DNA from: Apilactobacillus timberlakei
GTDB lineage: Bacteria; Bacillota; Bacilli; Lactobacillales; Lactobacillaceae
Direction of reading: 5' to 3'
Assembly: GCF_002993965.1 (NCBI RefSeq)
Contig: NZ_POST01000002.1
Span: forward strand, 159,783-206,397
DNA length: 46,615 nucleotides
Shown here one piece after another: positions 1 to 46,615 of the stretch. The notes under the pieces were generated by a model. The model ran no database searches and was not told the DNA's origin. It saw nothing but the letters and a program-made list of their open reading frames with translations. A program made the translations under genes and the position numbers. Position 1 is the stretch's first letter. The number at the start of each line of letters is the position of its first letter.

Positions 1-89
1 GAATTCCATAATTAATTCTCTTTTCAACAAAATGCATTAAATAATGTATAATGAATTGTATTAACAATAAGATTGGGAGGGTTATTATT

Positions 90-692
90 TTGAATAATAA
101 CAATAAAGATGAATCAAATGGTTTATCAAGAATGGAATTAAGGAAGAAAAGCAGAGGTCATAAATTAATAGCTATTATATTAGTTACGATTGTTGTAGTT
201 ATTGGTTTATTTACACTTGTTTTCGGGATGATGAGTAATCCTAGTGATAATGGTCAGAGTCAATCTTCAAGTTCATCCTCAAGTATGATAAAATCAAAAG
301 GTAAAAAGGCTTCTTCCAAGAAAGATAAAGCTATTAAAAAGTCTACTTCAAATTCTAATAAGGTTGATCAAAGTAGTTCTAGCAATACTGAAAATGCTAG
401 TCATGAAGATGATAAAAAAGCTTCCAATAGTAGTTCCTCTAAAACATCTAGCGCAAGCTCATCTTCAAATAAACCAGCCAATAATAATTCTAGTGCATCA
501 AGTAGTAGTTCTGTAAGCAATCAGTCATCTGATAATAGTAATGATAGAGATTACGCTGTTGTTGGTCAAAATGGTGAAAATGATTTATATAGAATTGCAA
601 AGAATAGTGGTCTTACTGTTGATCAATTAAAGCAATTAAATGGTTTAACTAGCGATAATGTTTCTGTGAACCAGAAAATTAGAGTAAAATAA
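90..692 (+). CDS. LysM-domain membrane-anchored protein
   Basis: Probable cell-surface protein. A short charged N-terminus is followed by one membrane segment (about residues 24-48, rich in I, L and V), a long Ser/Asn/Lys-rich low-complexity spacer (about 50-150) and a C-terminal LysM module (about 154-200) with the usual LYRIAKNSGLTVDQLKQLNGL core. LysM modules bind the GlcNAc backbone of peptidoglycan, so the spacer probably crosses the wall. I chose the TTG at 90 because GGGAGG lies at 75-80; the in-frame ATG at 51 overlaps a TATAAT-like hexamer (47-52) that may be the promoter -10. It precedes cmk by 20 bp, and a similar LysM protein (YpbE) lies in this part of the Bacillus chromosome. 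There is no catalytic domain. Family call is solid; the exact role is unknown. Confidence 0.85.
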   Translation: MNNNNKDESNGLSRMELRKKSRGHKLIAIILVTIVVVIGLFTLVFGMMSNPSDNGQSQSSSSSSSMIKSKGKKASSKKDKAIKKSTSNSNKVDQSSSSNTENASHEDDKKASNSSSSKTSSASSSSNKPANNNSSASSSSSVSNQSSDNSNDRDYAVVGQNGENDLYRIAKNSGLTVDQLKQLNGLTSDNVSVNQKIRVK

Positions 693-712
693 TATTGATT
701 GGGGTATATTAA

Positions 713-1387
713 ATGAACTTAAAAAAAATTCAAGTAGCAATTGATGGCCCAGCATCCGCTGGTAAAAGTACAGTTGCTAAATTAGTTGCTAATAATTTTT
801 CATATGTTTATTGTGATACTGGTGCGATGTATCGTTCTATAACACTTAAAGCCATGAGATTGGGATATAATTTAAGTGACGAAATAAGAGTGGTTGAAAT
901 GTTGAAAGATACAGACATTTCATTTGAACCTAATGCAGAACAACAAAAGGTATTTTTGGATGGACAAGAAGTTACTAACGAGATTCGTCAAGAAGATGTA
1001 ACCAATTCAGTTTCTGAAATAGCTAGTTTGAGTGGTGTTAGATTTGATTTAGTTAAAAGACAACAACAAATAGCTAGTAATGGTGGAATTGTTATGGACG
1101 GTAGAGATATAGGGACTACAGTTTTACCAAATGCTGAAGTAAAAATATTTTTAATTGCTAGTGTTCAAGAGCGAGCAGAACGTCGTTTGAAGGATAACGC
1201 AGAAAAAAATATTCATGTTCCATTAGATCAATTAAAAAAGGAAATTGAAGATCGTGATTATAAGGATTCACATCGTCAAATTTCACCTTTAGTTAAAGCT
1301 GATGATGCAATTGAAATTGATACCACTTCGATGTCAATAAGTGATGTAGTTAATGAAATATCTAAAATTATTAAAAATAACGGATAA
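713..1387 (+). CDS. cmk: cytidylate kinase
   Basis: Phosphorylates CMP and dCMP to the diphosphates with ATP, recycling pyrimidine nucleotides in the cytoplasm. The P-loop GPASAGKST is at residues 12-20, the substrate-site CDTGAMYR at about 34-41, and the DGRDIGTTV motif at about 129-137. At 224 residues it is the normal length for bacterial CMP kinases. A GGGG ribosome binding site lies about 8 bp upstream of the ATG. It is followed by the S1 gene, the classical cmk-rpsA pairing of Firmicutes and Proteobacteria, and is probably cotranscribed with the LysM gene upstream. Confidence 0.96.
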
Positions 1388-1464
1388 CTTAGTCATATAA
1401 CTAGATTTTCTTTAAAAGTTAGTCTAAAATGTTAAGTATAGTTGTCTCAAGGAGGAATTATCAG

Positions 1465-2685
1465 ATGAGTGAATCAGATGAAAAAACAAATAAAGATTTA
1501 TTAGAAGCCTTGGATAGTGTGGACCAAGTCAATATTAATGATGTAGTTAGTGGTGAAGTTTTAGCTATTGATAATGACCATCAATTAATTATTGGAATTG
1601 ATAATGCTGGTGTCGAAGGTGTTGTTCCTCGTCACGAAATTTCATCAAGTTCTAACAATGATGAAGACTCACAATACAAAGTGGGAGATAAGGGCAAATT
1701 TGTTGTTCTTTCAAGAATTGGTGACGATAAAGAAGGCGGAAGTTTTCTACTTTCTGTTCGTCGCTTACAAGAACGTAAAGTTTGGGATGAATTACAAGAA
1801 AAATCTAAGAATGATGAAACTATCACTGTAACTGTTAAAAATGCTGTTCGTGGAGGATTAGTTGTTGATGCTGGTGTTCGTGGATTTATTCCTGCTTCAA
1901 TGATTACAAATCATTTTGTAAGAAACTTAAATCAATATGATGGTCAACAATTTGAATGTAAGATTGTTGAAATTATTCCTGAAAAGAACCGTTTAGTTCT
2001 ATCACATAGTGATGTAATGGAACAAAAACAAGAAAAAGCTCTTGAAGAAGTTATGGGTAAATTAAGTGTTGGCGACGTTGTTGAAGGTAAAGTTGCTCGT
2101 ATGACTAACTTTGGTGCCTTTGTTGATTTAGGCGGCGTTGACGGATTAGTTCATGTTTCAGAAATTTCATATGAACGTGTTAACAAGCCTTCTGATGTAT
2201 TAAAGAATGGTCAAGACGTTAAGGTTAAGGTTATTGCTTTAGATAAAGATAAAGGTCGTATTTCATTATCAATTAAGCAAACTATGCCACAACCATGGGA
2301 TGAAATTGAAGAAAAAGCCCCACAAGGTAGTATTGTTGAAGTTACTATCAAACGTTTAGTTGATTTTGGTGCTTTTGCCGAAGTAATTCCTGGTGTGGAA
2401 GGACTAATTCATATTTCACAAATTTCTCATGAACATGTTAATACACCTGCTGATGTATTAAAAGTTGGTCAAACTGTTAAAGCTAAGATTCTTGATGTTC
2501 AACCTGAAAATCATCGTTTAGCTTTATCAATGAGAGCACTTGAACCAGAACCTGAAAATGGTGATGATTCTTCAAAGGAAAATGCTAAGGTTTCTGATAA
2601 CTCTACTGAAGATGCTCCTGAAGAAGAAAACGGATTTACTTTAGGTGACATTGTAGGTAAAGGATTAGACAAAGATAATCAATAA
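1465..2685 (+). CDS. rpsA: 30S ribosomal protein S1 homologue (four S1 domains)
   Basis: RNA-binding protein of the S1 family, which helps mRNA binding at the ribosome. Four S1/OB-fold repeats are visible at roughly residues 23-100, 117-185, 204-274 and 289-360. Repeats 3 and 4 are the most canonical (NFGAFVDLGGVDGLVHVSEIS and DFGAFAEVIPGVEGLIHISQIS cores). An acidic low-complexity tail (about 365-406) follows. I start at the ATG at 1465 because AAGGAGG lies at 1449-1455; an in-frame ATG at 1429 has no such site. Firmicute S1 homologues have fewer repeats than the six of E. coli, so four is normal. A strong terminator follows. Confidence 0.93.
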   Translation: MSESDEKTNKDLLEALDSVDQVNINDVVSGEVLAIDNDHQLIIGIDNAGVEGVVPRHEISSSSNNDEDSQYKVGDKGKFVVLSRIGDDKEGGSFLLSVRRLQERKVWDELQEKSKNDETITVTVKNAVRGGLVVDAGVRGFIPASMITNHFVRNLNQYDGQQFECKIVEIIPEKNRLVLSHSDVMEQKQEKALEEVMGKLSVGDVVEGKVARMTNFGAFVDLGGVDGLVHVSEISYERVNKPSDVLKNGQDVKVKVIALDKDKGRISLSIKQTMPQPWDEIEEKAPQGSIVEVTIKRLVDFGAFAEVIPGVEGLIHISQISHEHVNTPADVLKVGQTVKAKILDVQPENHRLALSMRALEPEPENGDDSSKENAKVSDNSTEDAPEEENGFTLGDIVGKGLDKDNQ

Positions 2686-2701
2686 TAGTTTACAATCTTT
2701 A

Positions 2702-2737
2702 AAAATATCCTTCTTTTCATTGAAGGATATTTTTTTA
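2702..2737 (+). terminator. intrinsic terminator after rpsA
   Basis: A 12-bp perfect stem (AAAATATCCTTC with GAAGGATATTTT) closes an 8-nt loop and runs into a T-tract. It ends the cmk-rpsA transcript before der. Confidence 0.9.
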
Positions 2738-2763
2738 TTATTAATAGAAAGGGTGACTTTGAA

Positions 2764-4071
2764 ATGGTATTACCCGTTGTTGCGATTGTTGGACGTCCTA
2801 ATGTAGGTAAGTCTACAATTTTTAATAGAATTGCTGGAGAAAGAATATCTATCGTTGAAGATACTCCAGGTGTTACAAGGGATCGAATTTATTCTCATGG
2901 AGAATGGCTAGGTCATGAGTTTAGCATGATTGATACAGGTGGAATTGAAATAAATGATCAACCATTTGTTAAACAAATTACAGCTCAGGCAGAAATTGCT
3001 ATTGATGAAGCAGATGTTATTGTATTTATGGTCAATGGTAAGGAAGGTATTACAAATGCTGATGATAATGTTGCTAGAATCTTATACAGAACTAATAAAC
3101 CGGTTGTATTGGCAGTAAATAAAGTAGATAACTTTGAAGCCCGTGCTGATATATATGATTTTTATTCATTAGGTTTTGGTGATCCATATCCAATATCCGG
3201 TGCACATGGATTAGGACTTGGTGATATGTTAGACGAAGTTATTAAGAATTTTTCTGAAAAAACTGATAATGCCGATGACGATAGTATCAAGTTTAGCTTG
3301 ATTGGACGTCCTAATGTGGGTAAATCATCATTAGTAAATGCTATTTTGGGTGAAAAACGAGTGATTGTTTCCGATGTTGCTGGTACAACCAGGGATGCAA
3401 TTAACACTAAATTCATTCAAGATGGTCAGGAGTATACAATGGTTGATACTGCTGGTTTAAGAAAACGTGGAAAAGTATATGAAAATACTGAACGTTATTC
3501 TGTAATGCGTGCAATGCGTTCAATTGATAACAGTGATGTTGCACTAATTGTTATTAATGCTGAAGAAGGTATTCGTGAACAAGATAAACGTATTGCTGGT
3601 TATGCGCATGAAGGCGGAAAAGGTGTAATCATTGTTGTTAATAAATGGGACACTTTGAAAAAAACAAGTTCTACTCAACGTGAATTTGAAGCTGGAATTA
3701 GAACACAATTTCAATATCTATCATATGCACCAATTTTGTTCGTATCAGCACTTACTAAGCAAAGATTAACTAAACTACCGGGTATGATTAAACAAGTTAA
3801 TGAAAATCATTCTAAAAGAATTTCTTCTTCTAATTTGAATGATGTTATTATGGACGCTATTGCAATGACACCAACTCCTAGTATTAAAGGTAGAAAGCTT
3901 AGAATTTATTATGCTACTCAAATTAGAACTGCTCCACCTACAATTGTGGTTTTCGTAAATGATGAAGAGCTTATGCATTTTTCATATGAAAGATATTTGG
4001 AGAACCAAATTAGAAATCATTTTGACTTTTCTGGAACTCCAATTAAAATTATTACTAGAAAACGTAAGTAA
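2764..4071 (+). CDS. der: ribosome biogenesis GTPase Der
   Basis: Essential GTPase for 50S subunit maturation. Two tandem GTPase domains are evident: a first G1 motif GRPNVGKST at about residues 10-18 with DTGG (G3) and NKVD (G4), and a second GRPNVGKSS at about 181 with DTAGLR and NKWD. The C-terminal KH-like domain (about 350-435) completes the family architecture, and 435 residues is the expected length. AGAAAGGGTG upstream provides the ribosome binding site. It sits between rpsA and hup as in B. subtilis. Confidence 0.97.
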
Positions 4072-4143
4072 TTTTGCATATTTTTTTACTAAAATAGCCA
4101 TTAAATAATTGAATTGTAGGGCTTTATGTGATATCTTGAAGTA

Positions 4144-4175
4144 ATGTAATGACACCAATCATGTTGTTATTACAT
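4144..4175 (+). promoter_or_regulatory. inverted repeat in the hup leader
   Basis: ATGTAATGACA (4144-4154) and TGTTATTACAT (4165-4175) form an 11-bp stem with one G-U pair and a 10-nt loop. It has no T-tract, so it is not a normal terminator. It lies 50-80 bp before the hup start and could be an operator or a 5' UTR hairpin. No confident promoter could be placed here. Confidence 0.45.
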
Positions 4176-4224
4176 ATGTCGAAAAGCATTGATTGTTTTC
4201 CGAACTATTGGGAGGTGAAAACAC

Positions 4225-4500
4225 ATGGCTAACAAGGCAGAATTAGTAAGCAATGTTGCTGAAAAAACTGGTTTAACTAAGAAGGATGCAACTGCTGCTG
4301 TAGATGCTGTTTTTGGTTCAATCCAAGACAACATGGCTAAAGGCGAAAAGGTACAACTTATCGGTTTTGGTAATTTCGAAGTACGTGAACGTGCCGCTCG
4401 TAAGGGTCGTAACCCTCAAACTGGTGCAGAAATTCAAATTCCTGCAAGTAAAGTACCTGCATTCAAGCCAGGTAAAGCTTTAAAGGATGCTGTTAAATAA
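4225..4500 (+). CDS. hup: HU family DNA-binding protein
   Basis: Small basic nucleoid protein that bends and compacts DNA as a dimer. At 91 residues it is standard length, with the N-terminal helices ([17 protein letters not shown]), the [21 protein letters not shown] region that starts the DNA-gripping arm, and the closing [21 protein letters not shown] lies 8 bp before the ATG. It is monocistronic: a 150-bp leader with an inverted repeat precedes it and a terminator follows. Codon use looks like that of a highly expressed gene (many GCT, CGT and AAG codons). Confidence 0.97.
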
Positions 4501-4518
4501 ACAGCTCACTTTATTGAT

Positions 4519-4561
4519 AAAAGAGCCAGTTCGGCTGATTATGTCGAACTGACTCTTTTTT
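4519..4561 (+). terminator. intrinsic terminator after hup
   Basis: The stem AAAAGAG-C-CAGTTCG pairs with CGAACTG-A-CTCTTTT with one mismatch and an 11-nt apical loop, followed by a T-run. Confidence 0.9.
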
Positions 4562-4599
4562 ATATTATCTCCAAATTATGTTGATAGGAGGAATTATAT

Positions 4600-5862
4600 A
4601 TGAGTTATTCTGAAAAAGCATTAGATTTTTTAGAATCTGGCAAAATTGATGATTTTAATAAGCAATATGATTTAGCATATCACCACGATAGTGATGAAAT
4701 GCTTTATTCACTAGCTGAAGAATTATATTCATATGGTTTCAGTGATCAAGCTAAAAAAATATATCAAAAATTATTAAAGAAATTTCCTGATGAGGATAGT
4801 TTAAGAGTGGACATCTCAGATATTTTAATTAGTGAGGGTAAAACAGATGAAGCATTAGCTCAACTAAGTATTATTTCATCTGAATCTGATGCTTATTTAC
4901 AATCTTTAGTTACTCAAGCGGATTTATATCAAACTCAAGGATTATTAGATGTAAGTCGAGAAAAACTACTAAAAGCTAAGGAATTAGCTCCTCATGAAAA
5001 TGTTATCACTTTTGCTCTAGCGGAACTTTTGTTTACCATGGGTGAATATAATAAAGCGATACCATTGTATTTAGGATTAATTAAAGAAGGAGTAACCAAC
5101 ATTTCTTCGGTTAATTTAGTTGAAAGAGTTGGTATTTCTTATGCTAATGATAGTAAATTTGAGCATGCAATTGGATATTTAAAGCAAATTAAGACTATTG
5201 ATATGACTTCTGATGTAAAATTTGAAACAGCTTTTACCTATTTACAGCTAAAAGATTATGATAAAGCAATTGAATTGTTCCAAGAATTGCGTGAAAGTGA
5301 TCCACAATATGCGACTTTATATCCATACTTAGGACAAGCTTTAGAAGAACAAAACAAATCAGAAGATGCTTTATTAGTATATCAAGAAGGTCTTAGTGTC
5401 GATCAATATAACGAAAAATTATATTTGTTAAGCGCTCGTGCTGCAACTAAAGTTGATAATAAGGAACTTGCAGAAAATTATCTAAAAGAAGGAAATAAGA
5501 TTGATCCTGATGATATTGAAATTGTTCTTGAATTGTCTAACTTGTTTGTTTCTGAAGAAAAATATGAAGATAACATTGGATTATTATCTTCATATCTAGA
5601 TGATCATGAGCTGGATCCTCAATTTTATTGGAATTTAGCTATATCTTATGATGAAATTGATGATATTAAAAATGCACATAAATATTATCTAGCTGCTAAA
5701 CCATACTTTATGGATAATACTACTTTCTTAAAATCTGCATCTTTATTCTTTAGAGAAAGTGGAGATATCAAAAATGCTATATCATTACTTGAAATGTATG
5801 TTACAGCAGTGCCTTCTGATGATGAAGCTGCAATGATGTTAGAAGATTATCGAAACTATTAA
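4600..5862 (+). CDS. tetratricopeptide repeat protein (YpiA-like)
   Basis: Cytoplasmic scaffold-type protein of 420 residues built almost entirely from TPR helical hairpins; typical repeat signatures such as FTYLQLKDYDKAIELFQELRE and YLGQALEEQNKSEDALLVYQEGL are visible from about residue 35 to the end. There is no signal peptide, membrane segment or enzymatic motif. GATAGGAGG precedes the ATG. Its position after hup matches YpiA-type TPR proteins of bacilli. It overlaps the convergent minus-strand gene by 4 bp at the stop codons. Molecular partner unknown. Confidence 0.88.
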   Translation: MSYSEKALDFLESGKIDDFNKQYDLAYHHDSDEMLYSLAEELYSYGFSDQAKKIYQKLLKKFPDEDSLRVDISDILISEGKTDEALAQLSIISSESDAYLQSLVTQADLYQTQGLLDVSREKLLKAKELAPHENVITFALAELLFTMGEYNKAIPLYLGLIKEGVTNISSVNLVERVGISYANDSKFEHAIGYLKQIKTIDMTSDVKFETAFTYLQLKDYDKAIELFQELRESDPQYATLYPYLGQALEEQNKSEDALLVYQEGLSVDQYNEKLYLLSARAATKVDNKELAENYLKEGNKIDPDDIEIVLELSNLFVSEEKYEDNIGLLSSYLDDHELDPQFYWNLAISYDEIDDIKNAHKYYLAAKPYFMDNTTFLKSASLFFRESGDIKNAISLLEMYVTAVPSDDEAAMMLEDYRNY

Positions 5863-6692
5863 TCATTGATAATTTTTGTTGATAATTTTTTATAATATAT
5901 AACCGATGCTAAATCCAGATTAAGATGGTTTGAAAGCTCAAATTCATTTTCTCCTGGATTTTTTATTACATAATTTAAAATATAGCCTTGAAATAAATCT
6001 GTCGGATTTAAACTAAAAGATAAATATTCTTCACTCGGTTTTAGGTATTTATGCAATCCAGGTAAAGTTAAATGTGGATCATTTGCAATTCTTTGTTTCA
6101 AAAATATATCTTTGGATGATTGTTTACCTTGAATTGGTTTAATAAAATTATTATATTGGTTAATAAACTTTTTTTCATAACTGTTAAAGTTAATTTTTTT
6201 AAATACTCTATAAAAATTGATTTTTAAAAATTCTGAAGATTTAAATCCTTTGCTAATTAATAATAGTGTCATTTTAGTATAAGGATGAACATTTGGATCA
6301 TTTAAAATGTTTGGCATTTGTTCAATCCATTTGATATTAATTTTAGATTCTTTGTTACGATCTCTTCCTTTTAAGGTTAAGGTAGGTAATTTGTCAGAAA
6401 AATCATGACTAAATAAATATTTAAAATAAATATTTATGTGTGACAATACTTTGTTATATGTTGAATTGTTGATTTGTCGTTTTTCCACTAACATGTTCAT
6501 ATACTGCTGTATATCACGATCAAATAATTGATTAACATGATGATTTTTTTGATACCCAATATTAAAATTTGATAAATATTCGAACATATCAATTAAAGTA
6601 CTTGTATATTCTTTAATTGTGACTTTGGCTAGTCCATTAATATTTAAATTTTTTTCAAAACTTTTTTGATAAGGATAATTATTTGTTGTCAT
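5859..6692 (-). CDS. tyrosine recombinase-like protein, probably without catalytic activity
   Basis: The N-terminal part (residues about 8-105) matches the SAM-like core-binding domain of phage integrase/Xer recombinases (FEKNLNINGLAKVTIKEY, then ILSHINIYFKYLF-type helices). The C-terminal half should hold the Arg-Lys-His-X-X-Arg-His-Tyr catalytic set. I find no HxxR motif and no Arg in the place of the first catalytic Arg. The end (ELSNHLNLDLASVIYYKKL) looks like a worn version of the LGHxxxxTTxxYxH motif. GAGGTG lies properly before the ATG, so the gene seems to be expressed. The frame is intact over 277 codons, suggesting a retained non-recombinase role rather than decay. Function unknown. 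Confidence 0.7.
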   Translation of the reverse strand: MTTNNYPYQKSFEKNLNINGLAKVTIKEYTSTLIDMFEYLSNFNIGYQKNHHVNQLFDRDIQQYMNMLVEKRQINNSTYNKVLSHINIYFKYLFSHDFSDKLPTLTLKGRDRNKESKINIKWIEQMPNILNDPNVHPYTKMTLLLISKGFKSSEFLKINFYRVFKKINFNSYEKKFINQYNNFIKPIQGKQSSKDIFLKQRIANDPHLTLPGLHKYLKPSEEYLSFSLNPTDLFQGYILNYVIKNPGENEFELSNHLNLDLASVIYYKKLSTKIIND

Positions 6693-6813
6693 TTTTACAC
6701 CTCTTAAATGTCAAAAGTTACTTTAACTAACATAATAACACAAAAACATAAAACTTTGTAAATAATACTATTTATCTGTTAATATTTATATAGTAAAGAT
6801 AGGGGTATAAACA

Positions 6814-8025
6814 ATGATAAAGATTAAAAATTTACCTGATGAATTTGAAAAAGCTCGCCCTGTTATGCAGAAAATCGAATCTGCTGGATATGAAGCTTAC
6901 TTTGTTGGGGGTAGCGTGAGAGACACAATAATAGGTGAAAAAATCCATGATGTTGATATTGCATCTAGTGCCTATCCTGAAGAAATAAAAAAACTCTTTA
7001 AAAGAACTGTTGATACTGGAATTGAACATGGAACTGTGATGGTTCTTGATAATAATCAAGGGTATGAAATTACAACCTTTAGAACGGAATCTGGGTATCA
7101 AGACTATCGTAGACCAGATAAAGTTACATTTGTACGTTCTTTAAAAGAAGATTTAAAACGTCGTGATTTTACCATTAATGCTTTAGCAATGCGCGAAAAT
7201 GGTGAAGTAACTGATTTGTTTGGTGGTATTGAGGATATAGATAAAAAAATTATTCGTGCTGTTGGCAATCCTAATGAAAGATTTAATGAAGATGCTTTAA
7301 GGATGATGCGCGCAGTGAGATTTGCTAGCAAATTAAATTTTAATATTGAAAAAGAAACTTTTAATGCCATTGAGAGGCATAGTTCATTATTAGAAAAAAT
7401 TGCGATTGAGAGAATTTATGTAGAATTTATTAAGATGATGAAAGGGTTAAAACCCAAGCAGGGAATTGATGATATGATAAGTACTAATATGTATTTACAT
7501 GTCCCTTTGTTTGCTGATTATAGAAAACAATTATCAGATATTTCACGTTTTAAAAATTTGAACTTAAATAATGAAATAGAGATATGGAGTTTAATCTGTT
7601 TTGAATTCGATTTAAATAGAGAACAAATTAGTAAATTTTTGAAAGCCTGGAAAGCATCTAATGAGGTTATAAATAATACTCAAACTTGTTGTTATGCGTT
7701 AAATGCTATTAAGAATGATAATATGAGTGATTTTTTAATGTATCTCACGGGTGAAAATTTATTACTAGAAGCAAACTATATCGCATCTTTTTACGATTAT
7801 TCGATTGACAATGAATTATTGAAAAAGCAATATAGTAGTTTACCAATAAAAAATAAAAAGCAACTTGCAATTAATGGCGGTATTTTAATTAAGAATGGAA
7901 TTTTAAAACCAGGGCCAATGCTGGGTAAAGTATTAAATGTAATTGAAAAACAAGTTGTTATTGGTAATTTAGATAACAATACTGAAAATATAATTAATTT
8001 TACAAAACAATATTTGAAAGAGTGA
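6814..8025 (+). CDS. cca: CCA tRNA nucleotidyltransferase
   Basis: Adds or repairs the 3' CCA end of tRNAs without a nucleic acid template. The class II nucleotidyltransferase signature GGSVRDTIIGEKIHDVDIA at about residues 32-50 holds the metal-binding DxD. The nucleotide-selecting RRDFTINALAM motif is at about 111-121 and the ERxxxE-like IAIERIYVEF region near 196. Total length of 403 residues is normal for the Bacillus/Lactobacillus enzyme. An AGGGG site precedes the ATG. It starts a run of closely spaced genes (cca, ABC-F, thyA, folA). It may matter that this enzyme would be needed to complete the CCA-less tRNA-like element at 40079. Confidence 0.95.
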   Translation: MIKIKNLPDEFEKARPVMQKIESAGYEAYFVGGSVRDTIIGEKIHDVDIASSAYPEEIKKLFKRTVDTGIEHGTVMVLDNNQGYEITTFRTESGYQDYRRPDKVTFVRSLKEDLKRRDFTINALAMRENGEVTDLFGGIEDIDKKIIRAVGNPNERFNEDALRMMRAVRFASKLNFNIEKETFNAIERHSSLLEKIAIERIYVEFIKMMKGLKPKQGIDDMISTNMYLHVPLFADYRKQLSDISRFKNLNLNNEIEIWSLICFEFDLNREQISKFLKAWKASNEVINNTQTCCYALNAIKNDNMSDFLMYLTGENLLLEANYIASFYDYSIDNELLKKQYSSLPIKNKKQLAINGGILIKNGILKPGPMLGKVLNVIEKQVVIGNLDNNTENIINFTKQYLKE

Positions 8026-8029
8026 TTTT

Positions 8030-9925
8030 GTGCAAACTTTAAGAGCAGAGGACTTAACAAAGACTTATGGTGAAAAAACGCTTTTTAAAAATTTAAATTT
8101 TATTATTAATGAACATGATCGAATTGGTTTAATTGGGACCAATGGTAGTGGAAAAACTTCTTTATTGAACGTTATTTCTGGAGCTGATCATGATTCTACT
8201 GGTAATATTATTACCTCTAAAACATATTCAATTGGATATTTAAAGCAAGAACCAGTTTTAGATGAATCTCTGACGGTACTTGATGCTGTTTTCGCTGGTA
8301 GTCAAGATATTTTTAATACCATTAGATATTATGAACATACTTTAGATGTTTATTCAAAGCATCCAGATGATGAAAAAGCTGAGCATCAATATTTAGCTGC
8401 TGAATCAAAAATGAACGAAGAGGATGCTTGGAATGCTGAAAGTGACGTTAAAACAATTTTAACGCAACTTAAAATTAATGATATGAATCAAAAGGTATCA
8501 ACTTTATCAGGTGGTCAAAAACGTCGTGTAGGTTTGGCACAAGTATTGATACAGTCTCCTGATTTATTAATATTAGATGAACCTACTAACCATTTGGATT
8601 TTGATTCCATTGATTGGTTACAAGATTTATTAGCTAAATATAAAGGATCATTACTCTTTGTAACTCATGATCGCTACTTTTTAGATAATATTGCCAATAA
8701 TATTTGGGAATTGTCTTTTGGAAAACTATATGAATATGAAGGTAATTATGAAAAATATGTTCAACAAAAAGCTGAACGTGTTGATTTTGAAGTGAATGCT
8801 GAACATAAAAAACAACGATTGTATAAACAAGAATTAGCTTGGATGAAAAAAGGAGCTAAAGCTCGTTCTACCAAGCAACAAGCTCGCATTAATCGTTTTA
8901 ATGATTTGAAAAATGATGTTGGTAATTTACAAACTGATGAAGATGTTGATATCACGCTTGGTCAACAACGCTTAGGTAAAAAGGTTATTGAGTTAAAAGA
9001 TACTAATTTGACTTTAGATAATAAAAAAATTCTAGATGATTATAGCCTTTTGGTACAACCAAATGAAAGAATCGGTATAAGTGGAGAAAATGGAGCTGGT
9101 AAGTCATCATTATTAAATGTTATTGCTGGTAAAATTAAGCCAGACAGTGGTGTTGTTGAAATTGGTGAAACTGTTAAGATGGCATATTATACTCAACAAA
9201 CTGAAACAATTCCAGATGATAAGCGAGTAATTAAGTATTTAACGGATGTTGGAGAAAACGTAACTGATAATACTGGAAATAAAATTAGCGTTACTGATTT
9301 ACTAGAACAATTTTTGTTTCCTAAATTTATGCACGGAACTTTAATTCGCAAGTTATCAGGTGGAGAAAAGCGTCGTTTATATTTATTAAAATTACTTATG
9401 CAACAACCTAATGTATTGCTGTTAGATGAACCTACTAACGATCTTGATATATCTACATTGACAGTTCTTGAGGATTACATTAAAGGCTTTGCTGGAACAG
9501 TTATTACAGTTTCTCATGATCGTTACTTTTTAGATAAAGTATCCAATAAATTACTTATTTTTGATGGTAATGGGAAAATTGAACAGCATGTTGGATTGTT
9601 TACTGATTATTTGGCTAGTTTAAAAAATGACAACAGTAATAAAGATAATGTTAAAAAGCATAAAAAATCAGATGAAAATAAACCTAAAGAAAACAATGAA
9701 AATAAAAAAACAAAATTAACTTATGCTGAGCAGATTGAATTTGATGGCTTAGAAGATGAAATTGATAAATTAGATTCTAAAAGTTCATCCCTTCAATCAG
9801 AAATGCAAAATTATGGCGATGATTATGATAAGTTAGCTGATTTACAATCACAGGTTGATGATTTAAACAAACAATCTAATCAAAAAATGCAGCGTTGGGA
9901 ATATTTAAGTCAATTTGCAGAATAG
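8030..9925 (+). CDS. ABC-F family ATPase, Uup type
   Basis: Soluble double-ATPase that acts on the ribosome, not a membrane transporter: there are no membrane segments. Domain 1 has Walker [10 protein letters not shown] and signature [13 protein letters not shown] with [11 protein letters not shown]; domain 2 has [22 protein letters not shown] and [11 protein letters not shown]. The P-site tRNA interaction linker (about residues 245-290, [15 protein letters not shown]) joins them. A Lys/Asn-rich stretch and a C-terminal coiled coil (about 565-631) mark the Uup/YfmR group, which rescues stalled ribosomes. The start is GTG, 4 bp after the cca stop, with a weak GAAAGAG site, suggesting translational coupling. 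Confidence 0.9.
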
Positions 9926-9936
9926 GAGTTTATACA

Positions 9937-10887
9937 ATGCTTGAAGATACTTATTTAAATTTAGCAAAATATATTTTAGAAAATGGTCATAAAAAAGGTG
10001 ATCGAACAGGTACCGGAACAATTAGTATATTTGGATATCAAATGCGTTTTGACTTAAGCAAAGGTTTTCCATTACTTACAACTAAAAAGGTTCCTTTTGG
10101 ATTGATTAAAAGTGAACTTTTATGGTTCTTACATGGCCAAACTAATATTAAATATTTGCTACAACATAAAAATCATATTTGGGATGAATGGGCATTTAAA
10201 AATTTTGTGCAATCAAAAGACTATGATGGTCCTGATATGACTAATTTTGGATTACGTGCAAATGAGGATAAAGAATTTAAAAAAGTTTATTTAGCGGAAA
10301 AGAAGAAATTCTGTCAAAAAATTTTAGATGATGATGATTTTGCCGATAAGTATGGTGATTTAGGTTTAGTTTATGGTAGTCAATGGCGTCATTGGAAAAA
10401 ATCTACTGGTGGGACTATTGATCAAATTAAAAATGTTATTGAACAAATTAAAACTAACCCTAATTCTAGAAGACTAATTGTTTCTGCTTGGAATCCGGAA
10501 GATATTCCTTCAATGGCATTACCACCATGTCATACTATGTTCCAATTTTATGTAAACGATGGTAAATTAAGTTGTCAATTATACCAACGCTCAGGTGATG
10601 TATTCTTAGGAGTTCCATTCAATATTGCTAGTTATGCTTTATTAACTTCTTTAATTGCTAAGGAATGTGGATTGAAACCTGGTGACTTTGTTCATACTTT
10701 AGGGGATGCGCACATTTACTCTAATCATATTGATCAAATTGAAACTCAATTATCAAGGAAACCATATCAAGCTCCTAAATTGTGGTTGAATCCTGACAAA
10801 AAGAGTATCTTTGATTATGATATGGATGACATTAAAGTGATCGATTATAAACATCATGATCCAATTAAAGCACCAGTTGCTGTTTAA
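9937..10887 (+). CDS. thyA: thymidylate synthase
   Basis: Converts dUMP to dTMP using methylene-tetrahydrofolate as carbon donor and reductant. The catalytic Cys198 lies in [12 protein letters not shown]; the folate/dUMP sites [18 protein letters not shown] (N-terminus) and [20 protein letters not shown] are present. At 316 residues it has the Lactobacillus-type insertion. The start at 9937 follows ATAGGAG; an in-frame ATG at 9895 would overlap the ABC-F gene and lacks a ribosome binding site. It is followed 15 bp later by dihydrofolate reductase, which regenerates the folate that this reaction oxidises. Confidence 0.97.
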
Positions 10888-10902
10888 AATGGGGAGATTA
10901 AT

Positions 10903-11394
10903 ATGATTTCTTATTTATGGGCTGAATCAAAAGGCCATGTTATTGGTATGAACGGTAATTTACCTTGGAAGTTACCAGCAGATATGCATTATTTTAAACA
11001 AACTACTACTAATAATATAATATTGGCTGGTAGTAAGACCTATAAGAGCTTTGGGAGGCCGTTACCCCATCGTTTAAATGTTGTTTTAACACATCAAGAA
11101 GATAATAGATTTCCTGATGAAGTAATGGTCATTCATAATGTAAATGATTTTTTGCAATTTGCTAATAATAATAAAGAAAAAGAAATATTTGTAGTTGGTG
11201 GTGCACAAATATTTAAACTATTGCTTCCATATGTTGATCGGCTATATCGTACCTCAATTGATTATAAATTTGATGGGGATACAGTAATGCCTAAAATTAA
11301 TTATGATGAATTTAATTTAATTAAAGAAACAATTGGAAAATTAGATAGTAAAAATATATATCCGCATAAATTCGATGTATTTGAAAGAAAATAA
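10903..11394 (+). CDS. folA: dihydrofolate reductase
   Basis: NADPH-dependent reduction of dihydrofolate to tetrahydrofolate. Motifs: WAESKGHVIGMNGNLPWKLPADMHYF near the N-terminus (the Met20-loop/PW region and the active-site Asp), AGSKTYKSFGRPLPHRLNVVLT (NADP binding) and FVVGGAQIFKLLLPYVDRLY. At 163 residues it is a standard chromosomal enzyme. It follows thyA with a GGGGAG ribosome binding site, the widespread thyA-dfr operon. Confidence 0.97.
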   Translation: MISYLWAESKGHVIGMNGNLPWKLPADMHYFKQTTTNNIILAGSKTYKSFGRPLPHRLNVVLTHQEDNRFPDEVMVIHNVNDFLQFANNNKEKEIFVVGGAQIFKLLLPYVDRLYRTSIDYKFDGDTVMPKINYDEFNLIKETIGKLDSKNIYPHKFDVFERK

Positions 11395-11420
11395 TTTAAC
11401 TTTCAGTGAAGGTGATAATA

Positions 11421-12275
11421 ATGTCAAAAATTAAAATTGTTACTGATTCAACGGCAGGTTTAACCGATGAAGAAATTACTGAGTATGATATTAATATCAT
11501 TCCTTTATCAGTTATGATTGATGATACTGTTTACACAGAACGTGAAACAATAACTAATGAAGAGTTTTATGAAAAAATGAAAACTGCAAAGGGGTTGCCA
11601 AAAACTAGTCAGCCACCTTTGGGTAAATTTATTAATAAATTTGATGAATTAGGTGCTGATGGTAGTGAAATTTTGTCAATTAATTTAGACAGTAAAATTA
11701 GTGGTACTTATAAAACTGCTTGTGAAGCAGCAAATTTATCTAAATCTAACGTGAAAGTTATTGATAGTTTAACCACTGATCGTTCATTAGCTTTTCAAGT
11801 AATAAAAGCAGCTGAGATGTCTAAACAAGGTAAAAGTATAAATGAAATCATTAAATCAGTTGACGAAGTCCGTAAAAATACCAAACTTTATATGGGAATC
11901 TTAAATTTAGACAATATCGTTAAAGGCGGTCGTTTAAAACCATGGGCAGGAGCAATATCTAATTTATTGAATATTAAAGTAATCGTTAAATTAGTTAATG
12001 GTGAAATAACAGTTGATTCTAAGGGACGTGGCTTAAAGTCAATTCATAAATATTTCACTCAACATGTTTATCCTGAAATGCAGGAAATACTTAAACATAA
12101 AAATATAAAAAGCATTGGTATTTCATATGTTGGCTCTACAGATCTCACTAATAAAATTAAAGATGAAGTACAAGCCATCTGTCCAAATATACAGGTAGTA
12201 ATGCGTGAAACTGTCCCTATCATAGCTACTTATGGCGGATTAGGTGCATTTGCTTTAATGTATTATAGTGAATAA
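11421..12275 (+). CDS. DegV family fatty acid-binding protein
   Basis: Fatty-acid-binding protein, FakB-like in fold: in Gram-positives FakB presents fatty acids to the kinase FakA. The N-terminal ITEYDINIIPLSVMIDD and KIVTDSTAGLT, the SGTYKTACEAA segment, and the KGGRLKPWAGAISNLLNIKVIV ligand pocket region are typical. Size is 284 residues from the ATG at 11421, which has AAGGTG at the right distance; an in-frame GTG at 11406 does not. No FakA partner is in this window, so the FakB role is inference from family. Confidence 0.9.
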   Translation: MSKIKIVTDSTAGLTDEEITEYDINIIPLSVMIDDTVYTERETITNEEFYEKMKTAKGLPKTSQPPLGKFINKFDELGADGSEILSINLDSKISGTYKTACEAANLSKSNVKVIDSLTTDRSLAFQVIKAAEMSKQGKSINEIIKSVDEVRKNTKLYMGILNLDNIVKGGRLKPWAGAISNLLNIKVIVKLVNGEITVDSKGRGLKSIHKYFTQHVYPEMQEILKHKNIKSIGISYVGSTDLTNKIKDEVQAICPNIQVVMRETVPIIATYGGLGAFALMYYSE

Positions 12276-12292
12276 TATTAATTTTATCTGGA

Positions 12293-13180
12293 GTGATTAA
12301 AACGAAAAGAATATTAAAATATATTTTGCTACTCCTTATTTTATTCATTTTATTAATATCTGGTGTTTATGCATATAAGAATTATTATTCTAGTTCTAAT
12401 AGTCAATATGATCCTAAGCAAAAAATTTCCTTTGTCTCAGTTGGAGATTCTTTGACACAGGGTGTTGGTGACAACACTAATAGTGGTGGATATGTAAATA
12501 GAATCAAAGACAAATTTGTTAATGATAAAAATGCTAAGTTAAATGTTTATAATTATGGTATTGCTGGACAACGAACTGATCAAATTGATAAAAGAATTAT
12601 TAATAATACTAATGGCCTATTAACTCATATTAAACATTCAAATGCCGTCATTTTAACTTCTGGTGGTAATGATTTATTACAAGCATTACAAAAAAATGCA
12701 TTGATTAATGATAAAGATGAATTCAATAAAAATATGACGGTTAATCTTGTAAACTATAAAGATAATTTGAGTTCTTTAATCAAGCACATACGGAATATAA
12801 ACAAGAAAATACCTATTTATATTTTTAGTATATATAATCCAGTTTATGTATATTTTCCAAAAGTTCATGCAATTGAAAATTATGTTAGTAAATATAATGA
12901 TATTATTGATAATGAAAGTAGTAATCAAAAGTGGATTCATTTTGTTAATATTAATTCGTTATCATATGGACAATATAGAACTGAAAGACAAAAGAATAAG
13001 CTATTGGAATCTAGTGATGACTCATTTAATCCGCTATCTTTAGATGATTTATATAGCAATGAAAAAGAACTAAATGAATACTTATCCTCAAAAGATCATT
13101 TTCATCCTAATTCAAAAGGATATGATTTTATGACTAATAAATTATTTAAAATAATGGAAAAATACAACGATTGGTATTAA
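12293..13180 (+). CDS. SGNH/GDSL-family hydrolase (YpmR-like)
   Basis: Membrane-anchored esterase/lipase family protein facing outwards. An N-terminal hydrophobic helix (about residues 8-28) is followed by block I GDSLTQGVGDN (catalytic Ser about residue 53), block II-III GIAGQRTDQ and LTSGGNDLLQ, and block V KDHFHPNSKGY with the catalytic Asp/His. It pairs with the YpmS-like gene as in bacilli. The start is odd. The GTG at 12293 overlaps its only possible ribosome binding site (CTGGAG, 12288-12293). The codon at the right distance is ACG at 12302, which looks like a mutated ATG. True start is uncertain. Confidence 0.88.
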   Translation: MIKTKRILKYILLLLILFILLISGVYAYKNYYSSSNSQYDPKQKISFVSVGDSLTQGVGDNTNSGGYVNRIKDKFVNDKNAKLNVYNYGIAGQRTDQIDKRIINNTNGLLTHIKHSNAVILTSGGNDLLQALQKNALINDKDEFNKNMTVNLVNYKDNLSSLIKHIRNINKKIPIYIFSIYNPVYVYFPKVHAIENYVSKYNDIIDNESSNQKWIHFVNINSLSYGQYRTERQKNKLLESSDDSFNPLSLDDLYSNEKELNEYLSSKDHFHPNSKGYDFMTNKLFKIMEKYNDWY

Positions 13181-13201
13181 AAATCAGAGGAGTATATTTA
13201 A

Positions 13202-13798
13202 ATGCATAAAACTAGAAAAAATAGTATTTTTAAGTATTTATTTTTTATTTTGATTATATTAATAATATCCGGTTTTGGATATTTATGGTTTCAAATTCAT
13301 GGTAGTACTGTTAATCCTTCTCAAAATAATAATACCTCTAAAGACCACACACCAATTTCTGTTCAACTAAATAAAAATCAAATTAATGCACTTTCTTCTT
13401 ATTATTTAAAAAATTTTGACGAACACCATAATTCTTCAATGGATTATAAATTTATTTTAGATAAAAAAGCTTATGTTTATGGGAATATCAAAATTTTAGG
13501 TTCTAAAGTTAACTATGTTTTATCGATGAATCCTAAATTATTAGATGATGGAAATATTGAATTAGATACTAATAACTTAGAAATTGGTCATCTTGATATT
13601 CCAGCTAAATTTGTGATAGCTTATGTTGGCAAAAAATATCATATTCCTAATTGGATAGAACTTAATAGTAAAGAAAGCAAAATTATATTACACATTAATG
13701 AATTAGGTGGTAAAAATAAAGTTTCATATCAAGCTAATAAAATTGATATGAGTGGTGATGGAGACTTTAGATTTAAGGCATTAGTTCCTAATAGTTAA
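13202..13798 (+). CDS. YpmS family (DUF2140) membrane-anchored protein
   Basis: 198 residues: one N-terminal membrane helix (about 11-30) followed by an extracytoplasmic domain. The VQLNKNQINALSSYYLKNF segment and the later LGSKVNYVLSMNPKLLDDGNIEL and NLEIGHLDIPAKFVIAYV stretches match the DUF2140/YpmS family as I know it. No catalytic residues are recognisable. It is preceded by AGAGGAG, lies 21 bp after the SGNH hydrolase, and is followed closely by a YozE-like gene. The conserved pairing suggests a shared envelope function that is not established. Confidence 0.85.
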   Translation: MHKTRKNSIFKYLFFILIILIISGFGYLWFQIHGSTVNPSQNNNTSKDHTPISVQLNKNQINALSSYYLKNFDEHHNSSMDYKFILDKKAYVYGNIKILGSKVNYVLSMNPKLLDDGNIELDTNNLEIGHLDIPAKFVIAYVGKKYHIPNWIELNSKESKIILHINELGGKNKVSYQANKIDMSGDGDFRFKALVPNS

Positions 13799-13812
13799 TT
13801 TGGAGGATTTTA

Positions 13813-14031
13813 ATGAAAACTTTTTATCAATTCTTGATGACTGAGCGTAATTCTGGTAGTAATGAGCCGGTCGCTCAATTTGCTAACAATGCGTTTTATG
13901 ATCAATCATTTCCTAAGCAGTCAATTTATTATGATGAAATTTCTCAGTATTTAGAAGAAAATGCAAGTTATTTGCCTAGTATGACTATCTTTGATGAAGC
14001 TTGGCAATTATTTCAAGATTATAATAATTAA
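13813..14031 (+). CDS. YozE family SAM-like protein
   Basis: A 72-residue cytoplasmic protein of the YozE/UPF0346 family. The pattern MKTFYQFLMTERN, then a Phe-rich middle (FANNAFYDQSFPKQS), YDEISQYLEENASYLPSMTIFDEAWQLF, is characteristic. The family has a SAM-like helical fold and no known activity. TTTGGAGG is 7 bp before the ATG. It ends the degV-ypmR-ypmS-yozE group, closed by a terminator. Confidence 0.9.
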   Translation: MKTFYQFLMTERNSGSNEPVAQFANNAFYDQSFPKQSIYYDEISQYLEENASYLPSMTIFDEAWQLFQDYNN

Positions 14032-14035
14032 ACAA

Positions 14036-14070
14036 AAATAAACCTAGATTATTATTTAGGTTTATTTTTT
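14036..14070 (+). terminator. intrinsic terminator after the yozE-like gene
   Basis: AAATAAACCTA and TAGGTTTATTT pair perfectly around a 10-nt loop and are followed by a T-tract. Confidence 0.9.
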
Positions 14071-14128
14071 TATAATAATAAGCTATAAAATATAGTACAA
14101 TTAAAATAATAGATAGGAGCGAATATAT

Positions 14129-14980
14129 ATGATTCAATGGTTTCCAGGACATATGGCTAAAGCCATTCGTCAGTTTGAAGAAAATGTACATTTAGTTGAT
14201 ATTGTTTTTGAGTTAGTAGATGCTAGATGTCCTTTTAGTTCTATTAACCCTGAAGTTGAAAAGGTTAGTAAAAATAAACCACGTTTAATGATTTTAACTA
14301 AAGCTGATTTAGCTAATCCTAATGTTACTAATCAATGGATAAGCTATTTTAAAAATAAAGGTTATGCTGCAATTTCAGTTGATTCTAAAAATAATACTAC
14401 TGGCAAATATATTACCAAAGTAGTAAAGGATTTATTAAAAGATAAAATTGCTGCTAGTAAAGATAAAGGTCTCGATAATAAAGTTATTAGAGCAATTTGC
14501 GTAGGAGTTCCTAATGTTGGTAAATCAACATTATTGAATCAAATTGTTAAAAGACGTGCTGCTCAAGTTGGTAATCGTGCTGGTGTTACAAAGGGTCAAC
14601 AATGGTTAAAGGCTGGTAATGAATTAGAATTATTGGATACTCCTGGTATCTTATGGCCTAAATTTGAAAATGAAGAAGTGGCTAATAAATTAGCTTTAAC
14701 AGGTGCAATCAAAGATAGTATTTATGCTAGTGATGATGTAGCATTATTTGCATTGAATTTCTTTAGACAACATAATCGTGATGGACTAATTAAAAGATAT
14801 CGTTTAAGTGAAGAAGATATGGAATTAAGTGACGTTGATCTATTATTAAAGATTACTAAAAATGTTGGAATGCGCGATGATTATGAAAGAGCATCAATGC
14901 GTTTAATTTTAGATAGTCGTAAGGGTAAAATAGGACCATTTACACTAGACAGCGTAGATGAATTAGATAAGGAAAATTAA
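14129..14980 (+). CDS. rbgA: ribosome biogenesis GTPase RbgA (YlqF)
   Basis: GTPase for late 50S assembly. The G motifs are circularly permuted: G4 (LTKAD, about residues 54-58) comes before G1 (GVPNVGKST, about 130-138), then G2 (GVTKG) and G3 (DTPG). This order is diagnostic of the YlqF/YawG group. The N-terminus MIQWFPGHMAKA is the classic RbgA start, and 283 residues is the expected length. GATAGGAG precedes it. The next gene, rnhB, starts 1 bp after its stop, as in B. subtilis. Confidence 0.96.
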   Translation: MIQWFPGHMAKAIRQFEENVHLVDIVFELVDARCPFSSINPEVEKVSKNKPRLMILTKADLANPNVTNQWISYFKNKGYAAISVDSKNNTTGKYITKVVKDLLKDKIAASKDKGLDNKVIRAICVGVPNVGKSTLLNQIVKRRAAQVGNRAGVTKGQQWLKAGNELELLDTPGILWPKFENEEVANKLALTGAIKDSIYASDDVALFALNFFRQHNRDGLIKRYRLSEEDMELSDVDLLLKITKNVGMRDDYERASMRLILDSRKGKIGPFTLDSVDELDKEN

Positions 14981-14981
14981 A

Positions 14982-15758
14982 ATGAACAATAAATTATCTA
15001 TTAATGATTTTAAAAAGTTATTATCTAAAGTTACAACATTATCTGATGATATTTTTAATGATTATAAAAATGATTCTCGTAAAGGAATACAAGTTGCTTT
15101 AAAACAAAGAATAAATCAATTGAACTATTTAGAAAAATCTAAAATGGATTTTCAAAAAAGACTTAAATATGAAAATCATTTTTGGAATGAGGAAATTAAT
15201 TATATTGCTGGAGTAGATGAGGTTGGCAGAGGGCCATTAGCTGGCCCTGTGGTAACTGCTGCAGTTGTATTACCACATAATTTTAATGTTTATGAAGTTA
15301 ATGATTCAAAAAAATTATCACCTAAAAAGCGCCTGGAATTATCTAAAATGATTAAACAAAAAGCTTTATATTATAGTATTGGTATTGCATCAAATAAAAT
15401 AATTGATAAAATTAATATTTATGAAGCCACTAGAGTAGCAATGAAAGATGCAATTAATAATTTGGATATTAATCCTGAAATTGTAATTGTTGATGCAATG
15501 AACATCGACATCCCAAATAAACAAGTTAGATTAATTAAAGGGGATGCCAAAAGTGCTAGTGTTTCAGCCGCAAGTATTTTAGCTAAGGTATATCGTGATC
15601 ATTTAATGGATCAGTATAGTAAAAAATATCCAGAATATGATTTTAATCATAATGCCGGATATGGAACCAAGAAACATTTACAAGCACTTAGTGAATACGG
15701 TGCGACACCTATTCATCGTAAATCTTTTAAACCAGTTTTAGATTTAACTAATTATTAA
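14982..15758 (+). CDS. rnhB: ribonuclease HII
   Basis: Cleaves RNA in RNA/DNA hybrids and removes misincorporated ribonucleotides. The family hallmark GVDEVGRGPLAGPVV (about residues 77-91) has the first catalytic Asp-Glu pair. VDAMNIDIP and KGDAKSASVSAASILAKVYRD hold further acidic residues. An N-terminal extension of about 70 residues is typical of Firmicute RNase HII (258 residues). The AAGGA site overlaps the end of rbgA, so translation is probably coupled. Confidence 0.96.
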   Translation: MNNKLSINDFKKLLSKVTTLSDDIFNDYKNDSRKGIQVALKQRINQLNYLEKSKMDFQKRLKYENHFWNEEINYIAGVDEVGRGPLAGPVVTAAVVLPHNFNVYEVNDSKKLSPKKRLELSKMIKQKALYYSIGIASNKIIDKINIYEATRVAMKDAINNLDINPEIVIVDAMNIDIPNKQVRLIKGDAKSASVSAASILAKVYRDHLMDQYSKKYPEYDFNHNAGYGTKKHLQALSEYGATPIHRKSFKPVLDLTNY

Positions 15759-15798
15759 ATACGTAATTATTTTTAAAACCCAATTAGGAGATTTGAAA

Positions 15799-16680
15799 AT
15801 GAAATTACGTACTTTATTGCTTAAACTAAAACTAACTAGCGGTTTTGGTATTAAATCAGAATATGCATTTTATAAATTTTTAAGAAATAAATATACAGTT
15901 TTACCCGTTGAAATTAATTTTAGCGCCTTAGATATTGCTAAATGCGTTAATTTGTCCAATAGGTACTATGATAAATTTTGTAAATCATTTAATAGTAAAG
16001 AAGTTAATGATAGTTTAAATTATCATTTAGAACATGTTAAATTTATTTCCATTTTAGATGAAAGTTATCCGATTGGATTAAAAGAATCCTATTTACCGCC
16101 TATCATTATTTTTTATTTTGGTAATATTTCTTTAATAGAAAATAAAATGTTGGGGGTTGTTGGTTCCAGAAAAAATACGGATTATGCTTTTAAAAGTTTA
16201 AATATGTTAATTCCCGAAGTAGTTCAATCAGATATTGTAGTTGTTTCTGGGTTAGCTGCTGGGGTTGATAAATTAAGCCATCAGTGTACCATTGCTAATG
16301 GGGGAAAAGCGGTTGCTGTTATTGGAACCGGATTAGATATATATTACCCTAGAGAAAATGAACAATTACAACGTAATATTGCCATCAATCATTTATTAAT
16401 TAGTGAATATCCAGTTGGTAGTAAACCTTTACGTTTTCATTTTCCTGAGAGAAATCGTATTATTGCTGGTTTAATTGATACTTTATTAGTTATAGAAGCA
16501 AAAAATAAATCAGGTAGTTTAATTACTGCTAATTTAGCATTACAAAATAACCGGAATGTTTTAGCAATTCCTGGAAGAATTGATAGTTTGCATTCAGTTG
16601 GATGTAATGAGTTAATTTTAGCAGGAGCAAAACCAGTTTTATCTGCTAAAGATATTATTGAAGAATTTTATTATAAATAA
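15799..16680 (+). CDS. dprA: DNA-processing protein DprA
   Basis: Loads RecA on incoming single-stranded DNA during natural transformation. The Rossmann-like core is visible: LGVVGSRKNTDYA (about residue 118), VVSGLAAGVDKLSHQ, GGKAVAVIGTGLDIYYPREN, and HFPERNRIIAGL. At 293 residues it is complete. I prefer the ATG at 15799 (TTAGGAG at the right distance) to the TTG at 15793. Upstream rnhB and downstream topA are the common Firmicute neighbours. Its presence hints that competence could be retained, but no other com genes are in the window. Confidence 0.95.
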   Translation: MKLRTLLLKLKLTSGFGIKSEYAFYKFLRNKYTVLPVEINFSALDIAKCVNLSNRYYDKFCKSFNSKEVNDSLNYHLEHVKFISILDESYPIGLKESYLPPIIIFYFGNISLIENKMLGVVGSRKNTDYAFKSLNMLIPEVVQSDIVVVSGLAAGVDKLSHQCTIANGGKAVAVIGTGLDIYYPRENEQLQRNIAINHLLISEYPVGSKPLRFHFPERNRIIAGLIDTLLVIEAKNKSGSLITANLALQNNRNVLAIPGRIDSLHSVGCNELILAGAKPVLSAKDIIEEFYYK

Positions 16681-16720
16681 AATATTTTGATTTAAGATTA
16701 TAAATTAATGAGGGATATGG

Positions 16721-18823
16721 ATGACTACAAAAACAACTAAAAAAAAGAAAAGACGATCACCCAAGAAAAAATTAGTTATTGTTGAATCGCCTACTAAAGC
16801 TAAAACAATTCAAAAATATCTTGGTAGAACATATCGTGTGATTGCAAGTAAAGGGCATGTGCGTGACTTGCCTAAAAGTAAGATGGGTGTTGATATTGAG
16901 AACGACTATGCTCCTCATTACATTTCTATTCGTGGTAAAGGAGATACAATTAAAGACTTACGTTCAGAAGCTAAAAAAGCCAAAAGCGTTTATCTAGCAT
17001 CTGACCCTGACCGTGAAGGAGAATCTATTGCTTGGCATTTATCACATTTATTAGGCTTAGATGAAAATGATGAAAATCGAGTTGCCTTTCATGAAATTAC
17101 TAAGGATGCGGTTAAAGAAGCATTTAAGCACCCTCGTACGATTGATATGAGTTTGGTTGATGCCCAACAAGCCCGTCGAGTATTAGACAGATTAGTGGGT
17201 TATTCAATATCACCACTATTATGGAAAAAAGTTAAGAAGGGTCTAAGTGCTGGTCGTGTTCAATCAATAGCACTATGGCTAATTATTCAAAGAGAACGTG
17301 AAATTAAAAAATTTGTTCCCAAAGAATATTGGACAATTGATGCTGATATGAAAAAAGCTAGTAATGACTTTAAAGCTAACTTTTATGGCTTGAACGGTAA
17401 AAAAACTGAAATTAATGATAACGAAGAAGTCAAATCAATTTTAAGCAAAATTGATAAGAACAAGTCCTTTGATGTTACTAGTGTTGTTAAGAAAGAGCGA
17501 AAACGTCAGCCCCAACAACCGTTTACAACTAGTACAATGCAACAAGATGCTAATAATAAATTAAACTTTAAAACTGGAAAGACAATGATGAATGCTCAGC
17601 AGTTATATGAAGGAATTAATATTGGTAAAGAGGGTAATCAAGGTTTGATTACTTATATGAGAACTGATTCAACCAGAATTTCTATGGTTGCTAAGCACGA
17701 AGCATCTAGTTTCTTGCATGAAAATTATGGAGCTGAATATGCTGCAGTTAAACCAATTAAAGGTAAGTTACCTGAAGGAGCTCAAGATGCCCATGAAGCT
17801 ATTCGTCCTACTTCAGTGCATCGTACTCCTGCTAGTTTAAAGAGCTATTTGAGTAATGATCAGTATAAACTTTATAATTTAATATGGTGTCGTTTCTTAT
17901 CAAGTCAAATGACTCCAGCTATTATGGATACAATGACTGTTAATATGAACCAAAATGGAGTAGATTTTAGAGCGAATGGTTCTAAATTAAAATTTGATGG
18001 TTTCTTAAAAGTTTATAAACGTGGTAAAGAAAAAGATAATATATTACCTGAGATTAAAAAAGGCGATCAAATTACCATGTTAAAAGATAATCCTGACCAA
18101 CACTTTACTCAACCACCTGCAAGATATAGTGAAGCAAAATTAATTCATGCGCTTGAACAAAATGGTGTTGGGCGTCCTTCAACATATGCACCAACACTTG
18201 GCACAATTCAACGTCGCTATTATGTAAAATTAGTGGGACGTAAGTTTGAGCCTACCGAATTAGGTGAAATTGTTAATGATATTATTGAGCAATATTTCCC
18301 TGATGTTATTAATATTGATTTTACTGCCGATTTGGAGAATAATCTTGATGAAATAGAAGAAGCTAAGCAAAATTGGATTAAGGTAGTAGATAAATTCTAT
18401 AAACCATTTTCTAAAGAAGTTGCAAATGCTGAGAAAAATATGAAGGATGTTCAAATTAAAGATGAACCTGCTGGTTATAATTGTGAAATTTGTGGTGCCC
18501 CAATGGTTATTAAGATGGGACGTTACGGTAAATTTTACGCATGTTCTCGTTTCCCAGATTGTCGTAACACAGAAGCAATTGTTAAGAAAATTGGGGTTAC
18601 TTGTCCCAAATGTAAAAAAGGTGATGTCATTGAACGAAAGTCTAAGAAAAATAGAATCTTTTATGGTTGTTCAAGATATCCAGAATGTGATTTTGTTACT
18701 TGGAATAAGCCAATTGGTAGAGACTGTCCTAAAGATGGTGAATATTTGGTTGAGAAAAAAGTTAAAGGTGGCATGCAGGTAGTTTGTCCTAATGGTGATT
18801 ATAAAGAGGATGTTCAAAAATAA
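16721..18823 (+). CDS. topA: DNA topoisomerase I (type IA)
   Basis: Relaxes negative supercoils by single-strand passage. The Toprim domain opens with [18 protein letters not shown] and contains the SDPDREGE acidic motif; the catalytic Tyr312 is in [12 protein letters not shown]. The C-terminus has two complete four-Cys zinc fingers (CEICGAP to CSRFPDC and CPKCKKG to CSRYPEC). A third domain keeps only two Cys ([16 protein letters not shown]) and so probably does not bind zinc. There are 700 residues. An unusually basic leader ([14 protein letters not shown]) precedes the Toprim domain. The start ATG has GAGGG upstream. Confidence 0.97.
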
Positions 18824-18829
18824 TAATGT

Positions 18830-18860
18830 AGCTCTTAATTTTATTTAAGGGCTCTTTTTA
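18830..18860 (+). terminator. probable intrinsic terminator after topA
   Basis: AGCTCTTAA pairs with TTAAGGGCT with one G-U pair around a 6-nt loop, followed by CTTTTTATT. It lies 20 bp before xerC, so some readthrough into xerC is plausible. Confidence 0.75.
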
Positions 18861-18879
18861 TTAGAATGAGTGATTTAAA

Positions 18880-19791
18880 ATGGAAAAATATAATGATAAA
18901 GAATTAATTGATTGGTTTATGGAATATATAAAAGACGAACGGCAATATTCTGATAATACAGCTGTTGCTTATAAAAACGACATAGATCAATTTGTGCATG
19001 GGATGCACGATAATAATCGTAAATTACTACAAATAGATGATTTAGATGTTGAAACTTATTTAAATCATTTACGTAAAAATGATGATAGTAGGAATACTAT
19101 TGCCAGAAAGATATCATCTTTAAGTTCATTTTATAATTTTATGATGAAGAATGATTTAATCAATGAAAATCCATTTTCTTTTGTTAATTTAAAACGACAT
19201 AGTGGCTATTTACCTAGGTTTTTTTATCAAAAGGAATTATTGGAGCTTTTTAAAGGAGCTAGTTTAGGAAATAATAAAAAGTTAAATTATCGTAATTATG
19301 CTTTATTGGAAACTCTTTATGATACAGGGATGCGTGTTAGTGAATGTGCGGATTTATCTTATGATGAAATTGATTTTGAAAATAGAATTATTACTGTAAT
19401 TGGTAAAGGTAATAAACAAAGATATTTACCATTTGGAAAGTATCTAATTAAGGCATTGGATGATTATGCAAAAAAATGTCGTAGACCATTGATGCAAGAA
19501 TATCATCAACAGCATGACTTTGTTTTCGTTAATCAACATGGTAAACACATTACTAGTCGTGGCATTGAATATGCTATGGATGAAATTATAAAAAATACAT
19601 CATTAACAACAAAAATCCATCCACATATGCTTCGACATACTTTTGCTACTGAAATGCTTAATAATGGTGCTGATTTAAGAACAGTACAGGAACTATTAGG
19701 ACATAGTAGTTTATCAACAACTCAAATATATACCCACGTTACTAGTGAGAATCTTTTAAAAAATTACAATAAATTCTTTCCCAGGGCTTAG
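18880..19791 (+). CDS. xerC: tyrosine recombinase XerC (CodV)
   Basis: Site-specific recombinase that, with XerD, resolves chromosome dimers at dif. All catalytic residues are visible: Arg152 (DTGMRVSEC), Lys176 (GKGNKQR), His249-x-x-Arg252 (HPHMLRH), His275 (LGHSSLSTTQ) and Tyr284 (IYTHV). The N-terminal SAM-like core-binding domain covers about residues 5-90. 303 residues is the normal length. It follows topA, the codV position in B. subtilis (where hslVU comes next; those are absent here). A matching dif site lies at 45684-45711 of this same window. Confidence 0.95.
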   Translation: MEKYNDKELIDWFMEYIKDERQYSDNTAVAYKNDIDQFVHGMHDNNRKLLQIDDLDVETYLNHLRKNDDSRNTIARKISSLSSFYNFMMKNDLINENPFSFVNLKRHSGYLPRFFYQKELLELFKGASLGNNKKLNYRNYALLETLYDTGMRVSECADLSYDEIDFENRIITVIGKGNKQRYLPFGKYLIKALDDYAKKCRRPLMQEYHQQHDFVFVNQHGKHITSRGIEYAMDEIIKNTSLTTKIHPHMLRHTFATEMLNNGADLRTVQELLGHSSLSTTQIYTHVTSENLLKNYNKFFPRA

Positions 19792-19866
19792 CATGTGAAA
19801 AAATTGTTTTATTTTTAATTATTTTTATTGTAAACTTAAGATATTATGAATTTTCGGAGGGTTATG

Positions 19867-20742
19867 ATGCTAGTTAATTTAGGTAATGAGTACTTGAAAG
19901 TCATAATCAACACAAAAGGTGCTGAAGTTACAAGTATAAAGAATGATCAAAACATTGAATATATTTGGCAAGCAGACAGTAATTTTTGGGGTAGACATGC
20001 CCCAATTTTATTTCCAATAGTTGGTCGCCTAAAAGATGACCAATATGAATATGGTGGCAAAAAATATTCTATGGGGCAACATGGATTTGCTAGAGAGATG
20101 GAATTTTCAGTTACCAAAAGGACTAATGATGCTGTTACAATGCAGTTAAAATCGAATGCATCAACATTTGAAATGTACCCATTTCATTTTACTTTAACAA
20201 TTAGTTATTTATTATCTGGTTCTAAATTGAAAGCTGAAATAAGTGTTATTAATGATGGTTCAAATGAAATGTTGTTTTCAGTGGGAGCCCATCCTGCCTT
20301 CAATGTTCCTTTAGATAACTTATCTGAGAAAGACTATAGTGAATATTATATTAATGTTTTTCCACAAAGAACTTATGAACAAGTTCCTTTTAAAGCACCT
20401 TATATTGATTTAAACAGTGTTTCCGATATTGATTTATCTAAATCGTTACAATTAAAACATGAAATCTTTTATGATGATGCTAAGGTTATCAAAACAAGTG
20501 ATAAGAAACTAATTTGTCGTTTAGGTAATAAGAATCTTGATCATGGTGTTGAAGTTGAAGCTAATAAACCAGAATATGCAGGATTATGGTCTGCCAAAAA
20601 TGCACCATTTGTTTGTTTAGAACCATGGTGGGGTGTAGCTGATGATATTAATGCTGATGGTATCTTAGCTCATAAAAATGGAATCAAACATTTATTATCA
20701 GAACAAACATTTAATACTGATTATTCAATTAAAATTTTTTAA
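19867..20742 (+). CDS. aldose 1-epimerase family protein (LacX-like)
   Basis: Galactose mutarotase-like beta-sandwich protein of 291 residues. Supporting segments: the N-terminal NTKGAEVTSIKN, WQADSNFWGRHAPILFPIVGRLKDDQY (with the substrate-contacting Arg), the catalytic-type His in MGQHGFAREMEF, and SVGAHPAFNVPL. These fit the LacX/YeaD-like subgroup rather than GalM itself. I chose the ATG at 19867 with CGGAGG at 19855-19860; the ATG at 19864 is 3 bp from that site and the one at 19846 lies before it. Sugar specificity cannot be read from sequence. Confidence 0.88.
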   Translation: MLVNLGNEYLKVIINTKGAEVTSIKNDQNIEYIWQADSNFWGRHAPILFPIVGRLKDDQYEYGGKKYSMGQHGFAREMEFSVTKRTNDAVTMQLKSNASTFEMYPFHFTLTISYLLSGSKLKAEISVINDGSNEMLFSVGAHPAFNVPLDNLSEKDYSEYYINVFPQRTYEQVPFKAPYIDLNSVSDIDLSKSLQLKHEIFYDDAKVIKTSDKKLICRLGNKNLDHGVEVEANKPEYAGLWSAKNAPFVCLEPWWGVADDINADGILAHKNGIKHLLSEQTFNTDYSIKIF

Positions 20743-20773
20743 AGAGGCCACTTTATTGATGGTTTCTTTTTTA
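20742..20773 (+). terminator. intrinsic terminator after the epimerase-like gene
   Basis: AAAGAGGCCA pairs with TGGTTTCTTT using two G-U pairs around a 9-nt loop, followed by T-residues. Confidence 0.75.
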
Positions 20774-20812
20774 TAACTAATTATAAATTAAAAGTTACTT
20801 TAACTATAATCA

Positions 20813-20840
20813 TAAAAATAAAAAACCTAAAAATAAGGTT
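20813..20840 (-). terminator. intrinsic terminator of plsY
   Basis: On the minus strand, AACCT and AGGTT (20824-20828 and 20836-20840) form a short stem that overlaps the plsY stop codon and runs into TTTTTATTTTT. A weak but correctly placed terminator. Confidence 0.6.
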
Positions 20841-21444
20841 ATTTATTTTTATGATTATATATTAATCCAAATGGAACTAAGTTTTCATTTCCTTCTTTAA
20901 TTCGAATTATATTCTTTCTATGTCTAATGAAAATAAAAATGGTTAACAACAAACCAATTGTACCTAACCATGGATCATTGTCTAAAAATAATAAGATTAC
21001 AATTAATGGAAATGAGATCATACTTGCTAAACTTACCATGCTAGTTATATAAGTGAATGAAAGTTCAAAAATACATGCGCATAAAAATAAAATTGGATGA
21101 ATAGCTAATAACATTCCTGCACTAGTTGCAACAGCCTTGCCACCTTTGAATTTATCAAAAATTGAAAATGTGTGTCCTAAAATTGCAAATATTCCAAAAA
21201 TAATGGGTGATATGTTTACATTAAAAAAGAAAGGTAGCGAAGTTGCTAAGGTTCCTTTTAAGATATCCATAATCATAACAATAGTACCTGCTTTCTTACC
21301 TAGTACTCTATAAGTATTAGTTGTACCAATGTTACCAGAACCGTGCTGTCTAACATCTACATTAAAGAACCATTTTCCAATCCATATACCACTAGGGATA
21401 GAACCTAATAAGTAGGCAATTATTAATAAAATAGCTAGTTTCAA
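20839..21444 (-). CDS. plsY: acyl-phosphate:glycerol-3-phosphate acyltransferase PlsY
   Basis: First acylation of glycerol-3-phosphate in phospholipid synthesis; polytopic membrane protein. The diagnostic LLGSIPSGIWIGK, DVRQHGSGNIGTTNTYRVLGKKAG and FKGGKAVATSAGMLL motifs (G3P and acyl-phosphate sites) are all present, with five or more hydrophobic segments over 201 residues. I start at the TTG at 21444: GGAGG lies just upstream and the product then begins MKLAILLIIAYLLGSIPSG, as in homologues. The in-frame ATGs further upstream would put extra polar residues before the first helix. Divergent from parE, the same neighbour as in several bacilli. Confidence 0.94.
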   Translation of the reverse strand: MKLAILLIIAYLLGSIPSGIWIGKWFFNVDVRQHGSGNIGTTNTYRVLGKKAGTIVMIMDILKGTLATSLPFFFNVNISPIIFGIFAILGHTFSIFDKFKGGKAVATSAGMLLAIHPILFLCACIFELSFTYITSMVSLASMISFPLIVILLFLDNDPWLGTIGLLLTIFIFIRHRKNIIRIKEGNENLVPFGLIYNHKNK

Positions 21445-21516
21445 ACTTTTTTCCTCCATAAATATATTATTATTTAATTTTACCATTTATATTGATTATG
21501 ACAACTTTATAAAAGA

Positions 21517-21528
21517 GAACAAATGTTC
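21517..21528. promoter_or_regulatory. LexA (DinR)-type SOS box
   Basis: GAAC-AAAT-GTTC matches the Gram-positive LexA pattern GAAC-N4-GTTC exactly. It sits in the plsY-parE divergent region, about 78 bp before the parE start. On the minus strand it overlaps a possible plsY -35 (TTGTTC, 16-bp spacer, CATAAT). Which promoter it controls is inference. Confidence 0.55.
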
Positions 21529-21605
21529 TATATTATATTTATTCCCCTTTAAAACGCGTATTAAATAAGGTAATATATTATATTGTAGTAAAGGAGTGTT
21601 TTGTA

Positions 21606-23579
21606 ATGCCTAAAGATACACAGAATTATGATGACTCTTCAATTCAGGTTTTAAAAGGATTGGAAGCAGTTAGAAAACGTCCCGGAATGTATATTGGTTC
21701 TACTGATAGCAAGGGATTACATCATTTAGTATATGAAATCGTTGATAATGCAGTTGATGAAGCATTAGCCGGTTTTGGTGACGAAATTGACGTTACAATT
21801 CATCCAGATAATAGTATCACGGTTGTAGATCATGGTCGTGGTATGCCAGTTGGAATGCATTCATCTGGTAAACCTACGCCTGAAGTTATTTTTACTGTAT
21901 TACATGCTGGGGGTAAATTCTCAGAAAATGGTGGATATAAAACTTCTGGTGGTTTACATGGAGTTGGTTCTAGTGTTGTAAACGCACTTTCAACTAGCTT
22001 AAGCGTATCTATTGTCCGTGATGGATATAAATATGAGGAAGATTTTAAAGATGGTGGTCATCCAGTAGGAACTTTAAGAACTATTGGTAAGACTAGTGAT
22101 CATAGTGGAACTACTGTGACATTTAAACCTGATAATAGTATTTTTACAACAACTATTTTTAATTATAATATTTTAAAACAACGTTTAAGAGAATCTGCTT
22201 TTCTATTAAACGGTATTAAAATTAATTTGTCTGATGAAAGAAGTGGACAAGAACAAAAAGATACATTCCATTATGAAGATGGAATTAAAGAATTTGTTGC
22301 TTACCTAAATGAAGACAAGCATACATTGGGTAACAACATTATGTATTTTGATGGTAAAAAAGATGGCGTTGAAGTTGAAGTCGCTGCTCAGTACAACGAT
22401 GGCTATACTGAAAATACTTTATCTTTTGTTAACAATGTGCGTACTAAAGATGGTGGAACTCATGAGTCTGGTTTTAGAAGTGCTTGGACTAAATCTTTTA
22501 ATGAATTTGCTCGAAAAGTTAAATTATTAAAACCAAAAGAAAAGAACTTAGATGGTTTAGATGTTCGTGAAGGTTTATCATCTGTTATTTCTATTAAAGT
22601 TCCTGAAGAAATGCTTCAATTTGAAGGCCAAACTAAAGAAAAATTAGGTAGCCCTGAAGTAAGATCGATAGTCGATAACGTTGTTTCTGAACAACTAGGA
22701 TACTATCTAATGGAAAATGGTGATTTTGCACAAAGTCTAGTTCAAAAATCATTAAGAGCTCGTAAAGCACGTGAAGCTGCCCGTAAAGCACGTGATGAAA
22801 GTAGAAGTGGCAAAAAGCACCATAAAAAAGAACGCTTATTGTCTGGAAAGTTAACGCCTGCTCAATCAAAAGATGTTTCTAAGAATGAATTATTCTTGGT
22901 CGAAGGTGATTCTGCTGGTGGCTCAGCTAAACAGGGGCGTGATCGTAAACATCAAGCAATCTTACCTTTAAGAGGTAAAGTATTAAATACCGAACGTGCT
23001 AAATTAGACGATGTCTTAAAAAATGAAGAAATTAGTACCATGATTTATACTATTGGTGCTGGAGTTGGCCCTGAATTTAATATTAAGGATGCTAACTATG
23101 ATAAGATTATCATTATGACTGATGCTGATGATGATGGAGCTCATATTCAAATTCTATTATTAACATTTTTCTATAAATACATGCGTCCAATGATTGAACA
23201 AGGAAGAGTTTATATTGCTTTACCTCCATTGTTTAAGATTCAGCAAAAGCAAGGACGTAGCAACAAAGTAGATTACGCTTGGACTAATGACGAAATGGAT
23301 GAAAAACTAAAGAATTTTGGTAAACATCCTTCATTACAACGTTTTAAAGGTCTAGGTGAAATGAATGCTGATCAGTTGTGGGAAACTACTATGGACTCTG
23401 ATAATCGTACCTTAATTCAAGTAAACATTGATGATGCAGCATTAGCTGAAAAGAGAGTTACTACTTTAATGGGTGATAAAGTAGAACCACGTCGTGAATG
23501 GATTGAACAAAATGTTGAGTTTAATCTTGAAGAAGATGAGAGTATTCTAGATAAAACTAAAAAAGAAGATACTGAATAA
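21606..23579 (+). CDS. parE: DNA topoisomerase IV subunit B
   Basis: ATPase subunit of the enzyme that unlinks daughter chromosomes. The GHKL ATPase domain shows YEIVDNAVDEALAG, DHGRGMPVG and GGLHGVGSSVVNALS; the Toprim region has LFLVEGDSAGGSAKQGRDRKHQAILPLRGKVLN and IIMTDADDDGAHI. 657 residues is the ParE size. I call ParE rather than GyrB because parC follows 15 bp downstream and the order, next to plsY, is that of the parEC operon. A weak promoter (TTTAAA, 17 bp, TAATAT at 21548-21576) precedes AAAGGAG. Confidence 0.95.
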   Translation: MPKDTQNYDDSSIQVLKGLEAVRKRPGMYIGSTDSKGLHHLVYEIVDNAVDEALAGFGDEIDVTIHPDNSITVVDHGRGMPVGMHSSGKPTPEVIFTVLHAGGKFSENGGYKTSGGLHGVGSSVVNALSTSLSVSIVRDGYKYEEDFKDGGHPVGTLRTIGKTSDHSGTTVTFKPDNSIFTTTIFNYNILKQRLRESAFLLNGIKINLSDERSGQEQKDTFHYEDGIKEFVAYLNEDKHTLGNNIMYFDGKKDGVEVEVAAQYNDGYTENTLSFVNNVRTKDGGTHESGFRSAWTKSFNEFARKVKLLKPKEKNLDGLDVREGLSSVISIKVPEEMLQFEGQTKEKLGSPEVRSIVDNVVSEQLGYYLMENGDFAQSLVQKSLRARKAREAARKARDESRSGKKHHKKERLLSGKLTPAQSKDVSKNELFLVEGDSAGGSAKQGRDRKHQAILPLRGKVLNTERAKLDDVLKNEEISTMIYTIGAGVGPEFNIKDANYDKIIIMTDADDDGAHIQILLLTFFYKYMRPMIEQGRVYIALPPLFKIQQKQGRSNKVDYAWTNDEMDEKLKNFGKHPSLQRFKGLGEMNADQLWETTMDSDNRTLIQVNIDDAALAEKRVTTLMGDKVEPRREWIEQNVEFNLEEDESILDKTKKEDTE

Positions 23580-23594
23580 AGGAGGTTAATTTAG

Positions 23595-26054
23595 TTGGAC
23601 AAAAAATCAATTATTGAAAAATTAACCCTAGAACAAATTATGAGTGAACGTTTTAGTCGTTATTCTAAATCAATCATTCAAGAAAGGGCTTTACCAGACA
23701 TCAGGGATGGATTGAAACCCGTTCAACGTCGTATTCTTTATGCAATGAATAAAGATGGTAATACTTATGACAAGGGATTCAGGAAGTCAGCTAAATCAGT
23801 TGGTAATGTAATGGGTAATTTTCATCCGCATGGTGATAGTTCAATTTATGAAGCTTTAGTGAGAATGAGTCAAGATTGGAAATTACGTGAACCATTGATT
23901 GACATGCATGGTAACAATGGTTCCATGGATGGAGATCCTGCTGCTGCAATGCGTTATACGGAAGCTCGTCTAAGTAAAATTTCATCTGAAATGTTACGTG
24001 ATATTGATAAAGATACGGTTGATTGGGTACCTAATTTTGATGATACTGAAGAAGAACCAACTGTATTACCATCACGCTTTCCTAATTTATTAGTTAATGG
24101 AGCAACTGGTATTTCTGCAGGATATGCAACTGAAATTCCTCCTCATAATTTATCAGAAGTATTAGATGCTCTTATATACTTGCAAAAGCATCCAGATGCA
24201 TCTTTAGATGAACTAATGCAGTTTATTAAGGGACCTGACTTTCCGGTTGGTGGAATTGTTCAAGGGTTAGATGGTATTAAAAAAGCATATCAAACTGGTC
24301 GTGGCAAGATTGTTATTCGTTCCAAGACTAATACTGAACAATTACGTGGTAATAAATCCCTTATTCGTGTTACTGAAGTTCCTTATGATGTCAATAAGTT
24401 GCAAATGGTTAAGCAAATTGATGAAATTAGAATTAATAAAAAAATTGATGGAATTGCAGAAGTTAGAGATGAAAGTGATCGTAATGGTCTTTCAATTGCA
24501 ATTGAGTTAAAAAGGGATGTTGATGTTAAAGGTATTTTAAATTACCTATTTAAGAATACTGATTTACAAGTGAACTATCATTTTAATGTGGTTGCTATTA
24601 ATCATATGCGTCCCGAAAGACTACCATTAAAAACAATTTTAGACTCTTATCTTGGTTATCAAAGGAATGTAGTTACTAACAGAACTAAATTTGATTTAAA
24701 AAATGCAATGAATCGTCAACATATTGTTAATGGTTTGATTAAAGCATTATCAATTTTAAACAAGGTAATTAAAACTATTAGATCAAGTAATAATAGAAAA
24801 GATGCTTGTCAAAATTTAGTTAAGGAATATGATTTCTCCAGTAAACAAGCTGATGCAATTGTAAAATTACAATTGTATCGTTTAACTAATACTGATGTTA
24901 CTGAATTGCAAGAAGAAAATGATAGATTAAGCAAAGCCATTATTGAATATAATACGATTATAAATGATCCAAATGAATTAGATAAAGTATTGACTAAGGA
25001 ATTTAAGCAAATTCAAAAAAATTATGGTAATTCTCGTCGCACAAAGATTGAAGAACATGTACAAGAGCTTAAAATTAGTAAGAATGTGACTGTCCCTGAT
25101 GAAGATGTGGTTGTTTTAGTTAGTCGTGATGGTTATTTAAAACGTAGTAGCATTAGATCTTATAAAGCTTCTGATGTTGAAGAAAATGGACTAAAAGAAG
25201 ATGACTATCCAATCTTTTCATCTGAAATGAGTACATTAGATCATATATTTATGTTTACCAATAAAGGCCATTTAATTTATCGCCCAGTTCATGAAATAGC
25301 TGATGCTAAATGGAAAGAAACAGGTGAACATATTTCTCAAACCATTGGTTTAGATAATGACGAACAAATTATAAACATATTTACTTTTAATTCATTAAAA
25401 GAAACTGGTAAATTTTTGATTGCAACAAGTGATGGATATATTAAACAAACAGAATTTAGCAAATTATTACCAGGTCGTACTTATCGTTCTCATGCAACTA
25501 TGTATGAAAAATTAAAGAGCGATGATGCAAGAGTTATTAATGTTAAATATGTTAGCAAAGATGATAATCCAGAAGTTGTACTTGTATCGAATGTTGGTTT
25601 GTCAACTAAATTTGAAATTTCACAAGTTTCAACTAATGGTGCAAGAACCACCGGTGTTAAATCTATGGAACTTAGAGATGATGAATTTGTAGTTAACTTC
25701 CAATTAGTTAATGACGATGATATGTTAGCAATGATTACTCAACGTGGTTTTTATAAAAATATGCTATCTAAAGATATTCCTTTAGCAAGTCGTGGTCGTA
25801 GAGGAGTGCAAGTTTTAAAACCATTAAAACGCAATGCTCATGAAGTAGCTGATTTTATAAAACTCCAAAAAACTGAAGACGATTTTACTCCAATTAGGGT
25901 CTTTACAGATCGTAATAGGCACCATGATATTATTCCAAGTGACCATCCTGTTAATGATAGACAATCCAATGGATCTGCCGTTATTGATCTAAATCACGAG
26001 GGAATTCCACTTAAAATGAAAATATTGAATCCTAATGTAGTTGTTAATAAATAA
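23595..26054 (+). CDS. parC: DNA topoisomerase IV subunit A
   Basis: DNA-cleaving subunit of topoisomerase IV. The start is TTG with AAAGGAGG about 9 bp upstream. The quinolone-resistance region [20 protein letters not shown] keeps Ser and Glu at the usual susceptible positions. Catalytic Tyr121 is in [12 protein letters not shown]. The C-terminal beta-pinwheel repeats start near residue 500. 819 residues is the normal ParC length. The GyrA-box QRRGGKG is not seen, which supports ParC over Gyr[10 protein letters not shown] is the closest segment. Confidence 0.95.
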
Positions 26055-26181
26055 TTTTATATAAAAGTAATTCTTTATAATTATAATAAAATTCTTGTTA
26101 TTTATAATTTTATAGTTTATCATTATAACTTGAATCGTATAACTATAATAATTTGTTATCATTAAAAATTAGGAGTAAGTT

Positions 26182-27150
26182 ATGAAAAAGACTAGACAAG
26201 AAAATATTTTTTCATCCAAAACATTAACGTATTTTTTACAATTAGCTGATACTATGAATTACACTCAGGCTGCACAAATATTGGGTATAACTCAGCCAGC
26301 ATTAACCCAACAGATTAAAAAATTAGAAAAAACAATTGGTTCGCCATTGTTTTATTCTATTGGTAAAAAGCTTAAATTATCAGCAGCTGGAAATATTATG
26401 CTTAAATCAACAAAGGAAATTTATAGTATTTTAAATGAAACAGCAGATGAAATTGAGCAATCTAATAGTGCAACTAGTGGAGAAATTAATATTGGTGTAT
26501 TATCATCAATTCAAGATAAAGTTCTTGAAGATTTTAGCATCGAAATGTATAAAGAAAATCCTTCTTTGACAATTAACCTTCGTATGTTAACTCGTAAAGA
26601 AATTTGGGAATCTTTAGAAAATAACCAAATTGATTTAGCTATTATGTACTTGCCAGACTCATCTATTAAAAATTGGAAACCTTATGAAGCTAAAAAGATT
26701 ATTAGTGATGACTTGATGTTTATTCATCATAATAAAAAGTTATCTAACAATAGTAAAGTGAGATTCCAGGATACTATAGATACTCCTTGGGTTACTTATC
26801 CAGAAGGTTATTTCTTAGACTTTATTTTAAAAGAAAAATTTAAAAATCAATTAGTAGATTTACCTACAAGTGCCGCTCGTTTTACAACGCCTAATCAAAT
26901 TTTAAAATTTGCATTAGAAACTGGTTCAAACACGGCATTGCCTAGTTCATTTATGATTGACAAAGATGTTAATAAAATGGAAAATATAGATGCATGGGTT
27001 TCTAAAATGACCCCCAATATTAAGTTTGATTTAGCATTTGTTTATCGTAAAAACAAACGTCTAATTCCTCGTATTGGTAATTTCTTAGATCAATTTGATA
27101 AGTTTTTAGAAGAAAAAGATTACTTATCTAGACTTAAGGAAAAAGATTAA
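26182..27150 (+). CDS. LysR family transcriptional regulator
   Basis: 322 residues with an N-terminal winged helix-turn-helix (about 14-72: LQLADTMNYTQAAQILGITQPALTQQIKKLEKTIGSPLF) and a periplasmic-binding-like effector domain (about 95-300). The effector is unknown; nothing in the window gives a clear metabolic link, and there is no divergent partner. A 127-bp very AT-rich intergenic region precedes it, with an AGGAG ribosome binding site. It may be autoregulated or control the pyrophosphatase gene 21 bp downstream, but neither is shown. Confidence 0.92.
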   Translation: MKKTRQENIFSSKTLTYFLQLADTMNYTQAAQILGITQPALTQQIKKLEKTIGSPLFYSIGKKLKLSAAGNIMLKSTKEIYSILNETADEIEQSNSATSGEINIGVLSSIQDKVLEDFSIEMYKENPSLTINLRMLTRKEIWESLENNQIDLAIMYLPDSSIKNWKPYEAKKIISDDLMFIHHNKKLSNNSKVRFQDTIDTPWVTYPEGYFLDFILKEKFKNQLVDLPTSAARFTTPNQILKFALETGSNTALPSSFMIDKDVNKMENIDAWVSKMTPNIKFDLAFVYRKNKRLIPRIGNFLDQFDKFLEEKDYLSRLKEKD

Positions 27151-27171
27151 AATTTTAAAGGGGATTTTTTA

Positions 27172-28101
27172 ATGGCTAAAGAATTAGTTTTTGGGCATCA
27201 AAGTCCAGATACAGATGCAATTTGTGCTGCTATTGAATATGCATATTTACAAGAAAAATTAGGTTATGACGTCGAAGCTGTCGCTTTAGGAGAACCTAAT
27301 GAAGAAACAAAATTTGTTTTAAATCAATTTAATCAAAAAGCTCCTCGTGTTATTAAAGAAGCTAAGCCAGAAGTTGACTCAGTTATGTTAGTTGACCACA
27401 ATGAACCACAACAAAGTGTTTCTGATATTGATAAATTAAATGTTACACATGTTGTTGATCATCATCGTATTGCTAACTTTAATACCGAAAAGCCATTATT
27501 CTACCGTGCAGAACCAGTTGGTTGTGTAAGCACTGTATTATTTGAAATGTTTAATGAAAAATCAGTTGAGATTCCTCAAAAGATTGCTGGATTAATGTTA
27601 TCAGCAATTATTTCAGATACTTTACTATTAAAGTCACCTACAACAACTGATGTTGATAAAAATGCAGTAAAAGAATTAGCAAAAATTGCCAATGTTGATT
27701 ATGAAGATTATGGTATCAAAATGCTAAAAGCTGGTACTAACGTTGATGCCAGATCTGATGAAGACTTAATTGATGGTGATGCTAAATCATTTACAATGGG
27801 TGGAAAATCTATTCGTATCGATCAAATTAATACTGTAGATTTAAATGATGTGTTAAAACGTAAAGATAATTTGAAAAAAGCAATGAAATCAGAAGCAGAA
27901 TCTGAAGGTTATGATTTATTCTTAGTTATTGCTACTAATGTTTTAGATAGTAATTCAGAATTAATTGTTGTAGGTGAACCCAAAGATGCTGTTGAGAAAG
28001 CCTTTAATAGTAAGCTTTCTGAAGAAGATACAATTGCTTTACCTGGTGTTGTTTCAAGAAAGAAACAAGTTGTGCCACCATTAACTGATATTTTAGATTA
28101 A
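27172..28101 (+). CDS. ppaC: manganese-dependent inorganic pyrophosphatase
   Basis: Family II pyrophosphatase hydrolysing PPi released by biosynthesis. The DHH-family motifs are present in order: [14 protein letters not shown] (His and two Asp ligands), MLVDHNE, VVDHHRI (the DHH motif), and the C-terminal [10 protein letters not shown] substrate-binding segment with the Arg/Lys that contact phosphate. 309 residues is standard. AAGGGG precedes the ATG and a terminator follows. Confidence 0.97.
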
Positions 28102-28110
28102 TTTTATATC

Positions 28111-28150
28111 AATACTCCTTGGGAATTTAATTCCTTAAGGAGTATTTTTT
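28111..28150 (+). terminator. intrinsic terminator after ppaC
   Basis: AATACTCCTT pairs with AAGGAGTATT; an inner GGAA/TTCC stem closes the apex, and a T-tract follows. Confidence 0.92.
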
Positions 28151-28161
28151 ATTCGTTAAGC

Positions 28162-28189
28162 TTGCATTATATATAAAAATGAGTATTAT
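28162..28189 (+). promoter_or_regulatory. sigma-A type promoter of msrBA
   Basis: TTGCAT, a 16-bp spacer and TATTAT, placed 50 bp before the msrB start. A second TATAAT at 28189-28194 has no -35 at a suitable distance. Confidence 0.5.
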
Positions 28190-28238
28190 ATAATATATAT
28201 CGTACAAGATATATTCTTTTGCTAAGGAGTTGCTATTT

Positions 28239-28676
28239 ATGACTAAATACAATAAGGAAGACTTAAAAAAGATTTTGACAGATGAACAATATAATGTAAC
28301 TCAAAATGCAGGTACTGAAATGCCATTTACAAATAAATATGATGATTTTTTTGAAGATGGATTGTATGTTGACATTGTTTCTGGAGAACCACTTTTTACT
28401 TCCAGAGATAAGTATAATTCTGGCTGTGGTTGGCCAGCATTTACGAAACCAATTGATCAAAAAAATATTAATAGTAACTTAGATACTTCACATGGAATGG
28501 TTAGAAATGAAGTTAAGAGTAGTCAAGCAGATTCTCATTTAGGCCATGTATTTCCTGATGGGCCTAAAGATAAGGGTGGTTTAAGATATTGTATAAATTC
28601 TGCATCATTAAAATTTATTCCAGTAAATAAATTAGAAGAATCAGGATATGGAGAATACCTAGACAGCTTTAAATAA
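28239..28676 (+). CDS. msrB: peptide methionine-(R)-S-oxide reductase
   Basis: Reduces the R form of oxidised methionine in proteins. The motifs [11 protein letters not shown] and [27 protein letters not shown] are present, the second holding the catalytic Cys. The zinc-binding CxxC pairs of many MsrBs are absent, as in other lactic bacteria and MsrB subtypes without zinc. 145 residues from the ATG at 28239, which has AAGGAG at 28224-28229; the in-frame TTG at 28230 is inside that site. Cotranscribed with msrA, 17 bp downstream. Confidence 0.95.
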
Positions 28677-28693
28677 GAGAGGATGATTAAATT

Positions 28694-29215
28694 ATGAATA
28701 AAGACACTGCAATCTTTGCTGGAGGATGTTTCTGGTGTATGGTAGAACCATTTGATCAGCAACCTGGTATTGAAAAGGTAATTTCTGGATATACAGGTGG
28801 GCATGTTCCTAATCCAACTTATGAAGAGGTATGTTCACATACTACTGGTCATACCGAAGCGGTTGAAATAACTTTTTATCCTTCAATAATTTCCTATAAA
28901 CAATTAGTTGACATTTATTGGAGACAAACAGATCCAACAGATGCTTCAGGTCAGTTCCAAGATAGAGGAGATAGTTATCGTCCAGTTATCTTTGTGAATA
29001 GTGATGAACAAAGAAAGATTGCTGAAAATTCTAAAGAAGAATTAGCCAACAGCGGTATGTTTGATGAACCAATTGTTACTAAAATTGAAGATGCTAAAAC
29101 ATTTTATCCCGCTGAAGAATATCATCAAGATTTTTATAAAAAGAATCCGTTAAGGAATCAAATTGAAGAACTTGGTGGTCGTCAACAATTTAAAGATACT
29201 AAGTGGAAAAAATAA
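28694..29215 (+). CDS. msrA: peptide methionine-(S)-S-oxide reductase
   Basis: Reduces the S form of methionine sulfoxide; partner of the MsrB encoded just before. The catalytic GGCFWC motif holds Cys12 and Cys15, followed by [28 protein letters not shown] and the [10 protein letters not shown] segment. 173 residues is typical. Ribosome binding site GAGAGGATG lies before the ATG. Separate MsrB and MsrA polypeptides in the order B-A, ended by a perfect terminator. Confidence 0.97.
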
Positions 29216-29244
29216 AAAAGAGCTCATTCATGAGCTCTTTTTTA
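29214..29244 (+). terminator. intrinsic terminator after msrA
   Basis: AAAAAGAGCTCA and TGAGCTCTTTTT pair perfectly across a 4-nt loop and continue into T-residues. It is symmetric and would work in both directions. Confidence 0.93.
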
Positions 29245-29317
29245 TTAATTATCATAAATAGTTACTTTAACCAACAAATATGATAAAATAAAAAGAAAAT
29301 AAAAGGATAGATAATAG

Positions 29318-29863
29318 TTGGCTTTAAGAAGAACACACATTGCTTTATCAGAAGCAATTACACTAGGTTTTATAAATATAGAACATCAATCATTATTAAT
29401 ATCTGGAACAGAGATAATCGGCATATGGATTGGAGCCCAGTTACCTGATATTGATCAAAAACAAACAAAGATAAATAAAAAGGTTGGATTAGCAGCAAAG
29501 CCAATGACTTGGTGGGGACATAGAACGTGGTCGCATACAATATGGATAATAGCCTTATTATTTTTTATATCATACTATTTATCTAATAATGACTATTTCA
29601 ATGGGCAGTTGTTATTTGATAATCCTTTATTAAAACTATTATATTATGGTGTTTCCTTTGGGACGTTATTACATATAATTGAAGATTCTTTCTCAATTGA
29701 AGGTGTTCGATGGTTTTATCCGTTCGATAAAAATGTTAATGTTCGTAAAAAAGGATTTTTTAGATACAAAGTTGGTGGGAAAAAAGAAAATCTTATTTTA
29801 TTTATTTCAATATTAATAATTATATTTAATTTAATAATATATGTGATTAGTTTTAATTATTAG
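29318..29863 (+). CDS. YdjM/DUF457-type membrane-bound metal-dependent hydrolase
   Basis: 181 residues with about four membrane segments. The conserved acidic/His pattern of the family is visible: RTHIALSEAITLGF near the N-terminus, GAQLPDIDQKQT, WWGHRTWSHTIW, and LLHIIEDSFSIEGVRWFYPF. These residues resemble a metal site shared with phospholipase-C/PA-phosphatase-like membrane hydrolases; substrate unknown. The start is TTG, preceded by AAAGGAT. A copy of the recurring AGTTACTTTAAC motif lies 46-58 bp upstream. Monocistronic, with a terminator following. Confidence 0.82.
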   Translation: MALRRTHIALSEAITLGFINIEHQSLLISGTEIIGIWIGAQLPDIDQKQTKINKKVGLAAKPMTWWGHRTWSHTIWIIALLFFISYYLSNNDYFNGQLLFDNPLLKLLYYGVSFGTLLHIIEDSFSIEGVRWFYPFDKNVNVRKKGFFRYKVGGKKENLILFISILIIIFNLIIYVISFNY

Positions 29864-29866
29864 TCT

Positions 29867-29900
29867 GGGGATATGCATTTAGCATGCCCCTTTTTATTTT
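29867..29900 (+). terminator. intrinsic terminator after the YdjM-type gene
   Basis: GGGG and TATGC pair with GCAT and CCCC in a slightly bulged stem around ATTTA, followed by TTTTTATTTT. Confidence 0.75.
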
Positions 29901-29907
29901 TCATTAG

Positions 29908-29953
29908 CAAACGCGAACGTTTTTAAAGAAAACTGCTGAAATAGTTCGTATTT
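29908..29953. promoter_or_regulatory. paired PurR boxes before purE
   Basis: A direct box with the invariant CGAAC core at 29914-29918 and an inverted box with GTTCG at 29944-29948. The centres are 30 bp apart, the spacing known for the two PurBoxes that bind the Bacillus PurR dimer. They lie immediately upstream of the -35, the usual place for PRPP-sensitive PurR repression. The outer bases are only partly consensus. Confidence 0.7.
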
Positions 29954-29957
29954 TTAG

Positions 29958-29986
29958 TTGACCAATGTAAAGTTAGTTGATAATAT
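29958..29986 (+). promoter_or_regulatory. purine operon promoter
   Basis: TTGACC, a 17-bp spacer and TAATAT, 34 bp before the first purE codon. No purine riboswitch aptamer is visible in the short leader, so PurR repression is the apparent control. Confidence 0.75.
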
Positions 29987-30019
29987 GAAGTTATTAAATA
30001 TAAGGAGGGAGATGTTTTT

Positions 30020-30502
30020 ATGGATGTAGCATTAGTTATGGGATCTATATCGGATTGGGATAAAGTTAGAGTCACGACCGAATTGCTTAAAAAATTAAAT
30101 GTATCATTTGATAAACATGTTATTTCTGCCCATAGGATGCCCAATGAACTACAAGCGTTTGCTTCTTCAGCAAAATCCGAACATTATAAAATAATAATTG
30201 CGGCAGCAGGTGGAGCAGCACATTTACCTGGAATGATGGCTGCAAATACAGATTTACCGGTTATTGGGATTCCAATACAAACTAAGTCATTGAATGGAAT
30301 GGATTCACTATTATCAATGGTTCAAATGCCAGCAGGTGTTCCAGTGGCGACAGTTGCCATTGGAGATGCTGGAGCAAAAAATGCAGCTATTTTAGCAGCA
30401 CAAATAATCGCTTTAAATAATCAAGCAGTTGCAGATAAATTGAATACATTTAGAAGAAATCAAACTAAGGAGGCAATTAATAGCAATGAAAGGCTCGAAT
30501 AA
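30020..30502 (+). CDS. purE: N5-carboxyaminoimidazole ribonucleotide mutase
   Basis: Moves the carboxyl group of N5-CAIR to give CAIR. Class I PurE of 160 residues: VALVMGSISDWDKVR, SAHRMPNEL with the catalytic His, AAAGGAAHLPGMMAANTDLPVIGIP, and GVPVATVAIGDAGAKNAAILA. It works with PurK, whose gene overlaps its 3' end by 17 bp. AAGGAGGGAG precedes the ATG. First gene of the purine operon. Confidence 0.97.
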   Translation: MDVALVMGSISDWDKVRVTTELLKKLNVSFDKHVISAHRMPNELQAFASSAKSEHYKIIIAAAGGAAHLPGMMAANTDLPVIGIPIQTKSLNGMDSLLSMVQMPAGVPVATVAIGDAGAKNAAILAAQIIALNNQAVADKLNTFRRNQTKEAINSNERLE

Positions 30503-31607
30503 ATTAGTTTTACCTCAAAATACCATTGGAATTTTAGGTGGTGGACAATTAGGACAGATGATGGCACTATCTGCAAAATCTATGGGATATAAAATTGGTA
30601 TTTTAGATTCCACGCCTCATTCATCGGCATCTCAGGTAGCCGATTTTCAAATAATTGCTGAATATAATGATCAAAAAGCATTAAATAATTTAGCAAATAA
30701 ATCTAATCTAATTACCTATGAGTTTGAAAATGTAGATCAAAACTCAATTAAAAAAATAAAAGACAAAGTTTTAGTTCCACAAAAATTAAATGAGTTGTCG
30801 ATTATTAGTCATCGTAAAAGAGAAAAAGATTTTTTATTTAATAACAATTTACCAGTTGTAAATTATCAGTATGTTAATAGTGAAAGTGATTTAGAGGCTG
30901 CTATAAGTAAAATAGGATTTCCTAGCATATTGAAGACATGTGAAGGTGGTTATGACGGGCATGACCAAATTGATATTAATAATGAAAAAGACATGAACAA
31001 TGCGTTAACAAAATTAAATAATCGTGAATGGATACTAGAAGAAAAAGTAAAGTTTAATAAAGAAGTATCAATTATGGTTGCCAGAAATAATCAAGATCAG
31101 ATAGGAACTTTTCCTTTAAGTGAAAACATCCATAAAAATCATATATTGCATACTAGTATTGTTCCAGCCCGTGTAAACAATTTAGTTCATGAAAAAGCAA
31201 AAAGTATTGCCGTAAAAATAGCTCAAAAATTAGATTTAACAGGAGTACTTGGCATTGAATTCTTTTTGCTACCAAACAATGAATTGATTGTTAATGAAAT
31301 GGCTCCAAGACCACATAATTCAGGACATTATACGATTGAAGCATGTAACATATCACAATTTGAAGCACATATTAGATGTATTTGTGGTTTATCAATTCCT
31401 AAAATAAAAATGGATCATAAAGCCGTGATGGTTAATTTATTAGGATCTAATATTGAAGTCGCAAGAAAAAGCCTCAATAATCACCCTGATTGGCATTTAC
31501 ATGACTATGGTAAAGCTGACATCAGGAATGGACGTAAGATGGGACATATTACTGTAATAGGCGATTCTATAGATGATTTATTAAATAAAGTTGAGCAATT
31601 TAAATAA
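30486..31607 (+). CDS. purK: N5-carboxyaminoimidazole ribonucleotide synthase
   Basis: ATP-grasp enzyme that makes N5-CAIR from AIR, bicarbonate and ATP. It opens with IGILGGGQLGQMMALSAKSMGY; the ATP-grasp core (FPSILKTCEGGYDGHDQ, WILEEKVKFNKEVSIMVAR) and the metal-binding NEMAPRPHNSGHYTIEA follow. 373 residues is the family size. Translation is probably coupled to purE by the overlap; its GGAGG lies inside purE. Confidence 0.97.
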   Translation: MKGSNKLVLPQNTIGILGGGQLGQMMALSAKSMGYKIGILDSTPHSSASQVADFQIIAEYNDQKALNNLANKSNLITYEFENVDQNSIKKIKDKVLVPQKLNELSIISHRKREKDFLFNNNLPVVNYQYVNSESDLEAAISKIGFPSILKTCEGGYDGHDQIDINNEKDMNNALTKLNNREWILEEKVKFNKEVSIMVARNNQDQIGTFPLSENIHKNHILHTSIVPARVNNLVHEKAKSIAVKIAQKLDLTGVLGIEFFLLPNNELIVNEMAPRPHNSGHYTIEACNISQFEAHIRCICGLSIPKIKMDHKAVMVNLLGSNIEVARKSLNNHPDWHLHDYGKADIRNGRKMGHITVIGDSIDDLLNKVEQFK

Positions 31608-31623
31608 TTAGGAGCATACAACA

Positions 31624-32334
31624 ATGGATAAATTAGTCGACTCAGGCAAAACTAAACAATTGTTTCAAACTAATGATAAAAACGTTTTAAAAGTTCATTA
31701 TACAAATCACACTACTGCTGGTGATGGTAAAAGAAATGAACAAATCGAAAATAAAGGGGCAGTCAATAATCAAATATCTAGTTTAATTTTTCAATATTTA
31801 AATAAATTTGACATCCCTAATCATTTTATTGAACAAACATCAAATACAGACCAGTTAAATAAAAAGGTGAATATGATTCCATTAGAAGTAGTAGTAAGAA
31901 ATTTGTCATCAGGACATTTTCAGAAAAGATTTGGCACTAATAACTTGCAGCAATTATCAAAACCAGTTGTTGAATTCTTTATGAAAAATGATGAGCTTCA
32001 CGATCCAATGGTAAACGATTTAGATGCCCAAGCTTTGAATATTGCAAATGAACATCAATTATCTAAAATGCGTGATTTAGCTTTAAAAATAAATATAGCA
32101 TTAATCAATTTATTTAAAGAAATAAATATTACATTAGTCGACTTTAAAGTGGAATTCGGAATAGATGAAAGCAATCATATAATTTTGGCTGATGAAATTT
32201 CACCAGATTCATGTCGACTAATAGATACAGATACAAAGGAATCGTTAGATAAAGATGTCTTTCGTAAGAATGAAGGAAATATGATGAAAGGCTACTACAA
32301 AGTTTTACATAAATTACAAAAAGAACTGGCATAA
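31624..32334 (+). CDS. purC: phosphoribosylaminoimidazole-succinocarboxamide synthase
   Basis: Joins CAIR with aspartate to give SAICAR. Recognised by GKTKQLFQT near the N-terminus, SGHFQKRFGT and the signature LVDFKVEFGIDESNHIILADEISPDSCRL. 236 residues, the normal monofunctional bacterial size. TTAGGAG precedes the ATG. The enzyme for the next lyase step, PurB, is not encoded in this cluster. Confidence 0.97.
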   Translation: MDKLVDSGKTKQLFQTNDKNVLKVHYTNHTTAGDGKRNEQIENKGAVNNQISSLIFQYLNKFDIPNHFIEQTSNTDQLNKKVNMIPLEVVVRNLSSGHFQKRFGTNNLQQLSKPVVEFFMKNDELHDPMVNDLDAQALNIANEHQLSKMRDLALKINIALINLFKEINITLVDFKVEFGIDESNHIILADEISPDSCRLIDTDTKESLDKDVFRKNEGNMMKGYYKVLHKLQKELA

Positions 32335-32348
32335 GGAGCAATAATATT

Positions 32349-32597
32349 ATGTATTTGGCTAAATTATATGTAAGTCACAAACCATCAATTTTAGATCCTC
32401 AGGGCGAAGCTATTAAAAAAGCATTACACAGTTTAAATCATCAAAGTGTTGAATCAATTTCGCAGGGAAAATATTTTGAAATTAATTTAAATGAAAATAA
32501 TCAAGAAGATGCCGAGAATGTTTTAAAAAAAGCATGCGAAGAATTATTAGTTAATCAAAATATGGAAACATACCACTATGAGATAAAGGAAGTGTAA
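32349..32597 (+). CDS. purS: FGAM synthase subunit PurS
   Basis: Small 82-residue subunit that bridges PurQ and PurL in the three-part FGAM synthase of Gram-positives. The pattern [26 protein letters not shown] and the regular spacing toward [24 protein letters not shown] match PurS. AAGGAG overlaps the end of purC. Its place before purQ-purL is diagnostic. Confidence 0.95.
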
Positions 32598-32601
32598 TCC
32601 A

Positions 32602-33270
32602 ATGAGATTTGCAGTAATTAGTTTTCCAGGGTCTAATTGTGACAATGATTTATATTATGCAATCAAGGATGGAATTAGAGAAAATTGTGACATGGTCTCT
32701 TCCGAAGATACTAACCTTAATATGTATGATGTGATTTTACTACCAGGAGGATTTTCCTTTGGCGATTACTTAAGAAGCGGAGCAATTGCAAGTTTATCTC
32801 CTATCATGAAGAGCATAAAAGAAGCTGCCAACAATGGAAAAATAATTATTGGTATTTGTAACGGCTTCCAAATTCTCACCGAATCACATTTACTTCCCGG
32901 ATCTTTAATTAAAAATAATAATATGCAATTTGTTTCTAATTGGGAAAAATTATCAGTATCAAATAATCAAACCATTTTTACCAATGAATACAAAAAGAAT
33001 GAACAAATTAACATTCCTGTCGCACATGGTGAGGGACATTATTATTGTGATCAAGACACTTTAGCTAGCCTTAAAGATAATCACCAAATTGTGTTCACTT
33101 ATAACAATAATCCTAATGGTAGCATTTCTGATATTGCAGGGATTGTCAATAAAGAAGGTAATGTATTAGGAATGATGCCACATCCAGAAAGAGCAGTCGA
33201 AGATATTTTAGGTAGCAAGGATGGACTAAAATTATTTAAATCAATTTTAAATCACAATGTAAGGAGCTAA
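32602..33270 (+). CDS. purQ: FGAM synthase subunit PurQ (glutaminase)
   Basis: Class I glutamine amidotransferase that supplies ammonia to Pur[16 protein letters not shown] at the N-terminus; the nucleophile Cys86 in GICNGFQIL; catalytic His/Glu in [11 protein letters not shown] near the C-terminus. 222 residues. It lies 4 bp after purS and 2 bp before purL, indicating balanced, coupled production of the complex. Confidence 0.97.
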
Positions 33271-33272
33271 CT

Positions 33273-35492
33273 ATGTTAAAAAAGCATATTGAACCATCAG
33301 CCGAAGAAATTCGTGATCAAAAATTATATGTTCAAATGGGATTAACTGAAAAAGAATATAAAATAATTGTAGATAAATTAATTCATAGATTACCTAATTA
33401 TACGGAAATTGGTTTGTTTTCGGGGATGTGGAGTGAACATTGTTCATATAAAAATTCAAAATCTATTTTAATAAAATTTTGGTCAGACGGATCACGAGTT
33501 TTACAAGGCCCGGGTGAAGGAGCTGGAGTTTTAGATATTGATGATGGACAAGCAGTTGTTTTTAAAGCAGAAAGTCATAATCATCCCAGTTTTGTAGAAC
33601 CATATGAAGGAGCCGCAACCGGAGTTGGTGGTATTATTCGTGATATTTTTTCAATGGGAGCTAAACCCATTGCATCATTAGATAGCCTAAGATTTGGCGA
33701 TTTAGATAGCCAAAAAAATCGCTTTTTATTATCTCAAGTCGTTTCAGGAATTGCTAATTATGGTAATTGTATTGGAATTCCAACAGTTGGTGGTGAAATT
33801 GGATTTGACGATACATATAATGGAAATCCATTAGTTAACGTAATGTGTGTTGGATTAATGAATAAAAAGGATATGGAAACTGGTCGTTCAAAGGGTTTAG
33901 GTAATTCCATTATTTATGTAGGTGCTAAAACTGGACGTGATGGAATTAATGGTGCTACTTTTGCCTCAAGTGAATTTAGCGAGAAAGAAGAAGCAGAACG
34001 TTCAGCAGTTCAAGTTGGTGATCCTTTTATGGAAAAGCTATTAGTAGATGCTTGTTTAGAAATAACTAAGTATCATTCGGATATCTTAGTTGGTATTCAA
34101 GATATGGGAGCTGCGGGAATTGTATCATCTTCTGCAGAAATGGCAGCTAAAGCAAATAGTGGAGTGGACTTAAATCTAGATTTAGTTCCTAAACGTGAAT
34201 CTGGAATGACTCCATATGAAATGATGCTCTCTGAATCTCAAGAAAGAATGCTTTTATGTGTCAAAAAAGGGTATGAAGACGAGGTTATTAATATTTTCAA
34301 AAAATATAAACTTGAGGCTAAAGTTATTGGAAAAGTTAACGATGATGGTCAATATCGATTGAGCTTTCAAGACGAGATAGTTTGTGATATTCCAACCAAA
34401 AGCCTAGTTGATGATGTTCCAGAATATTCGCATCCAGTCATAAAACCTAAGCGATTGTTAAAAAAAATAAATGATTATTATCCAGCATTTGATGATACAT
34501 ATCAGATACTAAAAGAATTATTATCACAGCCAACTATCGCTTCAAAAAACAGCATTTATCGTCAATATGATAGTCGGGTTCAAGCGAATACTGTTTTGTC
34601 ACCAGGTAGTGACGCAGCAATAGTAAGAATTAGACACACCAACAAGTCATTAGCAATGACTACTGATTGTAATAGTAGATATATATATTTAAATCCTTAT
34701 ATTGGTGGACAAATTGCTGTTGCAGAAGCAGCTCGTAATATTGTAGCCAGTGGAGGACATCCAATTGGCATTACTGATTGTTTAAATTTTGGTAATCCTG
34801 ATGATTCCGACAGCTATTATTCAATGGATCAATCGGTTGAAGGAATGTCAGAAGCTTGCAAAAAGTTTGACACTCCAGTAATCGGTGGAAACGTTTCACT
34901 ATATAACGAGACCGATGGTAATTCAATTTATCCAACCCCAATGGTAGGCATGGTTGGTTTAATTGAAAACAATAGCAATGTTATGGATCAACATGCTAAA
35001 AAAGCTAACGATTTAGTATACGTTATTGGCCAAACATATGACGATTTTAATGGCTCAGAATTACAAAAAATGCTAAATAAAAAAATTAGTGGTGACATTA
35101 AACATTTTGATTTAAATGAAGAATACGATAATCAAAAGTTAGTACAAAATATTATCAAACAAGGATTAGTTAATAGTGTTCATGATGTTAGTGAAGGTGG
35201 TTTGGCAGTAGCACTTATGGAAAGCTTGTTTAAAAACAAACTAGGATTCAATGGTGGAATGGATATATCAAAAGAACAATTATTTTCAGAATCACAATCA
35301 AGATTTATAGTAACTATTGATCCTATTAATAGAGATAAATTTGAAAAAATTACTGGTTTAAAAGCAACGATGATTGGATATACAACCAAAGACAATAAAA
35401 TAAATATGCAATTAAGTAACGGAAAATTAACTGGTGAGATGATTAATTTGCGTAAAGCATGGGAGGATAGTCTAGCATGCTACATGAAATAA
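33273..35492 (+). CDS. purL: FGAM synthase subunit PurL
   Basis: Catalytic subunit converting FGAR to FGAM with ATP and PurQ-derived ammonia. Short Gram-positive form of 739 residues (not the 1300-residue fused enzyme). Visible motifs: [85 protein letters not shown] precedes the ATG. Overlaps purF by 16 bp. Confidence 0.97.
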
Positions 35493-36925
35493 AAAGTTTA
35501 AATGAAGAGTGTGGTATTTTTGGTATTTTGAATTCAAAAGATGCTTCTGAGAATGCATATTTAGGGATGCATAGTTTACAACATCGTGGTCAAGAAGGTG
35601 CTGGGATTATCTCTTTTGATGGAAATAAAGTTTATTCTTACAAAGGTCAAGGACTCTTATCAACTGTTTTTAAAGACAAAAATAATTTAAAAAAGTTAAT
35701 AGGAAATTCAGCGATTGGTCATATTCGTTATGCTACCGCTGGTAGTCGTGGATTACAAAATATTCAACCTTTCTTTTTTAATGATCCTAGAATGCCATTT
35801 GCTATATCACATAATGGTAATTTAACTAATGCTGAAACTTTAAGAAAACATTTAGCTGAATGTGGTGCACATTTTCAAGCAGATTCTGATAGTGAACTTT
35901 TAGGGCTGTTGATTATGTTAGACAAGCATGATAAATTTATGAATCGTTTAAAAGCATCCCTAAGAAAATTACGTGGCGGATTTGCATTTATTATTATGAC
36001 TGCTAAGGGCATGATTGGTATTGCTGATCCGCATGGACTTAGACCCATTGTTTTAGGCCAAAATAAAGATGGAAGTTATATCTTATGTAGTGAAACATGT
36101 GCTTTAGACCAAATTGGTGCTCAATATATTAGAGATTTACAACCTGGTGAAATGATAACAATTAATGACAATGGATATACAATCAATCATTTTACCAAAT
36201 CGCAAGGCTTGACCGTTTGTTCATTGGAATATATTTATTTTGCTAGGGCTGATTCAGTAATTCATGGAGTTAGTGTTCATGAAGCTAGAAAAAATATGGG
36301 GGCAGCCATTGCTCAAGAGCATCCCGTAAAAGCAGATGTTGTGTTGGGAGTGCCTAATTCTTCTTTAGACGCTGCAATTGGATATGCTCAAGCAAGTGGC
36401 ATTCCGTTTGATATGGGAATGATTAAAAATCAATATGTTGCCAGGACTTTTATTGAACCTACCCAGGATAAGCGTGAACGTGGTGTTTCAATGAAACTAG
36501 CGGCTGTAAAGTCAGTGGTTCAAGGTAAAGACATAATATTAGTGGATGATTCAATTGTAAGAGGGACTACTAGTAAATATATCGTTAAATTACTTCAAGC
36601 AGCTGGTGCTAAATCAATTCACGTTAGAATTGCATCGCCAGTTATCAAATATCCATGCTTTTATGGTGTCGATATTGAAAGCAAAGCCGAATTAATTGGT
36701 GCTAATAAAACGGTTGAAGAAATTAGAGAATCCATCGGGGCAGACTCATTAGCATATTTAAGCATCCCTGGCATGATTAACTCTATTAATATTGATTCTA
36801 ATAACCAATATCATGGATTATGTACAGCATATTTTGATGGCAAGTATCCAACAAAATTATATGACTATCAGGATAAATACGATGCAGAAACCAAACAAAT
36901 CGAGCAAAGTAAAGGGGTGAAATAA
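35477..36925 (+). CDS. purF: amidophosphoribosyltransferase
   Basis: First committed step of purine synthesis, PRPP plus glutamine to phosphoribosylamine. An 11-residue propeptide ([11 protein letters not shown]) precedes Cys12, which should become the N-terminal nucleophile after processing. [13 protein letters not shown] and [13 protein letters not shown] belong to the glutaminase half; [27 protein letters not shown] is the PRPP-binding loop. 482 residues. The propeptide and the Bacillus-like sequence suggest the [4Fe-4S] class, but I did not trace all four cluster Cys. Confidence 0.96.
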
Positions 36926-36926
36926 T

Positions 36927-37961
36927 TTGCCTAATGAATATCAAAAGGCGGGCGTCAATATTGATAATGGAATAGCAGCCGTTAAAAATATTAGTCAAAT
37001 CGTTAAATCTACTCAAGATAAAAATGTAATATCTGGGATTGGTGGTTTCGGTGCTGAATACGGTTTAGCAAATGATATCAGTAATCTTAATAATCCAGTA
37101 CTAGTATCTGGGACTGATGGTGTTGGCACCAAATTGTTATTAGCAATTCAAGCTAATCAACATAATACTATTGGGATTGACTTAGTAGCAATGTGTGCTA
37201 ACGATATTTTGGCACAAGGTGCCCAACCACTTTTCTTTTTAGATTATTTAGGAGTTGGCCAATTGGAACCAAATAAGGTTAAAAAGATAGTTTCCGGTAT
37301 TGCTGAAGGTTGTAAACAAGCTGGATTGTCACTAATTGGTGGTGAGATGGCCGAAATGCCGGGTATTTATCAAGCCAAAGATTATGATTTAAGTGGGTTT
37401 GCAGTAGGTATCGCTGATCATAGTTCATTACTTTCTAAAGAAAATGTTCATGAAAATGATATTTTGATTGGCTTGTCATCATCTGGTATTCATTCAAATG
37501 GATACTCATTAGTTCGTAAAATTATTGATGATGCAAATTTAGATTTAAATAAGCAATATCAAGGGATGTCAGAGAAACTAATTAATATTTTATTAAAGCC
37601 AACCAAACTTTATTACAATAGCGTTTATCCTTTAGTAAAATCAAACCTAATCAATGCAATGGCTCACATTACTGGTGGTGGAATTGCTGACAATTTATCA
37701 AGAACGATTCCAGAAAATTTAACCGCAAAAATTAACCACGGTAGTTGGCATGTACCAGAAATCTTTAATTTTTTAAAAGCAAAAGGCAAATTAAGCCAAC
37801 ATGAAATGGACCAAGTTTTTAATCAAGGGATTGGGATGATATTAGTAGTCGATCCTAAGAATTTAAAGAAGGTGATTAATGAGCTGAATGCAAGAAACGA
37901 GAATTACTATGAAATTGGTAAGGTGGTGAAAAGGAATGAACAAGCAGTTGAATTCATTTAA
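36927..37961 (+). CDS. purM: phosphoribosylformylglycinamidine cyclo-ligase
   Basis: Closes FGAM to AIR using ATP. Typical segments: YQKAGVNIDNGIAAVKNI, GIGGFGAEYGL, LVSGTDGVGTKLLLAI, GIDLVAMCANDILAQGAQPLFFLDYLG, and HITGGGIADNLSRTIP. 344 residues. The start is TTG, 1 bp after the purF stop, with AAAGGGGTG upstream. Confidence 0.97.
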   Translation: MPNEYQKAGVNIDNGIAAVKNISQIVKSTQDKNVISGIGGFGAEYGLANDISNLNNPVLVSGTDGVGTKLLLAIQANQHNTIGIDLVAMCANDILAQGAQPLFFLDYLGVGQLEPNKVKKIVSGIAEGCKQAGLSLIGGEMAEMPGIYQAKDYDLSGFAVGIADHSSLLSKENVHENDILIGLSSSGIHSNGYSLVRKIIDDANLDLNKQYQGMSEKLINILLKPTKLYYNSVYPLVKSNLINAMAHITGGGIADNLSRTIPENLTAKINHGSWHVPEIFNFLKAKGKLSQHEMDQVFNQGIGMILVVDPKNLKKVINELNARNENYYEIGKVVKRNEQAVEFI

Positions 37962-38535
37962 TCAAAATAAAAAATTAAATGCTGCTGTCTTTGCTTCAGG
38001 AAACGGTACCAATTTTGAAGCGATTATGAAAGCTAAATTACCAATTAACATAGGAGTGCTAGTGTGTGATCGTCACAATGCTTATGTAGTCAAAAGAGCA
38101 GAAAAATATCATGTTCCAGTTTTTATATCAGAAGTTAAAAAGGGAATTAGTAAAAAAGAACGAGAAAAGAATATTTTACAGTGTTTGAAAGCTAATGACA
38201 TTTCAACAATTTTCTTAGCTGGTTATATGCGAATTGTTGGTTTAACCTTATTAAACGCTTTTCCCAAACGCATTTTAAATATCCATCCCGCACTATTACC
38301 TAATTTTCCTGGAAAACAAGGTATTCTAGATGCATACAATGCCAACGTAGATGTAACCGGTGTAACAATCCATTATGTAGATGCTGGAGTTGATACTGGA
38401 AAAATTATTGCACAAGCAAAAGTTAAAAGATATCCAAAAGATAGTTTAGAAGATTTGGAAAACAGGATTCATCATGTCGAGCATCAATTATATCCAAATA
38501 CCATTCATGAATTAATTAATAAAGGGGTACTATAA
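37936..38535 (+). CDS. purN: phosphoribosylglycinamide formyltransferase
   Basis: Formyl-tetrahydrofolate-dependent GAR transformylase. [14 protein letters not shown] near the N-terminus, [28 protein letters not shown] with catalytic Asn-His, and [19 protein letters not shown]. 199 residues. Overlaps purM by 26 bp in another frame, with AAGGTGG inside purM; the overlap indicates coupling. Its folate cofactor links it to thyA-folA elsewhere in the window. Confidence 0.97.
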
Positions 38536-38536
38536 A

Positions 38537-40069
38537 TTGAAAAAATTAGCATTATTAAGTGTTTACGATAAAACCGGAATTGTTGAATTTGCTAAGAAAC
38601 TAGAAGCCAGAAACTTTCAAGTTATTTCTACAGGCGGTACATTAAAGAAATTATTGGATAATGGTGTAAAAGCAATCGCCGTAGAAAATATAACTAACTT
38701 TCAAGAAATGCTTGATGGACGTGTTAAAACACTGCATCCTAGAATTTATGCTGGTATTTTAGCAAAACGTGATAATCCAGTACATATGAAACAATTATCA
38801 GCTGAAAACATCCAGCCCATCGATTTAGTATGTGTAAATCTTTATCCATTTAAAGCAACGATCGAAAAACCGGGTGTAACAGATGATGAAGCAATTGAAA
38901 ACATTGATATTGGCGGTCCTTCAATGTTGAGGGCAGCTGCTAAGAATAGCCAAGATGTAATCGTATTAACCGATTTTAATGATTACGATGATTACATCGA
39001 AAGATATGATGAAAATAAACTAGATAGTAAATATCATCATCATTTAGCAGCCAAAGTGTTTAGACAAACTGCGGCTTATGATGCTTTAATTGCTAAATAC
39101 TTAACCAACGAGGAATTCCCTGCTAAATTAACTTTAACTTACGAAAAAGTAGAAAATATGCGCTATGGTGAAAATAGTCACCAACAGGCTGCATATTATA
39201 AGCAAGCCATCCCTGAAAAGTACTCCTTAGCTAATGCAAAACAATTACATGGTAAAGCTTTGTCATATAATAATATTAGGGATGCTGATGCGGCACTAAG
39301 AGTAATTGCTGAATTTCATAATCAACCAACTGTCGTTGCACTAAAACATATGAACCCCTGTGGCATTGGAACAGCCAATAATTTGTTAGATGCCTGGCAA
39401 GAAGCTTTTGATGCTGATCCAATATCTATTTTTGGTGGAATTATTGTTTTAAATCGTGAAGTTGATTTAGCAACTGCCCAAAAGATGCATTCTATCTTTT
39501 TAGAAATTGTAATTGCTCCTTCATTTACTGATGAAGCATATGATGTTTTGGCTAAAAAGAAAAATATCCGTTTAATTACACTTTCATTTGGTTCTATTGA
39601 TCAAAACGGACATGATGGAGTTAGTGTATTAGGTGGAATGTTAGTACAAAATCGTGATCTTCTACATGAAGAACCAGCTAATTTTAAAGTTGTTTCTAAA
39701 GTTAACCCCACTGCAGATCAATTAAAAGCTTTGGCATTTGGTCAAAATGTTGTTAAGCATGTTAAGAGTAATGCGATTGTGGTGACAACTGATACTAAAA
39801 CTCTTGGGGTTGGTGCAGGCCAAATGAATCGGATTGATTCAACTAAAATTGCGATTGATAAAGCCCAACCTAAAGCTGGTTATGATAAAGCTATTTTAGC
39901 GTCTGATGCTTTCTTCCCTATGGATGATTGTGTTGAATTTGCGGCCAAGCATGGTATCAAAGCGATTGTTGAGCCTGGTGGTAGTATTAAAGACCAGGCT
40001 TCAATTGATAAGGCCAATGAATTAGGTATAGCTTTAGTATTTAGTGGCAAACGTCATTTTAAGCATTAA
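38537..40069 (+). CDS. purH: bifunctional AICAR transformylase/IMP cyclohydrolase
   Basis: Last two steps to IMP. The N-terminal MGS-like cyclohydrolase domain starts [17 protein letters not shown] with [10 protein letters not shown] and [16 protein letters not shown]; the C-terminal transformylase has [28 protein letters not shown] and SDAFFPMDD. 510 residues. The start is TTG, 1 bp after purN's stop, with AAAGGGG upstream. An 97-bp gap with a tRNA-like structure separates it from purD. Confidence 0.97.
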
Positions 40070-40078
40070 TAGTTTGGT

Positions 40079-40130
40079 AAGTATGGCTTAGATATTAGGT
40101 AGCACGATGGTTCGATTCCATCCATACTTA
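40079..40130 (+). ncRNA. tRNA-like element without an anticodon arm
   Basis: A 52-nt cloverleaf fragment between purH and purD. The 7-bp acceptor stem is perfect (AAGTATG 40079-40085 with CATACTT 40123-40129). Directly abutting it is a perfect T arm: GATGG (40106-40110), loop TTCGATT, CCATC (40118-40122), with the conserved TTC-G-A loop bases. A small D-like arm is possible (GCT 40086-40088 with AGC 40101-40103), and its loop includes AGGT as in normal D loops. Only 20 nt lie between the acceptor 5' strand and the T arm, so there is no room for an anticodon arm. No CCA is encoded. It could be a deleted tRNA gene, or an RNA with a separate function. Confidence 0.5.
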
Positions 40131-40166
40131 TCTTTAATTTATTGATATAGATTAGGAGTGCTAATA

Positions 40167-41414
40167 ATGGAAAATTGGTTGGTAATTGGTTCGGGTGGTC
40201 GTGAATACTCAATCTCCCAATGTTTAGCTAAAAAAGATAATCGTAGTGTGTATGTTGCACCAGGTAACCCAATGATGGAAAGAATGGATAATGTTCATTG
40301 TGTTCAAATTAATGAAATGAATTTTAATGATTTAACCGTATTTGCTCAAAGTCATCGTTTTGTTTGTACAATTGTCGGACCTGAACAACCTTTGTCCAAG
40401 GGAATTGTTGATGTCTTTAAAAAATCCGGCCTAAAAATTTTTGGTCCTGATCAATATACGGCACAATTAGAAAGCTCCAAGGTATTTGCTAAAGATATGA
40501 TGCAAAAAGCAAGTATTCCAACAGCTGATTTTCAAGAATTCTATGACACTAATAGTGCTTTGGCATACGTAGATAGTCATAATTTACCATTAGTGATAAA
40601 AGCAAATGGACTAGCAGGTGGTAAAGGTGTAATCATTGTGAATACCAAGTCACAAGCTACTAATGCAATTAATCATTTATTTTCCTTACCTAATCAACAA
40701 TCAATAATTATTGAAGAGTATTTAGATGGTGAAGAATTTTCATTTATTGTTATGGCAAATGGCGAAGAATTTATTCCCATGCCATTAGCACAAGATCATA
40801 AAAGATTAATGAATAATGATGAAGGACCTAATACTGGCGGGATGGGAGCATATAGTCCTTTGCCTCAATTTGGCAATGAGGTTACTCAAAATGCAATTAA
40901 TAAAGTGATAAAGCCATTACTAAGTACAATGGTAAATGAAGGGCATCCCTTTGTTGGATTTTTATATGCAGGATTAATTATGACTAAACAGGGTATTAAG
41001 GTCATTGAATTCAATGTTCGAATGGGTGATCCTGAAACTCAAGTGATCCTACCGCAATTAAAAAGTGATTTAGGTGATTTAATCATTAACTTATTAGATG
41101 GTAAAAAGATTCATGCAAAATGGGGTGCATCTGAATATTATTTAGGAACAGTGTTGGCTGCTAAAGGTTACCCTAAAAAGCCATCAGATCATTTAGAATT
41201 ACCTAAATTTCCTGATGGTACTAATATTATCTATTCAGGAGTTCAAGATGATAATGGTCTTATTTATAGCCATGGTGGGCGAGTGTTGATGGTTACTACT
41301 AAAAGTAATAATATTCTAAACGCACAACATCAAATTAACGAATTAATTTTAAAATCAGTCAATCAAAATGATTACTTGTATCGTAGTGATATAGGTTTAA
41401 AAGCTATAAAATAG
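40167..41414 (+). CDS. purD: phosphoribosylamine-glycine ligase
   Basis: ATP-grasp enzyme making GAR from phosphoribosylamine and glycine. NWLVIGSGGREYSI at the start, [27 protein letters not shown] (ATP grasp), GPNTGGMGAYSPLP and FNVRMGDPETQVILPQL. 415 residues from the ATG at 40167, which follows TTAGGAG; the in-frame GTG at 40158 overlaps that site. Last gene of the purine operon, closed by a strong terminator. Confidence 0.96.
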   Translation: MENWLVIGSGGREYSISQCLAKKDNRSVYVAPGNPMMERMDNVHCVQINEMNFNDLTVFAQSHRFVCTIVGPEQPLSKGIVDVFKKSGLKIFGPDQYTAQLESSKVFAKDMMQKASIPTADFQEFYDTNSALAYVDSHNLPLVIKANGLAGGKGVIIVNTKSQATNAINHLFSLPNQQSIIIEEYLDGEEFSFIVMANGEEFIPMPLAQDHKRLMNNDEGPNTGGMGAYSPLPQFGNEVTQNAINKVIKPLLSTMVNEGHPFVGFLYAGLIMTKQGIKVIEFNVRMGDPETQVILPQLKSDLGDLIINLLDGKKIHAKWGASEYYLGTVLAAKGYPKKPSDHLELPKFPDGTNIIYSGVQDDNGLIYSHGGRVLMVTTKSNNILNAQHQINELILKSVNQNDYLYRSDIGLKAIK

Positions 41415-41428
41415 AAAATTATGGAATA

Positions 41429-41477
41429 AAAAAGCTGTCCATTAGCCAATCATTAGGTTAATGGACAGCTTTTATTT
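41429..41477. terminator. bidirectional terminator between purD and the membrane-protein gene
   Basis: AAAAGCTGTCCATTA and TAATGGACAGCTTTT pair perfectly, extended by GCC with GGT. T-runs occur on both strands, so it serves purD (plus) and the convergent minus-strand gene. Confidence 0.93.
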
Positions 41478-41919
41478 AAATGTTAACATTTTTGTTTTGA
41501 ATAAATGTATTTAGTAAATTTATTATGCTTATAAATTCGATAATTATGAACATTTCAAATGGAAGCTCTTTATATATAAAATAAAAATAAATTATAAATA
41601 TAATTAAACTTACGTTTACTAAGAACTTAAAATTTTTGTTTGCTTTAGTAAAGTTTAAAATGGCTTGTATTATCATCAAAAAAGCTAATACTGCAAGCAT
41701 AAATACCAACATATGAGCATAATGTCCACTTGATCCAGAATACATCATTGATACAAGTCCAAAGAACATAGCAAATCCTATTTCAAAGATGGATAGTACA
41801 AAGTTTATTATTACTGTCATATATGAATATAACACAACCTTTTTTTGTTGAAATTTTAAAAAATTAGATGCCTTTATGGCGGGAATTAATGCCATTCGTC
41901 CACGGGCTGGAGACTCCAT
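41476..41919 (-). CDS. hypothetical polytopic membrane protein
   Basis: 147 residues with four predicted membrane segments (about 28-52, 66-86, 98-116 and 119-139 by hydrophobicity). A basic N-terminal segment (about 14-27, KASNFLKFQQKK) comes before the first helix. I recognise no family. The ribosome binding site before the ATG is poor (AGAAG), so the start is uncertain; a Met at residue 9 is an alternative. The gene stands alone between the purine terminator and a decayed gene on the same strand, in an accessory-looking stretch. Confidence 0.6.
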   Translation of the reverse strand: MESPARGRMALIPAIKASNFLKFQQKKVVLYSYMTVIINFVLSIFEIGFAMFFGLVSMMYSGSSGHYAHMLVFMLAVLAFLMIIQAILNFTKANKNFKFLVNVSLIIFIIYFYFIYKELPFEMFIIIEFISIINLLNTFIQNKNVNI

Positions 41920-41998
41920 CTTTATTCTTCTATTTTTTACCTAAAATTAATTTTATTTTAGAGACCTTTTTTATCAAATTGAGCATTCCCATTGAAGG

Positions 41999-42375
41999 TT
42001 AATGTTTTTTACTATTATCTCTTTTTAAATTATCAATTATGATATTGCTTTCATTACTATTTGAGCTCATCTTTTGATCATTTTTAATGATATATTTATA
42101 AGAAACATTATTATCTTTTTCCATATTTCTTATATCATTACCTTTAAATAAAGATTCATCATCTAATTGGACTATTTGATCATTCTTTACGTCAAAATAT
42201 ATATTTTTATTACTTCCATCATCTGTGTTATCAAAAATCGGTGATTTTACTTGCTAAGTGTAATTATCATTAGATTGATTTAATATTTGTTTTGTAGAAT
42301 TGTTAGATGATCTTCCATATAAAGTGATTATGATAACTATTATTGATTTTATAGTAATTGAAATTTTTTAGACAT
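41999..42375 (-). pseudogene. decayed gene for a small membrane-anchored protein
   Basis: Reading the minus strand from the ATG at 42375, MSKK is followed by an A6 run. A shift of one base there opens a frame with a hydrophobic anchor (ISITIKSIIVIITLY) and a Ser/Asn-rich, then charged, soluble domain of about 110 residues. The domain contains NKNIYFDVKNDQIVQLDDESLF and ends KRDNSKKH at the stop 41999-42001. A TAG at 42254-42256 interrupts this frame. So at least one frameshift and one nonsense change separate it from an intact gene. Family not recognised; the anchor plus hydrophilic domain suggests an exported protein. Confidence 0.55.
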
Positions 42376-42404
42376 ATTTACAGATTCTTTATTAAAGTAA
42401 ATCA

Positions 42405-42418
42405 TGAAAACGTTTAGA
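42405..42418. promoter_or_regulatory. cre-like site (CcpA) upstream of the leader promoter
   Basis: TGAAAACGTTTAGA matches the degenerate cre pattern TGWAANCGNTNWCA at all but one fixed position (G for C at position 13). Its end is 30 bp upstream of the -35 at 42449. Carbon control of the downstream peptide-binding gene is inference. Confidence 0.35.
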
Positions 42419-42448
42419 AAATTAAATATTTATAATAACTCGTTATAT

Positions 42449-42477
42449 TTGACTTATGCATTTATTTAAAGTATTAT
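42449..42477 (+). promoter_or_regulatory. promoter of the Cys-leader/oppA unit
   Basis: TTGACT, a 17-bp spacer and TATTAT: the best sigma-A match in this part of the window. It is 40 bp before the small leader reading frame and the only good promoter before the peptide-binding gene. The TATAAT at 42722-42727 has no -35 and would start transcription inside the ribosome binding site of oppA. Confidence 0.75.
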
Positions 42478-42516
42478 TCATGATAATAAATTATACGAAA
42501 GGAGGACTATCACATT

Positions 42517-42600
42517 ATGAAACGTTTATTTAATAACCAATGTAAATGTTGTTGTATTTTAAATGTTAGCACTAATGTGGTAGCCCTTTTTAGCATGTAA
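42517..42600 (+). CDS. 27-codon Cys-rich leader peptide
   Basis: A small frame with a near-perfect ribosome binding site (AAAGGAGG, 42498-42505). The product is 27 residues and contains QCKCCCIL at positions 8-15: codons 9, 11, 12 and 13 are all TGT. Four of five consecutive codons for Cys is very unlikely by chance in such AT-rich DNA. The last part of the frame (42564-42581) can pair with the 5' arm of the terminator that follows. I interpret it as an attenuator leader peptide whose translation senses charged tRNA-Cys. An alternative is the remnant of a lipoprotein signal sequence: one frame over, the end reads FLAC, but that frame has a TAG just before. Confidence 0.65.
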   Translation: MKRLFNNQCKCCCILNVSTNVVALFSM

Positions 42601-42656
42601 TGTTTTATCTTATATAGAATGAATTAGTACATATAATTTTTAACTTACATAACTAG

Positions 42657-42711
42657 AGCCACTAGATATTAGGCTAGCATTTTTTGTTAGCGCTTATCTA
42701 GTGGCTTTTTT
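42657..42711 (+). terminator. attenuator terminator before oppA
   Basis: The outer stem of 12 bp is perfect (AGCCACTAGATA 42657-42668 with TATCTAGTGGCT 42695-42706). An inner stem follows: GCTAGCA 42673-42679 with TGTTAGC 42685-42691, loop TTTTT. A T-run completes it. It terminates the leader transcript 37 bp before the oppA start. The competing antiterminator uses 42564-42570 with 42673-42679 (7 bp), 42572-42576 with 42668-42672 (5 bp) and 42577-42581 with 42658-42662 (5 bp). Confidence 0.85.
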
Positions 42712-42747
42712 GTTTGATTTATATAATATTTTAGAGGAGTGAAAGGT

Positions 42748-44376
42748 ATGAATTTTTATAAAGCATTATTATCTTCTGCATTATTAATAACTGCTGGGGG
42801 TGTTTTGACTGCTTGTGGTAACAATGAAACAAGTAAAAGTAAGTCACAAACTCTAAACTTATCAGCTAATAGTCGTTTAGATACTATTGATATATCTAAA
42901 TCTGGTGGGTATGGATCAACCGGTAATGTATATGAAAGTTTTTATCGCTTGGGAGAAAAAGGGGCAATTACTCCAGGACTTGCTTCTAAAGGTTATAGCA
43001 GTAGGGATGGTAAAACATGGACTTTTAAAATAAGAAGCGCTAAATTTAGTAATGGCGATCCAATTACTGCAAATGATTTTGTATATTCTTGGCGTCGTAC
43101 AGTTAATCCTAAAACAAAGGCTCAATATTCTTATTTATTTAATGCTGTTAAAAATGGCCAACAAATTAATGCTGGTAATATGAGTCCTAATAAATTAGGC
43201 ATTAAATCAATAGATAAACATACAGTACAAATTAATTTGAACAAACCAGTTGCTTACTTTAAAACACTGATGGCATATCCATTATTTGGTCCACAAAGTA
43301 AAAAGACTGTACAAAAGTATGGAAGCAAGTATGGTACTAATTCAAAATACATGGTCTATTCTGGTCCATTTAAAATCGTTAATTGGAATGGAGTAGGTGA
43401 TAAGTGGTCATATGTAAAGAATAACAACTATTGGGATAAGAAGGCTGTAAAATTAAATAGAATTAATTATAGCTTTGTTAGTGATAGTACAACTAGTTTA
43501 AATTTGTATAATCAAGGGCTACTAGATGTGACCCCATTAGCTACTGATCAATTACAGAACTATAGAAATGATAATACAATGAAAGACTACTCTTATTCAA
43601 TGATTTCTTACTTAAGGTATAATTTTAATAGTCAAAATAAAGCATTGCATAATAAAAATATTCGCCGTGCTATATCATTATCAATTGATAGGTCATTATT
43701 ATCACAAAAGGTATTGTATTTAAAAGGTTCATCTGAGGTTACAGGTTTTGTTCCTAAGGGCTTAGCATACAGTCCAATTAATAAAAAAGATTTTTCAGAG
43801 CAACAATCAGTCAATAATACATTAAATTACAATCCCAAATTAGCCAAAGCTTTATTTAAGAAAGGGCTAAAAGAGTTGGGGATGAATAGTGTATCTATTA
43901 ATTTATCAAATAGTAATGATAACAATAATTCAAACGTTGCTGCTCAATACTTAAAAGAACAATTAGAAAGTAATCTTAAAGGGATGAAGGTTCAATTAAC
44001 CAGTTTGCCGGCAAAAATTTATACACAAAATGAACAAGATGGAAAATTTGATGTGGGCTTAGACACATGGGGCGGTGACTTTAATGATCCAATTACCTTC
44101 CTTCAAATTCCACAAAAAGGAACACCTTATAATTATGGAAAATATGAAAATAATAAATATGATAATTTAATTAATAAAGCAGAAAATGAAGATGCTAACA
44201 ATCAGGGAAAACGTTGGGATGATTTAATTGATGCTAGTAAAGAATTAAGCAAAGATCAGGGTGTAACACCATTATTTCAAAATAGCGCTTATTATCTACA
44301 AAAAAATAACATTCACGGAATCATCCATAATACTGCAGGAACTCAATGGAATTATAAATATGCTTATATAGGTTAA
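42748..44376 (+). CDS. oligopeptide ABC transporter substrate-binding lipoprotein
   Basis: Family 5 solute-binding protein (OppA/DppA type) of 542 residues that captures peptides outside the membrane. A signal peptide with lipobox LTAC puts the lipidated Cys at residue 23. The SBP_bac_5 core is clear: PGLASKGYSSRDGKTWTFKIR, FSNGDPITANDFVYSWRRTVNP, NIRRAISLSIDRSLL and DVGLDTWGGDFNDP. The ATG at 42748 has AGAGGAG upstream; a GTG at 42739 overlaps it. No permease or ATPase genes are nearby, so it must share an Opp/Dpp system encoded elsewhere. The ligand cannot be read; the Cys-rich leader upstream suggests Cys-containing peptides or glutathione, as an inference. Confidence 0.93.
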   Translation: MNFYKALLSSALLITAGGVLTACGNNETSKSKSQTLNLSANSRLDTIDISKSGGYGSTGNVYESFYRLGEKGAITPGLASKGYSSRDGKTWTFKIRSAKFSNGDPITANDFVYSWRRTVNPKTKAQYSYLFNAVKNGQQINAGNMSPNKLGIKSIDKHTVQINLNKPVAYFKTLMAYPLFGPQSKKTVQKYGSKYGTNSKYMVYSGPFKIVNWNGVGDKWSYVKNNNYWDKKAVKLNRINYSFVSDSTTSLNLYNQGLLDVTPLATDQLQNYRNDNTMKDYSYSMISYLRYNFNSQNKALHNKNIRRAISLSIDRSLLSQKVLYLKGSSEVTGFVPKGLAYSPINKKDFSEQQSVNNTLNYNPKLAKALFKKGLKELGMNSVSINLSNSNDNNNSNVAAQYLKEQLESNLKGMKVQLTSLPAKIYTQNEQDGKFDVGLDTWGGDFNDPITFLQIPQKGTPYNYGKYENNKYDNLINKAENEDANNQGKRWDDLIDASKELSKDQGVTPLFQNSAYYLQKNNIHGIIHNTAGTQWNYKYAYIG

Positions 44377-44381
44377 AATGT

Positions 44382-44443
44382 TTTACAAAGAATTCTTCAT
44401 ATGAAATAATGTATTTTCGCGCTATAAGTAAAATACATTATTT
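44382..44443 (+). promoter_or_regulatory. hxlAB promoter with overlapping operator-like dyad
   Basis: A candidate promoter (TTTACA 44382-44387, 17-bp spacer, AATAAT 44405-44410) is overlapped by a perfect 14-bp inverted repeat: AAATAATGTATTTT (44404-44417) and AAAATACATTATTT (44430-44443), 12 bp apart. The dyad covers the -10 to about +26, ending just before the AAAGGAG of hxlA. It looks like a repressor operator. As an RNA hairpin it could also end oppA transcription, but it has no proper T-tract. Confidence 0.55.
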
Positions 44444-44460
44444 AAAAGGAGATTTAATTT

Positions 44461-45087
44461 ATGAAATTACAATTAGCAATTGACTTAGAAGATATTGATG
44501 GTGCAATGAACTTAATTGAAAAAACCAAAGACAGTGTGGATGTATTTGAATACGGAACTCCTTTAGTAATTAACTTTGGTTTAGAAGGCCTAAAGAAGAT
44601 TAGAGATAGATTCCCGGATATTACATTATTAGCTGATGCTAAAATTATGGATGTTGCTTCATATGAAGTAAGTCAAGCATTCAAATATGGTGCTGATATA
44701 ACAACTATTTTAGGTGTGGCTGAAGATCAATCCATCAAGGATGCAATTAAGACAACTCATGAAATGGGCAAAGAATTACTTGTAGATATGATTGGTGTTC
44801 AAGATATCGCTAAACGTGCTCAAGAACTAGATAAAATGGGCGCTGATTATATCGGTACTCATACTGGTTATGATTTACAAGCACTGGGTAAAACCCCATT
44901 TGAAGACTTACACACCATTAAAGAAAATGTTAAAGAAACTAAAACAGCTGTTGCGGGTGGAATTAAGGTCAATACAGCAGAAAAAATCATTAACGAACAA
45001 CCTGATTTATTGATTGTTGGTGGTGGTATTTCTACAGTTGATGATCCTGCTAAAGCTGCTAAAGAAATTAAGGCAATGATGAAATAA
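44461..45087 (+). CDS. hxlA: 3-hexulose-6-phosphate synthase
   Basis: Aldol condensation of formaldehyde with ribulose 5-phosphate (reversible). Orotidine-decarboxylase superfamily TIM barrel of 208 residues: LQLAIDLEDIDGAMNLIEKT, DVFEYGTPLVINFGLEGL, LLADAKIMDVASYEVSQAF (the DxKxxD catalytic motif) and VAGGIKVNT. The gene overlaps hxlB by 1 bp (TAATG). It differs from the paralogous KGPDC/UlaD enzymes by its partner: an SIS-domain isomerase follows directly. Formaldehyde detoxification, or ribose-phosphate supply by the reverse reaction, are both possible here. Confidence 0.9.
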   Translation: MKLQLAIDLEDIDGAMNLIEKTKDSVDVFEYGTPLVINFGLEGLKKIRDRFPDITLLADAKIMDVASYEVSQAFKYGADITTILGVAEDQSIKDAIKTTHEMGKELLVDMIGVQDIAKRAQELDKMGADYIGTHTGYDLQALGKTPFEDLHTIKENVKETKTAVAGGIKVNTAEKIINEQPDLLIVGGGISTVDDPAKAAKEIKAMMK

Positions 45088-45623
45088 TGAATTATTTGGA
45101 AAATATTTTAGCAGAATTATCTAATTCTGCTAAAAATATAGATAATCAAAATATTTCTAATGAAATTATTAAAAGTAATCAAATATTCACTCATGGTTTG
45201 GGCCGCTCAGGCTTAGTTTTAAAAATGTTTGCGATGAGATTGGCTCAATTAGGCCACAATAGCAACGTTGTTGGTGAAACAACCACAAAATCAATTCATA
45301 AAGATGATTTGTTGATTTTGGCATCTGGTTCAGGCAATACAGCACAAGTTAAAATTGTTGCTCAAGAAGCTAAAAAAGTTGGTGCTAATGTCATTTTAAT
45401 TACATCAAATGAAGATTCTGAAATTGGTAATATTGCTGACTATGTTGTTAATATTCAAAGTAAATCTAAATATGAAAATGATGATTCAATAACTATTCAA
45501 CCAATGGGATCATTATTTGAACAAACTTTAATGTTATATTTAGATTCAGTTGTCTTACAATTAATGAATGAAGAAAATATAAATGAATCTGATATGATGA
45601 ATAATCATGCAAATTTAGAATAG
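45087..45623 (+). CDS. hxlB: 6-phospho-3-hexuloisomerase
   Basis: Isomerises 3-hexulose 6-phosphate and fructose 6-phosphate, joining HxlA to glycolysis. A 178-residue SIS-domain protein: HGLGRSGLVLKMFAMRLAQLGHNSNVVGETTTKSIHKDDLLILASGSGNTAQVK is the sugar-phosphate-binding core, with IQPMGSLFEQTLMLYLDSVVL near the C-terminus. The ATG overlaps the hxlA stop, so translation is coupled. A perfect hairpin terminator follows, just before dif. Confidence 0.9.
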   Translation: MNYLENILAELSNSAKNIDNQNISNEIIKSNQIFTHGLGRSGLVLKMFAMRLAQLGHNSNVVGETTTKSIHKDDLLILASGSGNTAQVKIVAQEAKKVGANVILITSNEDSEIGNIADYVVNIQSKSKYENDDSITIQPMGSLFEQTLMLYLDSVVLQLMNEENINESDMMNNHANLE

Positions 45624-45634
45624 TTATTTTAATG

Positions 45635-45666
45635 AAAAGCTCTATATTAATATAGAGCTTTTTTGT
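45635..45666 (+). terminator. intrinsic terminator after hxlB
   Basis: A perfect 12-bp palindromic stem (AAAAGCTCTATA with TATAGAGCTTTT) with a TTAA apex, followed by TTTTG. Confidence 0.93.
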
Positions 45667-45683
45667 TTTAACATTTTATAACT

Positions 45684-45711
45684 ACTTCGTATAATATATA
45701 TTATGTAAAGT
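45684..45711 (+). other. dif chromosome dimer resolution site
   Basis: A 28-bp site with the XerC-type arm ACTTCGTATAA (45684-45694), a 6-bp TA-only centre (45695-45700) and the XerD-type arm TTATGTAAAGT (45701-45711). Compared with the B. subtilis dif site as I remember it, there are three mismatches (positions 6, 9 and 27), and the centre and most of the right arm are identical. It lies in a non-coding stretch between two terminators, exactly where gene direction switches from plus to minus. Confidence 0.88.
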
Positions 45712-45768
45712 AGAAAAATAAATAAAAATATAGAACACTTTCCTGCTCCCTACTTAAAACATTAATAA

Positions 45769-45797
45769 AAAAGCCAAAGATTTTATCTTTGGCTTTT
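45769..45797. terminator. bidirectional terminator beside the GH20 gene
   Basis: AAAAGCCAAAGAT and ATCTTTGGCTTTT pair perfectly across TTT. It overlaps the GH20 stop on the minus strand and would also stop transcription entering from the dif side. Confidence 0.88.
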
Positions 45798-46615
45798 AAA
45801 AACTTTTTGAATAACTTAGATAACTTTTTATATAAGTTTTTAGATTATTATATAAATTTAAATTAGAAATATTGTAATTATCATCGTTCCAAATTGACAA
45901 TTGCATTCCAATATTCTTTTTACTTTTATCTAGATGATTAGTATCATTATTATTCCAAATTTGTGGATCCCATTGTTTTAAACTATTTTTCCAAAATTGT
46001 ATATTATGCTGGTTAAATAGTTTTTCATTAGCAATTAAGTATAAATAATAAAAATTACAGTTAATGGTTTTAAGGCCTGCTTTATTCAATTCTGGCATCG
46101 TAGCTCTTAATGCCATATTTCGATCACTTTGTTCTTTATTAGCCCTTTGGCCACTATAACTCCAATAATCTATTAAAATATTTTTATTATATTGATTAAT
46201 AACATTTTTATGAAAAGCATCATTCCACATAATCATCTTTATATTATGTTGGTTAACGTAATTATCCATATCATTAATATATTTAACTATTTGATTTTCT
46301 TGTTTGTTATTAGCTACAGTTATTTCATCCCCACCAATTGATATATGAGCATGAGGTTTGATTAAAGGTAAATATTCACTAATTATCCTTTTAGATAATT
46401 TTATTGTTTTAGGATTAGAATAGTCCATTTCATTATATCCATCATTTCTAACAATTTGTCTATATAAAGTATCTTCACCGTTTATTTTTAATAAATTAAA
46501 GATACTTTGTGCATGCCCTGGTACATCTACCTCAGGGATAATTTCAATGTTTTGATTGTATCCGTAGTTAATAATATCTTTTAACTGTTCTTTACTTAAA
46601 AATGGTAGTTTAGTT
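45796..46615 (-). CDS. GH20 beta-N-acetylhexosaminidase (5' part outside the window)
   Basis: C-terminal 273 codons of a glycoside hydrolase family 20 enzyme; the frame runs off the window edge, so the ATG at 46428 is internal. The TIM-barrel motifs are clear: IIPEVDVPGHAQS and HISIGGDE, the Asp-Glu pair that does substrate-assisted catalysis. Tyr/Trp-rich segments such as IDYWSYSGQRAN and IGMQLSIWNDDN follow, as expected for a GlcNAc pocket. It releases terminal GlcNAc/GalNAc from glycans or chitin fragments. Signal peptide not visible. It is the only gene in the window beyond dif and lies on the opposite strand from the bulk. Confidence 0.9.
   Translation of the reverse strand, partial: TKLPFLSKEQLKDIINYGYNQNIEIIPEVDVPGHAQSIFNLLKINGEDTLYRQIVRNDGYNEMDYSNPKTIKLSKRIISEYLPLIKPHAHISIGGDEITVANNKQENQIVKYINDMDNYVNQHNIKMIMWNDAFHKNVINQYNKNILIDYWSYSGQRANKEQSDRNMALRATMPELNKAGLKTINCNFYYLYLIANEKLFNQHNIQFWKNSLKQWDPQIWNNNDTNHLDKSKKNIGMQLSIWNDDNYNISNLNLYNNLKTYIKSYLSYSKSF

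Follow-up and report, generated by a model that had tools for sequence, protein, structure and literature searches.

A putative cysteine-responsive transcription attenuator with a poly-cysteine leader peptide precedes an oppA gene in Apilactobacillus timberlakei and other Lactobacillaceae

The oppA locus of Apilactobacillus timberlakei

The window, i.e. the whole stretch of 46,615 nucleotides of A. timberlakei DNA that was analysed, carries on its forward strand a short ORF of 27 codons (42517-42600; ATG at 42517, stop codon TAA at 42598-42600) with the predicted product MKRLFNNQCKCCCILNVSTNVVALFSM, flanked by a promoter-like site on its 5' side and an intrinsic terminator on its 3' side, and located 5' of an OppA-type gene of the SBP_bac_5 family. 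Cysteine occupies codons 9, 11, 12 and 13 of this leader (42541-42543 and 42547-42555). The features are as follows, with the evidence in brackets:

42449-42477, + strand: promoter-like site, -35 TTGACT, 17 nt, -10 TATTAT (promoter scan, 10/12 matches)
42498-42505, + strand: Shine-Dalgarno (SD) sequence AAAGGAGG of the leader ORF (sequence; belongs to the conserved helix 1:2)
42499-42519, + strand: segment 1, the stretch from the SD to the start codon, which pairs with segment 2 in a sequestering or protector hairpin (minimum-energy fold; cofold, -22.5 kcal/mol; covariation)
42517-42600, + strand: leader peptide ORF (sequence, family comparison, chance estimate)
42541-42555, + strand: putative control codons Cys9, Lys10 and Cys11-12-13 (sequence; Cys run in 43 of 51 loci of the orthologous clade)
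42564-42591, + strand: segment 2, the antiterminator and anti-SD stretch, partner of either segment 1 or segment 3 (folding, cofolding)
42655-42679, + strand: segment 3, the 5' arm of the terminator (folding, cofolding, covariation)
42655-42711, + strand: intrinsic terminator, segments 3:4 and T-run (fold, -31 kcal/mol; 9 pairs with two-sided changes)
42748-44376, + strand: gene of an OppA-type peptide-binding lipoprotein (SBP_bac_5), the proposed controlled gene (Pfam PF00496, E 2e-79)

The promoter, the SD and the 27-codon frame with its four cysteines had been pointed out in an earlier, sequence-only reading of this DNA, and all of them were recovered at the positions listed above. The promoter scan also agrees with its claim that no other convincing promoter precedes oppA, as it gave no second promoter-like site on the + strand between 42449-42477 and the oppA start. 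Taken alone the promoter match is weak, because such sites are not rarer than chance (4 found in the scan, 6.4 expected); in relatives, a TTGAC(T/A) -35 box and a -10-like hexamer were seen by eye at the equivalent position. Transcription from this site would be expected to start at about 42484.

The genes next downstream of oppA are hxlA and hxlB, and no opp permease or ATPase gene was recognisable by eye among the listed ORFs of the window. The encoded OppA is 95% identical to that of A. micheneri (L056). A blastn search of plasmids with the leader gave no match.

Cysteine is rare in the 30 genes of the window (63 of 11,422 residues, 0.55%), none of which contains a run of 4 or more Cys within 5 codons. 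At this rate such a run has a probability of 5e-9 per site and of about 1e-7 within a single ORF of the leader's length. On neither strand of the window does any other short ORF with an SD reach 3 Cys in 6 codons.

Three mutually exclusive helices

The predicted terminator hairpin (42655-42708, -31 kcal/mol) is followed by a run of T's, and hairpin and T-run together end at 42711, 36 nt upstream of the oppA ATG (42748), in keeping with the strong terminator that had been described shortly before the gene. A simple terminator scan did not list this hairpin, presumably because its stem is interrupted. The pairing formerly proposed between a leader segment and the 5' arm of the terminator was reproduced by cofolding of the segment from about 42564 with that arm (-20 kcal/mol). 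A further helix, absent from the sequence-only reading, is formed by 42570-42591 and the SD/start region 42499-42519 (-22.5 kcal/mol), and the minimum-energy fold of 42480-42715 consists of this SD hairpin (1:2) and the terminator. Segment 2, which begins 8 nt 3' of the last Cys codon, is thus shared by the SD region and the terminator arm, which gives the 1:2 / 2:3 / 3:4 layout of the trp-type attenuators.

Conservation and covariation

Among the 16 Apilactobacillus genomes searched, 11 contain an intact orthologue of the gene (at least 59% identity) and one contains an orthologue interrupted by stops; the leader is present in all 12 of these loci, that of the broken gene included. All three helices are possible in each of the 12 leaders, with energies of -19 to -28 (1:2), -19 to -23 (2:3) and -28 to -38 kcal/mol (3:4). 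In helix 1:2, 96.5% of the alignment cells are paired and 3 pairs show two-sided changes (as high in 7 of 500 shuffles), with a covariation score reached in 0/500 and a number of pair types no higher than in the shuffles (500/500). Helix 3:4 has 92.5% of cells paired and 9 pairs with two-sided changes (1/500), again with a covariation score reached in 0/500. Covariation is weak in helix 2:3, with 91.4% of cells paired (71/500) and 2 two-sided pairs (36/500).

A similar picture was obtained for Levilactobacillus, where 11 of the 12 loci were taken for this comparison; L085, in which the terminator region is rearranged and the terminator seemingly lost, was left out here and counted in the family criterion scan, the shuffle tests and the ribosome-placement tests. 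All three helices form in 11/11 of these leaders, 1:2 shows 5 two-sided changes (0/500; pair types 272/500), and 2:3 shows little covariation (2 two-sided pairs, 395/500). Of the two leader helices, 1:2 is therefore the one with the better covariation. The earlier expectation that the leader-terminator pairing would be conserved holds insofar as the pairing can form in every leader of both sets, while its covariation is weak; compensatory changes, which had been proposed as a check in both alternative stems, were found in the terminator and hardly in 2:3.

In A. quenuiae the peptide differs past the Cys run and the complementarity between SD and segment 2 is restored with different bases, which suggests that the RNA pairing is kept and the tail of the peptide is not. 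A strict DNA pattern matched only the genome of the window and one sister among 397 genomes of the family. A covariance model of the SD hairpin matched 19 of the 397, namely 12 Apilactobacillus genomes, two genomes of other genera (L049, L050) and five others with E-values of 4.6e-4 to 0.0099. Of these five, L052 is a match of 42 bases, and L051, L053, L054 and L055 were rejected, as inspection by eye found no such leader there.

Distribution across the Lactobacillaceae

A scan of named genomes with an OppA alignment confirmed at least 477 relatives, of which the best 80 loci were kept and searched for leaders, defined by an SD of at least 4 nt and an ORF of 6-60 codons with at least 3 Cys in 6 codons, at most 480 nt upstream of the gene. 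Within these best 80 of at least 477 relatives, a Cys-run leader precedes 43 of the 51 loci of the orthologous clade and 0 of the 29 paralogues (27 of them with the full 480 nt upstream; L114 has only 45 nt and L120 only 333 nt), so that the predicted conservation of the Cys codons in orthologues is borne out; the corresponding numbers are 0/80 for reverse strands and 16/1600 for Markov-sampled sequences. The split into 51 and 29 loci was drawn by identity (at least 47%) after a first look at the leaders. In a protein tree of 94 rows (built with a quick method and rooted at the midpoint solely for display; L205 and the broken gene L129 left out), a branch with SH-aLRT 100 sets apart the window and L056-L105, i.e. 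51 rows comprising the window and 50 of the 51 loci.

The leader occurs in ten named genera (Apilactobacillus, Lentilactobacillus, Lactobacillus, Ligilactobacillus, Furfurilactobacillus, Levilactobacillus, Lapidilactobacillus, Lacticaseibacillus, Pediococcus and Secundilactobacillus) and, beyond these, in 'Lactobacillus sp. Sy-1'. The eight negative orthologues comprise four with a T-box, L082 and L097 with weaker Cys clusters, L081, which has a group II intron match near the contig end and 314 nt of upstream sequence, and L101, which has neither Cys leader nor T-box. A check outside the 80-locus set, covering 80 genomes of the order and matches to E 1e-110 only, revealed one more orthologue, L209 (58% identical), with the leader MCKTVTNAICCSKCLVLVRADRGFSED, and no leader at the 26 other loci whose upstream region was complete (L227, with 117 nt upstream, is uncounted).

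Examples of the leader peptides are MQMSAAKMMCCSMCQAQVSADRGFFGKRFILERQTVG, MLLARQLQCQNCQCCCTNNIYLSCSNV, MMLANVRHNQMTVTACCECNMTICVGLNRDFQANQ, MSLKQFCCCQNCLSTKSMTMVNNVC and MLMQCCC. Cysteine is the commonest residue of the 43 peptides (13.7%), which differ outside the Cys run; the spacing of the cysteines is variable (CxCCC, CCC, CxCC, CCxxC, CCxC, CCCC) and the flanking residues are unconserved between genera. Both Cys codons are in use (TGT 128, TGC 49), together in 27 of the 43 leaders. The ORFs downstream of 14 orthologues were inspected by eye for a sulphur operon, and no partner was seen to recur between genera; two Lentilactobacillus loci have a dehydrogenase-like neighbour in common.

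Such leaders are not confined to one oppA lineage. The upstream regions (about 510 nt) of all 63 other OppA-family matches in Apilactobacillus were read, and a poly-Cys leader was found before 8 of them, in eight genomes (seven of the type MKMFNEEQMCCCQYRSMNSILIF and one MKFNNVYEINECCCQIPNGELYSFI), each with an SD hairpin and a terminator in its fold. The six of these genes that were placed in the tree lie far from the clade of the window. Both lineages together, 15 of the 16 Apilactobacillus genomes possess at least one gene with such a leader, the broken one counted. In another genus of the family (genome G196, locus L050), a leader matched by the SD-hairpin model precedes a different solute-binding protein, 40% identical to that of the window.

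T-boxes and cysteine physiology

In place of the Cys leader, the orthologues L073, L075, L078 and L099 have T-box matches (E 5e-17 to 1e-11), which lie below the Rfam gathering score of 93. The specifier read off the alignments is AUG in all four, at the position expected from the T-box layout, and hence is presumably that of methionine; T-boxes reading cysteine were considered for these loci and ruled out on the same alignments. The AUG specifiers suggest that the gene seems to serve the supply of sulphur amino acids, with methionine sensed in these species. In the window itself, the search against Rfam at gathering score gave no match and hence no T-box with its specifier-bearing stem I and GGTGGNACC antiterminator core.

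No gene of the PALP family (CysK, CBS) was found in the genome of the window (97.5% complete), while all 14 control genomes were positive, and matches to CysE were seen only below the cut-off. The host cell seems unable to make cysteine. For A. kunkeei MP2, auxotrophy for methionine or cysteine is given in the published account (PMC4841242).

Effect of ribosome position on the predicted folds

Across the family, the terminators between the Cys run and the gene have a median energy of -29 kcal/mol as compared to -10 in shuffles, and 41 of 44 are stronger than every one of their 20 shuffles (those of L074, L076 and L085 are not). Pairing of the SD region with the stretch after the Cys codons beats 95% of the shuffles in 34 of 45 loci, and pairing of the terminator arm with the same stretch does so in only 11 of 45. 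The difference between 45 and 44 is L082, which is included in the pairing-shuffle and ribosome-position tests and left out of the terminator-shuffle and stalled-ribosome-shuffle tests.

When a ribosome is positioned on the Cys codons, the terminator arm pairs with the leader at 0.66 on average, as compared to 0.44 with the leader shuffled after the Cys run (p 6e-9, over 44 loci taken as independent, many of which are in fact related). Going from the ribosome-free to the stalled state raises this pairing by 0.30, modestly more than the 0.20 of shuffles (p 0.006); the gain is significant singly in 6 of 44 loci and, among 7 Apilactobacillus loci, is about zero or below in 6. Ribosome-free pairing is likewise above that of shuffles (0.36 versus 0.25, p 0.03), which indicates that at equilibrium helix 1:2 does not hold segment 2 off segment 3. 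In 44 of 45 loci, a ribosome on the Cys codons allows more of this pairing than one at the stop, which geometry explains in part. Full-length folds favour the terminator nearly always, whatever the position of the ribosome (with a stalled ribosome, the exceptions are L070 and L097), and since equilibrium folding favours the terminator, the switch would need to be kinetic and decided during transcription. In trp attenuation, the decision is taken during transcription.

Proposed mechanism and alternatives

The locus is, with high probability in our estimation, a ribosome-mediated, cysteine-specific transcription attenuator. Its composition is that of the trp type: an SD-led ORF with Cys codons, an intrinsic terminator, an antiterminator pairing, a protector helix 1:2 and suitably placed control codons. 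A ribosome would load at 42498-42505 and translate the leader. If Cys-tRNA is scarce, it would stall on the Cys codons 9-13 with its footprint reaching roughly to where segment 2 begins; that segment would stay free to pair with segment 3, and RNA polymerase would read into oppA. If Cys-tRNA is plentiful, the ribosome would reach the stop at 42600 and occupy a large part of segment 2, so that 3:4 would form as the terminator. With no ribosome loaded, or after its departure, segment 2 may fold onto the SD and start codon of the leader; this would block new initiation and withhold segment 2 from segment 3, so that termination would be favoured here as well. More OppA would then probably mean more import of Cys-containing peptides. 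The comparative data support the cysteine attenuator of the sequence-only reading, to which they add helix 1:2 and the spread over ten genera and a second oppA lineage.

Could something other than the supply of Cys-tRNA set the stalling? A Cys-rich nascent chain might sense metal, thiols or redox state or act as an arrest peptide, with the terminator and antiterminator unchanged, and since clustered cysteines could bind metal or become oxidised, conservation of the Cys run would be expected in that case too. We regard this as improbable: arrest peptides require defined residues, whereas the Cys spacing varies freely here and the flanks are unconserved between genera, and the gene is one of peptide uptake in a genome with no detected CysK/CBS homologue. 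A little less probable still is that the small ORF chiefly controls translation or mRNA stability through its SD-sequestering hairpin, the terminator being constitutive and oppA expressed by fixed readthrough. The better support of the SD:segment-2 helix as compared to 2:3, both in covariation and in the number of loci that beat shuffles (34/45 versus 11/45), speaks for this explanation; on the other hand, the SD sequestered is that of the leader and not of oppA, the pairing of segment 2 with the terminator arm exceeds that of shuffled leaders, and in 41/44 loci the terminator between leader and gene is stronger than all 20 shuffles. A chance small ORF ahead of an ordinary terminator, conceivable as AT-rich intergenic DNA often has short ORFs, is already refuted by the conservation of the leader in ten named genera and Lactobacillus sp. 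Sy-1, apart from the probability of about 1e-7 for the run.

Ribosome-mediated attenuation needs a ribosome near the RNA polymerase, which has been doubted for Bacillus subtilis. The points that we count against an attenuator include this doubt about coupling, the weak covariation of 2:3 and the few loci in which it beats shuffles, the pair types of 1:2 that do not exceed shuffles, the modest gain from a stalled ribosome, the full-length folds that favour the terminator, the T-box in four orthologues, the presence of neither element at L101 and the seeming loss of the terminator in L085.

As to the wider interpretation, we lean slightly towards a family-wide class of cysteine attenuators in Lactobacillaceae with a design of its own, in which the antiterminator segment doubles as the anti-Shine-Dalgarno of the leader, which occurs on at least two distant oppA lineages and whose place is taken, in Liquorilactobacillus and one Lacticaseibacillus, by a methionine T-box. 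In such a class, an unused leader would shut itself and its gene, because the antiterminator segment is the anti-SD. If the class is real, transcription and translation in lactobacilli would be coupled closely enough to permit classical attenuation, and the locus makes such coupling directly testable in these bacteria. The attenuator also suggests a substrate class, Cys-containing peptides, for an OppA protein hitherto generic, and could serve as a reporter of cysteine hunger in lactobacilli from food and those associated with bees.

Comparison with known systems

In Firmicutes, the supply of amino acids is usually sensed by T-boxes (RF00230), which bind uncharged tRNA directly, with no translation, so a conserved leader-peptide attenuator for a single amino acid in ten named genera is unexpected. 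T-box leaders have the same purpose, antitermination on low charged tRNA, and occur at four orthologues of this oppA; they differ in the direct binding of tRNA instead of a translated leader, and none was found in the window at the gathering score. The trp/his/thr-type attenuators of Proteobacteria combine a leader rich in the regulated amino acid with a protector 1:2, an antiterminator 2:3 and a terminator 3:4. The layout proposed here is the same, with the differences that the amino acid is cysteine, segment 1 holds the SD and start codon of the leader itself, the gene encodes a peptide-binding protein in place of a biosynthetic operon, and the hosts are Lactobacillaceae.

Polycysteine leaderless short ORFs of mycobacteria were reportedly described by Canestrari et al. 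in 2020; the leader of the window is not of this leaderless kind, as both an SD and an intrinsic terminator are present. Seliverstov et al. (2005; PMC1262725) treat leaders of cys operons and find no conserved terminator hairpin in them. Both groups resemble the present leader in having Cys runs in a short upstream ORF that are held to sense cysteine supply, and differ from it in that the leader here has an SD together with an intrinsic terminator and antiterminator, and the gene serves peptide uptake, not cys biosynthesis.

In lactobacilli, other attenuators have been reported, namely an ABC-leader and a T-box of a methionine transporter (PMC2965389), and among the matches listed from the literature searched, to which subscription papers mostly did not belong, no cysteine leader of Lactobacillaceae is described. 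A related arrangement is the uORFC-8-2 motif upstream of cysS in Rhodobacterales, where, according to the accessible text (PMC8632094), tandem Cys codons in a uORF are followed by an intrinsic terminator and ribosome-mediated attenuation has been proposed. Tandem Cys codons in a uORF and an intrinsic terminator are common to both, while uORFC-8-2 belongs to another phylum and another gene, has two Cys codons and, in that text, is described with no SD-sequestering helix of the kind that segments 1 and 2 form here.

Variants of the leader and of the orthologous oppA

In A. quenuiae (L017 / L129) several stops interrupt the orthologous oppA, the gene for an OppA-type peptide-binding lipoprotein, while the poly-Cys leader, the SD hairpin and the terminator appear intact, which suggests that the gene was lost recently. 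In the leaders of the A. kunkeei group (L010-L016) the stretch immediately 3' of the Cys codons, which reads TGTCAAACTATC in L010/L011, is complementary to the downstream GATAGTTTGACA. The two segments could possibly form an extra helix, the formation of which would be blocked by a ribosome sitting on the Cys codons.

Two of the orthologues that carry a T-box in place of the poly-Cys leader possess a small SD-led ORF between the T-box and oppA (L073, ~2364-2445; L075, ~2309-2390), and these ORFs are alike, with the shared pattern M(S/T)R(V/I)R(Y/F)HKI..WL..WRGSSRG... Small Cys-containing ORFs occupy the equivalent position in L103 and L093, 3' of the terminators of these two loci.

Downstream genes and oppA paralogues

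In the window, oppA is followed after 84 nt by the ribulose-monophosphate formaldehyde pathway pair, here in a lactobacillus:

44461-45623, hxlA + hxlB, 3-hexulose-6-phosphate synthase and 6-phospho-3-hexuloisomerase

Among the other oppA paralogues of the genus, T-box-like core motifs, identified by regular expression only, occur upstream of L144, L171 (from the window's own genome), L173, L175, L184, L187 and L189. Another paralogue (L149, L153, L155, L159, L162) is preceded, ~400-415 nt 5' of the gene, by a conserved 11-codon SD-led ORF with tandem Cys codons, MITAVCCSVSK.
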